DNA of 64,000 nucleotides from Bacteroidota bacterium. Lineage in GTDB: Bacteria > Bacteroidota > Bacteroidia > Cytophagales > Cyclobacteriaceae. The stretch covers positions 1 to 64,000 of the forward strand of contig JAFDYU010000002.1 of NCBI GenBank assembly GCA_018267285.1, written 5' to 3'. The notes under the pieces are model-generated. The model made no database searches. It was given only the letters and a program-made list of their open reading frames with translations, and was not told the origin of the DNA. Each line of letters starts with the position of its first letter. The stretch's first letter is position 1. A program made the position numbers and the translations under genes. This document shows positions 1 to 64,000 of this stretch, in pieces.

Positions 1-2482
1 GACCATGGAAACAGACTACCTCGGACTCACCCCGGGTAACTACTACTACATCTCCGTGGACAACTATACCGGGGCGGCTTACCGAGGGACTTTCTCCCTC
101 TGCCTTTCCGATACACCCGGATACAATTATTACCAAGGTGCTCTACCGATTACTGATTTAAATAATTGGTGTTCTTCTAATGCAGCTTATTCTACCATCG
201 GTGCCTCACCCGATAAGGTAAGAGGTTCATGTTGGTCAAACGGGCCAAACTATAATGTATGGTTCAAATTTACAGCGATTACCCCCAATGCCACCATTCA
301 ACTTCAAACCGGAGGCATAAACGGTACACTACAATATCCATTCATCTCATTATGGCAATCGGATGGAACAACTGAAATTGCCTGTAACAAGTACTCAGGT
401 CAATACACGATTCCATCCATTACCGTGAGTTCGCTAGTCGCAGGTAATACGTACTATATCTCTGTAGATAATTACACCGGAGTCAGTTACAGAGGTACAT
501 TTTCTTTGTGTGTTACCAATGTAAGTCCTACCATTTTTTACTCACGTCAGGATGGAGACTGGAACACCACAGGAACATGGTCAAATGTTGGTTACGGGGG
601 TATCAGTTCAGGGACAGTTCCAGGGGCAGGAAATGTGGTAAACATTCAAGATAATAACATTACCGTTTCCTCGGCTGCACAGTGTGCACAGACAAATCTA
701 TCAACCAATACAACTAATGCTTCACTAACCATCACGAATGCTACACTAACTGTTAATGGGCAATATGTTATTACTAATTCTACCAATAATTCCAACACCA
801 CAACTGTACAAACAAGCGGTACTCTTGCTGTCGCCAACAATTTTTCTGCCACAACCAGCGGAGGGTCAACGGGTATTCAAGTGAATGTCCCTTCCGGTAC
901 GATTAGCATTGGGCAAGATATGAGTTGGGCGAGTACCGCGGGAACAACGACAGCCAACACCCTTACGCTGAGCAATACATCCGGTCTATCGGTTGGGCGC
1001 GATGTTAAATTGAATTATACGGGAGGCATGAAGCTAAGCCTAAACTTTAACAACAGTTCTTCTCTTTCGGTTGGGCGCGATTTAAGTTATACCTCATCAG
1101 CTGCATCTCAAACCGAAGTCATATTTAATAATTCCTCCACCATGAGCATTGCGCGAAACATTGTGAGGGGTGGTACGCCATATGGAAATCTTACTTTCAA
1201 TAACAATTCCGTATTGACATTTAACGCAACCGGTTATCAACAAACTATTCCGGCTTCGGCAGGTGCTGGCGGAGATGCCATATACTTCAACGATGTTGTG
1301 CTCAATAACACCAGTGGTTTCCCGTACCCTTTTCTGATGGGAGGAATAGCCACTATTAATGGTACAATGACATTAACCCGAGGCATCGTTCAAACCACAG
1401 CAGCTAACTACATCGCCCTGCTCAATGGAAGCTCCACAACAATTGGTAACACAAACTGCTATATTGATGGACCGATGACCTACGAAGTAGCAAGCAGCAT
1501 ACCAAACACCATACGTAATTTCCCAATAGGTAACAACGGATCTTATCGGCCATTAATACTTCAGGTAACTCATACCAATGCTGCCTCGGTCATCTATACA
1601 GGTCAACATGTTACTTCTTCAGCATACGCCTTGGGATATACATTTGCGCCTACTACCGATAAAGTTTCAGGATTAAGATATTGGACTATCAATAGTTCTG
1701 ATCAATCGAACCTTGCTTCAGCTCAAGTTACATTATACTATGGTTATGGCACAACCGATGAAGTCACTGACCCAGGTAATTTAACCGTAGTCAAGACCAT
1801 TGGTGTCGGCACTACGTGGGTGGATATCGGCAAAACCAGTGCAACTGCTGAGCCTGGAAATATCGTTTCTGGCCCTTTCAATTCGTTCAGCACATTTACG
1901 CTGGCTAATTTAACAGGCGGTGCCAACCCACTTCCCATCAAGCTCCTAAGTTTTGATGGAGAAGATACCGAAGAAGGTGTTCGATTAACTTGGGTAACGG
2001 GCGAGGAAATAAATAACGATCATTTTGAAATTGAACGTTCTGCTCAAGGCACTTCGTGGCAACGCATCCTTTCTCTAAAGGGTGCCGGCACAAAAAATAC
2101 GCCTACCGAATATCAAACGATTGACCAAGATCCATTGGAGGGAACTAACTACTACCGACTTAGGCAAGTAGATTTTGATGGAAGAAGTTCTTCATCTGAG
2201 GCGATCAGGGTATTGGCTAAATCCGTTGGCATTTCTGTTTATCCAAACCCCAGCCAAGGAGCGTCTTTAAAAATCAAGGCTTCCCTTGAAGATAACTCAA
2301 GTTTGGAGATATTAAATTCGTTGGGCACTTCGATTTACAGCGTATCCTGGGGGCAATTACCTGTTGAAAACCAAATCAGAACCATTGAGGCCGCGCAGAC
2401 TTTAACTCCCGGGCTTTACTTTATCAGGATTTCCAACACGAGCAAACAACAAATAGTTAAAGTTATTATTTCAGGCAAGTAA
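1..2482 (+). CDS. T9SS-sorted surface/secreted protein, 3' part only
   Basis: The reading frame is open to the window edge, and the first codons fall inside a repeat, so the true start lies upstream; the ATG at 5 is internal. About 825 residues are visible. The first ~175 hold one complete and one cut-off copy of a beta-rich domain ending in YISVDNYTG..YRGTFSLC, resembling PPC-like adhesion modules. A long Asn/Thr/Ser-rich, beta-helix-like stretch follows (about 180-620). Next is an Fn3-like segment common in T9SS clients (LTWVTGEEINNDHFEIERS). The end is a type A sorting domain, from ISVYPNPSQG (about 747) to the terminal VKVIISGK. By family knowledge this C-terminus directs export through the outer membrane by the type IX system. 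The biological role is unknown; adhesin or matrix protein is a guess. The downstream neighbour is convergent. Confidence 0.85.
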   Translation, partial: TMETDYLGLTPGNYYYISVDNYTGAAYRGTFSLCLSDTPGYNYYQGALPITDLNNWCSSNAAYSTIGASPDKVRGSCWSNGPNYNVWFKFTAITPNATIQLQTGGINGTLQYPFISLWQSDGTTEIACNKYSGQYTIPSITVSSLVAGNTYYISVDNYTGVSYRGTFSLCVTNVSPTIFYSRQDGDWNTTGTWSNVGYGGISSGTVPGAGNVVNIQDNNITVSSAAQCAQTNLSTNTTNASLTITNATLTVNGQYVITNSTNNSNTTTVQTSGTLAVANNFSATTSGGSTGIQVNVPSGTISIGQDMSWASTAGTTTANTLTLSNTSGLSVGRDVKLNYTGGMKLSLNFNNSSSLSVGRDLSYTSSAASQTEVIFNNSSTMSIARNIVRGGTPYGNLTFNNNSVLTFNATGYQQTIPASAGAGGDAIYFNDVVLNNTSGFPYPFLMGGIATINGTMTLTRGIVQTTAANYIALLNGSSTTIGNTNCYIDGPMTYEVASSIPNTIRNFPIGNNGSYRPLILQVTHTNAASVIYTGQHVTSSAYALGYTFAPTTDKVSGLRYWTINSSDQSNLASAQVTLYYGYGTTDEVTDPGNLTVVKTIGVGTTWVDIGKTSATAEPGNIVSGPFNSFSTFTLANLTGGANPLPIKLLSFDGEDTEEGVRLTWVTGEEINNDHFEIERSAQGTSWQRILSLKGAGTKNTPTEYQTIDQDPLEGTNYYRLRQVDFDGRSSSSEAIRVLAKSVGISVYPNPSQGASLKIKASLEDNSSLEILNSLGTSIYSVSWGQLPVENQIRTIEAAQTLTPGLYFIRISNTSKQQIVKVIISGK

Positions 2483-2519
2483 GGGTAGCTTGTCGCTCTT
2501 ACATTGATTGTGTTTCCTC

Positions 2520-3155
2520 CTACAAAAGGTGAAAGCCCTCCTTAGCCATCAACAACAGGCGGATGCCGAAACCAACAAGGCAAATGCCCACCACAATATT
2601 CATGATCATCAGAAAACGATGCGTAATGAGTTTGCGCAACCGGCCGGCCAGAAAAGCTTTTAGTAAATCGGTTAACAAGACCGTGAGTAAGAGTGCGGTA
2701 AAAAAAACGAAAAACTCCGATCCGGTGGTATATCCAAAATCGACAGTTGCAACGCTAAGTGTGCCGACCCAAAAAATCAAGACCATGGGTGTTATACCGT
2801 TGATAATAAATCCCTTCAAAATATATTTCAAAGGTTTGGTTTCGGTTGCTGCGTGAAACGAAACGTGTTTGCTTTTTCTTGCTTTAACAAACAAATGATA
2901 AAGGCCGAATCCAATCAAGATCACTCCTCCTGCGTAAGCCATATTTTTTTTTGAACCGGCATCATTAAGAAACTGGAACAACCCAAAGTAGCATATCGAC
3001 ACATACAGTATATCGCTGATCGAAACTCCAACAGCAACCAAGGCACCGTTCCAAAAACCTTTTTCAACGCTGGTTTGGATTAGTGTAAAAAAAACAGGCC
3101 CTATAAGAAAAGCCAAGAGTACACCCAGTTGAATTCCTTTTAAAACAATAGGCAT
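2520..3155 (-). CDS. LysE family amino-acid-type exporter
   Basis: The 211-residue, very hydrophobic protein has about six predicted membrane segments. Its N-terminus (GIQLGVLLAFLIGPVFFTLI) is typical of LysE/RhtB exporters, which push amino acids or derivatives out across the inner membrane. The length matches the family. Its ATG lies 2 bases after the stop of the GH3-family gene on the same strand, so the two are almost certainly co-transcribed and probably translationally coupled. Substrate cannot be read from the sequence; the GH3 neighbour suggests an amino acid or an acyl-amino acid conjugate (inference). Confidence 0.85.
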   Translation of the reverse strand: MPIVLKGIQLGVLLAFLIGPVFFTLIQTSVEKGFWNGALVAVGVSISDILYVSICYFGLFQFLNDAGSKKNMAYAGGVILIGFGLYHLFVKARKSKHVSFHAATETKPLKYILKGFIINGITPMVLIFWVGTLSVATVDFGYTTGSEFFVFFTALLLTVLLTDLLKAFLAGRLRKLITHRFLMIMNIVVGICLVGFGIRLLLMAKEGFHLL

Positions 3156-3157
3156 GC

Positions 3158-4693
3158 TTAACGTTTTAAGAATTCAGTCCATTCTTCTAATTGTGCATTT
3201 TTCATTACGCGTGGAAATTTATTCTGACCTCCAACTTTTCCTTTGGAGCTGAGGTACTCATGAAATTTTTTTAACGGCAATACTTCCACCAATACCTCTT
3301 TTAACGCTGCGCTTCTTTCCACCGCATAATCGTCATTCAGTTCTTTTAAATGTGCGTCAATTTTATCTTTTAAAATTTTTGAATCCACTTTGTCATCGGT
3401 GCCAATGTACCAATGATGCGCAAACAAGCTGCCGTGCGGAATGCCGGCCACCGTAAATTCGGGAATAGATACATTGAGTTCGTTAGACACCAGTTCCACA
3501 GCCTTATTCATGTTGTCGACCGACAGATGCTCACCGCACAAGCTTAAAAAATGTTTGGTGCGACCGGTGATAATAATTTCTGATTCTTCCACGGACGTAA
3601 ACTTAATCACATCGCCAATCATGTAGCGCCATGCACCCGCGCAGGTGGAGAGCAACAATGCATATTCTTTTCCTTCTTCCACTTCATCAATCATCAACGT
3701 TTCGGCATTGGGTTTGATTTCGCCAGAAGAAAGAAAATTTTTATCGTCAAACGGCACAAACTCATAAAAGAGTCCGTTGTTCAACACCAGGCGCATGGTT
3801 TTTTGTTTGGGCAGAGCCTGGTACGCGATAAACCCTTCCGATGCCAAATACGTTTCGATGTAATAGATCGGACGGCCGAGAAGTTTTTCAAAACTTTTTC
3901 GGTAAGGATCCATCGATACGCCACCGTGCACATACACCCTCAGGTTGGGCCATATCTCATGGATGTGTTTGATTTTGTGATGAGCAATAATTTTTTCAAT
4001 GAGTATCTGAATCCATGCCGGCACACCCACGATGATGCCGATATCCCAGTCGTTGGCTTTGCGCACAATCTGGTTCAGTTTATTATCCCAATTTCTGCTT
4101 TTGGCAATTTTTTTTCCGGGTTTGTAAAAATGCTGAAACCAAAACGGTAAACGCGCAGCCTGGATGCCGCTGAGGTCGCCTTCAAACACACTGCCGGTTT
4201 TATGAAGATGGGTGCTTCCGCCAATCATTAAAATTCCTGCCTCAAAAAAAGCCGAGGGTAACTCGTAGCGCGACAACGAAAGTATCTGCCTAATGCTGGT
4301 GCGCTGAATGGCTTTGGTCATCTCTTTGGTGACGGGAATATGTTTCGAGGCCGACTCGGAAGTGCCTGAGCTTAATGCAAAATATTTTATGCGACCGGGC
4401 CAGCAAATGTTTTTTGCTCCTTTCAACGTGAGCTGCCACCAATCTTTGTAAATTTTATTGTAGTCATGGATGGGCACCGTAGCCTTGTACGATTGATAAA
4501 ACGATTTCCCTTCTTTCCGGAATTGAGAAAGGGTCTTATCGAAATCATAGTATTTGCCAAACTCGGTTTGGCCTGCCGTAATCAGCAATTCTTTCAATAC
4601 TTCTTTTTGCAAATCAAAAGGGGATGTATATTGTTGCTGAAGGCTTTCGCGAAGTTTGATTCCTTTTTTAAGCAACGTACCAATGATGGCCAT
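3158..4693 (-). CDS. GH3 auxin-responsive promoter family protein (acyl-adenylate amido synthetase-like)
   Basis: The 511-residue protein fits the GH3 family in length and organisation. An N-terminal adenylation region has the phosphate-binding stretch FALSSGTSESASKHIPVT (about residues 106-123). The middle has YIETYLASEGF and the acidic LLLSTCAGAWRYMIGDVIKF, the second nucleotide-binding region. A C-terminal cap begins after the TGRTKHFLSLCGEHLS hinge. Plant members join amino acids to acyl acids such as jasmonate or indole acetate via acyl-AMP; bacterial members are widespread in Bacteroidota but mostly uncharacterised. It has no signal peptide, so it should be cytoplasmic. It is first in a two-gene unit with the LysE exporter and diverges from the PLP homeostasis gene across a 29-base gap. 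Confidence 0.85.
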   Translation of the reverse strand: MAIIGTLLKKGIKLRESLQQQYTSPFDLQKEVLKELLITAGQTEFGKYYDFDKTLSQFRKEGKSFYQSYKATVPIHDYNKIYKDWWQLTLKGAKNICWPGRIKYFALSSGTSESASKHIPVTKEMTKAIQRTSIRQILSLSRYELPSAFFEAGILMIGGSTHLHKTGSVFEGDLSGIQAARLPFWFQHFYKPGKKIAKSRNWDNKLNQIVRKANDWDIGIIVGVPAWIQILIEKIIAHHKIKHIHEIWPNLRVYVHGGVSMDPYRKSFEKLLGRPIYYIETYLASEGFIAYQALPKQKTMRLVLNNGLFYEFVPFDDKNFLSSGEIKPNAETLMIDEVEEGKEYALLLSTCAGAWRYMIGDVIKFTSVEESEIIITGRTKHFLSLCGEHLSVDNMNKAVELVSNELNVSIPEFTVAGIPHGSLFAHHWYIGTDDKVDSKILKDKIDAHLKELNDDYAVERSAALKEVLVEVLPLKKFHEYLSSKGKVGGQNKFPRVMKNAQLEEWTEFLKR

Positions 4694-4722
4694 AACTTTT
4701 TAAATTGTGGCTAATTTAGCCA

Positions 4723-5388
4723 ATGGATATCAGAAATAATATTGAGTTTTACCGAAAACAATTCGCGAGTACGGAGTGCAGATTGGTTGCCGTAAGCAAG
4801 ACCCACCCGCCCGAAAAAATTAACGAAGCCTACCTTGCCGGGCAGCGGATTTTTGGCGAAAACAAAGTACAGGAATTACTTGCCAAACAGCCCGTTCTGC
4901 CTGCCGACATTCAGTGGCACCTGATCGGCCATTTGCAAACCAACAAAGTAAAGCAAGTAATACCTTTTGTATCGCTGATTCATTCGGTGGACAGCCTCAA
5001 GCTACTCGAAGAAATAAATAAACAAGCAAAAAAAATAAGCCAAGTTGTGGATTGCCTGCTTCAAGTTTTCATTGCTCGAGAAGAAACAAAATTTGGATTT
5101 GATGAAACTGAATTGACCGAATTGATTCAATCCGAAAAAATCAAATCGTTAGATTCGATCCGAATCCTCGGCCTGATGGGTATGGCTACCTTCACCGATA
5201 ACCGGGAACAGATTCGGCAGGAATTCAGAAAGCTTAAAGCCCTTTTTGAAAAATTAAAAATAATGAACTTACCTCCCCATATTCTTATGAAAGAACTCTC
5301 GATGGGCATGAGCCAAGATTACGAAATTGCCGTGGAGGAAGGGAGCACACTGGTGAGAATTGGAACTTCGATTTTTGGAACGCGATAA
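4723..5388 (+). CDS. YggS/PLPBP family pyridoxal phosphate homeostasis protein
   Basis: The 221-residue protein is a single-domain alanine-racemase-like barrel. PLP lysine K26 sits in LVAVSKTHPP, followed by the family motif IFGENKVQELLAK and, later, WHLIGHLQTNKVK and the phosphate-binding LSMGMSQDYEIAVEEGST near the C-terminus. Members bind PLP and buffer its level and amino acid metabolism; they lack known catalysis. The start is the ATG at 4723, directly after a 13-base palindrome (4709-4721). The next gene, a lone receiver domain, starts 10 bases downstream and is probably co-transcribed. Confidence 0.92.
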   Translation: MDIRNNIEFYRKQFASTECRLVAVSKTHPPEKINEAYLAGQRIFGENKVQELLAKQPVLPADIQWHLIGHLQTNKVKQVIPFVSLIHSVDSLKLLEEINKQAKKISQVVDCLLQVFIAREETKFGFDETELTELIQSEKIKSLDSIRILGLMGMATFTDNREQIRQEFRKLKALFEKLKIMNLPPHILMKELSMGMSQDYEIAVEEGSTLVRIGTSIFGTR

Positions 5389-5398
5389 ATTTTATGCT

Positions 5399-5746
5399 AT
5401 GACGATTTTACTTCTTGATGACGAGAACCTGGAGCTGTTCATCACTAAAACTATTTTAGAGCGCGAATTTCAGGTGCATGGTTTCAATACATTGGACGAA
5501 GCAGTGGCATGGGCAAGAAACAATCCGTTCGATGTCTTGATCAGCGATTACTACCTCGACCGTGGCATGACTGCCCAAAATGCCCTGAAAGCTCTGGAAG
5601 AAATCAAAGGGAAAAATTTTAAGTCGGTGGTGCTCACCAACTACTCCGACCACAAACGAGTTGCCGAAATTATGGCCGCTGGTTTTACGGGCGTGGTGGA
5701 TAAGCCGCTGGAGCTGGCTGAATTGAAAAAGATCATTGGGCTTTAA
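5399..5746 (+). CDS. Single-domain response regulator
   Basis: The 115-residue protein is a CheY-like receiver domain only. The acidic pair D7-D8 (LLLDDEN), phosphoacceptor D50 (DVLISDYYLD), a Thr in VVLTNYS and the conserved Lys in VVDKPLEL are all present, so it should be phosphorylatable. An in-frame ATG exists at 5360 inside the preceding gene, but it adds a charged tail not seen in receivers, so 5399 (MTILLLDDE) is chosen. No output domain and no kinase lie nearby. It presumably acts by protein contact. It ends 7 bases from the convergent amylase gene. Confidence 0.9.
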   Translation: MTILLLDDENLELFITKTILEREFQVHGFNTLDEAVAWARNNPFDVLISDYYLDRGMTAQNALKALEEIKGKNFKSVVLTNYSDHKRVAEIMAAGFTGVVDKPLELAELKKIIGL

Positions 5747-5753
5747 ACATTCT

Positions 5754-7595
5754 CTATTCCAACTCTAAAATTAAGGCATGTAGTGGCTGTAACTTAATTT
5801 CCCCTAAGTTTTCGATCGACTCGCCCGTCATTGCATTTCTGGCTTTGGCCTTTCCTTTCATCATTTCAGCAAACCGCTGTGTATCCAATTTCATTTCTTT
5901 AGTGTTTGTATTCAGAACGATCATCAATACTTGTTTGCTATCGTAGCGGAAGTAAACGTAAACATTGTTTTGTGGTACAAACTGTATCATCTTGCCTGAA
6001 GTAATGGCAGAGGATTTTTTTCTGAAGTTGCCCAGCTTCTTTACATAGTCTTGCACTTCCTTCTCTTCGGTTGTAAGCCCTGCTTGAGTAAACGCATTTT
6101 TTTTGTCGGCAGGCCACCCTCCTGCAAAGTCCAAACGCACCCACCCGTCTTTAGGCCATGTTTTTCCTTTCATCAAAATTTCTTCACCATAATAAAGCTG
6201 CGGAATGCCGCGCGTAGTGAGCAACCAGGTCACGGCCATTTTATATTTATTCACGTCCTCACCCAACTGGCTCAGCGCCCGGTTGGTATCGTGGTTGTTC
6301 AAAAAGCTCACCATCTTCGATGGGTCTTTATACAGAAAATCGTTTGATAAGGTTTGGTACATGTTCCAAAAGCCATCGCTATTTTTATCGAGAGCCGGAA
6401 AGATGCCGTGATAGTTGGTCTGGAAATCAGTTTCACCGGGCAAGTTGCTCTTCTGCGAAATGTTTAAATTATTTTCCATAAAGAAAGCCTGATTGGCTGT
6501 GCCCGTCACCCACGTTTCGCCAAACATGAACATGGATGGATACTCGTTAAAGAGAGCTTGATTGCACCGGTTCATAAAATCCAAATCGTTGTAAATGTAG
6601 GTATCAATGCGCCACGCATCCACACCAAATTCTTCCACCGACCAAAGCGCGTGCTGAATTAAATAATTTGCCATAACCGGGTTGCTTTGGTTGAGGTCGG
6701 GCATCATTTTAGTAAACCATCCATCGAGCATTTGTTTTTTGTCTGCCTTCGATCCGTACGGATCCATGATCGCTGCATCTTTGTACGTGGTGTTGGTGTA
6801 CGTGGGCCACTCGTGCAGCCAGTCTTTCATGGGTTTGTCTTGAATATCGACATGGTAAAGGCCAGCGTGGTTGTACACGGCATCTTGAATCAATTTCATA
6901 CCACGTTTATGAAGTTCATCGCTTAGTTTTTTATAAGCTTCGCTCCCACCGAAGCGAGGGTCGATTTTGTAATGACTGGTCATGGCATAGCCGTGCTCGG
7001 TGCGGTCGGGCATATCGTTTTCAATCACGGGAGTCATCCAAAGTGCAGTAACACCCAAACTTTGCAGATAATCCAAATGATTGATCACGCCTTGCAGGTC
7101 GCCTCCGTGCCTGTAATAAATAGAATCTCGGTTTAAGGATTGGTCGCGCATACCGGCTACGCGATCGTTGGTTGGGTCGCCATTGCTAAAGCGATCGGGC
7201 ATGAGCAGGTAAATCAAATCTGCAGACGAAAGTCCCTGAGCAAAAGTAGTTCCATTGCCTTCCCTCCTTTTCAATAACGGCCAGGTTATTGTATTCTTTC
7301 CAAAATTAATGGTAACGTTTCCGGGTTTGGCAGTTGGGTCAATCTCCAGATCAAGTGCAAGGTATTTGGGGTTGTCCAGCTTATTCACTTTCGCGAGCGA
7401 AACACCCGGGTAATTTACAGACACGGATTGCTCATTGAAATGCGGATCGTTGCTGTGAACCAGCACCTGCACTGTATTCCATTTCATGCCTGCCCACCAA
7501 TGCGGAGGCTCTACCCGATCAATCGACTGCTTTGGTTTTTGAGAAAACGTGAGCAGTGGTAGCAAAGCGAAGAGGATAACTATATTTTTTTTCAT
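5754..7595 (-). CDS. GH13 alpha-amylase / cyclomaltodextrinase-neopullulanase-like, exported
   Basis: The 613-residue protein has a signal peptide (residues 1-19), an N-terminal beta domain of the cyclomaltodextrinase type (about 25-110) and a GH13 barrel. All four GH13 regions are intact: D238..H243 (DAVYNH), nucleophile D331 (GVDAWRID), acid E360 (FMFGE) and D436 (FLNNHD). It hydrolyses alpha-1,4 (possibly alpha-1,6) bonds in maltodextrins. There is no T9SS tail, so it is likely periplasmic, a SusA-like role. It lies last in the minus arm of the starch locus, 78 bases after the larger amylase. Exact specificity is not determinable here. Confidence 0.92.
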   Translation of the reverse strand: MKKNIVILFALLPLLTFSQKPKQSIDRVEPPHWWAGMKWNTVQVLVHSNDPHFNEQSVSVNYPGVSLAKVNKLDNPKYLALDLEIDPTAKPGNVTINFGKNTITWPLLKRREGNGTTFAQGLSSADLIYLLMPDRFSNGDPTNDRVAGMRDQSLNRDSIYYRHGGDLQGVINHLDYLQSLGVTALWMTPVIENDMPDRTEHGYAMTSHYKIDPRFGGSEAYKKLSDELHKRGMKLIQDAVYNHAGLYHVDIQDKPMKDWLHEWPTYTNTTYKDAAIMDPYGSKADKKQMLDGWFTKMMPDLNQSNPVMANYLIQHALWSVEEFGVDAWRIDTYIYNDLDFMNRCNQALFNEYPSMFMFGETWVTGTANQAFFMENNLNISQKSNLPGETDFQTNYHGIFPALDKNSDGFWNMYQTLSNDFLYKDPSKMVSFLNNHDTNRALSQLGEDVNKYKMAVTWLLTTRGIPQLYYGEEILMKGKTWPKDGWVRLDFAGGWPADKKNAFTQAGLTTEEKEVQDYVKKLGNFRKKSSAITSGKMIQFVPQNNVYVYFRYDSKQVLMIVLNTNTKEMKLDTQRFAEMMKGKAKARNAMTGESIENLGEIKLQPLHALILELE

Positions 7596-7673
7596 TATTG
7601 AATCCGTTATATTTTTAGTTCAAATCTTGTACAGAGCACTCTCTAAAAAGAGACGTGAGTTACAGCATCAGCA

Positions 7674-10505
7674 TTAATTCTTAATGAGCTTTTTCCGAAC
7701 AACTCCCTGATTGGTTATCACTTCGATAATATACAATCCGGGCTGAAGGGTACTTACATCCCAGGAATTTTCATCCACGCGTGCAGGCGTAAGCGCTTCA
7801 CCGGTAATTTTTACGGCTTGCAATTTTGTTATCCGACTTTCGCTTTGTACGCGCAACAAACCCGAAGCAGGGTTGGGATACATCGAGATTTCGGTAGGCT
7901 CATCGGTAATGGCTGTGATAACCTGAGGCCGTTTTATTTTTACATCGGTATAAAGTTTAAAACTTCCCGGATCCATAATAAGCGACAACGATCCGGAGGA
8001 TACATCAACCGAGGCGCTGTTGTTGTAATAATCGTACCACGTGCCGGCATGTGGAAATGTAATCGTCAAGGCTGAACCGCCTACGTCAAAGTTAGCTGCA
8101 ATCTGTACGTTCATTTGCGAGGAGTCGGCTGGTGTAGCGGTGTACGGATTATTTTTCAATGTCATCTGGTGTACGAGTCCGCTTAAGGATAGCTGGGCCG
8201 TTCCCGTAGACGAAAACACATTGTAGTTTTTTCGCAGTCTCAACAAATCGCTGATGTGGTCGTGCAGCGATGCCCGGTTGGGGTCTTGAAGGTAATCCCA
8301 ATGCACGGGTTTCGGGTCGAGGCGGCAGTTGCTGTTTACGCTCCCATCCTGGCAGGTGTTGATGCTAAAGTCATAGCCCAGCTCACCAAACTCCCACAAC
8401 ATCTTAGGTCCCGGAATGGTGTAGAACATCACCGCTGCAGTCTTCATTCGTTGCAAAGCGGTGCTCAAATTTTTTACTGAATAGCTTCCGCCTACATTTC
8501 CGAAGTTCAGGTTTCTGTACATCTCGCGTTCTTCGTCATGGCTTTCCATATAACCCACCGCACGCGGTGCTGTCCAACCTCTGTTTCCGTAGTACATGCC
8601 ACTAATATTTGCTCCACTGCTAAAGCCCATCGTGTTTTGCCCGTAGGCATAATTAAAATTTGCCCACAGCATCATGCCTTGACCTTGATTCACCTGATAG
8701 TTCGCCAACACGGTTTCTTCCGAGTTCTCCGCAAAATGTTCGAGAATAATATACGCATCGGGAAATTTTGACCAGAGCACATTGGCCATGCGCTCTAAAA
8801 TATTGATGCGCGATTGATCGTAGTTTCCGGCTGTGCTTTCGTTCGATACCGTTTGTGTGAAACCTTTCGACAAATCATAACGATACCCATCTACCTTAAA
8901 TTCGTTGATCCAGTAATAATTAATAGTGTCGAGGTATTTTTGGGTGTAGGTGCTTTCGTGGTTCAAATCGTTGAACACGCTGTACGGATGCGGTGCCGCA
9001 ACGTTAAACCATTTGTTGGTTGATTTGGGATGGCCGTTTGTAAAATCAAAATCCAGCATGGCATACGAATTGGGTATGTCTTGATGGTTCATCACCAAAT
9101 CCAAAATCACGGCTATGCCTTGCGCATGGCATTTGTCTACAAATTCTTTCAATTTGTTTTTTGGACCATAATATTTTTGCACCGCAAACATTGAAGTAGG
9201 GTTGTAACCCCATCCAATCTCTCCGTTGAATTCGGCCACCGGCATCAGTTCAATGGCATTGACACCAAGCCGTTTAAAATAAGAAATGGTATCGATCAGC
9301 GATTGGAAACTGCGGTTGTCGCTGTCGAAGAAATCGCGAATGAGCAATTCGTAGATCACCAGTTTTTCTTTTGCAGGCTTTTGATAATTCGTGGTTTGCC
9401 ATGTGTAGGGTGTTTGTCCGGTTTGCAAAACAGAAAGATGATTGTAGTACCATTGCTGACTTAAAGCTTTGGCCGGAAAAGATTTTAAATTAGGGTACGT
9501 TGTTGCCGGAATCTGATTGTCGTCCGGTTCTAAAATTTTATCGGTGTACGGATCGGCAATCCTTAACGTATCGTTAACCAAATACTGAAAGGCGTATTCT
9601 TGCCCTGGTGTTAGCCCGGTGATCTCCACCCAAAAATGTTCACCGTCTTTGTTCATCAGGTAGTTCGGGTCAATATCCCAATCGGTGAAATCGCCAAAGG
9701 CATATACCGAACTTTTATTGGGTGCCCAAAAACATAATGTAGCTTTGGTTTGATCGGATGTATTGTAGTTGATACCATCAACAATGCCTGTGGGTCGTGC
9801 CAGCGTTAGGCTCGTTTGCGGAATTACATACGAAAATGTAATCACCGTATCGGCTGTTCCCGATTTTACCTCAAGCGATACCCGATAAGCTTTAACCGAA
9901 TCGCTCACCATAAGTTTGTAGTGATAACTTGAGGTAGAAGGCACCGTGTCTATTTTTTGATTATTCACATTCAATAAAAATGTCGCTGCGGCAGAAGTTG
10001 TTGCTTCCACAATTACCGAATCACCGTTTGAAACGAACAGCGGACGTTGCGTGGGCGAAGTTAGTTTTGCCTGAAAGGAACTTCCTATTAAAAAATTGGT
10101 GAGGTAATCGGTGGTCTGCCCGTTGGGCCAGTCGTTGGCTTTCAGTAAAATGCCCATTTGCGTTTGCGTACTTATATCCGATGAGAAAAAATCTGAAGGT
10201 TTGAATGTGATGGTAAAAATGGTTTTACCGTTGGTTGTTGACTTCGTGCATTTGGCCGGTGCCGCTGCCGTTGTGGCCGGGTTGATGTTATAGTTTGCGT
10301 TGATGGTGGTATTGGGGATCCACACCCAAACCCAGGCATCCGTTAAGCCGGCAAGCGAAGTATTCGTTACATCGTACGTTACCGTTATTTGATCGTTGTA
10401 GTGAAAAAGAGTTGGGCTGATGGTGGGGTTGAGCGATACTTTTTGCCCCAATAGATTTATCGACAAAACCAAAATAAAAACCGAAAGGCAACTTATTTTC
10501 ATCAT
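7674..10505 (-). CDS. Multidomain GH13 amylase/pullulanase-like enzyme with CBM48 and T9SS tail
   Basis: The 943-residue secreted protein begins with a signal peptide (1-20). Beta-sandwich starch-binding-type modules cover about 22-230, and a CBM48/E-set domain about 241-340 (ATLCFWAPN..VYAFGDFTDW). A GH13 barrel starts near 380. Catalytic regions are D469..H474 (DLVMNH), nucleophile D544 (VDGYRYD), E589 (IILEHF) and D657 (GYMESHD), so it should be active. The C-terminus is a type A T9SS sorting domain (ISMYPNPASG ... LQPGLYIIEV ... KKLIKN), implying surface display or release. It is the extracellular polymer-cutting enzyme of the locus. A terminator-like hairpin (10531-10552) separates it from the upstream SusE-like gene. 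Confidence 0.93.
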   Translation of the reverse strand: MMKISCLSVFILVLSINLLGQKVSLNPTISPTLFHYNDQITVTYDVTNTSLAGLTDAWVWVWIPNTTINANYNINPATTAAAPAKCTKSTTNGKTIFTITFKPSDFFSSDISTQTQMGILLKANDWPNGQTTDYLTNFLIGSSFQAKLTSPTQRPLFVSNGDSVIVEATTSAAATFLLNVNNQKIDTVPSTSSYHYKLMVSDSVKAYRVSLEVKSGTADTVITFSYVIPQTSLTLARPTGIVDGINYNTSDQTKATLCFWAPNKSSVYAFGDFTDWDIDPNYLMNKDGEHFWVEITGLTPGQEYAFQYLVNDTLRIADPYTDKILEPDDNQIPATTYPNLKSFPAKALSQQWYYNHLSVLQTGQTPYTWQTTNYQKPAKEKLVIYELLIRDFFDSDNRSFQSLIDTISYFKRLGVNAIELMPVAEFNGEIGWGYNPTSMFAVQKYYGPKNKLKEFVDKCHAQGIAVILDLVMNHQDIPNSYAMLDFDFTNGHPKSTNKWFNVAAPHPYSVFNDLNHESTYTQKYLDTINYYWINEFKVDGYRYDLSKGFTQTVSNESTAGNYDQSRINILERMANVLWSKFPDAYIILEHFAENSEETVLANYQVNQGQGMMLWANFNYAYGQNTMGFSSGANISGMYYGNRGWTAPRAVGYMESHDEEREMYRNLNFGNVGGSYSVKNLSTALQRMKTAAVMFYTIPGPKMLWEFGELGYDFSINTCQDGSVNSNCRLDPKPVHWDYLQDPNRASLHDHISDLLRLRKNYNVFSSTGTAQLSLSGLVHQMTLKNNPYTATPADSSQMNVQIAANFDVGGSALTITFPHAGTWYDYYNNSASVDVSSGSLSLIMDPGSFKLYTDVKIKRPQVITAITDEPTEISMYPNPASGLLRVQSESRITKLQAVKITGEALTPARVDENSWDVSTLQPGLYIIEVITNQGVVRKKLIKN

Positions 10506-10530
10506 TACAAAATTCAGTTAAAATATAAAA

Positions 10531-10552
10531 ATCAGGGGCCGAAGCCCCTGAT
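10531..10552 (-). terminator. Hairpin with T-run between SusE-like gene and amylase
   Basis: The sequence is a perfect 9-bp stem, ATCAGGGGC/GCCCCTGAT, with a 4-base loop. On the minus strand it is followed by TTTTTATATTTT; on the plus strand no T-run follows. This is a factor-independent terminator shape for transcripts from the SusCD-E arm. As the amylase gene follows only 26 bases later on the same strand with no clear promoter, it could instead be a partial terminator or RNA-stabilising hairpin that sets the amylase level. Confidence 0.7.
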
Positions 10553-10587
10553 AAAAACTACTACTGTCTATCTAAAAAAACAAATCT

Positions 10588-12315
10588 TTAATACGCGAAG
10601 TAGTACTCACCCGTGGCCGAGTTAAACGTTATCTGGGCAGTACCCGCATTCACAGCTATGTTATCGCCACCTTGTGTGCCAACGCCACCCGGAAAAGTTT
10701 TTCCTCCCCAGTTGATAGTCCACCCACCGTCTGCTCTGAACTTTGCAAAAGCTGCTGTGAGCGGAATTTTTGCTGACCACAAGTAGGGGTTAGCCGGATT
10801 CTGAATCAGGTTGGTATCAGCACCCCAGCCTCCCGGAGTACCATCACCGATAACTCCAATGGAAGTGTATGGCGTTCCCGCTCCCGGATTATTGGTGGCA
10901 TCGCCAAAGAAGTATTGCCCGGTGGCTGTATTGATGTACACAAAATAACTGGTAGTAAGTGTAACTGAGATATTGCCTCCGTTGTTAACACCCCAACCCG
11001 ATTGACCTGTAGATGAAGCATATCCGGGGCCCCAATTCGTACCCCAGTCACCGGTCTTTCTAAACTTGAACGAACCGCCCGAAGTCATAGCCACGGTTCC
11101 GGTCCATACATTGGGATCGGTATTGCTTTGGGTAAGCGGAGTATCAGCGCCCCAGCCTCCCGGTGTGGCATCGCCAATTACACTAATGCCGGAAGCGGTG
11201 AAGTCCGTGGTTGTCAATGCCGTAAACGAGTACGCTCCGGTTCCGGCATTAAAGTTTACTTGATAGTATCCTGAATTGCTGATCGGAATGTTCTGGCCAC
11301 CAGATGAGCCGGTACCCGAAGGGAAGGCGGTATCGCCCCAGTTGTTAGCCCAGTCATCATCGGCACGGAACTTTGCCGACTTACCGCCAGTGAGGTAAAG
11401 CGTTACCGTCCAGGCAGCCGGGTCATTGATAGGGTCTGCACGATACATATCCGTATCCGTGCCCCAGCCACCCGGTGTGCCATCGCCAATAATACCGATG
11501 GAATTGTAGGCAACAAACGAGGATATCACCATGGTAACGGTGTTTGAGTACATCACTTTGCCTGCCCCGTTGGTGGCTTGTATCCTAAAGTCAACCGTAT
11601 CCTGAGTGCCGGGCGCATAGCCTACTGCACCGGTAATCTTATTCAGATCTAATTTGGTAAAGACTTTACTGAACGAAGTTTGGCTTACCGAAGTGGGTGA
11701 TGCAAAATTGGTTTTGGTCTTAGCGTACTGAAGCTGGTAGGTCACCGGTCCGTTAAATCCCTGGAATGCCGGAGTCCAGGTAAATTCACTTCCTTTGTCA
11801 CCGGCATTCGCTGCCGTGCAAACTACAGTCAGCGAATCTGCCGAAAGCGACAAGCTGCTAAACGGTGTTACCGATACTTGTACCACGCTTGATTCCTGAG
11901 GTGCACCACTGTTTTCAAGTGAAGCCATCACTTTCATATCGAGCGTCATGGGTTGGCCGGCTATGCCACCCAGCTTCACCGCAATTTCATTGATCTCTTT
12001 TCCGGTGAATGCACCGGTAAGTACATTGGTGAACGTTTTAGAAGTCATGTTCACAAAGTTCTTGCCTGCCGAGTCGACCATGATTGTAAACACGGTCTTA
12101 CTCAAGCCCACAGAATACTTTGGATCAGTCCACGTAAAAGTAAGCGCATCGCTGAGCGAGTCTGCTGCGGCCACAGACACCGAAGTAGCGGATGCCGTAG
12201 CGGTAAATGTTGCCGAGCTTTTTGTGTACTGCGGAGTGGGGTCAAGTTTCTGACAGGCCAATGCTATTGCTGCAATCAGCACAACAGAAGAAAAATAAAC
12301 GATTATCTTTTTCAT
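10588..12315 (-). CDS. SusE-type surface lipoprotein with three tandem starch-binding modules
   Basis: The 575-residue lipoprotein has a signal peptide with lipidation Cys21 (AIALACQK). Two SusE/Ig-like domains follow (about 25-150 and 152-268), each ending in Val/Ser-rich strands. Then come three similar modules of ~95 residues (270-367, 374-470, 483-575). Each begins IG(V/I)IGD(G/A)TPGGWG and contains a KFR..(D/G)W..NWG stretch rich in Trp, as expected for glucan-stacking platforms of SusE/SusF. It should sit on the cell surface beside SusCD and hold starch. The classical SusE and SusF carry two or three such sites. Order in the operon is SusC, SusD, the shorter SusE/F-like protein, then this one, 10 bases downstream of it. 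Confidence 0.88.
   Translation of the reverse strand: MKKIIVYFSSVVLIAAIALACQKLDPTPQYTKSSATFTATASATSVSVAAADSLSDALTFTWTDPKYSVGLSKTVFTIMVDSAGKNFVNMTSKTFTNVLTGAFTGKEINEIAVKLGGIAGQPMTLDMKVMASLENSGAPQESSVVQVSVTPFSSLSLSADSLTVVCTAANAGDKGSEFTWTPAFQGFNGPVTYQLQYAKTKTNFASPTSVSQTSFSKVFTKLDLNKITGAVGYAPGTQDTVDFRIQATNGAGKVMYSNTVTMVISSFVAYNSIGIIGDGTPGGWGTDTDMYRADPINDPAAWTVTLYLTGGKSAKFRADDDWANNWGDTAFPSGTGSSGGQNIPISNSGYYQVNFNAGTGAYSFTALTTTDFTASGISVIGDATPGGWGADTPLTQSNTDPNVWTGTVAMTSGGSFKFRKTGDWGTNWGPGYASSTGQSGWGVNNGGNISVTLTTSYFVYINTATGQYFFGDATNNPGAGTPYTSIGVIGDGTPGGWGADTNLIQNPANPYLWSAKIPLTAAFAKFRADGGWTINWGGKTFPGGVGTQGGDNIAVNAGTAQITFNSATGEYYFAY
10591..11508 (-). repeat. Three ~0.29-kb in-gene tandem repeats encoding starch-binding modules
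   Basis: The copies lie at about 11215-11508, 10906-11196 and 10591-10869, within the SusE-like gene. At the protein level each opens with IGD(G/A)TPGGWG and carries KFR and NWG motifs. Copies 1 and 3 resemble each other most (KFRAD, TFPGG/AFPSG); copy 2 is more diverged. This is internal duplication of a carbohydrate-binding module, not a mobile repeat. Confidence 0.8.
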
Positions 12316-12325
12316 ACTTTTCTTT

Positions 12326-13162
12326 TTAAAGTTTGGTCATGGAGTATTTACCCGTTTTGAAATTGACCTGTATCATATAATTGCCGGCAGCCGGAGCCTG
12401 AAAGTTGCTGTTGGCATCAGGCTTGAAGGCATCCCCCATCGGGTTGTTTGTTGACCCCGGTGCATCGAAAGCATATTTATGAGTCCAATCGCCCGCCACC
12501 GGAACAAACAAAAATTGATTTTGGGTAAGCGCCAAAGAATTGATTTGATATAAATACGGTTTAACCTTGGTCAACTGTTGCGAGGGTACAAGATGTGCCA
12601 CATCGTTATTCCATCCGGCAGGTGTAGCATCGCCAACGATATACAAATTCGCTGGTACCGGATACACCACATCAAGGTACGTGGTGATCACAATTTTTAC
12701 CACATTAGAATAGATGGGCTCGTTTCCTCCGGCCAACGTAGCCTTAACCCGAAATTGAAAATGATGTGGAGTTTCGTCCGGCAATTCAAGCAACGCTAAC
12801 GCATTGTTCAAATCTTTTACGGTAAAAGGATGGGTTACATCATTCGTAATTGCCACCGTTGCCATTTTCGGACTATTAAAATCCGAACCAACCGTATCCT
12901 GCACGATTTGAATGGTATAGAACACGTCCTGTGTACTTGGCCCATTAGAGAATTGATAGTTCGGGTTGGTCCATTGGAACAAAAGTGAAGTATAACTCTC
13001 ATTAGCTTTAAGGAGCACAAGGTTGCTGGTACTCGATACCTTCAGTACCACGCCCGGTGCGCCTGCACCGAGATAGGTGACCCGATCGATATCTGTGGTG
13101 CACGACAGGGTTATCATCAGCCCGGCCGCCAACAGCATCAATTTATTAACTATTGTTTTCAT
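12326..13162 (-). CDS. SusE/SusF-like starch-binding lipoprotein
   Basis: With the ATG at 13162 the product is 278 residues with a compact lipoprotein signal (MKTIVNKLMLLAAGLMITLSC, Cys at 21). An alternative ATG at 13186 would add eight residues before it and is less typical. A SusE N-terminal Ig-like domain follows (about 25-165). A single C-terminal module begins LYIVGDATPAGWNND, related to the triple modules of the next gene, and ends VNFKTGKYSM. It probably binds maltooligosaccharides at the cell surface as a partner of SusCD. It lies directly after susD and 10 bases before the three-module paralogue. Confidence 0.85.
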   Translation of the reverse strand: MKTIVNKLMLLAAGLMITLSCTTDIDRVTYLGAGAPGVVLKVSSTSNLVLLKANESYTSLLFQWTNPNYQFSNGPSTQDVFYTIQIVQDTVGSDFNSPKMATVAITNDVTHPFTVKDLNNALALLELPDETPHHFQFRVKATLAGGNEPIYSNVVKIVITTYLDVVYPVPANLYIVGDATPAGWNNDVAHLVPSQQLTKVKPYLYQINSLALTQNQFLFVPVAGDWTHKYAFDAPGSTNNPMGDAFKPDANSNFQAPAAGNYMIQVNFKTGKYSMTKL

Positions 13163-13189
13163 TGTTATATCGTTTACAATATTCATTAT

Positions 13190-14788
13190 TTAATAACCCG
13201 TGTTTTGTTTCAAGGTAGGGTTGGCAATCAACTCCGATGAAGGGATAGGGAACAAGTTGCGATACGAGGGCACCGTTGCTCCGGTTTCTACATTACCTTT
13301 CCACGGCCACAGATACGAGCCGTCTGTAAACTGCCCGAAGCGAATTAAATCCGTTCTGCGGTGTCCTTCCCAGTACAACTCTCTTGCGCGTTCATCCAGT
13401 AAATCCGAAAGATCGGAGGCGCTGCCCACGCTAAGTGTAGCGTGATCGTAAGCCGCACTGGCGTTGTGTCCTCTGCGGATCACATCGTTCAGCTTTTGCG
13501 TAGCCGTGGCGGCATCGGTGCCACTGCCTCCGCGCACAAAGGCTTCGGCCAACATCAGGTTGGCATCGGCCAAACGGAACATCGGGAAATCAGTATCTAC
13601 AAAATCAGGAACTCCGCTAGCCGAAGGGCCATCGGGAATAGTGCGGTTTGAAAATTTCTTGATGGCATAACCATCGGTAAACTGGGCAATGTCAACAATC
13701 TGCAGGTTTTGACCGGAAGTATAAAACTGGGCCCGTGCATCGGTTGCACCGCTGGGGTCCGGAAACTTGCCCACAAAAGCTGAAGTAGCACGTGTACCTC
13801 CCCACCCACCGGCTACTCCATAGTTGCCGGGGCTCATGGAGCCGCCAATGGCTGCGTGAATGATGTAGTCCATGCCGCCATACGATTGCGAGTGCGCGCC
13901 ATCGTAGTTGATAGTGAAAATAAGCTCGGGGCTGGTCATGTTGTTGGCTGCAAAATTCAACAAGTAGTTGGCGGGAAGTGTATAGGCATTGAATGCAAAC
14001 AATTTATTCAAAGCCGTGATGCACTCCGTGTACTTATCGGCACTAATATAAGTCTGGGCATTCAGGTAAAGTTTTGCCTGAAGCATGTACAACGCTGCAC
14101 GGTTAGCGTGGCCATAGGTTGCATCGCCCGGTGTTCCGGTAGGTGCAGGCAATTCGTTTTCAATGGCCTGTAATTCTGAATCGATGTAGGCAAACAAATC
14201 AGCCGGATTGGTTTGCTTGGGGTTGAAAGCTCCGGGCTCGTCTTTTTCTGTTACAAAAGGCGGGTTGCCAAACATATCAAGCGCGTGCCAATAAGCTAAG
14301 GCACGAATAAAGCGGGCTTCCGCATGATATTGTTTCACCTGAGCATCGGAAGAAGCGGAAGAAGCGCGAATAAATTCGTTGCAGTAAGAAACAGTGAGCA
14401 TTACGCGCGCATACATGGCTGCAATAAACACGTCATTGGAAGCCCAGTTTTGCCAGTGAAAATTTTTCACGGTCTGATCGTTCCAGGCAATCACCGCCTC
14501 GTCTGTTGTAAGTTCTTGCACGTTCCAAAGTTCGCGAAGATAAACACCGAAGCCTTCATCCAGGCCGGAGATGTCCGAGTCACCCGCAGGGCCTTGTTGG
14601 CCACTAAGTGCAAAGCTGGCGTAGAGCTTTGCCAGACCCGACAAATAATCGGCCGGGGTCTTATACACCGAAGCAGCCGTCACTGCCTTTGGCCCCAATG
14701 ATTTTGGATCCAGGTCACCTGTACAGGCGGCCAGCAGCAGAACTGTTGCTGATACGATTGTTATTGATTTAAATGATTTCATATCCAT
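13190..14788 (-). CDS. SusD/RagB-type nutrient-binding outer membrane lipoprotein
   Basis: The 532-residue protein has a lipoprotein signal ending LLLAACTGDLDP (lipid Cys about residue 22). The N-terminal SusD-like helical part contains RFIRALAYWHALDMFGNPPF, the classical SusD signature region. The C-terminal RagB/SusD part has ARELYWEGHRRTDLIRFGQF and ends NLFPIPSSELIANPTLKQN, both family hallmarks. SusD caps the SusC channel and binds glycan. The gene starts 14 bases after susC and is followed within 30 bases by the SusE/F-like gene, so all are one transcript. Confidence 0.95.
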   Translation of the reverse strand: MDMKSFKSITIVSATVLLLAACTGDLDPKSLGPKAVTAASVYKTPADYLSGLAKLYASFALSGQQGPAGDSDISGLDEGFGVYLRELWNVQELTTDEAVIAWNDQTVKNFHWQNWASNDVFIAAMYARVMLTVSYCNEFIRASSASSDAQVKQYHAEARFIRALAYWHALDMFGNPPFVTEKDEPGAFNPKQTNPADLFAYIDSELQAIENELPAPTGTPGDATYGHANRAALYMLQAKLYLNAQTYISADKYTECITALNKLFAFNAYTLPANYLLNFAANNMTSPELIFTINYDGAHSQSYGGMDYIIHAAIGGSMSPGNYGVAGGWGGTRATSAFVGKFPDPSGATDARAQFYTSGQNLQIVDIAQFTDGYAIKKFSNRTIPDGPSASGVPDFVDTDFPMFRLADANLMLAEAFVRGGSGTDAATATQKLNDVIRRGHNASAAYDHATLSVGSASDLSDLLDERARELYWEGHRRTDLIRFGQFTDGSYLWPWKGNVETGATVPSYRNLFPIPSSELIANPTLKQNTGY

Positions 14789-14802
14789 TAATGATTTGTC
14801 GT

Positions 14803-17800
14803 TTAAAAAGTAAGGTTTAAACCCAACAAAAATGTGCGTGGCCGTGGGTAGATGTTGTTGTCAATACCTCCGTTCACTTCAGGGTCGAGGCCCTTGTACT
14901 TGGTCACGAAGAACGCATTCTGCACGGTGAAACTCACCCGTGCTTTTATTTTTTGGTTCATGATCTCCTGAAAGCTGTAGCCCAGGCTGATGTTGTCCAT
15001 CTTAAAGAAAGATGCATTTTCAACATAGTAGCTTGAGTAGTATTGGGGCAATACAAAGTTGGTGTCTTTAATAGCCGTGGGCAGATTACTGAAGAACCCG
15101 GCCTGGTTGTACATCTGATAATAAATGGCTTTTGATGACAAATTATTGTTGTACACATAATTGCCAAAGCTGAACCGTCCCTGGAAATAGAAATCCCAGT
15201 TTTTGTAGTTCACCCTCGAATTAAGACCCATGTACAAGAACGGCTGCGGGCTGTAGTAGCGCCACTTGTTGTTGTTGTTGGCGGTGATGTCGCCTCCTTG
15301 CCCGGAGCGGTCAACATACATTCCTTCAATGGGTCTTCCATTCTGGTTGTAAACCTGCTGATTTACAAAAAAAGAATTGATGGGGTAGCCTACTTGTATA
15401 TTTTGTATGGTAGTTCCCACACCTCCGCTGATAAAACCGGTGAGTACACCCGGATAATTAGGGTCCTGGTTTTTGAGCAGCTTCGTCACCTCATTTTCAT
15501 TGTGCGTAGCGTTGAAGCCGATATTCCATTCAAAATCGTTGGTCTTCACCGCCTGTGCATTCACCGCAAACTCAATACCTCGGTTGCGCAAGGTACCTAC
15601 GTTGGTAGTGATGTAGTTCGACAAGTTGCTGCCTGCCGCTACGGGTATGAAGTTGATCAGGTTTTCTGCATTTCGCTGATACACATCAATGCTACCCGTG
15701 ATGCGGTTTTCTAAGAGACCAAAATCAACACCAATGTCGGCTTGAGTGGTGGTTTCCCATTTGAAGTTAGGATCATACGCATTAGGCCGCCAGGTATTGA
15801 TAGTACTATTACCTAGCTGGTATTGCGCCAGTCCATTACTTTGGGTGTACAACGGAAGGTAAGGATAGGGCTGGCCACCTACGTACTGATTACCAGTTAC
15901 ACCGTAACTCGCGCGCAATTTCAAGTCGGATACGGCACGTACAGAACTGAAGAAATCTTCTTTGCTGATCTTCCATCCCAGGGCAGCCGAAGGGAAGATT
16001 TGATAGCGGTTATTGGGACCAAACCTTGAAGAGGCGTCATCGCGGAAGGAAGCGGTAATCAAGTACTTGTCGGCATACGAATAATTGATCCGGCCAAAGA
16101 AAGAAAGCAGCGTATTGGTGTTGGGATAATACTTCGACCGATTGGGATAATGGCCGGTGCCATCGGCAGCGGTTTGGTAATCTGTATAATTTATGGCGGG
16201 CGGTGCAACTACAGGAGTTCCGCCATTGTTGGCTGCAGAACCATACGTTCCGGCATCCCATTGAGCTTGTGTGGGTGGTGCACTGTGAGAAAAGTTTGAA
16301 GATATCTGTTCGAACGCCTGATACGAATAACCGGCCGTAACATCAATCTTGTGCCGATTAATTTCTTTGGTATAGTTGGCGTATAAGTCGAACAAACGCG
16401 AACGATTTTCGCCCGTATAATTCGTATTTTGGCCATAACCATTGCCATACGTCCAAGCTGCATTGTAAGGCGCATTGTTATGTCCTTGTGAAGTGGCAAA
16501 GTCAAAACCTGTGTTCATGGTGATTTTGATGGCCGGGAAAAACCTCAAACGATAATCCAACTTCACATTTCCTATACCGCGGTAGATGTACGACCTATTA
16601 TTGGTTTGGTTAATCAACGAAACCGGGTTAGCGTTGGCAATTGTAATGGGCAAGCCATCGGGGTTAATAGAACCATCGGGGTTAGCCGTGGCCAGAGTAG
16701 TATAAGTAGTATATCCTCCCCAGTTTTGATTGCCGTTGTACACCGGCTGTGTAGGGTCGAACGATGTGGCAGCGCCTACGGCTCCGGTGTTACCAAAGTT
16801 TTGCTCCGTGTACGATCCTTTAAAAGTAACCTGAGCATTCAAGTCGCCATCCAGGAAAGTAGGGGTCAAGTTTACGTTGAGGGAATTACGGGTAAAATTG
16901 GTGGTCTTTAATATACCGTTCTGATTGGTGTACCCGTACGAAACACGGTACGGCATATTTTTGATTGAGCCCGATACACCTATGTTGTTGTCGCTCGTGA
17001 TGGCGTTTTGATAAATCTGTTTTTGCCAGTCGGTGTTGGCTGTACCCAGCCGTTTTACGGCACCAGCCGAAAGCCCGGGCAGACCTGCGGCCAGCTCATC
17101 GTTTACAGCTTTTCTGTATTGGTCTCCATTCATTACCGAAAAATATTTCATGGGTGTAGCCATACCCAGTGTAGAATTAAAACTGAACTGTGGCTTACCT
17201 TCTTTTCCTTTTTTGGTGGTGATGATGATTACACCGTTGGAAGCACGCAATCCGTAGATGGCCGTTGCCGAAGCATCTTTCAATACCGTAACCGATTCAA
17301 TATCGTTCGGGGCGATGGTTGAAAGCGGGTTGGCAACACCGGCCACACCACCGTTGTCGATCGGGTATCCGTCTATTACAATCAAGGGGTCCTGGCTACC
17401 GGAAATAGAACCGGCTCCACGAATAAGTATTTTCGACCCGGCACCCGGTGCACCATCGTTGGTGGTGATTTGCACCCCGGCTACTTTTCCGATCAGCATG
17501 TCTTGAGGTGAGGAGATGATGGCCCGGTTAAAATCTTTGGTGCCCACAGAGACCACCGCTCCGGTTACATCTTTCTTCTCCTGCGTTCCGTACCCCACCA
17601 CCACGATTTCCGAGAGTGAGGTAATGTCGGACGCAAGCACCACGTTGACTGCGCTTTGGCTGCCAATCGCAATTTCCTGCGTTTTGTAGCCCACAAACGA
17701 AAACAACAGTGTGGCGTTGTCGCCCACGGCTATTTTAAATTCACCGTTGGCATCGGTAACCGTGCCGTTGGTGGTGCCCTTCTCAAGTACGTTAACTCCG

Positions 17801-17931
17801 GGAAGTACGGAGCCATCGTCACCCGAAGTCACTTTTCCTGAAACTGCGCGTTGTTGTGCATATCCCGTAAAGGACAAACACACCAACAACATCATCAGGT
17901 ACCTGCTTAATGACAGATAGAATTTGATCAT
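14803..17931 (-). CDS. SusC/RagA-type TonB-linked outer membrane transporter
   Basis: The 1042-residue protein has a signal peptide and a carboxypeptidase-regulatory-like N-terminal domain (about 28-105: VSGKVTSGDDGSVLPGVNV). The SusC signature SEIVVVGYGTQEKKDVTGAV comes next, then a plug domain (about 115-245, LKDASATAIYGLRASNGVII) and a TonB-dependent barrel ending in RTFLLGLNLTF with a terminal aromatic residue. By family it imports oligosaccharides, here presumably maltodextrins, together with the SusD protein just downstream. It is the first gene of the minus arm. Its 224-base upstream region is shared with the divergent lacI gene and holds a LacI-type box. Confidence 0.95.
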   Translation of the reverse strand: MIKFYLSLSRYLMMLLVCLSFTGYAQQRAVSGKVTSGDDGSVLPGVNVLEKGTTNGTVTDANGEFKIAVGDNATLLFSFVGYKTQEIAIGSQSAVNVVLASDITSLSEIVVVGYGTQEKKDVTGAVVSVGTKDFNRAIISSPQDMLIGKVAGVQITTNDGAPGAGSKILIRGAGSISGSQDPLIVIDGYPIDNGGVAGVANPLSTIAPNDIESVTVLKDASATAIYGLRASNGVIIITTKKGKEGKPQFSFNSTLGMATPMKYFSVMNGDQYRKAVNDELAAGLPGLSAGAVKRLGTANTDWQKQIYQNAITSDNNIGVSGSIKNMPYRVSYGYTNQNGILKTTNFTRNSLNVNLTPTFLDGDLNAQVTFKGSYTEQNFGNTGAVGAATSFDPTQPVYNGNQNWGGYTTYTTLATANPDGSINPDGLPITIANANPVSLINQTNNRSYIYRGIGNVKLDYRLRFFPAIKITMNTGFDFATSQGHNNAPYNAAWTYGNGYGQNTNYTGENRSRLFDLYANYTKEINRHKIDVTAGYSYQAFEQISSNFSHSAPPTQAQWDAGTYGSAANNGGTPVVAPPAINYTDYQTAADGTGHYPNRSKYYPNTNTLLSFFGRINYSYADKYLITASFRDDASSRFGPNNRYQIFPSAALGWKISKEDFFSSVRAVSDLKLRASYGVTGNQYVGGQPYPYLPLYTQSNGLAQYQLGNSTINTWRPNAYDPNFKWETTTQADIGVDFGLLENRITGSIDVYQRNAENLINFIPVAAGSNLSNYITTNVGTLRNRGIEFAVNAQAVKTNDFEWNIGFNATHNENEVTKLLKNQDPNYPGVLTGFISGGVGTTIQNIQVGYPINSFFVNQQVYNQNGRPIEGMYVDRSGQGGDITANNNNKWRYYSPQPFLYMGLNSRVNYKNWDFYFQGRFSFGNYVYNNNLSSKAIYYQMYNQAGFFSNLPTAIKDTNFVLPQYYSSYYVENASFFKMDNISLGYSFQEIMNQKIKARVSFTVQNAFFVTKYKGLDPEVNGGIDNNIYPRPRTFLLGLNLTF

Positions 17932-18096
17932 AAGTGTATTTTAGTTTTAGGTTTAAAAAAGTTATTTGAAAGTGACACAATCATTCATTCATTTTAACTA
18001 CACTTGAAGTTGAAAAATGATTGCGGCTATGTCAAAGTAACTTGACGCGAATGTAAAAAACACTTGAACTCGCGTAAAAATTGCAGGAAACGAGCT

Positions 18097-18110
18097 CGCA
18101 ATCGTTTGCA
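18097..18110. promoter_or_regulatory. Putative LacI-family operator in susC/lacI divergent region
   Basis: The box reads CGCAATCGTTTGCA, an imperfect inverted repeat around a central CG, which is the usual design of LacI-family operators. It overlaps the upstream part of the lacI promoter and lies about 165 bases from the susC start. A near-identical core (CGCAATCGTTTT) recurs at 19243 before the GH31 gene. Binding by the adjacent LacI protein is inference. Confidence 0.5.
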
Positions 18111-18122
18111 ACTTTTTGTTCG

Positions 18123-18130
18123 TAAATTTG
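18123..18130 (+). promoter_or_regulatory. Bacteroidetes -7 box of lacI
   Basis: The box TAAATTTG matches the Bacteroidetes TAnnTTTG consensus exactly and ends 25 bases before the lacI ATG. A TTTG at 18105-18108, inside the operator box, may serve as the -33 element, although the 14-base spacing is short. Confidence 0.5.
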
Positions 18131-18155
18131 TTCCTATAAGCTACAAACTTTTTTC

Positions 18156-19202
18156 ATGAATTTCAACCAGGTTACTATCAAAGACATTGCCCGCGAGTTG
18201 GGCATTTCACCCTCCACGGTTTCGCGCGCGCTGAAAGATCATCCCGACATCAGTGTCGAAACAAAAAAAGCAGTCAATGCGCTGGCCGAAAAACTCAATT
18301 ACCAGCCCAACATTGTGGCACTTAATCTTCGTCAGCGAAAAACCAACACCATCGGTGTGATCATCCCTGAAATTGTACACTTCTTTTTCTCCACCATCAT
18401 CAGCGGTATTGAAGATGTTGCCTACCAGGCGGGCTACAATGTAATCCTTGCGCAATCGAACGAATCGTATCAACGTGAAGTTACCGACATGAAGGCGCTC
18501 TTCAACAGCCGCGTTGACGGCATGCTGCTGTCGCTCTCGCGTGAAACCATGAACTTCGATCATATCGAATCTATTATAGCCCGCGGTGTGCCGATTGTTT
18601 TTTACGACCGTATGTACGACACGCCTCAGTGCAGCAAAGTAATTGTGGACGATTACTCAGGTGCCAACGAGGCAGTGTTGCACATGATCGACCAGGGCTG
18701 CGAACGGCTGGCTCACCTCATGGCAGCACCCAACCTGAAGATCAGCATCGATCGGCTAAAAGGTTTTGAAGACGCTTTAAAAGAAAACAACATGACGCCC
18801 AACCCCGAGTGGATTGTGGAATGTAGGTCTGGCACTTTTGAAGAAGGTAAACGCGCTACCAAAAAACTTTTATCTATGCCCAACCCACCCGATGCCATCT
18901 TTGCCAACAACGACCCCATGGCGATGGGCGCCATGATGGCGATTAAAGAGAAAGGGCTGCGCATTCCGCAAGACATTGCCGTGGTGGGTTTCAGTAATTG
19001 GTTTTTTGGAGAGCTGATGGATCCCTCGCTCACCACTGTAGACCAACCCGGATTTGAGATGGGCCAGGAAGCTGCACGGCTTTTGATCCGGCAAATTGAG
19101 ATGAAAGAAAAAAACAAAGGCGAACCCTCACCCGAAACCAAAACCTTGAAAACAAAATTGGTCGTTCGCAATTCTTCGCAAAAGCGAAATGCACCGAAAT
19201 AA
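18156..19202 (+). CDS. LacI family transcriptional regulator
   Basis: The 348-residue protein has an N-terminal helix-turn-helix (VTIKDIARELGISPSTVSRAL, about 7-27) and hinge helix (YQPNIVALNLRQRKT). A periplasmic-binding-like effector domain follows (about 60-340: IGVIIPEIVHFFFSTIISGI; DAIFANNDPMAMGAMMAIKE; VVGFSNWFFGELMDPSLTTV). By position between the SusCD arm and the GH31-transporter arm it is the likely local regulator, sensing a maltose-type sugar. Classical Bacteroides sus uses SusR instead, so this is the LacI-type arrangement seen in other Bacteroidota. Autoregulation is suggested by the operator box overlapping its promoter. Confidence 0.92.
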   Translation: MNFNQVTIKDIARELGISPSTVSRALKDHPDISVETKKAVNALAEKLNYQPNIVALNLRQRKTNTIGVIIPEIVHFFFSTIISGIEDVAYQAGYNVILAQSNESYQREVTDMKALFNSRVDGMLLSLSRETMNFDHIESIIARGVPIVFYDRMYDTPQCSKVIVDDYSGANEAVLHMIDQGCERLAHLMAAPNLKISIDRLKGFEDALKENNMTPNPEWIVECRSGTFEEGKRATKKLLSMPNPPDAIFANNDPMAMGAMMAIKEKGLRIPQDIAVVGFSNWFFGELMDPSLTTVDQPGFEMGQEAARLLIRQIEMKEKNKGEPSPETKTLKTKLVVRNSSQKRNAPK

Positions 19203-19242
19203 TGAGTTCAGAAAAATTCGGAATCCGAATTTAAAACATTAC

Positions 19243-19256
19243 CGCAATCGTTTTCT
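19243..19256. promoter_or_regulatory. Second putative LacI-family operator, before GH31
   Basis: The box CGCAATCGTTTTCT shares its first 11 bases with the box at 18097-18110. It lies in the 125-base gap between lacI and the GH31 gene, 72 bases before the latter's ATG. The right half is weaker (TTTTC instead of TTTGC). Its presence suggests that the GH31-transporter-esterase unit has its own regulated promoter. Confidence 0.4.
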
Positions 19257-19327
19257 GTTCTTTTTCGGCTGATGCCTTGGGGAAATCAAAAACAAATCAG
19301 TTTACTTCAAATTGATTTTTAGTTTTT

Positions 19328-21721
19328 ATGACCCATTCTACTACCAGTCAGCGTCTCGGCAACGTTACATCCTTCAAGAATGAAGGAGCCGTTTTTTGTG
19401 CTGACACCACACACGGCAAATTCCGTATTACGGTTTATTCCGAATCTATTTTTAGGATTGCCATCACCCGGCAAACCGATTTCGAAAGTTTCTCGTATTC
19501 GGTAGTTGCCGATCCGGAAACTATAAAAACCGATTGTCAGGAGTCTGCTGAGCAAATCACGATCAAAACAAAAGCCTGCCGGCTTATTATTGACAAAAAC
19601 CCAGCTCGTTTTTCATTTCAGACGTTGGACGGCAACATCATTAATGAAGACGACTCCCTTGGGGTTTCCTGGATTGGCGAGCAAGTTACCGCCTACAAAA
19701 AATTGCAGCCCGGTGAACGTTTCCTCGGCCTGGGAGAAAAAACCGGAAACCTCGACAGGCGTGGCACCGCTTATCAAAACTGGAACACCGATGCATACGG
19801 TTACAATACGGGCACGGATCCTTTGTATGCCTCCATCCCTTTTTATATGGGTGCACACAACGGGCTATGTTATGGAATCTTTTTCGATAACACCCATAAA
19901 ACCTTCTTCAACTTCGGTGCCTCCAACCAGCGCTTTTCAAGTTTTGCCGCAGATGCCGGTGAAATGAATTATTATTTTATTTACGGGAGCACCGTTGCCG
20001 AGATACTGCAACACTACACCCACCTTACCGGGCGCATGGAGCTGCCCCCGCTCTGGGGCCTGGGCTATCAGCAGTGCCGTTACAGCTATTATCCCGACAA
20101 AGAGGTGCTTAACCTGGCGCGTACCTTCCGCGAAAAAGAAATTCCGGCCGATGCCATCGTGCTCGACATCCACTACATGGATCAGTACAAAATTTTTACT
20201 TGGGATAAAAAGAAGTTTGCACAACCACAAGAAATGCTTGACTCCTTGAAGAAGTCGGGCTTTCATGTGGTGATCATGTGCGACCCCGGTATAAAAACAG
20301 AACCCGGGTACGAGCCTTACGATGATGGACTTAAAAATGATGTCTTTTTAAAATACCCGGACGGAGAAAATTATTCCGGCCAGGTGTGGCCGGGCTGGTG
20401 CTGTTTCCCCGACTTCACCAATCCTAAAACACGAGCTTGGTGGGCAGAAAAATTCAAAGCGTATGTAGAACTTGGTGTGGATGGATTTTGGAACGACATG
20501 AACGAAATCGCCACTTGGGGGCAGTCGCTTCCCGAAAATATTGAATTCGATTTTGAAGGGAACAAAGCTACCTCGCGCAAAGGGCGCAATGTGTACGGCA
20601 TGCAGATGGCACGCAGTACGTACGAAGGCACCAAGAAATTATTGGAGGGCAAGCGTCCGTTTAACCTTACTCGTTCAGGTTTTGCGGGCATCCAGCGCTA
20701 TGCCGCCATCTGGACGGGAGATAACGGTTCGTACGATGAACACATGCTGTTGGGTGTTCGGCTGGTAAACAGCCTGGGGCTTTCGGGTGTGGCGTATGCC
20801 GGGTACGATACCGGTGGGTTTGTAGGCGATGCCACTCCAAAATTATTTGCGCGTTGGATATCCATCGCCTCGCTCTCTCCGTTCTTCCGCACGCATTCAA
20901 TGATCAACTCACGCGACAGTGAGCCGTGGAGCTACGGTGAAGAAGTAGAGATGATCAGCCGAAATTACATACGGCTCCGTTACCAACTCCTGCCGTACAT
21001 CTATTCTTTGTTTTATGAAGCTGCGCAGACCGGGATGCCCATCCAACGGTCGCTTGCTATTGAATATCCGCACGAGCCGCTCGTGTACAACAGCAACTAT
21101 CAGCATGAGTATTTGTTTGGACCTAATATACTCGTGGCTCCGGTAGAAAGCACCAAAGAGCTGACCAAAGTATTTCTGCCTGCTGGCGAGTGGTATTATT
21201 TATACTCTGGAAAAATGTACACGGGCGACCGGGAAATTTTAATCGAATGCCCCACTCATAAACTTCCCGTTTTTGTTAAGGCCGGGGCTGTGCTGCCCAT
21301 GCAGAAAGCTATAATGACCACAGCAGAAAAAACGAATGAACTGATTTTGCACGTGTATGCCGGAAAGGTATCAAGCGAGTTTACATTATATACCGATGAT
21401 GGCGAAACATTCAAGTATGAGCAGTCGGAATTTTCAAAACGGAAAATTGAATATCGATCAAACCAAAATCAATTGATCCTTCATAAGTCTGAAGGCTTGA
21501 TGCAATCACCTTACGAAAAAATACGATTGGTTTTCCACGGGTTGGCTTCTGCCCATATCCTGGTTAACCAGCAACAAAAAAATCTTATTCAAACCAATCA
21601 TTCTTATTTCTTGCCCATGGAAAAATTTGATCCGTTCTTTGAACCTGAGAACCTGGGTGAAGAGGTAGTGCAAACTCTACAACTAGATTACACCGCACAC
21701 CACATAGAAGTGAGCTGGTAG
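19328..21721 (+). CDS. GH31 family alpha-glucosidase, cytoplasmic
   Basis: The 797-residue protein has an N-terminal galactose-mutarotase-like beta domain (about 30-230). The GH31 barrel follows, with nucleophile D390 in DGFWNDMNE and acid/base D465 in AIWTGDNGS, then C-terminal beta domains (from about 600). The GLGEKTGNLDRRG motif is also typical. No signal peptide is present (MTHSTTSQRL), so it acts inside the cell, releasing glucose from imported maltooligosaccharides. It is the first gene of a plus-strand unit with the transporter (47-base gap) and esterase genes, behind the second operator box. Confidence 0.93.
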   Translation: MTHSTTSQRLGNVTSFKNEGAVFCADTTHGKFRITVYSESIFRIAITRQTDFESFSYSVVADPETIKTDCQESAEQITIKTKACRLIIDKNPARFSFQTLDGNIINEDDSLGVSWIGEQVTAYKKLQPGERFLGLGEKTGNLDRRGTAYQNWNTDAYGYNTGTDPLYASIPFYMGAHNGLCYGIFFDNTHKTFFNFGASNQRFSSFAADAGEMNYYFIYGSTVAEILQHYTHLTGRMELPPLWGLGYQQCRYSYYPDKEVLNLARTFREKEIPADAIVLDIHYMDQYKIFTWDKKKFAQPQEMLDSLKKSGFHVVIMCDPGIKTEPGYEPYDDGLKNDVFLKYPDGENYSGQVWPGWCCFPDFTNPKTRAWWAEKFKAYVELGVDGFWNDMNEIATWGQSLPENIEFDFEGNKATSRKGRNVYGMQMARSTYEGTKKLLEGKRPFNLTRSGFAGIQRYAAIWTGDNGSYDEHMLLGVRLVNSLGLSGVAYAGYDTGGFVGDATPKLFARWISIASLSPFFRTHSMINSRDSEPWSYGEEVEMISRNYIRLRYQLLPYIYSLFYEAAQTGMPIQRSLAIEYPHEPLVYNSNYQHEYLFGPNILVAPVESTKELTKVFLPAGEWYYLYSGKMYTGDREILIECPTHKLPVFVKAGAVLPMQKAIMTTAEKTNELILHVYAGKVSSEFTLYTDDGETFKYEQSEFSKRKIEYRSNQNQLILHKSEGLMQSPYEKIRLVFHGLASAHILVNQQQKNLIQTNHSYFLPMEKFDPFFEPENLGEEVVQTLQLDYTAHHIEVSW

Positions 21722-21768
21722 TCGGGAAATAGTATAATTTTACTTAAATTTTTTTTAACCTTCTTTCG

Positions 21769-23076
21769 ATGATTTCATCACTTGCGAAACCACACCTCAG
21801 CTTTTGGCAAATCTGGAACATGAGTTTCGGTTTTTTTGGAATACAATTCGGGTGGTCGTTGCAGATGTCGAACATGAGTGCGATCTACGAATTTCTACAT
21901 GCCGAACCGGATGAAATCCCGTTGTTGTTTCTGGCCGCACCGCTTACCGGGCTCATCGTGCAACCCATCATTGGTTATTTCAGCGATCACACCTGGCATC
22001 CGCTGTTGGGCAGACGAAGGCCTTACTTTTTAGCGGGCGCCCTGCTGAGCACCATAGCACTGGTGTGGATGCCCAACTCCTCTTCGCTGTGGATGGCGGC
22101 CGGTTTGCTTTGGATCATGGATACGTCCATCAATATTTCCATGGAGCCCTTTAGGGCTTTTGTTGCCGATAAATTGGACGAACGCCAGCGCACGTCTGGG
22201 TTTGCCATGCAAAGCCTGATGATCGGCATTGGTGCCTGCATTGCTTCTGCGCTGCCCTGGATTTTGCGCAACTGGCTGCACCTGAATGATGCCGGAAGCA
22301 CGGGTATTCCTTCAACTGTAAAATTTTCATTTTACATTGGTGCCGTTGCTTTCTTGCTTTCGGTGCTTTACACCATCGTTACAACAAAAGAATATCCACC
22401 CGTTACTAACTCGGCAGAAAAAGGAAAAGGAAACCGAAAAGGCATTGGCGCTGGGCTCAAAGAAATTTTTTATGCGATCGTAAACATGCCTGGGCGTATG
22501 CACAAACTTGCACTCGTTCAGTTTTTCACGTGGCCGGGTTTGTTCCTCATGTGGTTTTACTATTCGCCTGCGGTGGCTCGAAATATTTTCGGTGCCGCAA
22601 ACGAATCCGATCCCCTGTATGCACACGGAATTGAATTTGCCGGGCTTACACTGTCGTTCTATAATGTTGTAACCTTTCTCTTCGCACTCGTGATTCCCCT
22701 CATCGCCAATAAGATCGGCAGAAAATACACGCATGCACTTTGCCTGTTAGCCGGTGCATTGGGTTTAATTTCTGTGGCTTTCATTTCTAACCCCAATCTT
22801 CTTTTTGTGTCCATGACCGGTGTGGGCATTGCCTGGGCCAGCATCTTGTCTATGCCCTATGCCATGTTGAGTGGCTGCCTCCCCGAAAACAAGATTGGAA
22901 TCTATATGGGCATTTTCAATTTTTTCATCGTACTTCCTGAGATCATTGCCTCTTTGTTTTTCGGATGGTTCATGGCTCACGTTCTCGACAACAACAGGCT
23001 TGCCGCAGTGATGCTCGGAGGCGTTTTAATGATTGTAGCTGCCCTGGTGTGCTTACGGTTAAACGAAGAAGACTAA
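21769..23076 (+). CDS. MFS sugar transporter, SLC45/MalT-like
   Basis: The 435-residue membrane protein has about twelve predicted membrane helices. It carries GPH/SLC45-type signatures: FGIQFGWSLQMSNMSAIYEF in helix 1, then LGRRRPYFLAGALLS after helix 3 and NISMEPFRAFVADKL in helix 4. Members move sucrose or maltose with protons or cations across the inner membrane. Here it should carry maltose or maltodextrins released in the periplasm by the GH13 enzyme to the GH31 glucosidase encoded just upstream. The esterase gene follows after 13 bases. Confidence 0.9.
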   Translation: MISSLAKPHLSFWQIWNMSFGFFGIQFGWSLQMSNMSAIYEFLHAEPDEIPLLFLAAPLTGLIVQPIIGYFSDHTWHPLLGRRRPYFLAGALLSTIALVWMPNSSSLWMAAGLLWIMDTSINISMEPFRAFVADKLDERQRTSGFAMQSLMIGIGACIASALPWILRNWLHLNDAGSTGIPSTVKFSFYIGAVAFLLSVLYTIVTTKEYPPVTNSAEKGKGNRKGIGAGLKEIFYAIVNMPGRMHKLALVQFFTWPGLFLMWFYYSPAVARNIFGAANESDPLYAHGIEFAGLTLSFYNVVTFLFALVIPLIANKIGRKYTHALCLLAGALGLISVAFISNPNLLFVSMTGVGIAWASILSMPYAMLSGCLPENKIGIYMGIFNFFIVLPEIIASLFFGWFMAHVLDNNRLAAVMLGGVLMIVAALVCLRLNEED

Positions 23077-23089
23077 ACTCATTTAGAAT

Positions 23090-24295
23090 ATGAAAATAAA
23101 ACTAGTTGCCGGTCTGTTGTTGTTGTCAACAAATCTTATTGCACAGAATTTTTCTTTGTTTACAACTACACTGAAAGAATTGGAACGTGCATCGGCAATC
23201 TCCGATTCGGCAATCCGTACTTCTGAACTTCAAAAGTTGTGGTCTTCACTTCAACAGCAAAATCGGATCCCGCTCGTAGTTGAAGATTCGGTTGCTTTTC
23301 TATACCGGGGAAACGCCAACTCGGTAGTTTGGTCGGGAGATTTTAATGGCTGGGGTCACGATAAAAATTTCAACAACGAAGGAAAAAAATTAGGGGCCTC
23401 CAAGATTTGGATTTTAAAAACAGCTTTTCCAAAAGATGCCAGGTTCGATTACAAAATAATCCGCAACGGATCCGATTACATTTTAGATCCTGAAAACAAG
23501 AATGAGCAATGGAGCGGCATGGGTGGAGGAAGCCCCAATTCGGAACTGCGAATGCCACTGTGGAAACAAAGCCCCGAACAGGACTTCCACAACGACACAC
23601 CCCGCGGAACTGTAAAAAAAGATATTTTGATAAACAGCAAGCTGCTTGGCTATGCAATTACCTACAGTGTCTATTTGCCAAACGGATACGAAAAGCTGGG
23701 TAAACTTCCGGCCATTTATGTTACCGATGGATACGAATACCTGCATCCCAAGCTTGGCAACATGGCTACCGTACTTGATAATCTGATTGCAACAAAAAGA
23801 ATAAAGCCTATCGTTGGTATTTTTATTGATCACCGCGAGCCTTCCAACCGTTCGAACAACAAGCGCATGCAAGAGCTTGCCATGAACAGTACGTATCTCG
23901 ATTTCTTTGTAAAAGAACTGATACCTGAAGTAGAAAAAAATTACCCGATTATTTCGCAGGCAAAACAACGCGCCATCCTCGGCACCTCTATGGGTGGCCT
24001 TACCGCAGCCTACTTTGTTTTTGAGCGGCCCGATGTATTTGGCAAGGCCGGCATACAATCACCCGCTTTTTGGATCAAGCCCCAAATCTTCCAATTAGGC
24101 GCAGCGCAAACCAACCCCAAAGTAAAAATATCTATGACAACCGGAGTGGTTAACGACACGGGCAAAGAAAGCAGGAGGATGAAGGAAATATTAACCGAAC
24201 GCAATTGCGAGTACCATTACCGCGAAGTAAACGAAGGCCACAGCTGGGGTAACTGGAAAAACCTGCTCGCTGACGTGCTTACCGACTTATTTTAA
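23090..24295 (+). CDS. Exported CBM48-esterase (Esterase D / enterochelin esterase-like)
   Basis: The 401-residue protein has a signal peptide (about 1-18, NLIAQ). A CBM48/E-set-like domain covers about 60-155 (VAFLYRGNANSVVWSGDFNG). An alpha/beta hydrolase of the putative esterase family follows, with the nucleophile elbow GTSMGG (Ser about 303) and a late catalytic His in EGHSWGNW. Family members cleave esters, including siderophore and feruloyl esters. In this locus a role in removing acyl groups from glycans is possible but unproven. It is last in the GH31-transporter unit. Its placement in a starch locus is unusual. Confidence 0.85.
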   Translation: MKIKLVAGLLLLSTNLIAQNFSLFTTTLKELERASAISDSAIRTSELQKLWSSLQQQNRIPLVVEDSVAFLYRGNANSVVWSGDFNGWGHDKNFNNEGKKLGASKIWILKTAFPKDARFDYKIIRNGSDYILDPENKNEQWSGMGGGSPNSELRMPLWKQSPEQDFHNDTPRGTVKKDILINSKLLGYAITYSVYLPNGYEKLGKLPAIYVTDGYEYLHPKLGNMATVLDNLIATKRIKPIVGIFIDHREPSNRSNNKRMQELAMNSTYLDFFVKELIPEVEKNYPIISQAKQRAILGTSMGGLTAAYFVFERPDVFGKAGIQSPAFWIKPQIFQLGAAQTNPKVKISMTTGVVNDTGKESRRMKEILTERNCEYHYREVNEGHSWGNWKNLLADVLTDLF

Positions 24296-24363
24296 GTAGC
24301 CACTCGCTGTTTTTTTTAGTTCATTCGAGGTGCTTATCTTGAGCCTCAATCCCAAATAACCCC

Positions 24364-25470
24364 ATGAAAAAATTGCAGTATGTACTGTTTCTGCTGATGG
24401 CAGGAGCACTTCTCAAGGCCTGTGTATCGGGTAAAGCAGCCCTGAAACAAGGAGATTACTACGATGCCGTACTCGAGTCGGTAAAGCGTCTTCGCGAAAG
24501 TGTAAAAAATAAAAAGGCCACTCAAGTACTCACACAAGCTTATCCGCTCGCTATTGATTTCATAGACACAGGCATACAAAACGGAATAAAATCAGACGAC
24601 CCCAGAAAATGGCGCAATGCCGTTGAAGGTTATCAGAAAATAAATTTTATCAACGACCAGATTAAAACCTCTCTGGGCGCCATGAAAATCATCACCAACC
24701 CGCAGACGCGCTTCAAAGAATTGGCTGACGCCAAAGATAAGGCTGCCGATGAAGCCTATAACGAAGGCATTAACTTTATGATGAAGGCAACACGCAACGA
24801 TTACAAGCAGGCATACTACGACTTTAAAGATGCCAACAATTACGAAATGGGTTTTAAGGAATCGGTGGAAATGATGAACCAAGCAGAGTTCAACGCTACA
24901 CTGCGGGTTGCTTATGAAGAAACTAACAATTCCAGATTCAATTACGGCAGTTTTCAGCCTGTGGTCAGTTCACTGCAGCGGCTGTTTTTGTCGTTCAAGC
25001 CCGTTGCACAAAAAGACACCGTGCCTCCGCAACAATATTTAAAAATCACCTTCAACGGCTACCAACAAAACAGGCCGAGCTACTCGTCTAATGCGGAGAC
25101 TTTATCAAAACAGGTTGTTACTGGACAGCAAAAAGGGGCTGACGGAAAAATGCAAAATGTATATAAGACCGTAACTGCGCAAGTAACCTATTATCACAAA
25201 CTCATTACGGCAACTGCGTATGCCAACATCACCATTACCGATGCCGCCAACAATGCGGTTCTGCAAAATCTGAATTTAGACAGTCCTTACAATTGGTCTT
25301 ACGATTGGGCCAGCTATCAAGGCGACAAACAAGCTCTCTCCGGAAATGCCTCCACGTTGGTGCAGCGCAAAGAGGCATTTCCCAACGATCAGAACTTATT
25401 CAACCAAACTATAAACAACCTGCAGGGCAATGTAAGCCAACAATTAAAATCTTTCTACTCACAGTATTGA
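24364..25470 (+). CDS. Lipoprotein of unknown function
   Basis: The 368-residue protein has a lipoprotein signal (lipid Cys20, ALLKACVSG). Residues 25-180 are helical and TPR-like in pattern (ALKQGDYYDAVLESVKRLRE; NDYKQAYYDFKDANN). A mixed C-terminal part (about 215-335) is rich in Tyr and Asn. I do not recognise a named family. It follows the esterase gene by 68 bases on the same strand but has no visible link to sugar metabolism. A membrane-anchored scaffold or stress lipoprotein is possible. Confidence 0.75.
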   Translation: MKKLQYVLFLLMAGALLKACVSGKAALKQGDYYDAVLESVKRLRESVKNKKATQVLTQAYPLAIDFIDTGIQNGIKSDDPRKWRNAVEGYQKINFINDQIKTSLGAMKIITNPQTRFKELADAKDKAADEAYNEGINFMMKATRNDYKQAYYDFKDANNYEMGFKESVEMMNQAEFNATLRVAYEETNNSRFNYGSFQPVVSSLQRLFLSFKPVAQKDTVPPQQYLKITFNGYQQNRPSYSSNAETLSKQVVTGQQKGADGKMQNVYKTVTAQVTYYHKLITATAYANITITDAANNAVLQNLNLDSPYNWSYDWASYQGDKQALSGNASTLVQRKEAFPNDQNLFNQTINNLQGNVSQQLKSFYSQY

Positions 25471-25554
25471 CAATTGTTAGCCAGCCGACAAACGCGCAGC
25501 ATCCGGATGAACCTTTTCTTCGTACATAGGTTTATTAACCAATAGCATCAGCTT

Positions 25555-26169
25555 ATGAAAAAATTATGGGTAACGGCTGTACTGATAAGTTTACTCGTTA
25601 TGCAGGGAGCATCTCAAAATGATAAAAATATGAATGAACTTAAAACGGCAACATTTGGGGCGGGCTGCTTTTGGTGTACTGAAGCAGTGTTTCTCAATGT
25701 AAATGGGGTAACTAAAGTTGTATCGGGGTATTCCGGAGGGAAAGTAAAAAAACCTACGTACAAAGAAGTGTGCACCGGGCTTACCGGTCATGCGGAAGTT
25801 ACCCAGATTACCTACGACCCCAAAGTAGTTTCATTTGAAGACTTGCTGGAAATTTTCTGGAATACACACGACCCAACCACGCTCAACCGCCAGGGAGCCG
25901 ATGAAGGTACCCAGTACCGATCTGTTATTTTTTATGCCGATGAAGAACAGCATAAAATAGCAGAACAATACAAGGCACAGTTGGAAGCCTCGCACGTTTA
26001 CAAAAGCCCGGTAGTTACAGAAATCAGTCCGTTAACCAATTTTTATCCTGCCGAGGATTATCACCAGAATTACTATGCCTTAAATCCAAATCAAGGTTAT
26101 TGCCAATATGTTATCCGCCCTAAAGTGGAAAAATTCAAAAAGCATTTTGCCAACAAATTGAAAAAATGA
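25555..26169 (+). CDS. msrA: Peptide-methionine (S)-S-oxide reductase MsrA, exported
   Basis: The 204-residue protein has an N-terminal signal peptide (about 1-20). The MsrA domain carries the catalytic motif GAGCFWCTEAVF (nucleophile Cys38), the GHAEVTQITYDP motif and a late QGYCQYVI cysteine region suitable for disulfide recycling. It reduces methionine S-sulfoxide in damaged proteins; the signal peptide places it in the cell envelope. A bidirectional terminator closes the gene downstream. Confidence 0.95.
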   Translation: MKKLWVTAVLISLLVMQGASQNDKNMNELKTATFGAGCFWCTEAVFLNVNGVTKVVSGYSGGKVKKPTYKEVCTGLTGHAEVTQITYDPKVVSFEDLLEIFWNTHDPTTLNRQGADEGTQYRSVIFYADEEQHKIAEQYKAQLEASHVYKSPVVTEISPLTNFYPAEDYHQNYYALNPNQGYCQYVIRPKVEKFKKHFANKLKK

Positions 26170-26335
26170 CGGAATATTTTGGATGGAGACATCAAAATAA
26201 CCATCTCGCTTACAGGTTATTGCCCTCCAATCATAATTAATAGAATTCTAACACTAAAAATGTAACTTCTTGAACCTATCTCCGTTTTGGCTATACAAGT
26301 AGAGTAATTCTCTCATAGGTTTAGGTTTAGGTAAC

Positions 26336-26366
26336 AAAAAAACCCTCAGGCGGAGGGTTTTTTTGT
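26336..26366. terminator. Bidirectional terminator between msrA and the HAMP-GAF-PAS gene
   Basis: An A-run leads into CCCTC, a short loop, then GAGGG and a run of seven T (GGGTTTTTTTG). The stem with T-runs on both strands fits a shared factor-independent terminator for two convergent genes. Confidence 0.85.
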
Positions 26367-26385
26367 TTTTTTGTGTTGACGAGTT

Positions 26386-28371
26386 TTAGCCTTTATATTT
26401 TGTAATGTCGAAAATAATTGACGTAACCTTTGTCACGCTGCCATCGCGCCCTGTAACGGGGCTATACTGGGCATAAACCCAAATATCTTTACCTGTTTTA
26501 CCGGTACGTTTGTACTCCCCTCGCTGTGTTCTTCCCGAAGCAAGTTCTTTCCAAAATTTACGATAGCCTTCCGTACTCCGTTCCTCGCGATTGACAAAGA
26601 TTTTGTGGCTTTCTCCCCGGATTTCATCCAATGAATATCCAAAAAGTTTCAATGCATTGGAGTTGGCGTTGGTCACATTTCCTTCGGGATCGAAGTCGAT
26701 CATCGAGGTGGAACTGTTCATCACTTCCATAGCCGAAGAGGACTCTAGCTGCGACCTCTGCATTTCTTCTTGCGTAGCCTGAAGTTCTTCCATATTCTGC
26801 CGCATTTCTTCTTCTTGTGCCCGCATTTCTTCTGTCATCTGTTGCGATTCTCCCAGCAGCCTTTGTGTTCGAGCATTGATCTTAACGGATGAAATGGTCG
26901 ATGCAATGCTCTCTGCTATGCGCTTGACAAACTCAATCTCGAAATCTTTAAACATGCCAAATGAGGCCAACTCAACCACACCAAAAATCTGGTCGTTTAC
27001 TTTTAAGGGAACGATAAGAACCGCGTTTGGATTTGCATCGCCCAGGCCGGAAGTTATTTTAACATAATCTTGAGGGATGTCCGTCATGTAGATCACATCG
27101 CCCTCTTGCCATGCTTGGCCGGTCAACCCCTCCCCTAAATGTATTTTTTGAGTAACGTACTTTTTTTTATTCCAGGCGTAGCACGATGCCATCGACATTG
27201 TTTGGTCTTCATTGTCGTTGGTGTCGTCAACAATATACAATGCACCTTGATTTGCCTTTAAGTATTTTACCAGGCTGCCAATAATTTCATCGGTGAGTTT
27301 CTCAATATCGCTGTTGTTGCTGCGCAAAATTTCGCCAAACTTGGCCAGCCCTTCGGTTGTCCAGTTGCGCTTTTTGTCTTCTTCGGCCACACGCGAAAGA
27401 TTGCCGCGCATATTCAACAAAGCATTTCCGAGTACATCGTGGTCGCTGAGTGGCGCAAAATCAGAATCGTATTTTCCATTGCCAATGTTCTCGGCAAACA
27501 CGGTCGTGGCTTTAAGGCCGTTTACCAGGCTGTCGGTGGCAAGCGCCATCTCGCCAATTTCATCGTTAGAAAATTTGGTTTTTTTATCTTCAACCAACTC
27601 ACCACGCCCAAGCTTAACCACAACGTCTTTAATATAGTTAATGGGTTTGGTAATGGTACGCACCAAAAAGAATGCACTTAAAAACCCGATACCGATAATG
27701 GCAAGGCCTAAGAAAATAGTTATTGTCCTTAGCTTTCCGGTAGAGCTTACCAAAGTTGATGCCGATTCTTCCGATAATTGTTCCTGTTTCTTTTTGATTG
27801 CCCCAAGAAGCCCGATAATAACATCGGACTGAGGTATAACCACCTGGTCAATAAAATCACCAGCCAGTAATTTAGTGGTAGCATCTTCATAATCGTCAAA
27901 CCCGCGCAAAGCATTAATCACATTGTCGGTAGCACTTTTCAGCAACGAGTCGTATTTGTTAAATGCGTGGGTCATCAACACGCGTTGTGAGCTGTCTTTC
28001 TTAAAAGTGGAGGCTAGGCTATCGGCATCCCAATTCAACATCAGTTTATTAATTCGTTCCTTCAACGAGGGGTACTCGAATGAGATCAGCTGGCGAAGTG
28101 CTTTTTTATCGTCTTCGTTAGCCTGCAAAAAAACCCAGTTTGTGGTAAGCATCCGAGAACGGTGCACCAACGTAACCAGTTCGTTGATGGCATCTTTAGA
28201 GGGCGTAACTACCTGCGAGGAGAGCGCCACTTGCTTGTCAATAGTATTGACCGTGAAGAAAATAATTGTGGCGTTGATGGCAAACAAGAGTATAAGAATG
28301 GTGAAGCCGCCAAAAATCTTATTTCCAATAGTGAATTTAAATTTGAACCAAGATGTGATTTTTTTTTCCAT
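26386..28371 (-). CDS. Membrane sensor with HAMP, GAF and PAS domains, no output domain
   Basis: The 661-residue protein has a membrane helix near 17-40 and a periplasmic four-helix-bundle-like sensor (about 40-205). A second membrane helix (about 215-238) leads to HAMP (about 240-290). Next come a GAF domain (about 345-495), a Glu/Gln-rich coiled coil (about 500-545) and a C-terminal PAS-PAC (about 548-660) that ends the protein. No kinase, GGDEF or methyl-accepting core is visible, so output must be by interaction. It starts 10 bases after the YfiR-like gene, and YfiR proteins are periplasmic controllers of HAMP-containing partners, so the pair is probably functional. Confidence 0.85.
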   Translation of the reverse strand: MEKKITSWFKFKFTIGNKIFGGFTILILLFAINATIIFFTVNTIDKQVALSSQVVTPSKDAINELVTLVHRSRMLTTNWVFLQANEDDKKALRQLISFEYPSLKERINKLMLNWDADSLASTFKKDSSQRVLMTHAFNKYDSLLKSATDNVINALRGFDDYEDATTKLLAGDFIDQVVIPQSDVIIGLLGAIKKKQEQLSEESASTLVSSTGKLRTITIFLGLAIIGIGFLSAFFLVRTITKPINYIKDVVVKLGRGELVEDKKTKFSNDEIGEMALATDSLVNGLKATTVFAENIGNGKYDSDFAPLSDHDVLGNALLNMRGNLSRVAEEDKKRNWTTEGLAKFGEILRSNNSDIEKLTDEIIGSLVKYLKANQGALYIVDDTNDNEDQTMSMASCYAWNKKKYVTQKIHLGEGLTGQAWQEGDVIYMTDIPQDYVKITSGLGDANPNAVLIVPLKVNDQIFGVVELASFGMFKDFEIEFVKRIAESIASTISSVKINARTQRLLGESQQMTEEMRAQEEEMRQNMEELQATQEEMQRSQLESSSAMEVMNSSTSMIDFDPEGNVTNANSNALKLFGYSLDEIRGESHKIFVNREERSTEGYRKFWKELASGRTQRGEYKRTGKTGKDIWVYAQYSPVTGRDGSVTKVTSIIFDITKYKG

Positions 28372-28381
28372 AAGAATTATT

Positions 28382-28888
28382 TCAGTTGACGATAGCGAGG
28401 CGCATGAGTTCCGATGCGGCCCTAAGTTTGTGTTTACTCAATTGCTCCTGATTTATTTCAAAGGCAAGCTTCCCTTCTTTGCTGCTTACAAAATTAACGC
28501 AGCCTTTGTTGGCGCTGGTTGCCTGCTCGGTCACCAGCAAAACGGGTGCTTCTCCAATCTTGGCAGCAATTTCTGAATACTTTTCAGTCCAATTCGGTGA
28601 GATATATAATATGTGGCTTTTTTTGTAGTCGGTCATCGAGTTGATTTTGGTTATTTTAAAAGGCCTTCCAACCGCTTTTTTAACTTCCGCCATTGTTTTC
28701 AATTCGCTTAAGATGGGAGAATCGCCCAGCACGGCAATTTCAAAATCGCCTTGGCTATCTTCCGGGGGCCACTTCACAAATTTTGCAAAAGCATACATGT
28801 ACACCGTGTGCATCTGAAAGTTTTGTGTCTGGCCAAACCCTATCGTGGCCAAAAAGATGAAACCAACTAAACCTACAATTTTCTTCAT
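28382..28888 (-). CDS. YfiR family periplasmic regulator (DUF4154)
   Basis: The 168-residue protein has a signal peptide (about 1-19, ATIGFGQ). The YfiR/DUF4154 core follows: YMYAFAKFVKWPPE, FEIAVLGDSPIL, the HILYISP strand, and the C-terminal FEINQEQLSKHKLRAASELM. In Pseudomonas, YfiR represses the membrane diguanylate cyclase YfiN from the periplasm. Here the co-transcribed partner has a similar HAMP-containing layout but lacks GGDEF. An exact Bacteroidetes -7 box lies 33 bases upstream. Confidence 0.88.
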   Translation of the reverse strand: MKKIVGLVGFIFLATIGFGQTQNFQMHTVYMYAFAKFVKWPPEDSQGDFEIAVLGDSPILSELKTMAEVKKAVGRPFKITKINSMTDYKKSHILYISPNWTEKYSEIAAKIGEAPVLLVTEQATSANKGCVNFVSSKEGKLAFEINQEQLSKHKLRAASELMRLAIVN

Positions 28889-28920
28889 GGGTAATTTTTA
28901 AGGCCTAAGTTATGTCATCC

Positions 28921-28948
28921 CAAAGGTATAAAATGACAGCATTTCAAA
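28921..28948 (-). promoter_or_regulatory. Putative promoter of the YfiR-sensor operon
   Basis: On the minus strand TACCTTTG (28921-28928) matches TAnnTTTG exactly. A TTTG at 28945-28948 is a candidate -33 element with 16-base spacing, slightly short. The -7 box ends 32 bases before the YfiR start codon. Confidence 0.5.
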
Positions 28949-29076
28949 ACTATTAAAAAACAGGTATTTTCTCACATCAAAAGCTACTGCTTTTTTGACT
29001 AATATATTACATCTTGTGTGTTTCGAGCGAGTCGTGCGCTCCTTTTTTTTCTTATCTTTTCAAAAAATCTTGTGCT

Positions 29077-29931
29077 ATGTGCAGATTAATGGCCTACAAG
29101 GGTACTCCAATTATTATCGATAAGCTTCTTTATCAGCCTAAGAATTCATTGGTTAACCAAAGTATTCACGCTCGCGAAATTGAAGAGCCGCTCAATGGCG
29201 ATGGCTTTGGCATTGGATGGTACGTACCGGATGTGAACTACGAGCCCATCACGTTTGTGTCAGTCAACCCGGCCTGGAGCAACCGCAACCTGCGCAACCT
29301 GGCCCCTAAAATAAAGACGGATTGTATGATTGCCCACGTGCGGGCTGCAAGCGTAGGCGATGTGAGCGAAAGCAACTGTCATCCCTTTCAATATAAGAAT
29401 ATGTTGATGGCGCACAACGGAGGCGTTGAAGAGTTCTCAAAAATCAAAAGGCTGATGCGGGCTCCCTTAACCGATGAGTTGTACAACTGGATAACCGGCC
29501 AAACCGATTCGCAACATATTTTCGCTTATATGCTTAACGAACTCTTCATGAACCATAAAAGCGTGAGCCCCGAGGCAGTGGTCGATGCCTTTGAACGTAC
29601 TTTTCGTGAGCTCAAGTTGTTGATGAGCCAACATGGGATTAACCAAGAGGCTTACTTAAATATGGTATTTACCAACGGCCTGTTTTTAGTGGGCACGCGC
29701 TACTGCACAGACCCCAAGCAAGAACCGTTAACACTGTACCACTCGGAAGGAAGCCGCTACGTGGTTGAAGATGGCATTACCCGCATGGAAGCCCCGGAAG
29801 ACAACGACCATGCTGTGTTGGTGGTTTCAGAAAAACTAACGGATGACCCCAACTGGACGATGATCCCCCCAAACCATTTTGTAATTGTTGAGCAGACTTT
29901 AAATGTGCGCATACGCCCCATTCACGACTGA
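29077..29931 (+). CDS. Class II glutamine amidotransferase (YafJ/Gn-AT_II type)
   Basis: The start at 29077 gives MCRLMAYKG, placing the catalytic Cys at position 2, as class II amidotransferases require. An upstream in-frame ATG at 29014 would bury it and is rejected. The 284-residue protein has the family motifs GDGFGIGWY, MIAHVRAAS, CHPFQY and LMAHNGGVEEF, covering ammonia-generating glutaminase chemistry. The acceptor of the ammonia is unknown for this stand-alone type. It sits upstream of lhgO with a 73-base gap. Confidence 0.9.
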   Translation: MCRLMAYKGTPIIIDKLLYQPKNSLVNQSIHAREIEEPLNGDGFGIGWYVPDVNYEPITFVSVNPAWSNRNLRNLAPKIKTDCMIAHVRAASVGDVSESNCHPFQYKNMLMAHNGGVEEFSKIKRLMRAPLTDELYNWITGQTDSQHIFAYMLNELFMNHKSVSPEAVVDAFERTFRELKLLMSQHGINQEAYLNMVFTNGLFLVGTRYCTDPKQEPLTLYHSEGSRYVVEDGITRMEAPEDNDHAVLVVSEKLTDDPNWTMIPPNHFVIVEQTLNVRIRPIHD

Positions 29932-30004
29932 GAAATTCTAATTCAAAATTCTATTTTTGCCTTCTGTTAGTTTGATCGAACGTCCGTTCAATTTTATTTA
30001 ATCT

Positions 30005-31201
30005 ATGGTTGATGTACTCGTTATTGGTGGCGGCATTGTGGGGCTGGCCACGGCCTTGCAAATTCAAAAGAGCAACCCATCGCTTACAATTTTGCTGATT
30101 GAAAAAGAGCGCGTGTTAGCAAAACACCAAACCGGCAACAACAGTGGGGTGATCCACTCGGGGCTTTATTACAAACCGGGCAGTTTAAAAGCAATGAACT
30201 GCATTCGCGGACATCACCTGCTTCTTGATTTTTGCAAAGAAAATGAAATCAAGTTTGATCTCTGCGGTAAGATTGTGGTAGCCACCGAAACGCACGAGCT
30301 GCCCTTACTCCAAAATCTTTTTGAACGTGGAAAGGAAAATGGATTAAATGGATTCAAAAAACTTTCAAAAGATCAGTTGAAAGAGTACGAGCCGCATGTG
30401 GCCGGGCTCGAAGGCTTTTTTGTGCCTCAAACCGGAATAGTTGACTACACCAAAGTGGCTCTTAAATATGGCGAGCTGTTGCAAAAAAATGGAGCCGAAA
30501 TAAAATTAGGTGAACGGGTTACAGACATACGCAAGGGAACCGGCCATGTTGAGGTTATCACTACCCAATCGAACTACACATCGCGGTTGGTTATTAACTG
30601 CGCTGGGCTATACTCCGATAAAATTGCACAGTTAACCGTTCCTTCTGTTGATGTGAAAATCATCCCCTTCCGGGGCGAGTATTACAAATTGAAAAAAGAA
30701 AAAGAATATCTCGTTAAGAATTTAATTTATCCGGTGCCCGACCCCAACTTTCCCTTTCTCGGTGTGCACTTCACACGGATGGCAAAAGGTGGAGTGGAAG
30801 CAGGGCCTAATGCAGTGCTGGCGTTTAAACGTGAGGGCTATAAAAAATCGGATATCAATTTTTCAGAACTTGCCGAGTCGCTGGCCTGGCCGGGGTTTCA
30901 AAAAGTAGCAGCCAAATACTGGCGCACCGGATTTGGGGAAATGTACCGGTCGTTTTCCAAATCGGCATTTACCAAAGCATTGCAAAAACTAGTTCCCGAA
31001 ATTCAGGAACATGATTTAACGGAAGGGGGCGCTGGAGTGCGCGCTCAAGCTTGTAGCCGAACGGGTGGCCTGGTAGATGATTTTTTAATACTCGAAGAAA
31101 AAAACGTGATCAACGTTTGCAATGCCCCCTCACCCGCAGCCACTTCTTCGCTGGCCATTGGCGAAACCATTGCGGCAAGAGCGTTAAAACAAATCCAATA
31201 A
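30005..31201 (+). CDS. lhgO: L-2-hydroxyglutarate oxidase
   Basis: The 398-residue FAD-dependent protein of the DAO family has the dinucleotide motif LVIGGGIVGLATAL (residues 6-19) and QTGNNSGVIHSGLYYKPGS, characteristic of LhgO/L2HGDH. The C-terminal GGAGVRAQACSRTGGLVDDF supports the call. It oxidises L-2-hydroxyglutarate to 2-oxoglutarate, a metabolite repair reaction, and passes electrons to the membrane quinone pool or oxygen. A bidirectional terminator follows at once. Confidence 0.92.
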   Translation: MVDVLVIGGGIVGLATALQIQKSNPSLTILLIEKERVLAKHQTGNNSGVIHSGLYYKPGSLKAMNCIRGHHLLLDFCKENEIKFDLCGKIVVATETHELPLLQNLFERGKENGLNGFKKLSKDQLKEYEPHVAGLEGFFVPQTGIVDYTKVALKYGELLQKNGAEIKLGERVTDIRKGTGHVEVITTQSNYTSRLVINCAGLYSDKIAQLTVPSVDVKIIPFRGEYYKLKKEKEYLVKNLIYPVPDPNFPFLGVHFTRMAKGGVEAGPNAVLAFKREGYKKSDINFSELAESLAWPGFQKVAAKYWRTGFGEMYRSFSKSAFTKALQKLVPEIQEHDLTEGGAGVRAQACSRTGGLVDDFLILEEKNVINVCNAPSPAATSSLAIGETIAARALKQIQ

Positions 31202-31237
31202 AAAAACCGCCTCGGTATGGAAAGCGGTTTTTTTATC
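31201..31237. terminator. Bidirectional terminator after lhgO
   Basis: AAAAACCGC and GCGGTTTTTTT pair across a 13-base loop, giving A- and T-runs on both sides. It separates lhgO from the convergent coiled-coil lipoprotein gene. Confidence 0.85.
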
Positions 31238-31252
31238 CGGAAAAATTTTCCT

Positions 31253-31996
31253 CTATATTTTTTTGCTTAGCGCATCAATTCTGGCTTGCGCCTCCGTCTT
31301 ACCCAAGCTCAATGCTTTTTTGTAAAGCTCAATCGCTTCTTTATAGGTTTCCTTTTTCTTGCGAGGGGCCAACTTGGTTCTGTTAGCAGCTTCTTCTACG
31401 GCCTGACCTCGCGCAAAATACGAATCGGCCTCGCTCACTTTACTTTGTACTTGTATCTGCTGTATTTTTTCATCGAGTAAGGCAAGCTCTTGCTTTTTAG
31501 CTTCTATCTGTGCCGTCTTATCATTAATTTCTGCCTGTTGCAACCCGTTGGTGGTGATCAGGTTTTGGTTTTCGCTGCTCATGCTTGCCACCAACTCTTG
31601 AAGTTTTGATATCTCTTCGTTTTTGGACTCCAGATCTGCTTTCAATTTTTTGATTGTGGCAGCATAGGCGTTGGCTGTTCCTTTCGATCGCTTCAACGAT
31701 TTTTCGAGGTCTTCAATTTTTCCTTGTGTATCTTTTACATAGTTGTTAATGTCTTTCATTCGTGCGGTGTAATCGGCATACGAAGTGCCTTCTACCATGT
31801 TTACACGAAGCAATTGCCTATTTGCATCAATGGAATCCATGAGTGTACCCACCTCTTGCAGGGTTTGTACAAATTTTTGATTGGTTTGTAATTCAGACTT
31901 CAGTGAATCAACTTGATTCTGCAGTTTTTCCGATTTGTTATCGCAACCAACGAAAAAAAGCGAAGCCACCAGTAAGATCAACAGATTTTTTGCCAT
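31253..31996 (-). CDS. Coiled-coil lipoprotein, unknown function
   Basis: The ATG at 31996 gives a 247-residue protein with a clean lipoprotein signal (MAKNLLILLVASLFFVGCDN, Cys18). The frame is open further upstream to 32155, but that adds non-signal sequence and is rejected. Residues 25-200 are nearly all heptad-like coiled coil rich in Lys, Glu and Gln. The C-terminal 50 residues (ETYKEAIELYKKALSLGKTEA) resemble one TPR helix pair. An envelope-anchored structural or partitioning role is possible; no named family is recognised. Confidence 0.8.
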   Translation of the reverse strand: MAKNLLILLVASLFFVGCDNKSEKLQNQVDSLKSELQTNQKFVQTLQEVGTLMDSIDANRQLLRVNMVEGTSYADYTARMKDINNYVKDTQGKIEDLEKSLKRSKGTANAYAATIKKLKADLESKNEEISKLQELVASMSSENQNLITTNGLQQAEINDKTAQIEAKKQELALLDEKIQQIQVQSKVSEADSYFARGQAVEEAANRTKLAPRKKKETYKEAIELYKKALSLGKTEAQARIDALSKKI

Positions 31997-32104
31997 ACAA
32001 TTGTTAGTGTTTATATTAAAAGTAAATGTACCACGGTAATTCAGACAGAAAAAACCTGCAAAATATTTTTTTTTCAAACTACCGATAAATTCTGCGGGTT
32101 GCCG

Positions 32105-32112
32105 TAAATTTG
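32105..32112 (+). promoter_or_regulatory. Possible -7 box upstream of kup
   Basis: TAAATTTG is an exact TAnnTTTG match, but no convincing -33 element lies 19-21 bases upstream. If used it gives a leader of about 115 bases before kup, containing a small TGCCTT/AAGGCA hairpin (32192-32215). Confidence 0.3.
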
Positions 32113-32233
32113 GGCTTGCTTTGCCTCGCTGGCGAAATTCATGCCCCACACGCACAATTCCACTATTGAAATTTTAAACTATTGTTACGACTGCCTTCGC
32201 CACAAGGTCAAGGCAAACATTGTTTTGTAAATT

Positions 32234-34231
32234 ATGGGAAATTCGCTCGATCAGGCACGACACATCCGACTAACCGCTGCGGGGGTTTTAGTTTCATTCG
32301 GTATTATTTATGGCGACATCGGCACCTCACCGCTGTACGTATTTAAAGCGATTATCGGCAACCGGGCGATAAGCGAAGAACTGGTGCTTGGTGGGATGAG
32401 CTGCGTTTTTTGGACACTCACCCTCATCACTACTTTTAAATACGTGTATCTCGCACTTAATTCAGACAACAAAGGTGAAGGTGGAATTTTTGCGCTCTAT
32501 GCGCTGGTACGCAGGTACAAAGCCGCGTGGGTAATTTTTCCGGCCATCATTGGTTGTGCTACCATGATCGCTGATGGATTCATCACTCCGGCCATCAGTA
32601 TTTCTGCAGCCGTTGAGGGGCTAAAAATAAATTATCCAAGCCTGCCTACGGTTCCTATTGTCATCACCATTTTAGTGCTGCTGTTTTTCTTTCAACAATT
32701 TGGAACCAACATAGTAGGTAAAACTTTTGGGCCTATTATGATGATTTGGTTTGTGATGATTGGTGGCTTGGGTTTCACGTACCTTCTGTCGGATCTTTCG
32801 GTACTGCGAGCCGTCAACCCTATATACGCCTGGAACCTGCTCACCAATTATCCGGAAGGTTTCTGGCTGCTTGGGGAAGTCTTCTTGTGCACTACCGGAG
32901 CCGAAGCATTGTATTCTGATTTAGGACATTGTGGCAAAGGAAATGTTCGTATGGGTTGGGGAGTTGTAAAAATTGCATTGCTCCTAAATTATTTTGGGCA
33001 GGCCGCTTGGCTGCTCTCTCAAAAAGGAAATATCCTTAATGGTCAGATTCCGTTTTATTCAATAGTTCCACAGCCATTCTTAAACTTAAGCGTAGTGATT
33101 GCCACCATGGCGGCAGTAATAGCCAGCCAGGCATTGATCTCGGGCACCTTCACGTTGGTAAACGAAGCCATGAAATTGAAACTATGGCCCAGTACAAAAG
33201 TCCGTTATCCCAGCCAACTGAAAGGTCAGATTTATATCCCTGCTATCAATTGGGTTTTAATGGCAGGCACTATTGGTGTTATCTGGATTTTTAAAGAGTC
33301 TAGTGCCATGGAAGGTGCGTACGGACTGGCCATCACCTTGAATATGCTGATGACCACCACACTTTTGGTCTTTTATTTCAGTACAGCAATGCATTCGCGT
33401 ATACGCACCATTGCTATTGGTCTTATCTTCTTCACCTTAGAATCGTTGTTCCTCATTTCAAATTTCCATAAGTTCGAACAAGGCGGGTGGTTCACCTATA
33501 GCATTGCTGTGATTTTGTTTGTAATGATGTTTGTGCTGCTGAAAGCAAGGCACTTGCGCGAACGGCATACCGAGTTTGTAGATTTAAAACATTACATCCC
33601 GTTAATCAAAGACCTGCAGGCCGACAACTCCATTCCTAAAGAAGCTACCAATCTGGTTTACATGTCGGTGGCCAACAGCAAGCGCTATATTGACTCAAAT
33701 ATTGTCTATTCCATATTTAAGAAAAGGCCAAAGCGTGCCGATGTTTATTGGTTTGTGCATGTCGATACGGTGGACAGCCCCTACACTTCCAAATACTCGG
33801 TAGATACCATCATTCCAAAAAAATGTTTCTTCGTTCGAATCAAGTTAGGATTTAAGGCCGACCACCGGGTGAATTTGCTCTTCAACAAAATACTTCACGA
33901 TCTGGCCGAAACTTCAGAAATTGATTTGATCAGCCATTACGATTCGTTGAACAAGCACAGCATGCCTGCGGATTTCAAATTTGTGATCCTTCATTCCCTC
34001 GCTTCAGTCGACAGTGAAATTTCCACGTTCGATAACCTGGTGATTCAGGGGTACCGTTACATTAAAAAACATTCGTTGTCTACCGAAGAAATGTACGGTC
34101 TGGAATTGGCCAATGTAGAAGTAGAAAATGTTCCCATCATGGTGGGGCCTCCCGCCAAAGTGCGCATCAAACGCGAACGCGAAGAAAGCGAACGCGAAAA
34201 AGAAATGCGCTATCACGGCCACATGAATTAA
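32234..34231 (+). CDS. kup: KUP family potassium transporter
   Basis: The 665-residue protein has about twelve predicted membrane helices up to residue ~440 and a cytoplasmic C-terminal domain beyond. The N-terminal signature FGIIYGDIGTSPLYVFKAI and the following DNKGEGGIFALYALV are KUP/HAK hallmarks, as is GFITPAISISAAVEGL. It takes up K+ with protons. The tail is unusually charged (KIKREREESEREKEMRYHGH type), beyond the usual fold. Its stop touches the 3' end of the convergent broken ion channel gene. Confidence 0.95.
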   Translation: MGNSLDQARHIRLTAAGVLVSFGIIYGDIGTSPLYVFKAIIGNRAISEELVLGGMSCVFWTLTLITTFKYVYLALNSDNKGEGGIFALYALVRRYKAAWVIFPAIIGCATMIADGFITPAISISAAVEGLKINYPSLPTVPIVITILVLLFFFQQFGTNIVGKTFGPIMMIWFVMIGGLGFTYLLSDLSVLRAVNPIYAWNLLTNYPEGFWLLGEVFLCTTGAEALYSDLGHCGKGNVRMGWGVVKIALLLNYFGQAAWLLSQKGNILNGQIPFYSIVPQPFLNLSVVIATMAAVIASQALISGTFTLVNEAMKLKLWPSTKVRYPSQLKGQIYIPAINWVLMAGTIGVIWIFKESSAMEGAYGLAITLNMLMTTTLLVFYFSTAMHSRIRTIAIGLIFFTLESLFLISNFHKFEQGGWFTYSIAVILFVMMFVLLKARHLRERHTEFVDLKHYIPLIKDLQADNSIPKEATNLVYMSVANSKRYIDSNIVYSIFKKRPKRADVYWFVHVDTVDSPYTSKYSVDTIIPKKCFFVRIKLGFKADHRVNLLFNKILHDLAETSEIDLISHYDSLNKHSMPADFKFVILHSLASVDSEISTFDNLVIQGYRYIKKHSLSTEEMYGLELANVEVENVPIMVGPPAKVRIKREREESEREKEMRYHGHMN

Positions 34232-34570
34232 TCATGTGCTGAGTATGTAATAAATATTGGCAATTACATAACCTACGATCACCGAAATTGCTCCTACTTT
34301 GTTTATGCGGTGCGCTCTCTCAATCCGGTTGTTGTTGTGAAGTTTCAAGGCCACAGCCGAAACCATGAGTATGCAAAAAATACCGAAGAACGTTAAGCTG
34401 TGAAGTATATCGACTAAACTAAACTGCGATGACTCGGGCAGAACCGAATCAATAATATATTTATTACCCACAGCTGCAAAAAGGCCGCCCACGGGTAAGC
34501 CGAAGCGAGACTCCACTTCGTTCGTCTCAGACATGAAACTTACCACAGCGATGAGGAACGCAAAGTACAT
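34232..34570 (-). pseudogene. Transmembrane half of a pentameric ligand-gated ion channel (3' of an in-frame TAG)
   Basis: This 112-residue open stretch, read from an internal ATG, has four membrane helices in the pLGIC order. M1 is MYFAFLIAVVSFM plus the preceding FLKIFLG; M2 is around GLPVGGLFAAVGNKYIID; M3 is LVDILHSLTFFGIFCILMVS; M4 is INKVGAISVIVGYVIANIYY. It continues in the same frame from the ligand-binding half after one TAG at 34592-34594 and seven sense codons. Joined length would be about 316 residues, close to bacterial channels such as GLIC. It is either a pseudogene, a readthrough gene or an assembly error. It overlaps nothing; the kup gene ends at its stop. Confidence 0.8.
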
Positions 34571-34591
34571 TCCGAGAAAAATTTTTAAAAA

Positions 34592-35182
34592 CTACCCGCC
34601 CGCCTTGCGCTCGATGTCAAGCGAAATAATAATAGATGAATACGTTTGACCTTTCACTTCCGGGCGTGGATCGCCAAAAGGTGTGTCGTACGGACTTTGA
34701 GCTGCCGTAACTTTAAAGCTATCCATAATCCACCCGGTTAGCCCTTCGTTGGGGTTCAACCTGCTGTCTTCGTTATCGGCTACAAAAACTAAACTTGTTA
34801 CATCCAAGTTTGAGTCTTCGATGTTGATTTTGAGGTGTTGTTTGTCGAATGGAAAATCCCGTACCTGCCAGTCTTCTTTCATGGTGCATTTCATTTTCAG
34901 TTGCACCCATATTTTTCCATTGATGGTGTCTGAAAGCACCTGATCAATCTCAATATCTTTTGCATTCGGGATATCAAGCTCTTTTGAAAAATCTAATTCC
35001 TTATTGTAATCGTAAGTAAACCAAAGCCAGAATCGGGCAACATATTCTTTATCGTGAAAATTGATATCGTGTATGCTGATAATATAAGCCCCCACTTTTA
35101 CGGTGTCGGGTTTTTCTTTAGCCGAAGCAGCAGCGGTTAACACAAATAAAACAGGAAACAGAAGCCGGGTGATGGTTTTCAT
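34592..35182 (-). pseudogene. Ligand-binding half of a pentameric ligand-gated ion channel, ending at in-frame TAG
   Basis: The product is 196 residues with a signal peptide (about 1-21). It continues as a Cys-loop-receptor-type extracellular beta domain: ARFWLWFTYDYN (49-60), the FPFDKQHLKI loop signature (110-119) and IIISLDIERK before M1. Prokaryotic members lack the disulfide of the Cys loop, as here. The frame stops at TAG where an aromatic residue such as Trp (TGG) is usual before M1, suggesting one G-to-A change. The frame is open upstream to 35506, but that part lies over rnpB and has no signal, so 35182 is the start. Alone it would give a soluble periplasmic domain. Confidence 0.8.
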
Positions 35183-35227
35183 AGAGTTAACGGTTTGGGG
35201 TGTATCCAAAAATAAGAATATTTCTTT

Positions 35228-35259
35228 TTTTCCAAGGCCACCGGGATAACGTACCTTTG
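35228..35259 (+). promoter_or_regulatory. rnpB promoter
   Basis: TACCTTTG at 35252-35259 matches the TAnnTTTG -7 box. A T-rich -33 region (TTTT, 35228-35231) lies 20 bases upstream. Initiation about 5-7 bases downstream coincides with the first base of the RNase P P1 helix at 35264. Confidence 0.65.
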
Positions 35260-35263
35260 CTAC

Positions 35264-35652
35264 AAAGCAAACCGGCTTATCGTGTCGTGGAAACGCGCCA
35301 AGGAAAGTCCGGGCAACACAGGGCACCGTACTTCCTAACGGGAAGGTGGCGCGAAACGCGCCAACAGATAGCGCCACAGAAAATAAACTACCCACAACGA
35401 CTTGTCGCGATGGGAAAAGGTGAAAAGGCGGAGTAAGAGCCCACCGCCCCGGTGGCGACATCGGGGGCATGGCAAGCCTTACGGGTTGAAAGGCCAAATA
35501 GGCCACACTTCTTAACCGATACTGCTGCCCGCGGTATGCGCAAGCAGGTGTGGTTGGGTAGGCTGCTCGATCCCCGCTGTAAAGCGGGGGCTAGATAAAT
35601 GATAAGCGCTTCAAAAAACTGAAGTACAGAACCCGGCTTATAGGTTTGCTTT
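35264..35652 (+). ncRNA. rnpB: RNase P RNA, bacterial type A
   Basis: The universal 5' core GGAAAGTCCGGGCA, the GAGCCCACCG-type segment and the 3' ACAGAACCCGGCTTAT core are all present in order. The P1 helix closes the molecule: AAAGCAAACC (35264-35273) pairs with GGTTTGCTTT (35643-35652). The ~389-base length is normal. It is the catalytic RNA that trims tRNA 5' leaders. It diverges from the broken channel gene and precedes the DoxX-like gene. Confidence 0.97.
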
Positions 35653-35694
35653 TATTTTTTTTATTTGTCGTTTGCCTACTAACCAAAAATAAAC

Positions 35695-36147
35695 GTGAAG
35701 CCTTTAATCGTTTTATTCAGTGTCTTCGTCCTTGCAGTTACGGCTACAAAAATTTTATACGGCAGCTATGAAATAGCATTATCGGGCAGGGTAGCGATGG
35801 CTGCCATGCTTATGTTTACAGCCATTGCACATTTTGTATTCACCAAAGGCATGGCCATGATGTTGCCCGGTTTTATCCCTTACAAAACAGAAACCGTTTA
35901 CTTGACAGGCGTTATTGAACTCGCTGCCGCTGTCGGAATTTTAATTCCAAATTTCAGAATAACAGCAGCATGGCTTCTTATTTCTTTTTTTATACTTATA
36001 CTTCCTGCAAACATTTACGCGGCAGTAAAACATATCAACTACCAAAAAGCAAATTATGAAGGAAACGGGTTAGCTTACCTGTGGTTCCGAATACCGTTAC
36101 AGATTGTGTTTATAGTTTGGACGTACCTTTCTTCTATTAGAGGCTAA
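35695..36147 (+). CDS. DoxX-like small integral membrane protein
   Basis: The 150-residue protein uses a GTG start, giving MKPLIVLFSVFVLAVTATKI. Four membrane helices are evident, with the DoxX-like segment HFVFTKGMAMMLPGFIPYKT and TGVIELAAAVGILIPNFRIT. DoxX-type proteins are membrane partners in respiration or redox protection; the precise function here is not known. It lies 42 bases after rnpB and ends 5 bases from the convergent Rieske gene. Confidence 0.8.
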   Translation: MKPLIVLFSVFVLAVTATKILYGSYEIALSGRVAMAAMLMFTAIAHFVFTKGMAMMLPGFIPYKTETVYLTGVIELAAAVGILIPNFRITAAWLLISFFILILPANIYAAVKHINYQKANYEGNGLAYLWFRIPLQIVFIVWTYLSSIRG

Positions 36148-36152
36148 CTTTT

Positions 36153-37202
36153 TTAAGTTACCCAATGCAGTGTTTGCGGCTTCACCGGGTTAACAAAAGG
36201 CTCGTTGTTTTGTTGCGCAATGGCCCAAAGTCTTTTTATTTCATAGTACCACCGCGCCTGCATATCGGGTTCGCCAATCAGGGAGAGTGTAGGTTTTGAT
36301 TTTAACCCTTCGCTTAATTTTCTAAATACACCCAAATCCTGACCGATGAATTGTTTGCCCAGCCGCTTCAGAGGCCACCACAGCCAGCGCGAAATGGCAA
36401 GGGTGCTGTAAAAAATGTGAGTGAGTTCGGTTTCTTTTTCGTTGAGCGGTGTGAGCACGGTGATGGAAATGATCTCGTGCTTCTCTCCTATCTTGATATG
36501 CTCGGTACGGATACCCGGAATTTCAAACGTGATTTCGGTTGATGTGCCACCTTTTAAAATACCATAGCCTTTGGAGTTCTTCGAGGGTTCGTGGCGCACC
36601 ATCTTAAACCCAAGCGGTGTGGGTTCGAATTTTTTTTCTTTCAACTTTAATTTCTTTGCCGACCGCCAATACCACGATTGATGCACGAACGTAACGTGCG
36701 ATGGATCGATCAACCCAATTACCGAGTGATCGATATCTGCGGGGAGTGTTACGGTTTCTACGTGAAGAAACTTTTTATCCTTGGCCAAAATCAAATCGGG
36801 AGGTGGCAACTTCGGTTCCACATTTGGCAATTTCTTTTCGGGAATGTAAACCCAAACCGTTCCGTTTATTTCTTTGCACGGATATTGAAAGACTTTAATT
36901 TTAGAAACATCAACAGTTCCGCCCGGAGGCAAAGCCGGAATATTTTTGCAAACCCCATCGGTGCCAAACTCCCAGCCGTGGTAGCAACATTGAATGGTAT
37001 CGTTTTTAAACCACCCCTGCGAAAGAGGCACACCGCGGTGGGCGCAGTTATCGCGCAAAGCAAAGGCCACTCCGTTTTTATCGCGGCCAAAAACTATTTT
37101 TTCTCCGGCCACTTCCTTGCCAACTAATTTTTCATTTTTTAAGAGTGATCCGTGAAACGCGAAGTACCAAAGGTTTTTAAGATAGAGCGATGGGTCGGTC
37201 AT
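36153..37202 (-). CDS. Rieske non-heme iron oxygenase (aromatic ring-hydroxylating dioxygenase-like)
   Basis: The 349-residue protein has a Rieske [2Fe-2S] site with C53-x-H55 (DNCAHRGVPL) and C72-x-x-H75 (CCYHGWEFG). The C-terminal catalytic domain shows the mononuclear iron motif IDPSHVTFVHQSW. The layout matches the VanA/PobA-type single-component oxygenases; a reductase gene is not adjacent. The substrate is unknown. A TAACTTTG box sits 18 bases upstream of its start. Confidence 0.88.
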   Translation of the reverse strand: MTDPSLYLKNLWYFAFHGSLLKNEKLVGKEVAGEKIVFGRDKNGVAFALRDNCAHRGVPLSQGWFKNDTIQCCYHGWEFGTDGVCKNIPALPPGGTVDVSKIKVFQYPCKEINGTVWVYIPEKKLPNVEPKLPPPDLILAKDKKFLHVETVTLPADIDHSVIGLIDPSHVTFVHQSWYWRSAKKLKLKEKKFEPTPLGFKMVRHEPSKNSKGYGILKGGTSTEITFEIPGIRTEHIKIGEKHEIISITVLTPLNEKETELTHIFYSTLAISRWLWWPLKRLGKQFIGQDLGVFRKLSEGLKSKPTLSLIGEPDMQARWYYEIKRLWAIAQQNNEPFVNPVKPQTLHWVT

Positions 37203-37219
37203 GTTTGGAGGATATTGCC

Positions 37220-37227
37220 CAAAGTTA
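37220..37227 (-). promoter_or_regulatory. Possible -7 box of the Rieske oxygenase gene
   Basis: On the minus strand TAACTTTG matches TAnnTTTG exactly, ending 17 bases before the ATG at 37202. No clear -33 element is seen inside the end of the helicase gene. Confidence 0.35.
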
Positions 37228-37234
37228 ACGGAAA

Positions 37235-39481
37235 TTATTTTTTGTTGTCGCTATTCTGTAGCATCAAATGATTTGTAACGGCACGTAACTGTCCATAACT
37301 AAATTTCCCTTTTAACATTTCGTACAAGTCTTTAGACGTAAACCCTTCGTGGAGTTGCTCTCTTGCATTAACAACTTCGGCTACCGAGGGTTCATCTATA
37401 AATTTGTAGATACTAATACGCCCCGCTTCTACGGCTTTGGCCAGATGGCCTTCAATGGTAGAGGGCACAAGCCCTCGTTCTTTTGCAATCTGTTTTACGT
37501 CCATACCACTGTTCAACATTTGCAGCGTGGTATCGTACGTACTGAGTTCATCGGTTTGATTTTTTTTCTTCTTTTTTGCCTTTCGCTCAATAGGTTTTAT
37601 CTCTCTGTTAATTCGTGCTTCTATCTCTTTACGTTTCGCGATGCGTTGGGCAGTAAGCAATTCAAAATCAAATTTATCTTCACCTTTTAAGATACCTGAA
37701 GCCAGGTACCTTGATTTATCAACGGTTTCGATTTGTTTGCTTAACGCTTGATCGATCTCACTCAAGTTGTTAAGATATGTTTTTATCCTTTTCTGGTGAC
37801 TCATCTCTGCCTTATGGCGCAGCAGTTTTTCCAGGCACTGCAATAAAATATTTTTGTAATACGCACATCCTTTTTCAATACGTTCTAAAAAACGATCAGG
37901 CTCATTAGCCGTGAGCAGCCCGGCTAACTGTATGCGGAAGCGATCGGTATTGGCACGTTCTGCTTGCAAAGCCTCCGCAATTTGTGTCGGCACAGACTTC
38001 ATTCCTTCCATTGTCTCTTTCTCCAGCCCGATGGGCTCCTTCACAGCCCAATGGATTATTTTTATCAATACTGAAAAATCGAATGTGCTGTCGATCAGGT
38101 GTTGAATAAAAACTTGTTGATGGGCTTTCATGGTGTTTCCCATCTCATCGGGCTTATGATTGGCGTTTGTGTATTCTACCACCTGCTTATCGGTGCTGAT
38201 CACAGTAGGCGGAATGCGTGTGCGCAACGAAAGGCCGTGCAATGAGCGAAGTCTCGACAGGGCTACGTATACTTGTCCATCGGCAAATGCATGCCCCACA
38301 TCAATGATAGCTTTGTCGAAGGTAAGCCCCTGGCTTTTATGTATCGTTATTGCCCAAGCCAACTTGATTGGAAATTGCTCAAAAGTGCCAACGACTTCAT
38401 CATCAAGGGTGTTGGTAGTTTTGTTAAGTGTATATTTTTTATTTTCCCACCGTTCGCGCTTCAACCCATAGGGCTGATGCGTTTCGGCAAGTTCAACCTT
38501 AACTTCATCATCTTTTATCTCCGTTACCGTGGCGAGCTTTCCGTTGAAATACATTTTTTCTTCGTTGTCGTTACGGGTAAACATAATTTGTGCGCCAACT
38601 TTCAATTCAATATTGGGCGACACCGGAAAAAGCGATTCGGGAAATTCTCCTTCAAGCCGTGCTTTAAAAATGTGCGAGGGGGTAGTCAGTTTTTTAAGCT
38701 CGCGCAAATTAATTTCATCGGCTTTGGCATTGTGTGTGGTGAGTGTCACTACTTCGCTTAGTGAACCAATCTCAGCTTCCGTTTTAAAATATTGGTTCAG
38801 TATGTCAATATTTTCGTGCGTAGCAAGATTGTGCCTCAGGTTGTTCAGGATGCCGATAAAATAAGGATCGTGTTGCCGGAAAATTTTAGTTAATTCAATA
38901 TAAACCGGTTGGTTGTTTTGCAGTGCTTTGGCTTCATAAAACCAAAAGCTGTTGTAATATTTGGAGAGTGTCTCTTTTTCGCTTTGTCGCACCACAGGCG
39001 AAAGTTGATAAAGGTCGCCAATGAACAGCACCTGCACCCCGCCAAAACTCTGTTTGAAATTATTGCGCGCTGCTTTCATGCGGTAGTCGATGGCGTCCAG
39101 CAAATCGGCACGCAGCATACTTACTTCATCAATTACCAGCAAGTCTATGGAACGCAACACTTGCTTGCGTACGCTGTTCATCGGATGCTTTTGAGCGAGC
39201 ACATTTTGATTGATAAAATTACCGCCTTCGCTGAAGTTAACCGGCAGGAAACGATCGGGCAAAAACGTAGCAGGTGGAAGCAAGAACTGAGAGTGGATGG
39301 TTACACCGCCCGCATTGAGTGCGGCAATGCCCGTGGGCGCCACCACGATGAACGACTTATGTGTAACCGATTTTAGATTTTTTAAAAACGTGGTTTTGCC
39401 TGTACCGGCTTTGCCTGTTAAAAATATGTGGCTCGATGTGGTGTTGATGAACTGAGCGGCCGTTAAAAGCAGATCTTCCAT
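37235..39481 (-). CDS. Pif1/RecD-like superfamily 1 helicase with C-terminal helix-turn-helix
   Basis: The 748-residue protein has a Walker A motif FLTGKAGTGKTTFLK (about 20-34), Walker B LVIDEVSMLRADLL, a GDLYQLSPVV motif III and the C-terminal UvrD-like motif WAITIHKSQGLTFD followed by YVALSRLR. A long charged coiled coil (about 540-640) leads to a helix-turn-helix (MDVKQIAKERGLVPSTIEGH) and a RecQ/HRDC-like tail. It should unwind DNA 5' to 3'. The extra C-terminal DNA-binding part is typical of a Bacteroidota subgroup. It starts 6 bases after the DUF488 gene. Confidence 0.9.
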   Translation of the reverse strand: MEDLLLTAAQFINTTSSHIFLTGKAGTGKTTFLKNLKSVTHKSFIVVAPTGIAALNAGGVTIHSQFLLPPATFLPDRFLPVNFSEGGNFINQNVLAQKHPMNSVRKQVLRSIDLLVIDEVSMLRADLLDAIDYRMKAARNNFKQSFGGVQVLFIGDLYQLSPVVRQSEKETLSKYYNSFWFYEAKALQNNQPVYIELTKIFRQHDPYFIGILNNLRHNLATHENIDILNQYFKTEAEIGSLSEVVTLTTHNAKADEINLRELKKLTTPSHIFKARLEGEFPESLFPVSPNIELKVGAQIMFTRNDNEEKMYFNGKLATVTEIKDDEVKVELAETHQPYGLKRERWENKKYTLNKTTNTLDDEVVGTFEQFPIKLAWAITIHKSQGLTFDKAIIDVGHAFADGQVYVALSRLRSLHGLSLRTRIPPTVISTDKQVVEYTNANHKPDEMGNTMKAHQQVFIQHLIDSTFDFSVLIKIIHWAVKEPIGLEKETMEGMKSVPTQIAEALQAERANTDRFRIQLAGLLTANEPDRFLERIEKGCAYYKNILLQCLEKLLRHKAEMSHQKRIKTYLNNLSEIDQALSKQIETVDKSRYLASGILKGEDKFDFELLTAQRIAKRKEIEARINREIKPIERKAKKKKKNQTDELSTYDTTLQMLNSGMDVKQIAKERGLVPSTIEGHLAKAVEAGRISIYKFIDEPSVAEVVNAREQLHEGFTSKDLYEMLKGKFSYGQLRAVTNHLMLQNSDNKK

Positions 39482-39487
39482 TTACTG

Positions 39488-39847
39488 TCACTTAAGATGT
39501 TGCAAGACCTTGAGTAAAACCACAGCGTGGTTGATGTGGGGGTCTTTTGCACCATAAAGTAAAGTTACTCCGCTTTTCCGGGCAATGGATTTTATGCGTT
39601 TGAGTTCGTCTTTTTTTAAAGCAAGTTCTTTTTCATACAGTTTGCAGAACTTTTCAAAGTTTTCGGGTTTGTGGTCAAACCATTTCCTAAGGTCGGTGGA
39701 AGGCGGAACTTCTTTGTTCCATTCATCGATGTGAGCCTCCTCCTTTTTTACACCTCGCGGCCATAGTTTATCCACCAGCATGCGATAGCCATCTTCTCCC
39801 GATGGCTTTTCGTAGATGCGTTTAATATTGATAAGAGTTTTGCTCAT
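39488..39847 (-). CDS. DUF488 family protein
   Basis: The 119-residue protein has the family motifs GYRMLVDKLWPRGVKKEEA and the C-terminal VTLLYGAKDPHINHAVVLL. The function of DUF488 is not established. The length is normal and no signal is present, so it is cytoplasmic. It is the first gene of a two-gene unit with the helicase. Confidence 0.9.
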   Translation of the reverse strand: MSKTLINIKRIYEKPSGEDGYRMLVDKLWPRGVKKEEAHIDEWNKEVPPSTDLRKWFDHKPENFEKFCKLYEKELALKKDELKRIKSIARKSGVTLLYGAKDPHINHAVVLLKVLQHLK

Positions 39848-39949
39848 GATGTATTTTTGTAAACAGATTTAAGAAAAAGGCAGATGCAAAGCAAATGAAA
39901 AATATTTGCAGGCACACTAGAGGCAGAAAGTTTTCTGGATTTAAATTTT

Positions 39950-40549
39950 TTAGGAATTGCTTGATAGCGTCATCGTTTTTGTAATCTCGTTCATGACGCT
40001 AACCTTTTGTTGAAAATCTCCTTTAAGTTGGTTGCGGATGAGGTGAAGTTGTTCTATCAGTTCATCCAATTCATCGGGGAGTGCGTTATGCAACATTTCT
40101 TTAATGCGTTTAGCTGCCGTGGGCGACTTACCATTTGTGCTGATGGCCAGTTTCAGTTGTCCTTTTTGCACTATACTGCCAAGATAAAAATCGCAGAGAA
40201 CAGGAGTATCGGCTACATTTACAAGAATATTTTTTTTTCTGCACAATCTCTGAATACGCATTGAGGCCTCCGGATTATTAACTGCCGCAATCACTACATC
40301 GATGCCTTCCAAGTCGGATTCAGTAAATTCTTTCTGTGTAGTCTTGATGTTTTTTTTCCCTTCGGTTTGCTTTTTAATTGCATCGGATAACTCTCTGGCA
40401 ATGATTTTGATAGAAGTGTCCGGAGAATTACTCAACACCGCTTTTAGTTTTTCTTCGGCAACCGTTCCTCCTCCAATAATCAATAAGCGCAACGATTCCA
40501 ATTTAAGGAAGACCGGAAAGAGTTTATTTTTTGAGTTGGCTGTCGTCAT
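39950..40549 (-). CDS. Precorrin-2 dehydrogenase / sirohydrochlorin ferrochelatase, Met8/CysG N-terminal type
   Basis: The 199-residue protein has an NAD-binding Rossmann motif LLIIGGGTVAEEKL (about 17-30) and the siroheme-synthase central segment AISTNGKSPTAAKRIKEML. It oxidises precorrin-2 and inserts iron to make siroheme, the cofactor of the sulfite reductase encoded just upstream. Its ATG overlaps the cysI stop by 4 bases. The methyltransferase half of CysG is a separate gene at 44042-44830. Confidence 0.9.
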   Translation of the reverse strand: MTTANSKNKLFPVFLKLESLRLLIIGGGTVAEEKLKAVLSNSPDTSIKIIARELSDAIKKQTEGKKNIKTTQKEFTESDLEGIDVVIAAVNNPEASMRIQRLCRKKNILVNVADTPVLCDFYLGSIVQKGQLKLAISTNGKSPTAAKRIKEMLHNALPDELDELIEQLHLIRNQLKGDFQQKVSVMNEITKTMTLSSNS

Positions 40550-42204
40550 CTACCGATACGCACATTATCCCAGATAAAATCCCCAAAATGTTGACCCGGT
40601 TTTCGTTCGCGCACGTAGTGAGCAAATTGAATATCAAGTTCATTCAGTATCTCGGTTTCATTCAGGTTCTCCTTGTGCTTTTTATTTAAGCGCAAGCCCA
40701 ATGCATCTCCTCCCAGATGTAAATTGTAGCGACCGGGGCCGATGCCGATCAAACCAATTTCAGCCAGTGGCGAACGACCGCATCCGTTGGGGCATCCCGT
40801 CATCCGCACAGAAATATCATCTTTCTCTATTCCATGCTTTTGAAGAATGGGTTCAAGTTTGGTGATGAATACTGGCAGATAGCGTTGCGCCTCGGCTAAG
40901 GCAAGCGGGCATGTATTGAGCGCTACACATGCCATTGAATTTTTTCTAACTGCGCTGGCATTCTCGTTGTGCTTATGCAGATGAAATTTTTTTAAGATCT
41001 CATCTACTTCGTTTTTATTTTCTGTAGAAATATCAGAAAGGATTATGTGCTGGTTGCACGTGAACCGGAACGTACATAGCCCGGTTTCGGCAACCGCAAG
41101 CAGCGCACTTTTCAATTCTACACCATCGGCATCGGTTACTCGGCCGTGTTCCACAAACAAGGCAAAATGCCATCTACCCTCCGGGTCTGGTTGCCAGCCC
41201 AAATCATCGTTGCGTTTGGCAAAACGATATTGCCTTTCGGGTTGCAGTGCAAAACCGCAACGTTTTTCCAACTCCTCTTTAAAAGCTGGAACGCCCATCT
41301 GATCCAACGTATATTTTAAGCGTGCTCTTTTTCTGTCTGAACGATTTCCAAAATCGCGCTGTATCGTCATGATTTCGTAAACTGCTTTGAGCACTTTTTC
41401 TTCCGAGTCTATAAAACCCAAGACCGTGGCTAATCTCGGATAGTTATTGGGATTGCCGTGTGTGGACGAAAGCCCTCCGCCCGCTGCTATGTTGAAACCT
41501 TTCAACTCATTGTTTTCAATTATGGCAATGAGGCCAACATCCTGACTAAAAACATCTATGTCGTTGTGCGGTGGAATTGCGATGCCGATTTTGAACTTGC
41601 GCGGCAGGTAGCGCTCTTGATACAGCGGGTCAACTTCATTTTGCTCACCTATCTTTTCTTCGTCAAGCCACACTTCATAAAAAGCTCTGGTTTTGGGCAA
41701 ACACAACGTGCTGATCGTATCTGCATACGCATGGATTTTTTTATGGAGCGAAGAAAGATTTGGATGTGCACTGCACACCACGTTGCGGTTTACATCGCCA
41801 CAGGCGGCTATCGAATCGAGTTTTATTTTATCAAAGTCTTTTAAAGTGGGCTTGATGTTTCGTTTTAAAATTCCATGAAGCTGAATGGTTTGCCGTGTGG
41901 TGATTTTTAGTACACCCGTAGAATATTTTCCGGCTATGTGGTGTGCCGCCACCCATTGCTCTGAAGTAAGGAGGCCACCCGGAATCCGCAACCGGATCAT
42001 AAACGAAAAAAGTTTTTCTAATTTCTTCTGAGCTCTTTCATCGCGCTGGTCGCGATCGTCTTGCTGATACATGCCGTGAAATTTAATGAGCGCTTCATCG
42101 GGCGGGCGTATTGCCCCCGTGTGTTCATCGGTTAAACTTTCTTTCAGCGTGCCACGCAGACCTTTGCTGCTTTCTTTTATTTTTTCTATGGACGATAACG
42201 ACAT
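40546..42204 (-). CDS. cysI: Assimilatory sulfite reductase hemoprotein subunit
   Basis: The 552-residue protein has two sulfite/nitrite reductase ferredoxin-like halves. The [4Fe-4S]-siroheme ligands are C426 and C432 (ACVALNTCPLA) and C471 and C475 (MTGCPNGCGRS), and siroheme-contact basic residues lie in the N-terminal half. It reduces sulfite to sulfide with electrons from CysJ. The length matches CysI. It is followed by the siroheme gene (4-base overlap). The 147-base gap to cysJ holds a small inverted-repeat element. Confidence 0.94.
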   Translation of the reverse strand: MSLSSIEKIKESSKGLRGTLKESLTDEHTGAIRPPDEALIKFHGMYQQDDRDQRDERAQKKLEKLFSFMIRLRIPGGLLTSEQWVAAHHIAGKYSTGVLKITTRQTIQLHGILKRNIKPTLKDFDKIKLDSIAACGDVNRNVVCSAHPNLSSLHKKIHAYADTISTLCLPKTRAFYEVWLDEEKIGEQNEVDPLYQERYLPRKFKIGIAIPPHNDIDVFSQDVGLIAIIENNELKGFNIAAGGGLSSTHGNPNNYPRLATVLGFIDSEEKVLKAVYEIMTIQRDFGNRSDRKRARLKYTLDQMGVPAFKEELEKRCGFALQPERQYRFAKRNDDLGWQPDPEGRWHFALFVEHGRVTDADGVELKSALLAVAETGLCTFRFTCNQHIILSDISTENKNEVDEILKKFHLHKHNENASAVRKNSMACVALNTCPLALAEAQRYLPVFITKLEPILQKHGIEKDDISVRMTGCPNGCGRSPLAEIGLIGIGPGRYNLHLGGDALGLRLNKKHKENLNETEILNELDIQFAHYVRERKPGQHFGDFIWDNVRIGR

Positions 42205-42240
42205 TGTTAATTGTAAGTAAAGTTCAAATACATTATTATC

Positions 42241-42337
42241 TGATGTTAAGCAAAACTATAGTTAGTTGTCAGATTGAGCCTGTCGAAATCTGATTTCGAT
42301 AAACTAAACCTGACCGTGCAAATTGTAGTTTGTGTAC
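42241..42337. repeat. Degenerate inverted-repeat (MITE-like) element between cysI and cysJ
   Basis: The left end TGATGTTAAGCAAAAC differs by one base from the end of the element at 44909-45046. The right end TAGTTTGTGTACC is a worn inverted copy. The interior contains TCAGATTGAGCCTGTCGAAA, also seen in altered form at 46641. No coding capacity. Confidence 0.55.
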
Positions 42338-42351
42338 CCTTTCTAAATCCG

Positions 42352-44052
42352 TTAATAAACATCGAGGAGGTAGCGGTTTTCTTCTTTCATCTCATTTAGA
42401 AAATTTTTTGCCTCGGCCGAAGTTTGGTTGCCTTCGCCTTCGATAATTTTCTGCAAGGCAGCTTCCACATCCACACTCATCGGGTCTCTCGTGCCACTTA
42501 CGTACAAGCAGGCACCTGCTTCAATCCAGCTATACACTTCACTTTTCAGTTCTGCCATTTTGTGCTGAACATAAATTTTTTCTTGCTGGTCGCGCGAAAA
42601 GGCAACACTAAGTTTAGAGAGCACGCCTGTCTCCAGCCAATTCTGAATTTCGGTTTGATAAAGAAAATCCGTGGTGAAATGTTGATCGCCAAAAAACAAC
42701 CAATTCCGCCCGGAGGCACCGGTGCTTTCTCGTTCGAATAAAAAGGAGCGCATGGCTGCGATGCCCGACCCCGGCCCAATCATTATTAAATCTTGCTCTA
42801 GAGCCGGAAGCTTGAAAAGTTTATTTTGATGGATGTAAAACTCAATGACCTCACCTTCGTCCAGGTTTCCTATGAAACGACTGCAAAGCCCAAATTTCAG
42901 TTCATCGTTTGCCTGAAACGTATTTTGCGAAACGGTGATATGAACTTCTTGATCATGAGCAGAAGGTGCCGAAGAAATGGAATACAAACGCGGTGCAATG
43001 GGCGAAAGGATTTTTACGATCTCGGTAAACTCGGTTGCATCCTTAACGGGATAAATCCGCAGGATGTCGATCAAGTCCATGCGGATATCGGGGATAACGT
43101 GACCCGTAATGCCCGCAATGGCATTGAGATTTACCGTACTTAAATGGCAGATGTTAAGGTGTTTGGTAAGTAGTTCGCGAATCGTTCCCTCCACTTTGGG
43201 AGTTTGAACAACCTGATTGGGGTCTGCCCCTGTAAGTTTCAAAATCTGTAATACGATATCTTGTCGGTTTTCAGGCAGTATGCCCAGCGAGTCGCCCGGT
43301 TGGTACTCTACCGATTCTTCGCAACCGATTTCGATATGGTACGTTTCTTTATTGCTGCCCGCACCGTTTAAATTAATGGAAGAGCGGATTGTTCCCCTGT
43401 AAAATTTTCGATTCTGTTTTTTCAAAACAGAAGGTGATGATATTGTTGCCTGAGAGGTTCCCTGAGATTGAAAATTGGAAAATGCTTTTTCAAACCAACT
43501 AGCCGCATCGCTTTCGTAATCCACATCGCACTTTTGCAAAGCATGAATACGGGTGGCACCCAGTTTGCTTAACCGATTGTCCACCTCTTCGCCCGCTTTA
43601 CAAAACAACGGATAGGCGGTATCGCCAAGAGCGAGCACGCTGTAGTTTAGTTTGCTCAGCAAATTATTTTGTTGATGGATAAAGTCGTAAAATTTCCGGG
43701 CCGATGCGGGTGGCTCACCATCGCCATGTGTGCTGATGAGCAGCAGAACATTTTCTTCTTTCGCCAAATCTTCGGGGCGGTATTGATCCAACGCAACAAG
43801 CTTAACCGGTTGGTGGGCGGCTTTTGCTTTTTGTGCAAACTTTGTTGCCAAACTTTTTGAGTTTCCGGTTTCGGTTCCGTAAAGGATAGTCACTTTTTTA
43901 ACAGCGGGCAATGCCGGAAGTTTTGCTGTTTCGGGTATTCCATGCTTTCCAGAAATAACTCCGGCCAAAAAACCCTGCACCCATATCAATTCATCAGCCG
44001 AGAGATTCCCGGTTAAAATTTTCAGTTGTTTCAATTGCTCCTCAGCATGCAT
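42352..44052 (-). CDS. cysJ: Assimilatory sulfite reductase flavoprotein subunit (CysJ)
   Basis: The ATG at 44052 gives MHAEEQLKQL and 566 residues; an upstream ATG at 44127 lies within sumT and is less likely. A flavodoxin domain covers about 55-195 (ILYGTETGNSKSLA; LLLISTHGDGEPPASARKF). A FAD/NADPH reductase module follows (PRLYSISSAP; IGPGSGIAAMRSFLFER; and the terminal ENRYLLDVY). It passes electrons from NADPH to CysI. It overlaps the end of sumT by 11 bases, so the two are coupled. Confidence 0.93.
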   Translation of the reverse strand: MHAEEQLKQLKILTGNLSADELIWVQGFLAGVISGKHGIPETAKLPALPAVKKVTILYGTETGNSKSLATKFAQKAKAAHQPVKLVALDQYRPEDLAKEENVLLLISTHGDGEPPASARKFYDFIHQQNNLLSKLNYSVLALGDTAYPLFCKAGEEVDNRLSKLGATRIHALQKCDVDYESDAASWFEKAFSNFQSQGTSQATISSPSVLKKQNRKFYRGTIRSSINLNGAGSNKETYHIEIGCEESVEYQPGDSLGILPENRQDIVLQILKLTGADPNQVVQTPKVEGTIRELLTKHLNICHLSTVNLNAIAGITGHVIPDIRMDLIDILRIYPVKDATEFTEIVKILSPIAPRLYSISSAPSAHDQEVHITVSQNTFQANDELKFGLCSRFIGNLDEGEVIEFYIHQNKLFKLPALEQDLIMIGPGSGIAAMRSFLFERESTGASGRNWLFFGDQHFTTDFLYQTEIQNWLETGVLSKLSVAFSRDQQEKIYVQHKMAELKSEVYSWIEAGACLYVSGTRDPMSVDVEAALQKIIEGEGNQTSAEAKNFLNEMKEENRYLLDVY

Positions 44053-44830
44053 ATTCGTGTTCTTTAAAAAATGAATTAATTTTTGTTTCGCGAAGTGTAT
44101 CCCGGTAAAGTTTTGTAACCTCACCAATCACCACCAAGGCAGGTTGGCGAATGGTGAAGTGTGCAAGTTGGGCATCGAAAGATGATATTGTGGCCATGAG
44201 CACACGCTGTTGTGCCGTTGTGGCTTGTTCTATAACCGCTATGCCTTTGTCTGTTTTGGCATATAACTTCAAATGCGAAACCAGATCGGGTAATGTTTTG
44301 CACGACATATAGAAAACCAAGGTGTCGTTAGTCGTGGCCATGTTTTTCCAATCAGCCTGTGAAAACTTTTCATCATGGTGGTACGTGAGCAGGCGCACAC
44401 CACCGGCCATATTGCGGGCAGTAAGCGGCATGTTTAGCCAAGCCGAAGCACCCGATGCCGCGGTAATGCCCGGCACCAACTCAAAAGGTATATCGTTTGC
44501 TTTCAACGTTTCAATCTCAGAAATCACATTGCTGAAGAACGCCACATCGCCACCCTTCAAACGCACCGTTAGCCCTTCTTTTTGGGCACATTCAACCAGT
44601 AATTGATTAATCGCCTCTTGCGGGGTGGACTTCCTTCTACCGTGCTTTCCAACATAAATTATCCGTGCTTTTGGAGACGCATAAAGTTGGATGATTTCTG
44701 GGTTTACCAACCGATCGGTTAAGATAAAAGTCGCTTTTTCAAGGTATCGTACGGCTTTTACCGTGATGAGGCCTGCATCACCCGGGCCGGCTCCTGCTAA
44801 AATTACTTTAGGTTGTAAAGTTTGTTTCAT
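44042..44830 (-). CDS. cobA: Uroporphyrinogen-III C-methyltransferase
   Basis: The 262-residue SAM-dependent methyltransferase shows VILAGAGPGDAGLITVKAV near the N-terminus, YVGKHGRRKSTPQEAIN and VRLKGGDVAFF, then PGITAASGASAWLNMPLT. It makes precorrin-2, feeding siroheme synthesis. It heads the minus-strand sulfite reduction cluster and overlaps cysJ. Its upstream region holds the best-preserved inverted-repeat element. Confidence 0.94.
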   Translation of the reverse strand: MKQTLQPKVILAGAGPGDAGLITVKAVRYLEKATFILTDRLVNPEIIQLYASPKARIIYVGKHGRRKSTPQEAINQLLVECAQKEGLTVRLKGGDVAFFSNVISEIETLKANDIPFELVPGITAASGASAWLNMPLTARNMAGGVRLLTYHHDEKFSQADWKNMATTNDTLVFYMSCKTLPDLVSHLKLYAKTDKGIAVIEQATTAQQRVLMATISSFDAQLAHFTIRQPALVVIGEVTKLYRDTLRETKINSFFKEHEYAC

Positions 44831-44908
44831 TAATCTATTAAAACTATGGGGTAAATGTATTAAAATGAACTCACATGGCCAAAAAATAATTTAACAAGCT
44901 GTATTAAA

Positions 44909-45046
44909 AATTGATGTTACGCAAAACAATAAATAATACGTCATTGCGAGGGAGGGCACGACCGAAGCAATCCCATTTCTGCACTATAAATCGGGATTGC
45001 TTCGCTGCGCTCGCAATGACGAATCCTATCTTGCGTAACATCAATT
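44909..45046. repeat. MITE-like palindromic element, 138 bp, with perfect 16-bp terminal repeats
   Basis: AATTGATGTTACGCAA (44909-44924) is repeated inverted at 45031-45046. Inside are a second inverted pair, CGTCATTGCGAG (44939-44950) with CTCGCAATGACG (45010-45021), and a third, CGAAGCAATCCC (44963-44974) with GGGATTGCTTCG (44993-45004). The whole can fold into one long hairpin. It encodes nothing. It fills much of the 362-base gap between cobA and the lipocalin-like gene; the rest of that gap shows nothing identifiable. Confidence 0.85.
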
Positions 45047-45192
45047 AAAAAGATTTCCTTGGCTTATAGTTAAGCTTGTCGGAACCAGACTCTTTAAGAA
45101 ATAAATTAACTTCAGCCTGCTTGATGTTTTGAGCCAAAAAGATTTCTTATCTTGGGATAACGATAGTTTACTGAGATTAAAACAACATTACT

Positions 45193-45582
45193 ATGAAATC
45201 TAAATACAAAATTTCATCGGTTATTTTCTCCATGGCACTTTTAACCTCCTGCTCGCACCGGATGGTGGGCACATGGAATGTACAACGCTTTGAAAATACA
45301 ACACCCGGCCAATCGGGAGTTGCTCTAACGAACATTGGTACGATTGAATTTTTCAATAACGGATCGGGCAAAAAGAATGTTACCTATACGGTACTTGGTG
45401 CCACCCATGACGACCAGGCACCCTTTAAATGGACCTGGAAAGACGACAAATACGTAACCATAGAAGGTAAGGACTCCGACTTTTCCAAAACCTGGATCAT
45501 CATGACCAACAAAAAGAAATACCAAAAATGGAAATCTACCGATGGCACCAGCAACATTCAGATTTTAGAGCTCAAGAAATAA
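45193..45582 (+). CDS. Small lipocalin-like lipoprotein
   Basis: The 129-residue protein has a lipoprotein signal (MALLTSCSHRM, Cys20). A short beta-rich domain follows with MVGTWNVQRFEN near the start, as in lipocalin-like Bacteroidota lipoproteins, and paired beta strands up to IQILELKK. No ligand or function can be read. The AraC-type gene follows after 12 bases and may be co-transcribed. Confidence 0.75.
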   Translation: MKSKYKISSVIFSMALLTSCSHRMVGTWNVQRFENTTPGQSGVALTNIGTIEFFNNGSGKKNVTYTVLGATHDDQAPFKWTWKDDKYVTIEGKDSDFSKTWIIMTNKKKYQKWKSTDGTSNIQILELKK

Positions 45583-45594
45583 AGCTTGAGTACA

Positions 45595-46035
45595 ATGCCC
45601 TACCCTAAGGCTTATCTATACCACCGGGTGGTTAAGGCCAAGTTATTTATTGACACTAATTTTTATCTACCCCTTGACCTTAACAACATTTCAAACGAAG
45701 CTTTTTTTTCTAAATATCATTTCATCCGATTGTTTAAAAATAGTTATGGGCGTACACCGCATCAATATTTAATTTATGTTCGGATTGAAAAAGCTAAAAA
45801 TTATCTGAAACACGGAGTGCCCGTTTCCGAGGTGTGTTTTAAAGTAGGCTTTGAGAGCCCCAGTTCATTCGCGGGCCTGTTTAAGAAAGTTTGCCAACAA
45901 ACACCGGGCGAATATCAGCGCTTGTATAAACGCAGACAGGAAGCATTGAAAAAATCTCCGCTTTCGTTTATTCCGAATTGTTTCTCCGAGCAAAAGGGAT
46001 GGGTTTACCCTTTAAAAGAAGCCCTCAACTGTTGA
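45595..46035 (+). CDS. AraC family transcriptional regulator, DNA-binding domain only
   Basis: The ATG at 45595 gives a 146-residue protein; a TTG nine bases earlier is possible. It is almost entirely an AraC-type double helix-turn-helix: LDLNNISNEAFFSKYHFIRL, then YGRTPHQYLIYVRIEKAKNY and VSEVCFKVGFESPSSFAGLF. No sensor domain is present, so it may act constitutively or with a partner. Its position before the VOC gene suggests local control (inference). Confidence 0.88.
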   Translation: MPYPKAYLYHRVVKAKLFIDTNFYLPLDLNNISNEAFFSKYHFIRLFKNSYGRTPHQYLIYVRIEKAKNYLKHGVPVSEVCFKVGFESPSSFAGLFKKVCQQTPGEYQRLYKRRQEALKKSPLSFIPNCFSEQKGWVYPLKEALNC

Positions 46036-46149
46036 TGAAATTCTTTTATCCACAACTTGGCCGTCAACTCGTTTTTGTTCATTAAAAAATAGCAATTTTT
46101 AAGAACAATGCCGAAGGCCGCACCTCCATCTTTGTACAAAAAATAAAAA

Positions 46150-46566
46150 ATGATAACAAAAATGAATCACGTTAGTATTTTCGTGCTTGATCAGGAAAGT
46201 GCTTATGAGTTTTACGTTAACAAACTCGGTTTCAAAGTTCATACCGATGCGCCCATAGGCCCGGGTATGCGTTGGCTTACCGTTTGCCCGCCCGGCCAGC
46301 CCGATCTTGAGCTTTCCCTGATGTCGATTGAGGAAGGCCCCATGTTTAAAGGTGAAGCAGCAAAACAAATGAAGGAGCTTGTAAAAAAGGGCACATTTGG
46401 ATTTGGTGTTTTTCAGTGTACCGATTTAAATGCTACGTATGAAGAACTTAAGTCTAAAGGAGTGGTGTTTAAGAAGCCACCCACAAAAGAATTCTATGCA
46501 TACGAAGCATTGTTTGTAGACGACTCTGGAAACTGGTTTTCGTTGGGCGAAAAACCAAAAGAGTAA
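46150..46566 (+). CDS. VOC (glyoxalase/bleomycin resistance-like) protein
   Basis: The 138-residue protein has the two-module VOC fold: MNHVSIFVLDQESAYEFYVN at the start, LGFKVHTDAPIGPGMRWLTV and the late FVDDSGNWFSLGEK. Members bind a metal and act on small hydrophobic substrates or bind drugs. The specific reaction is unknown. A CATCTTTG near-match to the -7 box lies upstream at about 46127. AraC gene and this gene may form a regulator-target pair. Confidence 0.88.
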   Translation: MITKMNHVSIFVLDQESAYEFYVNKLGFKVHTDAPIGPGMRWLTVCPPGQPDLELSLMSIEEGPMFKGEAAKQMKELVKKGTFGFGVFQCTDLNATYEELKSKGVVFKKPPTKEFYAYEALFVDDSGNWFSLGEKPKE

Positions 46567-46612
46567 ATACAGAAAAACAATGCGATCAGGAATTACGTAC
46601 TCAACCTAATAA

Positions 46613-46711
46613 CTACTGTTGCGCAAACCATTGTACAGTTATCAGATTGAGTTTGTCGTTGTAAACTCCTTCGAACTGGCTACAACATTTTCAAATGCTT
46701 GGGTTACATCA
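46613..46711. repeat. Degenerate third inverted-repeat element
   Basis: The left part (ACTGTTGCGCAAAC) and the right part (GGGTTACATCA) are diverged inverted copies of the terminal repeat of the 44909 element. The interior ATCAGATTGAGTTTGTCG matches the interior of the 42241 element. It lies between the VOC gene and the duplicated DoxX-like gene. Confidence 0.4.
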
Positions 46712-46816
46712 CTTAACAAGTGGTAGTTCTTCAATTTTTGTTTTGCAAAGAATCTGCATAAACGAAAAGCCTTACCTTAGCAAGCAGTACATAAACAAAT
46801 TAGTGCAATAAAAAAG

Positions 46817-47641
46817 ATGAGCACTCACTTATTTATTAAAACAGGCAGGGCATTTTACGGAATCGGCATTATTGCTTATGGAGTTCAGCAACTGGTTATC
46901 GGTGATTTCCGCCCCGAAATAGTACCTCCGTTTCCGGCATGGGCTCATACCCATGCTTTCTTCCCCATCGTATCCGGCATTGCCTTACTCATTGCGGGTG
47001 TTTTTATTACCGGAGTATTTAGATCTAAAGAAAATATCATCCCACGCGTGAGTTTTTATTTAGGGATGTATTTTCTATTTCTCTTACTTTTTTGTCATGT
47101 TGTTTTTTGTCTCTTAATCAGCCCGCATAGTCCCATGCACTTGGGCGTATGGGCCGCTGCCCTTAAAGAGCTGGCCTACGCGGGTGGCGCGTTGGTAGTT
47201 TGTGGTTCGTTTGAAGGCGTTTCCATTTCAAAAAAAAATGAGTTGTGGAATTCCATTTCAAAAAAATTGATTTCAGCCGGACGGATATTTTTTTCTACAA
47301 CGATGATCTTGTTTGGGTACAGCCATTTCCTGTACACCGATTACGTTTCGCCTATGGTTCCATCCTGGATTGGCATGCAAGTATTCTGGACTTATTTCGG
47401 AGGTACTGCTTTAATAGCAGCGGGAATATGTATCGTGTTTAAAATCTATATAAAAATTACAGCCTCTCTGTTGTCGCTCATGATTTTTCTCTGGTTCATT
47501 GTTCTGCACATACCCGGTGCCTTTGCAAATCCTACTGCCGGAAATGGCAACGAAATTGTGAGTGCATTTGATGCCCTGCTTTTCAGCGGAGTGGCTATGA
47601 TCATTGCACAAACATTGTCTACGACAAGACAATCTTCATAG
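46817..47641 (+). CDS. Membrane protein with two DoxX-like repeats
   Basis: The 274-residue protein has about eight predicted membrane helices. The N-terminal half (about 10-130: GRAFYGIGIIAYGVQQLV, PPFPAW, SGIALLIAGVFIT) and the C-terminal half (about 150-270: GRIFFSTTMILFGYSHFL, VPSWIG, GGTALIAAGICIVF) align as two copies of one four-helix unit. Each is similar in style to the single-unit DoxX-like protein at 35695. Function is unknown; membrane redox or respiratory support is the family's usual association. No operon partner is obvious. Confidence 0.8.
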   Translation: MSTHLFIKTGRAFYGIGIIAYGVQQLVIGDFRPEIVPPFPAWAHTHAFFPIVSGIALLIAGVFITGVFRSKENIIPRVSFYLGMYFLFLLLFCHVVFCLLISPHSPMHLGVWAAALKELAYAGGALVVCGSFEGVSISKKNELWNSISKKLISAGRIFFSTTMILFGYSHFLYTDYVSPMVPSWIGMQVFWTYFGGTALIAAGICIVFKIYIKITASLLSLMIFLWFIVLHIPGAFANPTAGNGNEIVSAFDALLFSGVAMIIAQTLSTTRQSS

Positions 47642-47686
47642 ACTGAGGGTATTAATTTCTTGTACCCGTTTCTACATCAAGTAAAA

Positions 47687-47696
47687 AATAATTATT
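47687..47696. promoter_or_regulatory. AT-rich palindrome 1 upstream of fur-like gene
   Basis: AATAATTATT is a perfect 10-base palindrome, similar to PerR/Fur box halves (ATAATTAT). It lies 108 bases before the regulator's ATG. Confidence 0.35.
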
Positions 47697-47759
47697 CTGC
47701 TGACCTCTGTTTTTGCATCAAAATCCTCATCAATTAAGTTTTAAAATCGGTTCATTGTA

Positions 47760-47772
47760 AATAAGAATTATT
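47760..47772. promoter_or_regulatory. AT-rich palindrome 2 (PerR-like box)
   Basis: AATAA-GAA-TTATT is a perfect inverted repeat directly upstream of TATCTTTA (47773-47780), a near-match to the -7 box. Binding here would block or alter transcription of the fur-like gene and katG. Confidence 0.5.
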
Positions 47773-47786
47773 ATCTTTACGTACTA

Positions 47787-47802
47787 TTTATCATTCGATA
47801 AA
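47787..47802. promoter_or_regulatory. AT-rich palindrome 3 just before the start codon
   Basis: TTTATC-ATTC-GATAAA is a perfect 6+6 inverted repeat ending two bases before the ATG at 47805. Its position fits an operator over the transcription start or early leader. Confidence 0.45.
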
Positions 47803-47804
47803 AT

Positions 47805-48218
47805 ATGATGATTGATTCCTTTCGCGACCAATTAAAATTAAATGGGCTGAAGGTTACACCCCAACGCATCGCGATATATGAAGCCGTTGTAAAGTTGAAA
47901 AACCACCCAACGGCCGAAAACATTATTGACTACATCAAAAAAAATCACCCAAATATTTCCGTAGGTACCGTCTATAAAGTGTTGGACTCGCTGGTCGAAA
48001 AAAATCTCTTGAAAAAAGTGAAAAACGAAAAAGACATCATGCGGTACGATGCGGTGCTATCCAGCCACCATCATTTATATTGTTCGGAAACCGATCGGAT
48101 TGAAGACTACGAAGACACACACCTGGATCAACTCATCCAGGAATATTTTAAACGCAAAAAAATTAAAAATTTCAAAATCCAGGATATTAAACTTCAGATC
48201 ACCGGAAAATTCAATTAA
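47805..48218 (+). CDS. Fur/PerR family transcriptional regulator
   Basis: The 137-residue protein has a winged-helix domain (LKVTPQRIAIYEAVVKL; PNISVGTVYKVLDSLVEKNL) and a short dimerisation domain. The metal site region reads SHHHLYCSETDRIEDYED; the usual CxxC structural zinc pair is missing, with one Cys only. The downstream katG and the AT-rich palindromes suggest a peroxide-responsive repressor of PerR type, but oxidation-sensing residues need testing. katG begins 20 bases after its stop. Confidence 0.88.
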   Translation: MMIDSFRDQLKLNGLKVTPQRIAIYEAVVKLKNHPTAENIIDYIKKNHPNISVGTVYKVLDSLVEKNLLKKVKNEKDIMRYDAVLSSHHHLYCSETDRIEDYEDTHLDQLIQEYFKRKKIKNFKIQDIKLQITGKFN

Positions 48219-48226
48219 ACCTATAA

Positions 48227-50419
<2,193 letters not shown>

Positions 50420-50439
50420 GTAACTACAATTCTCAATAG

Positions 50440-50498
50440 CGTGTTGCTGAGGTTCGGGGGTAATCCTGAAATTTCAGCAACACGTTTTGTTTTTTTTA
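50440..50498 (+). terminator. katG terminator
   Basis: CGTGTTGCTGA (50440-50450) pairs perfectly with TCAGCAACACG (50474-50484) across a 23-base loop, followed by TTTTGTTTTTTTT. This is a factor-independent terminator for the fur-katG transcript. Confidence 0.88.
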
Positions 50499-50564
50499 GC
50501 GGTATTAATAAGGAGAAGGTTAAAATCAAAATATTCGTTAACTTTAGTTATACGGTTTATTTAC

Positions 50565-53234
50565 ATGTATTCGGACTTCAAGCTATTTTTCATTACCTCT
50601 TTTGTAATAGTAGGTTCGATCATCTGTGCAAGCGGCCAGACCCAGCGCATACACAATTTGAAAGAAGCGGCACAGGAAGCGAAATCCGAAAAAGAAAAAG
50701 CCGACCTGTATGTTGAATTAGCTGAGACGTTGTACAGCCACAATTTCGAGCAAGGAGTTGAATACGCTAAAAAATCTTTAGAGACTGCATCGAAAGCCGA
50801 CTATCGCAGGGGGGTTGCTCAGGCGCTCACCTCAATTGGGAACTACTATTACTACAAAGGTGATAACAAAAAATCGCAGCAATATTTTTACAAAGCGTTG
50901 GCCGAGACAAAGAACTCTCATTTCGATGATTACCCGTCAAAAACTTATATAAGACTAAGCATTTTGTATCGGGAGCAAGCCTTTTACGATTCGGCAAAAA
51001 TTTATTTTGATAAAGCTTGGGCAATACTCCAAAATCAAAAAAGCAGTTCGTTGCACGCATCGTACTTCGCCAGTTCGGGCATCCTCGCCAATGCAATGGC
51101 ACAAAACGATGAAGCCCTCGTCTTGTTAAAGAAATCAATGCGTATCCGGATGCGTACGGCAGACACCGCCCGTCTGGCCGATACCTGGAGAAACCTGGGG
51201 GTTGTCTATTCTGATTTATCTCAGTTTGATTCTGCCGAATATTGTTTCAGTCGAGGAAGAGCACTTTTAAAAAAAATAAACGACCCTCAAATTCAAATGA
51301 CTATGAGTTTGAGCCAGGGTGAAACAAATTTTTTAAGAGGGAACTTTAATGAGTCTATAAAAAACTATGAAGAGGCACTTGACCTGCTCAAAGCAAACAA
51401 TTACAAGCGGTATTATGCCTACCTACTGTATAAAATTGGAGAGGTGTATGAAAACCAGGGGGCTTACCATACCGCTTACGATTATTTGTTCGATGCCTTA
51501 AAAGAGTTTGAGTCGATAAACGCAAGGCAAGATATGGCGCGCACCTACACCCAGATTGGCTGGTGCTATAATTATCAGGAAAATTATACGTTGGCCATTG
51601 AGAATGCCAATAAAGCCATTGGGATCTCAGTCCACATTCCGGATTCAGCCAGTATCGCACAAAACCAAAATCTTATCGGCTACGCACTTTTAAAAACAAA
51701 AAAATACCCCGAGGCTCAAGTAAATTTTGAACAGGCTTTGATTACCCGAAAGAAAATAAAAAACTGGTGGGGGGTTTCGTACACGCTTTACAACATGGCA
51801 CTGCTTAACATTGAAATCGGAGAAACAAAACGTGCTTTTGATCTCCTGTCTCAATCTCTTGAAACGGCTAAACGGATTGGAAATAAAGGAGGTGTGGTAT
51901 TTGCCTGCAATGAACTCGGCCTGCTTTTTGCCAAAACCCGGCAATACGAAAAAGCAGCTTACTATTTAAATGAAGCCAAAATCATGGCTAAAAAAATTCC
52001 GCTCCCTACACAGCTCATCACCAACTACAAAAATTTCATTTTTCTTTACGAGCAAAAAAATGATTCAAGACAGACTATTGTGTACTACAAACTTTACACC
52101 AAGCTGAAAGACAGCCTGAGCAACGAAATCAGTTCCAGCAGAATTGCAAAAGCCGATGCCCTTTTTCAACTTCAAAAAAAAGCAAATGAAATTCAGCTGA
52201 TCAACAAAGAAAATGAACTTCAGGGCGAACGGATAAGCCGCCAACAAAATGAAATAAATTTTCAGCAAAAGGTAATTGTCCTTGTTACTATCAGCTTGTT
52301 GGTTCTGCTTGTTTTACTTATTGTGATCTATCGCCTGCTCAAATCTAGAACTCGTGCCAAAGAGAAACTGAGTAAACAAAATATCGAAATAGTGGAGCAA
52401 AAAGAAGAAATCCAGGCGCAGTCGGAGGAGTTAACCGAAGCCAATTCCAAGTTTATTGCGCTCAATCAGGAGTTGATCGAAAAGAATCACGAAATAGAAT
52501 TGCAGTCGGACAAGATCAAAGAAGCGAACGTAAACCTTGAAAAAAGAGTGGCCGAAAGAACCAGCCAACTCAACGTGGCCTATCAGGAATTGGAAACTTT
52601 TTTCTACAGAACTTCGCACGATTTCAGAAGGCCGTTGACAACCTACCTGGGGTTAGTGCAAATTGCCAAAGCCACAATTAAAAACAAGGAAGCAATCGAT
52701 TTGTTCGACAAAGTGCAAGAAACTACTTCGGGCCTCGACAATATGCTTATTAAACTTCAGTCCATCAGCAACATCGATTTTGAAAATCAATCTTCCGAAT
52801 ATTCCCTGAACTCGCTCCTTTCGCAATGCGTTGAAAAACACAGAGCTAAGATTGAGCACTTGGGTATTACTGTGATTATCGACAACGAAGATAAGTCGGT
52901 TCATTTAAACGAGCACTTGTTTAAAACAGCACTTGAAAACATAATCGAGAACTCAATAAATTTTTGCACACCCATTAACCCCTACATCCGGATAATCACT
53001 TCCGTAAGCAACACAACCATAACCGTTCTTATTGAAGACAACGGCCAGGGCATTTCGGCATCCATTCAACACAAAATATTTGAAATGTATTTTCGCGGAA
53101 ACGATAATTCGAAGGGAAATGGTTTGGGGCTTTACATTGCTAAACGAGCTGTTGATAAATTAGGAGGCTCGATTTCGTTCATCAGCAGACTTAACGAGGG
53201 AACTTCATTCAAAATCACCTTGCCCGTAGTATAG
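50565..53234 (+). CDS. TPR-domain sensor histidine kinase
   Basis: The ATG at 50565 gives a signal-like N-terminus (MYSDFKLFFITSFVIVGSII); an earlier ATG at 50487 overlaps the terminator region. About 889 residues: TPR repeats (about 40-500) in the periplasm, one membrane helix near 573-595 (VTISLLVLLVLLIVIYRL), a coiled coil, then the kinase. The H-box is RTSHDFRRPLTTYLG, the N-box LENIIENSINF, and the G boxes IEDNGQGIS and GNGLGLYIAKRAV. It should autophosphorylate on His. No partner regulator is adjacent. Such TPR kinases are common in Bacteroidota. Confidence 0.93.
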   Translation: MYSDFKLFFITSFVIVGSIICASGQTQRIHNLKEAAQEAKSEKEKADLYVELAETLYSHNFEQGVEYAKKSLETASKADYRRGVAQALTSIGNYYYYKGDNKKSQQYFYKALAETKNSHFDDYPSKTYIRLSILYREQAFYDSAKIYFDKAWAILQNQKSSSLHASYFASSGILANAMAQNDEALVLLKKSMRIRMRTADTARLADTWRNLGVVYSDLSQFDSAEYCFSRGRALLKKINDPQIQMTMSLSQGETNFLRGNFNESIKNYEEALDLLKANNYKRYYAYLLYKIGEVYENQGAYHTAYDYLFDALKEFESINARQDMARTYTQIGWCYNYQENYTLAIENANKAIGISVHIPDSASIAQNQNLIGYALLKTKKYPEAQVNFEQALITRKKIKNWWGVSYTLYNMALLNIEIGETKRAFDLLSQSLETAKRIGNKGGVVFACNELGLLFAKTRQYEKAAYYLNEAKIMAKKIPLPTQLITNYKNFIFLYEQKNDSRQTIVYYKLYTKLKDSLSNEISSSRIAKADALFQLQKKANEIQLINKENELQGERISRQQNEINFQQKVIVLVTISLLVLLVLLIVIYRLLKSRTRAKEKLSKQNIEIVEQKEEIQAQSEELTEANSKFIALNQELIEKNHEIELQSDKIKEANVNLEKRVAERTSQLNVAYQELETFFYRTSHDFRRPLTTYLGLVQIAKATIKNKEAIDLFDKVQETTSGLDNMLIKLQSISNIDFENQSSEYSLNSLLSQCVEKHRAKIEHLGITVIIDNEDKSVHLNEHLFKTALENIIENSINFCTPINPYIRIITSVSNTTITVLIEDNGQGISASIQHKIFEMYFRGNDNSKGNGLGLYIAKRAVDKLGGSISFISRLNEGTSFKITLPVV

Positions 53235-53243
53235 GTTCAACTC

Positions 53244-55559
53244 TTACGGCAACAAATCGGGGCGCATTCGTACAAACACGGGTTCTCGAAAAATTTTATC
53301 GGGAGTGAATGATGCATACATCACTTCCGCCATGAGCACAGGTTCAATCCAAGTGCTTACTTTTTCGTCCAGCACTTTTTGAGGGATCGGTTTTCTAATC
53401 ACTTTAATTTTTTTAATCATTTCAAATATCTCTTTAAGAGCGGCATCGTCAAAACCGCTTCCAACTTTTCCGCGGTAAATAATTTTATCGCCATCGCGTT
53501 CGGCAATGTGTAGCCCGCCAAAGGCACTTGCCCGGTTTCCTTTACCCTGGTTGTAGCCGATAATCACCACTTCCGATGTATTTCTGATTTTTATTTTTAT
53601 CCACGCATCGCTGCGTTTGCCCACAACGTATTTGCCGTCTTGGCGTTTTGCCATGATGCCCTCGAGGCCGTGTTCGCGTGCCGCCTCTAAAAGAGATTCG
53701 CCCTCTTCCACTACTTCGCTCAAACGGTAGGATGAATCCGTCTTGATGGCATCGTGCAGCCATTCTCTGCGCTTCGTCAACGATTCATTGATCAAACTTC
53801 GCCCGTCAAGATAAAGGCAATCGAAAATATAGCAATACGATGGGTTTGTTTTGCTGAGTTTTTGAATGGTGTTGTCGCCCGTGCTCATTAGGCGGTTGAT
53901 CACTTTTTTAAATTCGGGTTTCCCGGTTTTGTCCAAGCAAACAATTTCCGCATCAAACAATCCGCAGGTAGCGCGAAAGGATTTTGGGTCGAGCAATTCG
54001 GGGAACTGTTTGGTGATGTCGTTTTTATTCCGGCTTTTAATTTTTACTTGTCCGTCTTCCAGCGAAATCAACGCACGGATTCCATCCCACTTAACTTCAT
54101 AAACATACTCATCGCTTTTGGGAATTTTGTCCGAACTGGAGGAGAGCATCGGTTCGATGTCCTGGTGCAAAAAATTGATCTGAGGTTCGTCTACCCGTTC
54201 CAATAAAAATTCTTTTTGTTTAATCTGATAGATGCGGTACTCGCCATTTATTTCTTTGCTGCTCAGCCGGAAATAAAATCCGTCTTTTTTTTCTTTTGTG
54301 ATCTGATATTTTCCAAGTGCATATATCCACATGTCGCCTCCACCGTATTGGCCTTTTGGTATTTTGCCATCGAATGTTAAATATTTCATGGGGTGATCTT
54401 CCGTTTGTACGGCCAATCGTTTTACACCCGGATGTGGCGGCAAGCCTCGAGGCACAGCCCACGATTTCAAAACACCATCTTGTTCCAAACGTAAATCGTA
54501 GTGCAGGTTAGTGGCATGATGCCGGTGGATTACAAAATTATTGCCACCGCTAACATCAACCTCCGGTCTGGGCTCCGATGTTTTTTTGAAGTCGCGTTTC
54601 TTTTCGTACGATTCTAACTGGGCAGGTGTTTTCCTTTTGCGCGAAACAGGTAATTCTTTCGGTACATTTTTTTTTCGGTGCGTGTGTATCTCTACCGCAA
54701 AAGCATCCATCCCCTCCCAGGCATCGCCATCGCGAAGTATTTTTTCAACGGCATTTCTAATGTTGAATTGGTTGGGGTTTTTCAATTTTGAAAGCTCCTC
54801 CCACGATAGCGGCATGGATACAGGTGCACCGGGCCTGCCCCGCAAACTATAGGGCGATACAATACTTTGCCCCGAGCGTATGCGGTAAATGTCAATAAGT
54901 ACGCGTCCTTTGCGGGCTTCTTTTTTTATGTGCAACGTGGTTGTGCGTGGAAAATTTTCAATGAAAGAATTGGCGATCAGTTGAGCTGCCTCAAAAACTG
55001 TGTGGAAATCGTGCCTGGGTTCGAGCGGGCAACAAATATGAATACCTTTTCCTCCGGTTGTTTTTACAAAGGGTGTGTAGCCGAATGTCTCAACCAATTC
55101 TTTGAGCTCGAATGCAATTGGAATAACATTTTTAAAATCATAGCCTTCGGGTGGGTCCAGATCGAAGACCATGTAATCGGGAAATTCGTAATTGGGTTTT
55201 CTACTGTGCAGTTGATGCAGCTCCAGTGCTGCGAGGTTAGCAAGCCACACCAACGAAGCCGGCTCGGTGGCAATGATGTAATCTTTTTTTTCTTTGCCCA
55301 GCACTTCAAACTCAATCCAATCGGGTGCCCACTCCGGACGGTTTTTTTGATAAAACATTTCACCTCCAATACCATCGGGAAAACGAATCAGCGTAAGGGC
55401 TCTACCCTTAACATGATTAAGCAGTGTGGGGGCGATCTTTAAATAGTATTCAATTACCTCTGCTTTAACAACTTCATCATCGGGAAAAAGGATTTTGTCG
55501 AGGTTGGAGAGTTCAACCTTGCGCTTGCCAATCTGTGCCCACTGTGATTTTTTTGCCAA
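53244..55559 (-). CDS. ligD: DNA ligase D (POL-PE-LIG order)
   Basis: The 771-residue protein has an N-terminal primase-polymerase domain (about 10-290; metal acidic pair D133/D135 in VFDLDPPEG). A 3'-phosphoesterase domain follows (about 335-450; FVIHRHHATNLHYDLRLE), then the ATP-dependent ligase (from about 480; nucleophile K490 in YEVKWDGIRAL). It repairs double-strand breaks by end joining, normally with Ku; no Ku gene lies in the window. The domain order matches the mycobacterial, not the pseudomonad, arrangement. Its ATG is one base from the end of the upstream transporter gene. Confidence 0.95.
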   Translation of the reverse strand: MAKKSQWAQIGKRKVELSNLDKILFPDDEVVKAEVIEYYLKIAPTLLNHVKGRALTLIRFPDGIGGEMFYQKNRPEWAPDWIEFEVLGKEKKDYIIATEPASLVWLANLAALELHQLHSRKPNYEFPDYMVFDLDPPEGYDFKNVIPIAFELKELVETFGYTPFVKTTGGKGIHICCPLEPRHDFHTVFEAAQLIANSFIENFPRTTTLHIKKEARKGRVLIDIYRIRSGQSIVSPYSLRGRPGAPVSMPLSWEELSKLKNPNQFNIRNAVEKILRDGDAWEGMDAFAVEIHTHRKKNVPKELPVSRKRKTPAQLESYEKKRDFKKTSEPRPEVDVSGGNNFVIHRHHATNLHYDLRLEQDGVLKSWAVPRGLPPHPGVKRLAVQTEDHPMKYLTFDGKIPKGQYGGGDMWIYALGKYQITKEKKDGFYFRLSSKEINGEYRIYQIKQKEFLLERVDEPQINFLHQDIEPMLSSSSDKIPKSDEYVYEVKWDGIRALISLEDGQVKIKSRNKNDITKQFPELLDPKSFRATCGLFDAEIVCLDKTGKPEFKKVINRLMSTGDNTIQKLSKTNPSYCYIFDCLYLDGRSLINESLTKRREWLHDAIKTDSSYRLSEVVEEGESLLEAAREHGLEGIMAKRQDGKYVVGKRSDAWIKIKIRNTSEVVIIGYNQGKGNRASAFGGLHIAERDGDKIIYRGKVGSGFDDAALKEIFEMIKKIKVIRKPIPQKVLDEKVSTWIEPVLMAEVMYASFTPDKIFREPVFVRMRPDLLP

Positions 55560-55560
55560 T

Positions 55561-57087
55561 CTAATCCTGGACTTCTTCCGTTTTTTTATTTTTCAAAAAG
55601 ATCATGCCCAACACAAAGCATATCCCTGCCACTATAATAGGATACCACAACCCCGCCAGCGGGTCTCCCAATGGAGCAGTTTCGGTTTTGCTCAATTCGT
55701 AAAGGCTGGTGGCCACAAACGGGGTAAGCCCTCCGAAAATTCCATTGCCGATGTGGTAGGGCAACGACATAGATGTATAACGGATTTTAGTGGGGAACAA
55801 CTCAACCAAAAAGGCAGCAATCGGACCGTAGACCATGGTTACGAAAACCACTTGTATTGCAATCAGCGCTACCATCCACCAATAATTTTTTCCCTCCAGC
55901 AAAATTTCTTTTTTTACTTCTTCAACGCTTGAATCTGTTTTTGTTGAGTTCACTTTATGGGTTTCCACCAGCACACTGTAGTCGTTATAGGTTTTACGTA
56001 GTTTGTTAACAATTATTGTATCGCCCGAAGCGGTGAGTGATCGAGACCGTTCGATACTTCGCAGGTGTTCAAGTTCTGTTTTTTTGCTGAGGTCGGTAAG
56101 CGTAAACATGCGTTGGTAAATCGGCCTGTACAGGAGTACGCCCAAAATCAATCCGGCCATAATGATGTACTTTCTTCCCACGCGGTCGCTCCACCATCCA
56201 AAGAAGATAAAGAGCGGTGTGCCAATCAGCAGGGCAATAGCCATGATGTAGTTGGATTGCACAAATTCTATTCCGCAGGTTTTCTGAATAAACGACAGCG
56301 CATAAAATTGGCCAGTGTACCAGATTACGCCTTGCCCCGCTGTTGCCCCGAACAACGCAATCAGTACTAGTTTTAAATTTTCCTTTTTGCCAAAGCTTTC
56401 TTTGATAGGGTTTTTCGAAAGCTTTCCTTCCGATTTAATTTTTGCAAATAAGGGCGACTCCTCCATTTGCATACGGATATAAATAGAAATGGCAACTAAA
56501 ACGGCAGAAGCCAAAAACGGGATGCGCCACCCCCACGTTGTAAACGCATCGGCTTCCATAGACTGGCGCACGGAGAGTATCACTCCGAGTGATACAAATA
56601 ACCCCAACGTAGCGGTGGTCTGAATGAAACTGGTATAAAAACCACGCTTATGGCCGGGCGAATGTTCTGCTACATAAGTGGCTGCACCTCCATATTCGCC
56701 TCCCAGTGCCAAACCTTGTATAAGCCTAAGCAATAAAACCAGTAGCGGGGCAAACAACCCAATCGAATCGTAGCCCGGCACCAACCCGATCAAAAAGGTG
56801 GAGCCGCCCATCAATATCAGCGTAACTAAAAATGTATGCTTGCGCCCCACTTTATCTCCCAGTCTCCCAAACACAAGCGCACCAAAGGGCCTCACTACAA
56901 ACCCGGCAGCAAACGTAGCGAGTGTGGAGAGCAGTGCAGCAGTTGGGTTTGTCTTTGGAAAAAACTGCAACGCAAGCACAGACGACAGGCTTCCGAAAAT
57001 ATAGAAATCATACCACTCAATGAGCGTACCCACAGAAGAAGCGGTGATCACCGGCCAAAGTGATTTGTTTGAATTGTTTTGAAGCAT
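55561..57087 (-). CDS. MFS transporter, metabolite:proton symporter (MHS) type
   Basis: The 508-residue protein has twelve predicted helices. ASSVGTLIEWYDFYIFGSLS opens helix 1, then FGRLGDKVGRKHTFLVTL between helices 2 and 3 and LIQGLALGGEYGGAATYVAE in helix 4, the MHS/ProP signature. A hydrophilic insert of ~75 residues (about 345-420) lies between the later helices, longer than in ProP. The substrate (organic acid, betaine or sugar acid) is unknown. It follows the GMC/subunit 3 pair by 118 bases and is next to ligD by one base. Confidence 0.9.
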   Translation of the reverse strand: MLQNNSNKSLWPVITASSVGTLIEWYDFYIFGSLSSVLALQFFPKTNPTAALLSTLATFAAGFVVRPFGALVFGRLGDKVGRKHTFLVTLILMGGSTFLIGLVPGYDSIGLFAPLLVLLLRLIQGLALGGEYGGAATYVAEHSPGHKRGFYTSFIQTTATLGLFVSLGVILSVRQSMEADAFTTWGWRIPFLASAVLVAISIYIRMQMEESPLFAKIKSEGKLSKNPIKESFGKKENLKLVLIALFGATAGQGVIWYTGQFYALSFIQKTCGIEFVQSNYIMAIALLIGTPLFIFFGWWSDRVGRKYIIMAGLILGVLLYRPIYQRMFTLTDLSKKTELEHLRSIERSRSLTASGDTIIVNKLRKTYNDYSVLVETHKVNSTKTDSSVEEVKKEILLEGKNYWWMVALIAIQVVFVTMVYGPIAAFLVELFPTKIRYTSMSLPYHIGNGIFGGLTPFVATSLYELSKTETAPLGDPLAGLWYPIIVAGICFVLGMIFLKNKKTEEVQD

Positions 57088-57205
57088 CGTTAGTTTGTTA
57101 TGGCTACTAAGTAAGAAAAGGGACTGCTCAATTCAAAATAAAAAATGGATGCCTGTTACGCGCCATAGTACAACTGTAAATACACCACGATTAGATTAAG
57201 TCGAG

Positions 57206-57796
57206 CTATGCCCAGGTTCGGCCATTGCCAGCTTCGCTCAGGGGCATACATCCGTGGTAAGCACCGGGCACCTGATTGTATTGCAATACCTGAGTTGCCC
57301 CGGGCTCAGAGAGAAAGTAACCGAGCATGGCAAGCTCTTTCAATTTCAGGATAAACGGTCGCTGGGCCTTCTTATCTCCTTTGGCCAGGTTCACCGCGTT
57401 CTGATGCGTTTGCAGTACATAGGCTTGTTGCTGTTCGGGTTCGCAATAAATAAAACGATCGCCATACATTTTTTTTGTTCCTTCATCAAATGCTGTTAAC
57501 CCTTTCAAAAAAGTTTTTTGATCTTTTTCATCGTAACAATCTGCAATCATCCTATCAATAAAATTGGGCACACCGACTTCTTTGGCTCCGGGTGTATCTG
57601 TTTTAGGTAAAATAATTTCTGCAACTTCGCTCACCAGTCGTGCCTGATCTCCGTTAAAAAAAATGGGTTTGTAGCTTACATCCGGAAGGCTTTTGCAGCT
57701 TTCCAAAAAAGAAATAATAGCTGACGATGAAATGGCGGTGCCCATGATCAATGCTGTTTTGCGTAGGGCTTCTCTTCGATTGATTACCGTTTCCAT
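57206..57796 (-). CDS. Gluconate 2-dehydrogenase subunit 3 family protein, Tat-exported
   Basis: The 196-residue protein has a twin-arginine signal (NRREALRKTALIMG) followed by a hydrophobic stretch. The small-subunit core includes VSEVAEIILPKTDTPGAKEV and VPNFIDRMIADCY. The C-terminal PGAYHGCMPLSEAGNGRTWA is also typical. It is the maturation or small subunit of GMC-type periplasmic dehydrogenases and co-exports its partner by the Tat path. It lies 19 bases after the GMC gene. Confidence 0.9.
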   Translation of the reverse strand: METVINRREALRKTALIMGTAISSSAIISFLESCKSLPDVSYKPIFFNGDQARLVSEVAEIILPKTDTPGAKEVGVPNFIDRMIADCYDEKDQKTFLKGLTAFDEGTKKMYGDRFIYCEPEQQQAYVLQTHQNAVNLAKGDKKAQRPFILKLKELAMLGYFLSEPGATQVLQYNQVPGAYHGCMPLSEAGNGRTWA

Positions 57797-57815
57797 ATTT
57801 ATTTTTTCAAACTCG

Positions 57816-59522
57816 TTACAGGTTTTGCTTTTTTAATTCGTTAACGGCATGATCTACCGCTCTTGCGGTAAACGCCATATAGGTAAGTGAAGGATTTTGG
57901 CAAGCCGATGAAGCCATGAACGATCCATCGGTAACAAATACATTTTTACAAGCGTGTACCTGATTGTATTTGTTGAGCACGCTGGTATTTGGATCTTTGC
58001 CCATGCGTGCCGTGCCCATTTCGTGAATACCGAGGCCGGGGCCACTGGGGTTATCCCAGGTGTTCACATTTTTTGCGCCCATGGCCTCGATCATTTCTGC
58101 GGCATCGCTCGCCATATCTTTGCGCATTTTATATTCATTCTCTTTAAACTCAACATCGAAGTCGATCACGTATAGGCCGTGTTTGTCTTTTTTATTTTTA
58201 TTGATGGTCATTTTATTTTCGTGGTTAGGCAAAAATTCGCCAAAGCCGGTCATGCCCACCGTCCAACCGCCCGGTTTAGAAACAAAATCTTTTAAGCCGG
58301 CACCGATGCTTAGCTCGGTTACTGCCCGACTCCATCCCTGGCGGCCTGCCCCACCCTGATAACCGAAGCCTCTAACATAATCTCGTTTGTCTTTCCCTAC
58401 ATTTCGGTAACGTGGAATGTAAAAACCGTTGGGGCGATGGCCGAAATAATATTTGTCTTCAAATCCATCTACGTTTCCGCTGGCGCCTACCAGAAAATGA
58501 TGATCCATGATGTTGTGCCCCAGCTCACCGCTGTCGTTTCCAAATCCATTTGGAAAGCGCGAGGAGATTGAATTCATCATAATATAGGTTGACCCAAAAG
58601 TAGAAGCGCACAGAAAAATTATTTTCGAATAAAATTCTTGTTGCTCGCCCGTTTCGGCATCAAGCACTTTTACTCCGGTGGCTCGGTTATTTTTATCATC
58701 GTAAATCAATTCGTACACCACCGAGTTGGGTCTCAACGTCATATTCTTAGTGCACTCGGCTGCGGGAATGGTACACGCATTGCTGCTGAAGTATCCGCCA
58801 AAGGGGCAGCCTCGCATACAAAGGTTTCTAAACTGACAGGTGCCCCGCCACGGAGTGTTGGGCACGGGTGCAGTGGCATGTGCCACACGACCAATAGTGA
58901 GCAGGCGATCGAACTTTTCTTTTATAGAATTTTTCAATTCTACCTCAACACAATTCAGTTCCATAGCCGGCAGAAATTTTCCATCGGGTAAGTAGGGGTA
59001 ATTTTCGGCCTGCCCGCTGATGCCTGCAAACGTTTCTACATAATCATACCAAGGTGCAATTTCTTCGTAGCGCACGGGCCAATCTACACCGTGGCCGTCT
59101 CGAGCATTCGATTCAAAATCCATCGGACTCCACCGGTAGCTTTGCCTTCCCCACATAAGCGAACGACCGCCCACGTGGTAACCGCGCATCCAATCAAAGC
59201 GCTTGGTTTCGGTGTACGGATGCTCCAAGTCGTTTACAAACCAGTGTTTTGTATCCTGACGTATGGTGTAGCCTGTTCTATTTTGTACGCCTTGTTTTTT
59301 TAAATCTTCTTGCGTGGGCCGTCCGGCATTTGGCAATTCCCACGGGTGTTTGTTGGTGGTTGGGTAATCGGTAGGGTGTTTTACATCGCGGCCTCGTTCG
59401 AGAACCAAGGTGTTCAGTCCTTTTTCAGTCAACTCTTTGGCGGCCCACCCCCCGCTGATACCGGTGCCAACAACAATGGCATCGTACGTATTTTTCTTTT
59501 CTGCATCTCCGTTCAAATTCAT
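57816..59522 (-). CDS. GMC family oxidoreductase, large flavin subunit
   Basis: The 568-residue protein has the FAD motif AIVVGTGISGGWAAKEL (about 14-30), the GMC_N block GRSLMWGRQSYRWSP and a C-terminal GMC_C domain with LGIHEMGTARMGKDPN and the ending CQNPSLTYMAFTARAVDHA. It should oxidise an alcohol or sugar in the periplasm with the Tat-exported small subunit encoded downstream. It has no signal peptide of its own, as expected for co-export. No cytochrome subunit is adjacent. A TACCTTTC near-match to the -7 box lies at 59551-59558. Confidence 0.93.
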   Translation of the reverse strand: MNLNGDAEKKNTYDAIVVGTGISGGWAAKELTEKGLNTLVLERGRDVKHPTDYPTTNKHPWELPNAGRPTQEDLKKQGVQNRTGYTIRQDTKHWFVNDLEHPYTETKRFDWMRGYHVGGRSLMWGRQSYRWSPMDFESNARDGHGVDWPVRYEEIAPWYDYVETFAGISGQAENYPYLPDGKFLPAMELNCVEVELKNSIKEKFDRLLTIGRVAHATAPVPNTPWRGTCQFRNLCMRGCPFGGYFSSNACTIPAAECTKNMTLRPNSVVYELIYDDKNNRATGVKVLDAETGEQQEFYSKIIFLCASTFGSTYIMMNSISSRFPNGFGNDSGELGHNIMDHHFLVGASGNVDGFEDKYYFGHRPNGFYIPRYRNVGKDKRDYVRGFGYQGGAGRQGWSRAVTELSIGAGLKDFVSKPGGWTVGMTGFGEFLPNHENKMTINKNKKDKHGLYVIDFDVEFKENEYKMRKDMASDAAEMIEAMGAKNVNTWDNPSGPGLGIHEMGTARMGKDPNTSVLNKYNQVHACKNVFVTDGSFMASSACQNPSLTYMAFTARAVDHAVNELKKQNL

Positions 59523-59627
59523 GGCCCGTTTTGTTCGTTCTTTTTTTAGTGAAAGGTAAAATTATTTCAAGTAGGATGAAATCCGTCTATCAAAAACTAC
59601 TTAAATTTTTAATATCAAATTCCATTC

Positions 59628-60467
59628 TTATTTCTCGGACACACCCAAACCAAACAGCGCAAAATCATATTTTACAGGATCTGTCGGGTCTAATTTTTTC
59701 AAATTTGTGGTGAGCTCCAAAGCAGCCGGCCAATCGGTTTGTTTGCGTTTAATCAGTTTCAATTTTCTGGCAACACGGTCTACGTGCAGATCGAGCGGGC
59801 AAACCAATTGAGCCGGAGAAATTTTTTTCCAAAGACCAAAGTCAACACCTTTGTTGTCTTGCCGTACCATCCAGCGCAAGTACATGCTGATTCTTTTGCA
59901 AGCCGACTTCCGGACAGGGGTTGGGATATGTTTTTTTGTTCGCTGAGGGAAATCGGGAAGGCTAAAAAAAAGTTGATGAAAAAAACAAAGGCTCTTGCCA
60001 ATATTTTCATCGGTTGGAGAAATAAGAAACGCCTCTTCAAGCGATTGATGTTTTTTGTAGAATGAACTTAAAAACTCAATAAAATACAGTGCATCGGTTT
60101 CGTTGAACGTTCGGTGTTTGTAGCCTATAAAATTTTTTAAATCTTTCGGTTTATGATGAAGTAAAAAATCATGCGGGCTTTTTTCCATTCGGCTTAGAAA
60201 ATCATTTGCTTTTTTTATGATTGTAGGCCGCTGCCCCCACGCCAACACAGCGGCAATCAATCCGGCAATTTCGATGTCTTGTTTTTTTGAATATTGATGT
60301 GGAACGGATATGGGGTCGTTTTCAATAAAATCGGGTTGATCATGCTGATGCACCTTCTCGTCAAGAAAATCTTTTAGGTTCTGTTTGTATTTTTCTTGGA
60401 TCTTCAATCTTTCAATCCAAAAACTTTGCTTCGACTCTGCGGTTGAGAGCTCGTGTCGCTTCGTCAT
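59628..60467 (-). CDS. TIGR02757 family protein
   Basis: The C-terminal part of this protein matches the TIGR02757 family: IENDPISVPHQYSKKQDIEI, VLAWGQRPTIIKKANDFLSR, KRISMYLRWMVRQDNKGVDF and PLDLHVDRVARKLKLIKRKQ. The function is unknown; some resemblance to base-excision helix-hairpin-helix glycosylases has been suggested by fold, which I cannot verify. The start is uncertain: ATG at 60467 overlaps the upstream OmpA gene by 56 bases, while a TTG at 60407 lies just past its stop and gives a more typical family N-terminus. It is last in the LysM-OmpA operon. Confidence 0.8.
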   Translation of the reverse strand: MTKRHELSTAESKQSFWIERLKIQEKYKQNLKDFLDEKVHQHDQPDFIENDPISVPHQYSKKQDIEIAGLIAAVLAWGQRPTIIKKANDFLSRMEKSPHDFLLHHKPKDLKNFIGYKHRTFNETDALYFIEFLSSFYKKHQSLEEAFLISPTDENIGKSLCFFHQLFFSLPDFPQRTKKHIPTPVRKSACKRISMYLRWMVRQDNKGVDFGLWKKISPAQLVCPLDLHVDRVARKLKLIKRKQTDWPAALELTTNLKKLDPTDPVKYDFALFGLGVSEK

Positions 60468-61488
60468 TACCTGTCTTAATCGGTTTTTGCTTACCGAATC
60501 CCTGGGTATGGATTCGCTCTTTGGAAACACCATTTTTTATCAGGTAATCGCCTACACTCTTCACACGATTTTCGGATAAGGCGAGGTTGTACTCATCAGA
60601 ACCAACGTCATCAGTATGGCCGCTCAGTTGCACTTTCCATTTTGGGTTTTTCTTGAGCACGGAAATCAAAATATCCAGTTCTGTATACGATGACGATAAA
60701 AGCTCGTAGCTGTCGTGTTCGAAATGGATATTCTTCAATATGTACGTCTCGTTGAGTTTAGGCGCCTGTATCTCTTCTGTTTCCGGTGGGGGTGGTTCGT
60801 TTGAAAAAACACTCACATCGTCAATGTAGTAGTACGCGCTTGTGCCGAGCATCAAACTCTTTCCATCGCGTGTTTCGATTTTCATGCTCTCGGTGGAATC
60901 GTTACTCGAAAAATTACCGATGATCAAATATTGTTCTCCTCCGGTGGCCACCATGTTTGTTGAAAGCGACATCCAGGCGTTTGTAATACGGTCCAAGCTT
61001 TTAATTTCCGTAAATATCGGTTTTAGTTTCAACACTATGTCGTGATCTGCTTTCACTTCAGTGGTTGAAAGCGCAACGGCAATGCGGTCGATGGCATACA
61101 CTGAAAACAACGAGAGTCTGTAAAAAAATTTAATATCGTACGATACACCCGCCTTCATCGGCTCGGTGAGCTTACATTGAATGTATTCGCGATAATCTTT
61201 TTTCTTTTCGTTCCATGCATAAATACCTGCGTAGCCTGCACCCGAATGAGCGTGCGAGATACCCGCCCAATTATCGGGCACGTGCATTTCGGAAAAGCTG
61301 CATTTATTAAAGTAGTCGGGTGTGCCTTTCGAAGGTGAGTTCCACTGGTTAGGGCCAAAGTAAAGTGGGTCTGTACTAAAGGACACCGGGCATTTAATGT
61401 ACTGCTCAAAACTGGGATTGGGCACTAAGTTCTGTGCAAACGCAACCTGCATGGATACAAAAAAAGTGAGCGCCACCGATTTTATCAT
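60412..61488 (-). CDS. OmpA family outer membrane protein, paralogue 2
   Basis: The 358-residue protein has a signal peptide (about 1-18) and an N-terminal domain beginning QNLVPNPSFEQYIKCP with a Cys pattern and a beta-sandwich look (about 20-225). The C-terminal OmpA domain follows: LKNIHFEHDSYELLSSSY, LSGHTDDVGSDEYNLALSEN and RVKSVGDYLIKNGVSK, with the peptidoglycan-binding Asp and Arg. It tethers the envelope to peptidoglycan. Its start overlaps the stop of paralogue 1 by 4 bases. Confidence 0.92.
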   Translation of the reverse strand: MIKSVALTFFVSMQVAFAQNLVPNPSFEQYIKCPVSFSTDPLYFGPNQWNSPSKGTPDYFNKCSFSEMHVPDNWAGISHAHSGAGYAGIYAWNEKKKDYREYIQCKLTEPMKAGVSYDIKFFYRLSLFSVYAIDRIAVALSTTEVKADHDIVLKLKPIFTEIKSLDRITNAWMSLSTNMVATGGEQYLIIGNFSSNDSTESMKIETRDGKSLMLGTSAYYYIDDVSVFSNEPPPPETEEIQAPKLNETYILKNIHFEHDSYELLSSSYTELDILISVLKKNPKWKVQLSGHTDDVGSDEYNLALSENRVKSVGDYLIKNGVSKERIHTQGFGKQKPIKTGNDEATRALNRRVEAKFLD

Positions 61489-62594
61489 GGTTTCTTTTTT
61501 TCAGAAAATTTTACTTCAACTCTGCGATTGATAGATCGGGCTTCTTCCGTTCTTGCTTTACTCAACGGTTTAAGTTTGCCATAGCCTTTGGTGCTGATGC
61601 GCGACACGGCAATTCCGTTGCCTGCCAAAAAACGACCAACACTTTTGGCCCGGTTAAGCGAAAGGTGATAGTTGTACAAGTTGTTTCCCTTGTCATCGGT
61701 GTGGCCACTCAACTCTACATACCACGATGGGTTTTTCTTCAATACGGCAACAAGAAAATTCAATTCCTCGTAAGAGATTGGTTCAAGATCATAGCTATTG
61801 AACGAAAAATAAATATGTTTTAAAATATAAGTCTCGTTGGGTTTGAGCACCTTTTTCACCGTGAGCTCGGTGGAATCTATCTTAGGTACAACGTCATCAA
61901 GCGGCACAACCGAAACATCGTCAATATAAAAATAAGCTGCCTTGCTTAGCAGGGGCTCGGTTGCTTTTGAAAAACTTAAATGAAATTTTTTGACTTCCAC
62001 TTCGGGCGAAAAATTTCCGATGTTAATAAATTGTTCGCCTCCCTGGGCTACGTAGTTAAATTGCACGTGGTTCCACAAGCCGGTCTTCATGCTGTACACC
62101 GAGTCCATTACATAATTGAACGAGGGTTTCACCGTCCAGATGTTATCGTGTGGCACTTGCTGCAATGAATCGGACAAGAGCACGCCAATGCGATCGATGC
62201 TGTACTTGGAATAAACCGACAACCGAAAATAAAATTCCACTTTGTATTTTCTTCCGGGGGTCATGGGTTTAGTCAGCTTCGCTTGCAGGTATTCGCGGTA
62301 ATCGCTGTTATTAATATAGGCGTAGATGCCCGAGTAGCCCCACCCGCTGTGTGCATGTGCCACACCCGCCCAGTTGTGCGGCACGCCCGCGTTGCCAAAG
62401 CTGCAACGGTTAAAAAGATCGGGTGTGCCCTGCGTGGGCGAGGTCCAGCCGGGAGCAAAATTTCTGTTCGAGCCTTGCGCGTTATACGTAGCTGGGCATT
62501 CAAAATATTTTTCAAAGCTGGGGTTGGGTACCAGGTTTTGCGAAAAACCAAATTCTATGCAGATCGCGAGGTATATTGTTATCGCTATTCGCAT
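61485..62594 (-). CDS. OmpA family outer membrane protein, paralogue 1
   Basis: The 369-residue protein has the same design as the next gene: signal peptide, N-terminal QNLVPNPSFEKYFECPAT domain (about 20-235), and OmpA domain (LKHIYFSFNSYDLEPISYEE; LSGHTDDKGNNLYNYHLSLN; RVEVKFSEKKKP at the end). The tandem pair clearly arose by duplication. It follows the LysM gene by 6 bases, forming a tight envelope operon. Confidence 0.92.
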   Translation of the reverse strand: MRIAITIYLAICIEFGFSQNLVPNPSFEKYFECPATYNAQGSNRNFAPGWTSPTQGTPDLFNRCSFGNAGVPHNWAGVAHAHSGWGYSGIYAYINNSDYREYLQAKLTKPMTPGRKYKVEFYFRLSVYSKYSIDRIGVLLSDSLQQVPHDNIWTVKPSFNYVMDSVYSMKTGLWNHVQFNYVAQGGEQFINIGNFSPEVEVKKFHLSFSKATEPLLSKAAYFYIDDVSVVPLDDVVPKIDSTELTVKKVLKPNETYILKHIYFSFNSYDLEPISYEELNFLVAVLKKNPSWYVELSGHTDDKGNNLYNYHLSLNRAKSVGRFLAGNGIAVSRISTKGYGKLKPLSKARTEEARSINRRVEVKFSEKKKP

Positions 62595-62600
62595 CCCGAT

Positions 62601-63557
62601 TTACTTGAAACGAATTATTTCCACCGGAAACCTCGCATCGGTAGCGCCCAGTTTATCGTAAGCGGATTTTGATATTTTCACCAATGCATCTTCCGTAGGG
62701 TTTAACACACTTACCACCCGCACAAATACTTCGCGCTGAGTGGATTCATTGCGCACCTTCATGATTGTGCCGGGCTTTGCCGTTTTGTGTTGCGCTAAAT
62801 ATTTTCGGTCTCCACCACTAATTTCCATGAGCAATGCCATTCCTTTTTCATGAATTTCTTCCGAGCCGATTACCAACAAAGTATTTTTAATTTCAGGTGC
62901 AGGTGTTTGTGCCGCTTCTGTAATGGGTTGAATCACATAAATTATCTGGCCGGGTTTAACTTCATCGCTTGCGAGGTTATTCCATGTTCGCAGTTGTTGC
63001 ATTGTTGTGCCGTACGTTTGTGCTATCGAAAACAACGTCTCTTTTTCGGCAACCTTGTGTGTGCCTCTGCCAGCCTTTACCTCTGTTGGTTTTATTTCTA
63101 CGGGCTTGGTTTCGGCCACCAAAGTTTTCTTTTGTATAAGCAAGTCTTGGCCTATGTTAAGTGCATTGTCTTTCAGGTTGTTCCAGTTTTTCAACTCGTC
63201 TACCGATACACCATAAAGCCTTGAAATGGAAAACAACGTTTCTTTAGCGGCCACTTTGTGAACGGTGTTGCCGCTCTCCGTTGACCGGGGTTTGGTTTTT
63301 ACAATATACGGCACACGCAAAAGTTGGCCAATGGAAATACCGGAGCCCGCACTTGGGTTTTCCTGAGCCAGATCGTTAACCGGCACACGGTATCTTCTTG
63401 AAATGGAGTAAAGGGTTTCTTTGGCATCCACCTGATGGATGATGTACTGTTTTCCGTTGATGGTCTCTAAACGAAGGGAGTCGAAAGGAACTGCCGCACA
63501 GGTAAAAGACATAAGACACAAGCTGCAAGCCAGCAATAAGCTATTTTGTTTTGTCAT
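62601..63557 (-). CDS. Exported LysM protein with C-terminal RlpA-like domain
   Basis: The 318-residue protein has a signal peptide (about 1-22) and three LysM repeats (about 38-81, 97-140, 168-211; each with KETL(Y/F)SI and GQ-L/I). A C-terminal double-psi barrel-like domain follows (about 225-318: EEIHEKGMALLMEI, AKPGTIMKVRNESTQREVFV). LysM binds peptidoglycan; the RlpA-like part may act on or bind glycan strands. It heads the LysM-OmpA-OmpA-TIGR02757 operon and diverges from the protease gene. Confidence 0.9.
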   Translation of the reverse strand: MTKQNSLLLACSLCLMSFTCAAVPFDSLRLETINGKQYIIHQVDAKETLYSISRRYRVPVNDLAQENPSAGSGISIGQLLRVPYIVKTKPRSTESGNTVHKVAAKETLFSISRLYGVSVDELKNWNNLKDNALNIGQDLLIQKKTLVAETKPVEIKPTEVKAGRGTHKVAEKETLFSIAQTYGTTMQQLRTWNNLASDEVKPGQIIYVIQPITEAAQTPAPEIKNTLLVIGSEEIHEKGMALLMEISGGDRKYLAQHKTAKPGTIMKVRNESTQREVFVRVVSVLNPTEDALVKISKSAYDKLGATDARFPVEIIRFK

Positions 63558-63612
63558 GATAATTATATCAATAAAGGCGAGTTATCTTTATACAAAAATA
63601 CAACCGATTGTG

Positions 63613-64000
63613 ATGAAGATAAAAGATGTTTTCGTTTTTGTAGGGATGATTTTTGCTCTCCCGATGTTGGCACAAGAGTCCACAAACAAAGTTTCCGATG
63701 GTAAACCTGTAGTTATGGTGATGGACATCAAAGCAGAAATCGATCCGCGTATGCTTCGCTATGTAAAACTCGCTCTCGAACATGCCGCAAAAATAAAAGC
63801 TGATTATGTAGTTATTGATATGGATACGTACGGTGGTGTGCTTACCGATGCCAAAGAAATTGTAGATCAAATCATGAATTTCAAAAAACCGATTTGGGTG
63901 TTTGTCAATTCCGATGCGGCCTCGGCCGGTGCGCTTATTTCCATTGCCTGCGACAGCATCTATATGGCACCCGGAGCAAGCATTGGTGCGGCCACGGTGG
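63613..64000 (+). CDS. NfeD/ClpP-class membrane serine protease, 5' part
   Basis: The frame opens at the ATG at 63613 and runs to the window edge (129 codons). A signal peptide (about 1-21, LPMLAQ) precedes a ClpP-crotonase-fold domain: VVMVMDIKAEIDPRMLRYVK, ADYVVIDMDTYGGVLTDAKE, and the catalytic Ser in SDAASAGALISIACD, with YMAPGASIGAATV at the end. NfeD-linked proteases act at the inner membrane with stomatin-like partners. A TATCTTTA near-match to the -7 box lies at 63583-63590. The rest of the gene is outside the window. Confidence 0.88.
   Translation, partial: MKIKDVFVFVGMIFALPMLAQESTNKVSDGKPVVMVMDIKAEIDPRMLRYVKLALEHAAKIKADYVVIDMDTYGGVLTDAKEIVDQIMNFKKPIWVFVNSDAASAGALISIACDSIYMAPGASIGAATV

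Follow-up and report, generated by a model that had tools for sequence, protein, structure and literature searches.

A probably very recent nonsense allele of a Cytophagales-type pentameric ligand-gated ion channel gene

Results

A single TAG interrupts one reading frame at the start of M1

The minus strand between positions 35182 and 34232 of the window, the whole 64,000-nucleotide stretch of DNA analysed here, carries a single 317-codon reading frame that is interrupted by a TAG at codon 197 and closes with a TGA (Table 1). Reading the frame directly confirmed what the initial annotation had described, namely two same-frame halves (196 and 119 codons) parted by one TAG, with no frameshift between them. 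Homopolymer runs surround the TAG, and the reading frame is intact through them. Chance is excluded as the source of this arrangement because many genomes have uncut relatives whose identity over both halves is 51-85%. Alignment with a solved GLIC/GlyR chimera chain placed the stop opposite the second tyrosine at the start of GlyR M1, which supports its earlier placement just before M1 and locates the cut at the exact boundary between the two domains. At the other end of the frame, the stop codons of the channel gene and of the convergent potassium transporter gene abut with zero spacer (window 34229-34234).

Table 1. Features of the channel locus and its neighbours in the window.
Feature	Position	Strand	Remarks
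Extracellular/ligand-binding half	34595..35182	-	196 codons from ATG; Pro loop FPFDKQ; pre-M1 Arg
In-frame TAG	34592..34594	-	residue 197, M1 start
Membrane half	34235..34591	-	119 codons; M1-M4 assigned by alignment
First ATG of membrane half	34568-34570	-	within M1
Normal TGA terminating the channel frame	34232..34234	-	abuts stop of convergent K+ transporter gene
Promoter-like box TATTTTTG (TAnnTTTG)	35207..35214	-	32 bases upstream of ATG
RNase P RNA (rnpB)	35264..35656	+	conserved neighbour
K+ transporter (PF02705)	32234..34231	+	conserved convergent neighbour

Homology to pentameric ligand-gated ion channels extends over both domains

The ligand-binding half matched Pfam PF02931 with 28.2 bits (E 1.5e-6), narrowly above the gathering score of 26, and the whole frame, with an X at the stop, reached 25.7 bits, narrowly below it. 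The uncut paralog of the same genome gave zero Pfam matches at 0.001; these scores place the family at the edge of that Pfam model. The whole frame (X at the stop) aligned over residues 69-313 with solved GLIC-type chains, the best match being a GLIC/GlyR chimera at 7.9e-12 and the match to wild-type GLIC standing at about 4e-9. A profile built from 52 family rows again had the same chimera chain as its best match among the solved chains, at 1.6e-10; a stricter limit of 1e-10 left no match. The membrane half on its own gave sub-cut-off matches only, to Pfam DUF998 (5.3e-5) and NCBIfam LGIC_1 (2.4e-4). The homology of both domains to solved channels upholds the initial family call of a pentameric ligand-gated ion channel, a fold assignment made from sequence only.

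Family marks of Pro-loop receptors, including the [F/Y]PxD motif, are set out in a published inventory (PMC4795631). The window copy has FPFD at this position, and all 51 relatives keep both P and D, preceded by F in 49 and by Y in 2. The pre-M1 arginine, R192 in the window copy, is kept in all 51 relatives, and its pairing with the Pro-loop aspartate is putative. M2 has Arg at 0′ and Phe at 9′, both identical in 51 of 51 aligned relatives, as well as Asp or Glu at −2′ (numbering from the GLIC/GlyR chimera alignment). Glu at −2′ marks cation selectivity, and the M2 residues suggest that the channel is probably cation-conducting. The family M2 (residues 226-245 of the window copy) is Gly-rich, with Lys and Asn. 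Compared to GLIC and other prokaryotic Pro-loop receptors, the family shares the Pro loop, the pre-M1 arginine, M2 Arg 0′, the acidic residue at −2′ and the homology over residues 69-313, but it lacks the M1 proline kink, with glycine (Gly204) at the aligned position in all 52 rows. The window copy differs further in its stop at M1, which interrupts a chain that is continuous in the uncut relatives.

Relatives are conserved beside rnpB and almost always uncut

The window lies in genome G000, which is 97.7% complete and comprises 3.33 Mb in 25 contigs. A second channel gene in this genome (C24:211814-212722) is uncut and 53% identical to the window copy. Channel matches were found in 55 of the 62 genomes of the genus, G000 included, amounting to 79 matches with contig-end fragments counted, and in-frame stops occur in two of the 79: the TAG of the window and a TAA in G001. 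Ten orthologs, mostly adjoining rnpB, are 62-85% identical to the window copy and uncut except for one with a TAA elsewhere; the closest uncut orthologs are 85, 82 and 79% identical. The G001 ortholog (L006, G001:C19:70330-71262) carries its own TAA two codons upstream of the Pro loop and shows no visible decay, and a more distant member (L033, G034:C15:57600-58522) lies in two different frames, with the break near M3-M4.

A protein tree of 23 genes set clade B (11 genes, the window's included) apart from second copies with support 100; inside clade B, the genes of G000, G064, G069a and G030 split from the other seven, also with support 100. rnpB adjoins the clade-B channel in eight of the nine relative loci searched, and the ninth, L088, where rnpB is lacking, is just 2,744 bases long. 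A potassium transporter gene lies on the other side of the channel in six loci (L099, L087, L037, L038, L039 and L040); in L099 it adjoins the second copy. Two clade-B channels flank rnpB in G069 (L099/L086), and rnpB separates the one most like the window's from the potassium transporter gene. Both G064 and G030 have an ORF (785 and 781 codons, respectively) between the channel and the potassium transporter, that of G030 being ABC-permease-like.

Scanning named genomes yielded 53 loci, nearly all named as Cytophagales, Cyclobacteriaceae, Flammeovirgaceae or unplaced Bacteroidetes. The alignment used throughout (A1) comprises 51 of these 53 loci plus the window copy; the two omitted are L147, which is the G034 gene divided between frames, and L150, a fragment. 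A plasmid search for relatives in 'near' mode returned zero matches, and viral contigs scanned with the ligand-binding half gave 13 pattern matches and zero relatives. A literature search returned nothing on this gene, a result that does not by itself prove absence in print.

The stop is private to the window copy and lies in a leucine column

At the column of the TAG, the 51 aligned relatives have leucine in 50 cases and methionine in one, and none of them has a stop, so that the TAG is not shared with relatives. A TGG-to-TAG change had been proposed as its origin; the column, which contains no tryptophan, does not support this.

The methionine encoded by the downstream ATG is an invariant family residue within M1 (51 of 51 relatives), and for this reason the ATG is not a new start. 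The same residue bears on the proposal that two proteins act jointly, one of them a secreted ligand-binding protein and the other a stand-alone pore whose translation restarts at the M1 ATG. Such a division would suit a cut that falls exactly between the domains and a first half that is the whole extracellular domain, with an N-terminus resembling a signal peptide (judged by eye). However, not only is the methionine invariant, but the ATG aligns just past the M1 proline position of GlyR, so that a restart there would omit about the first 10 residues of M1, and all 51 aligned relatives are unsplit here. We consider the two-protein arrangement highly improbable. As in acetylcholine-binding proteins, the product of the window copy would be a soluble ligand-binding domain without a pore; it would differ from them in arising through a private stop in one genome, and any use of it is putative.

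Both halves were under strong purifying selection

Codon models were fitted to the 11 clade-B genes over 313 columns, with stops treated as missing. Overall dN/dS was 0.041. The terminal branch of the window copy had a dN/dS of 0.014 compared to 0.043 for the rest, a difference that was not significant (2lnL 3.5), and a value of 1.0 on this branch was rejected (2lnL 41.4). The branch of the sister G064 was also low (0.017), and that of G001 (0.045) was the same as the rest. When the substitution rates of the halves were compared, as had been suggested with the initial annotation, both proved to be under strong purifying selection on the window branch (0.004 for the extracellular and 0.004 for the membrane half, versus 0.045 and 0.023, respectively, on the other branches), although synonymous sites are near saturation and the exact figures are therefore soft.

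Allowing a final neutral share of the window branch cost 1.6 lnL at 1%, 3.0 at 2% and 6.6 at 5%; under this simple model, which has no among-site rate variation, a loss of function, if any, is at most about 1-2% of the branch old. The bound for G001 is weaker (2.6 lnL at 10% neutral). Across the 52 rows, 84 columns show no more than a single departure, and in just one of those columns is it the window copy that departs. A TAnnTTTG box, which we take to be the Bacteroidetes -7 element, occurs within 200 bases before the match in all 11 clade-B genes, against 0.08 expected per 200 bases. No relaxed selection after the stop is visible on the window branch, as expected if the stop is very recent. 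The codon models show strong purifying selection on the gene up to a time not long before the present. The low dN/dS and the lack of decay are equally expected from readthrough, from a functional two-part gene or from a base error.

TAG behaves as an ordinary stop

In 304 kb of the contig, out of a genome of 3.33 Mb, TAG terminates 22 of the 139 ORFs with 300 codons or more and 30 of the 180 with 200 codons or more, the first half of the channel counted. The median number of codons to the next stop was 10 for TAG, 12 for TAA and 11 for TGA. Genome-wide reassignment of UAG was rejected on these 304 kb, where TAG behaves as an ordinary stop. Same-frame ORF pairs with one intervening stop and coding-like sequence on both sides numbered 11, the channel pair included; eight of the other ten have different Pfam families on each side and two have a family on a single side, a pattern that makes them probable neighbouring genes and yields no second clear single-stop split gene. 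The CUA anticodon was found in none of 32 tRNA matches (150 of 199 candidates scored; 29 anticodons read by ARAGORN and three by eye from alignments, one of these with masked bases), a set that is incomplete, since Phe and Ile are missing from it. An RNA element at the stop was likewise rejected, none having been found, and the fold there is not unusually stable (z -0.24).

These results weigh on readthrough of the TAG, whether programmed or leaky, which would give some full-length channel and leave the remainder as soluble extracellular domain. Purifying selection on both halves is consistent with it, and a published survey (PMC7918605) makes the case that bacteria commonly have in-frame stops whose dN/dS is below 1. 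However, the survey drew on stops common to more than one species, which it found to be short-lived, and here the stop is present in none of 51 relatives. The lack of a CUA anticodon in the incomplete tRNA set, the unremarkable RNA fold and the ordinary use of TAG elsewhere on the contig also argue against readthrough, which we regard as unlikely. Readthrough and the two-protein option, both raised at the outset, keep a small probability, the stop column and the invariant methionine lending neither of them positive support.

Release factor 1 (RF1, prfA) was not found in the G000 assembly, compared to 33 of 39 genomes above the cut-off in one search (G000 among the 39), and its loss looked real at first. 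Gene order around prfA was too variable in G001, G002 and G022, and G030, G064 and G069 were used instead; in these, RF1 is clustered with uvrA, a peptidase-like gene, a LolC/E-like gene and others. A query of 14.9 kb of G064 DNA that included the LolC/E-like gene gave only an RF2 cross-match in G000, and uvrA and the peptidase-like gene, searched as proteins, gave no true match. The apparent loss was thus traced to a missing block, which would also have carried uvrA and the peptidase-like gene. The prfA/uvrA block is seemingly absent from an assembly rated 97.7% complete. A missing contig is most likely the better explanation for the absence of RF1 and uvrA, the alternative being that several standard genes were lost. 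That RF1 is truly lost and UAG read as sense is almost certainly wrong: the absence from the assembly speaks for it, but the whole block seems to be missing as from a missing contig, and the ORFs terminated by TAG (30 of 180) would gain only short extensions.

The main rival explanation is a base-call, assembly or strain-mixture error, with living cells having a sense codon and a normal channel, because it is distinguishable by reads alone. An error would agree with the absence of decay in the window copy, with a genome in 25 contigs from which at least one block is missing, and with the homopolymer runs that surround the stop. On the other hand, the frame is preserved across those runs, four syntenic neighbours align with G030 over most or all of their length, and the 11 same-frame one-stop pairs on 304 kb include no second clear split gene. 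On balance, such an error appears rather unlikely.

Discussion

The locus in this strain is probably a very recent nonsense allele, and probably an inactivating one, in a genome that has a related uncut channel. Belonging to clade B, the locus is a second copy of a pentameric ligand-gated ion channel of Cytophagales type, and in it a single very recent nonsense change would halt translation at the M1 start. The product would be at most an exported extracellular domain and no channel, and loss of the channel would be tolerated, perhaps because the uncut channel (53% identical) encoded elsewhere provides a putative redundancy. Among the readings first offered for this DNA, the very recent pseudogene emerges as the first choice, the stop being absent in relatives and decay not being visible.

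According to the same survey (PMC7918605), in-frame stops are widespread in bacteria, mostly last about as long as polymorphisms do within populations, and in many cases are not pseudogenes. This fits a private, young stop; inactivation itself is putative. The allele shares with recent bacterial pseudogenes and polymorphic nonsense alleles a private single nonsense change, no visible decay and an uncut related copy, and it differs from them in that the cut falls exactly at a domain boundary, probably by chance.

The two nonsense alleles and one frameshift in the family, with no decay on the G000 and G001 branches, might hint that stops are tolerated. A further possibility, which we consider very unlikely, is that the TAG is a tolerated leaky switch, giving mostly a secreted ligand-binding domain that would buffer or sense ligand and rarely a full channel by readthrough. 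Were this true, the independent stops (TAG here, TAA in G001) would be a recurrent way of turning the channel down, which in the window copy would favour the soluble receptor.

Under the preferred reading of a very recent nonsense allele, the locus offers a well-bounded case of a channel gene stopped at a domain boundary without visible decay, and it cautions that domain-boundary stops are not to be taken as functional splits without relatives and reads. We met no characterised member of the Cytophagales channel branch. Together, these results point to a branch of pentameric ligand-gated channels in the Cytophagales that is conserved beside rnpB and often beside a potassium transporter.
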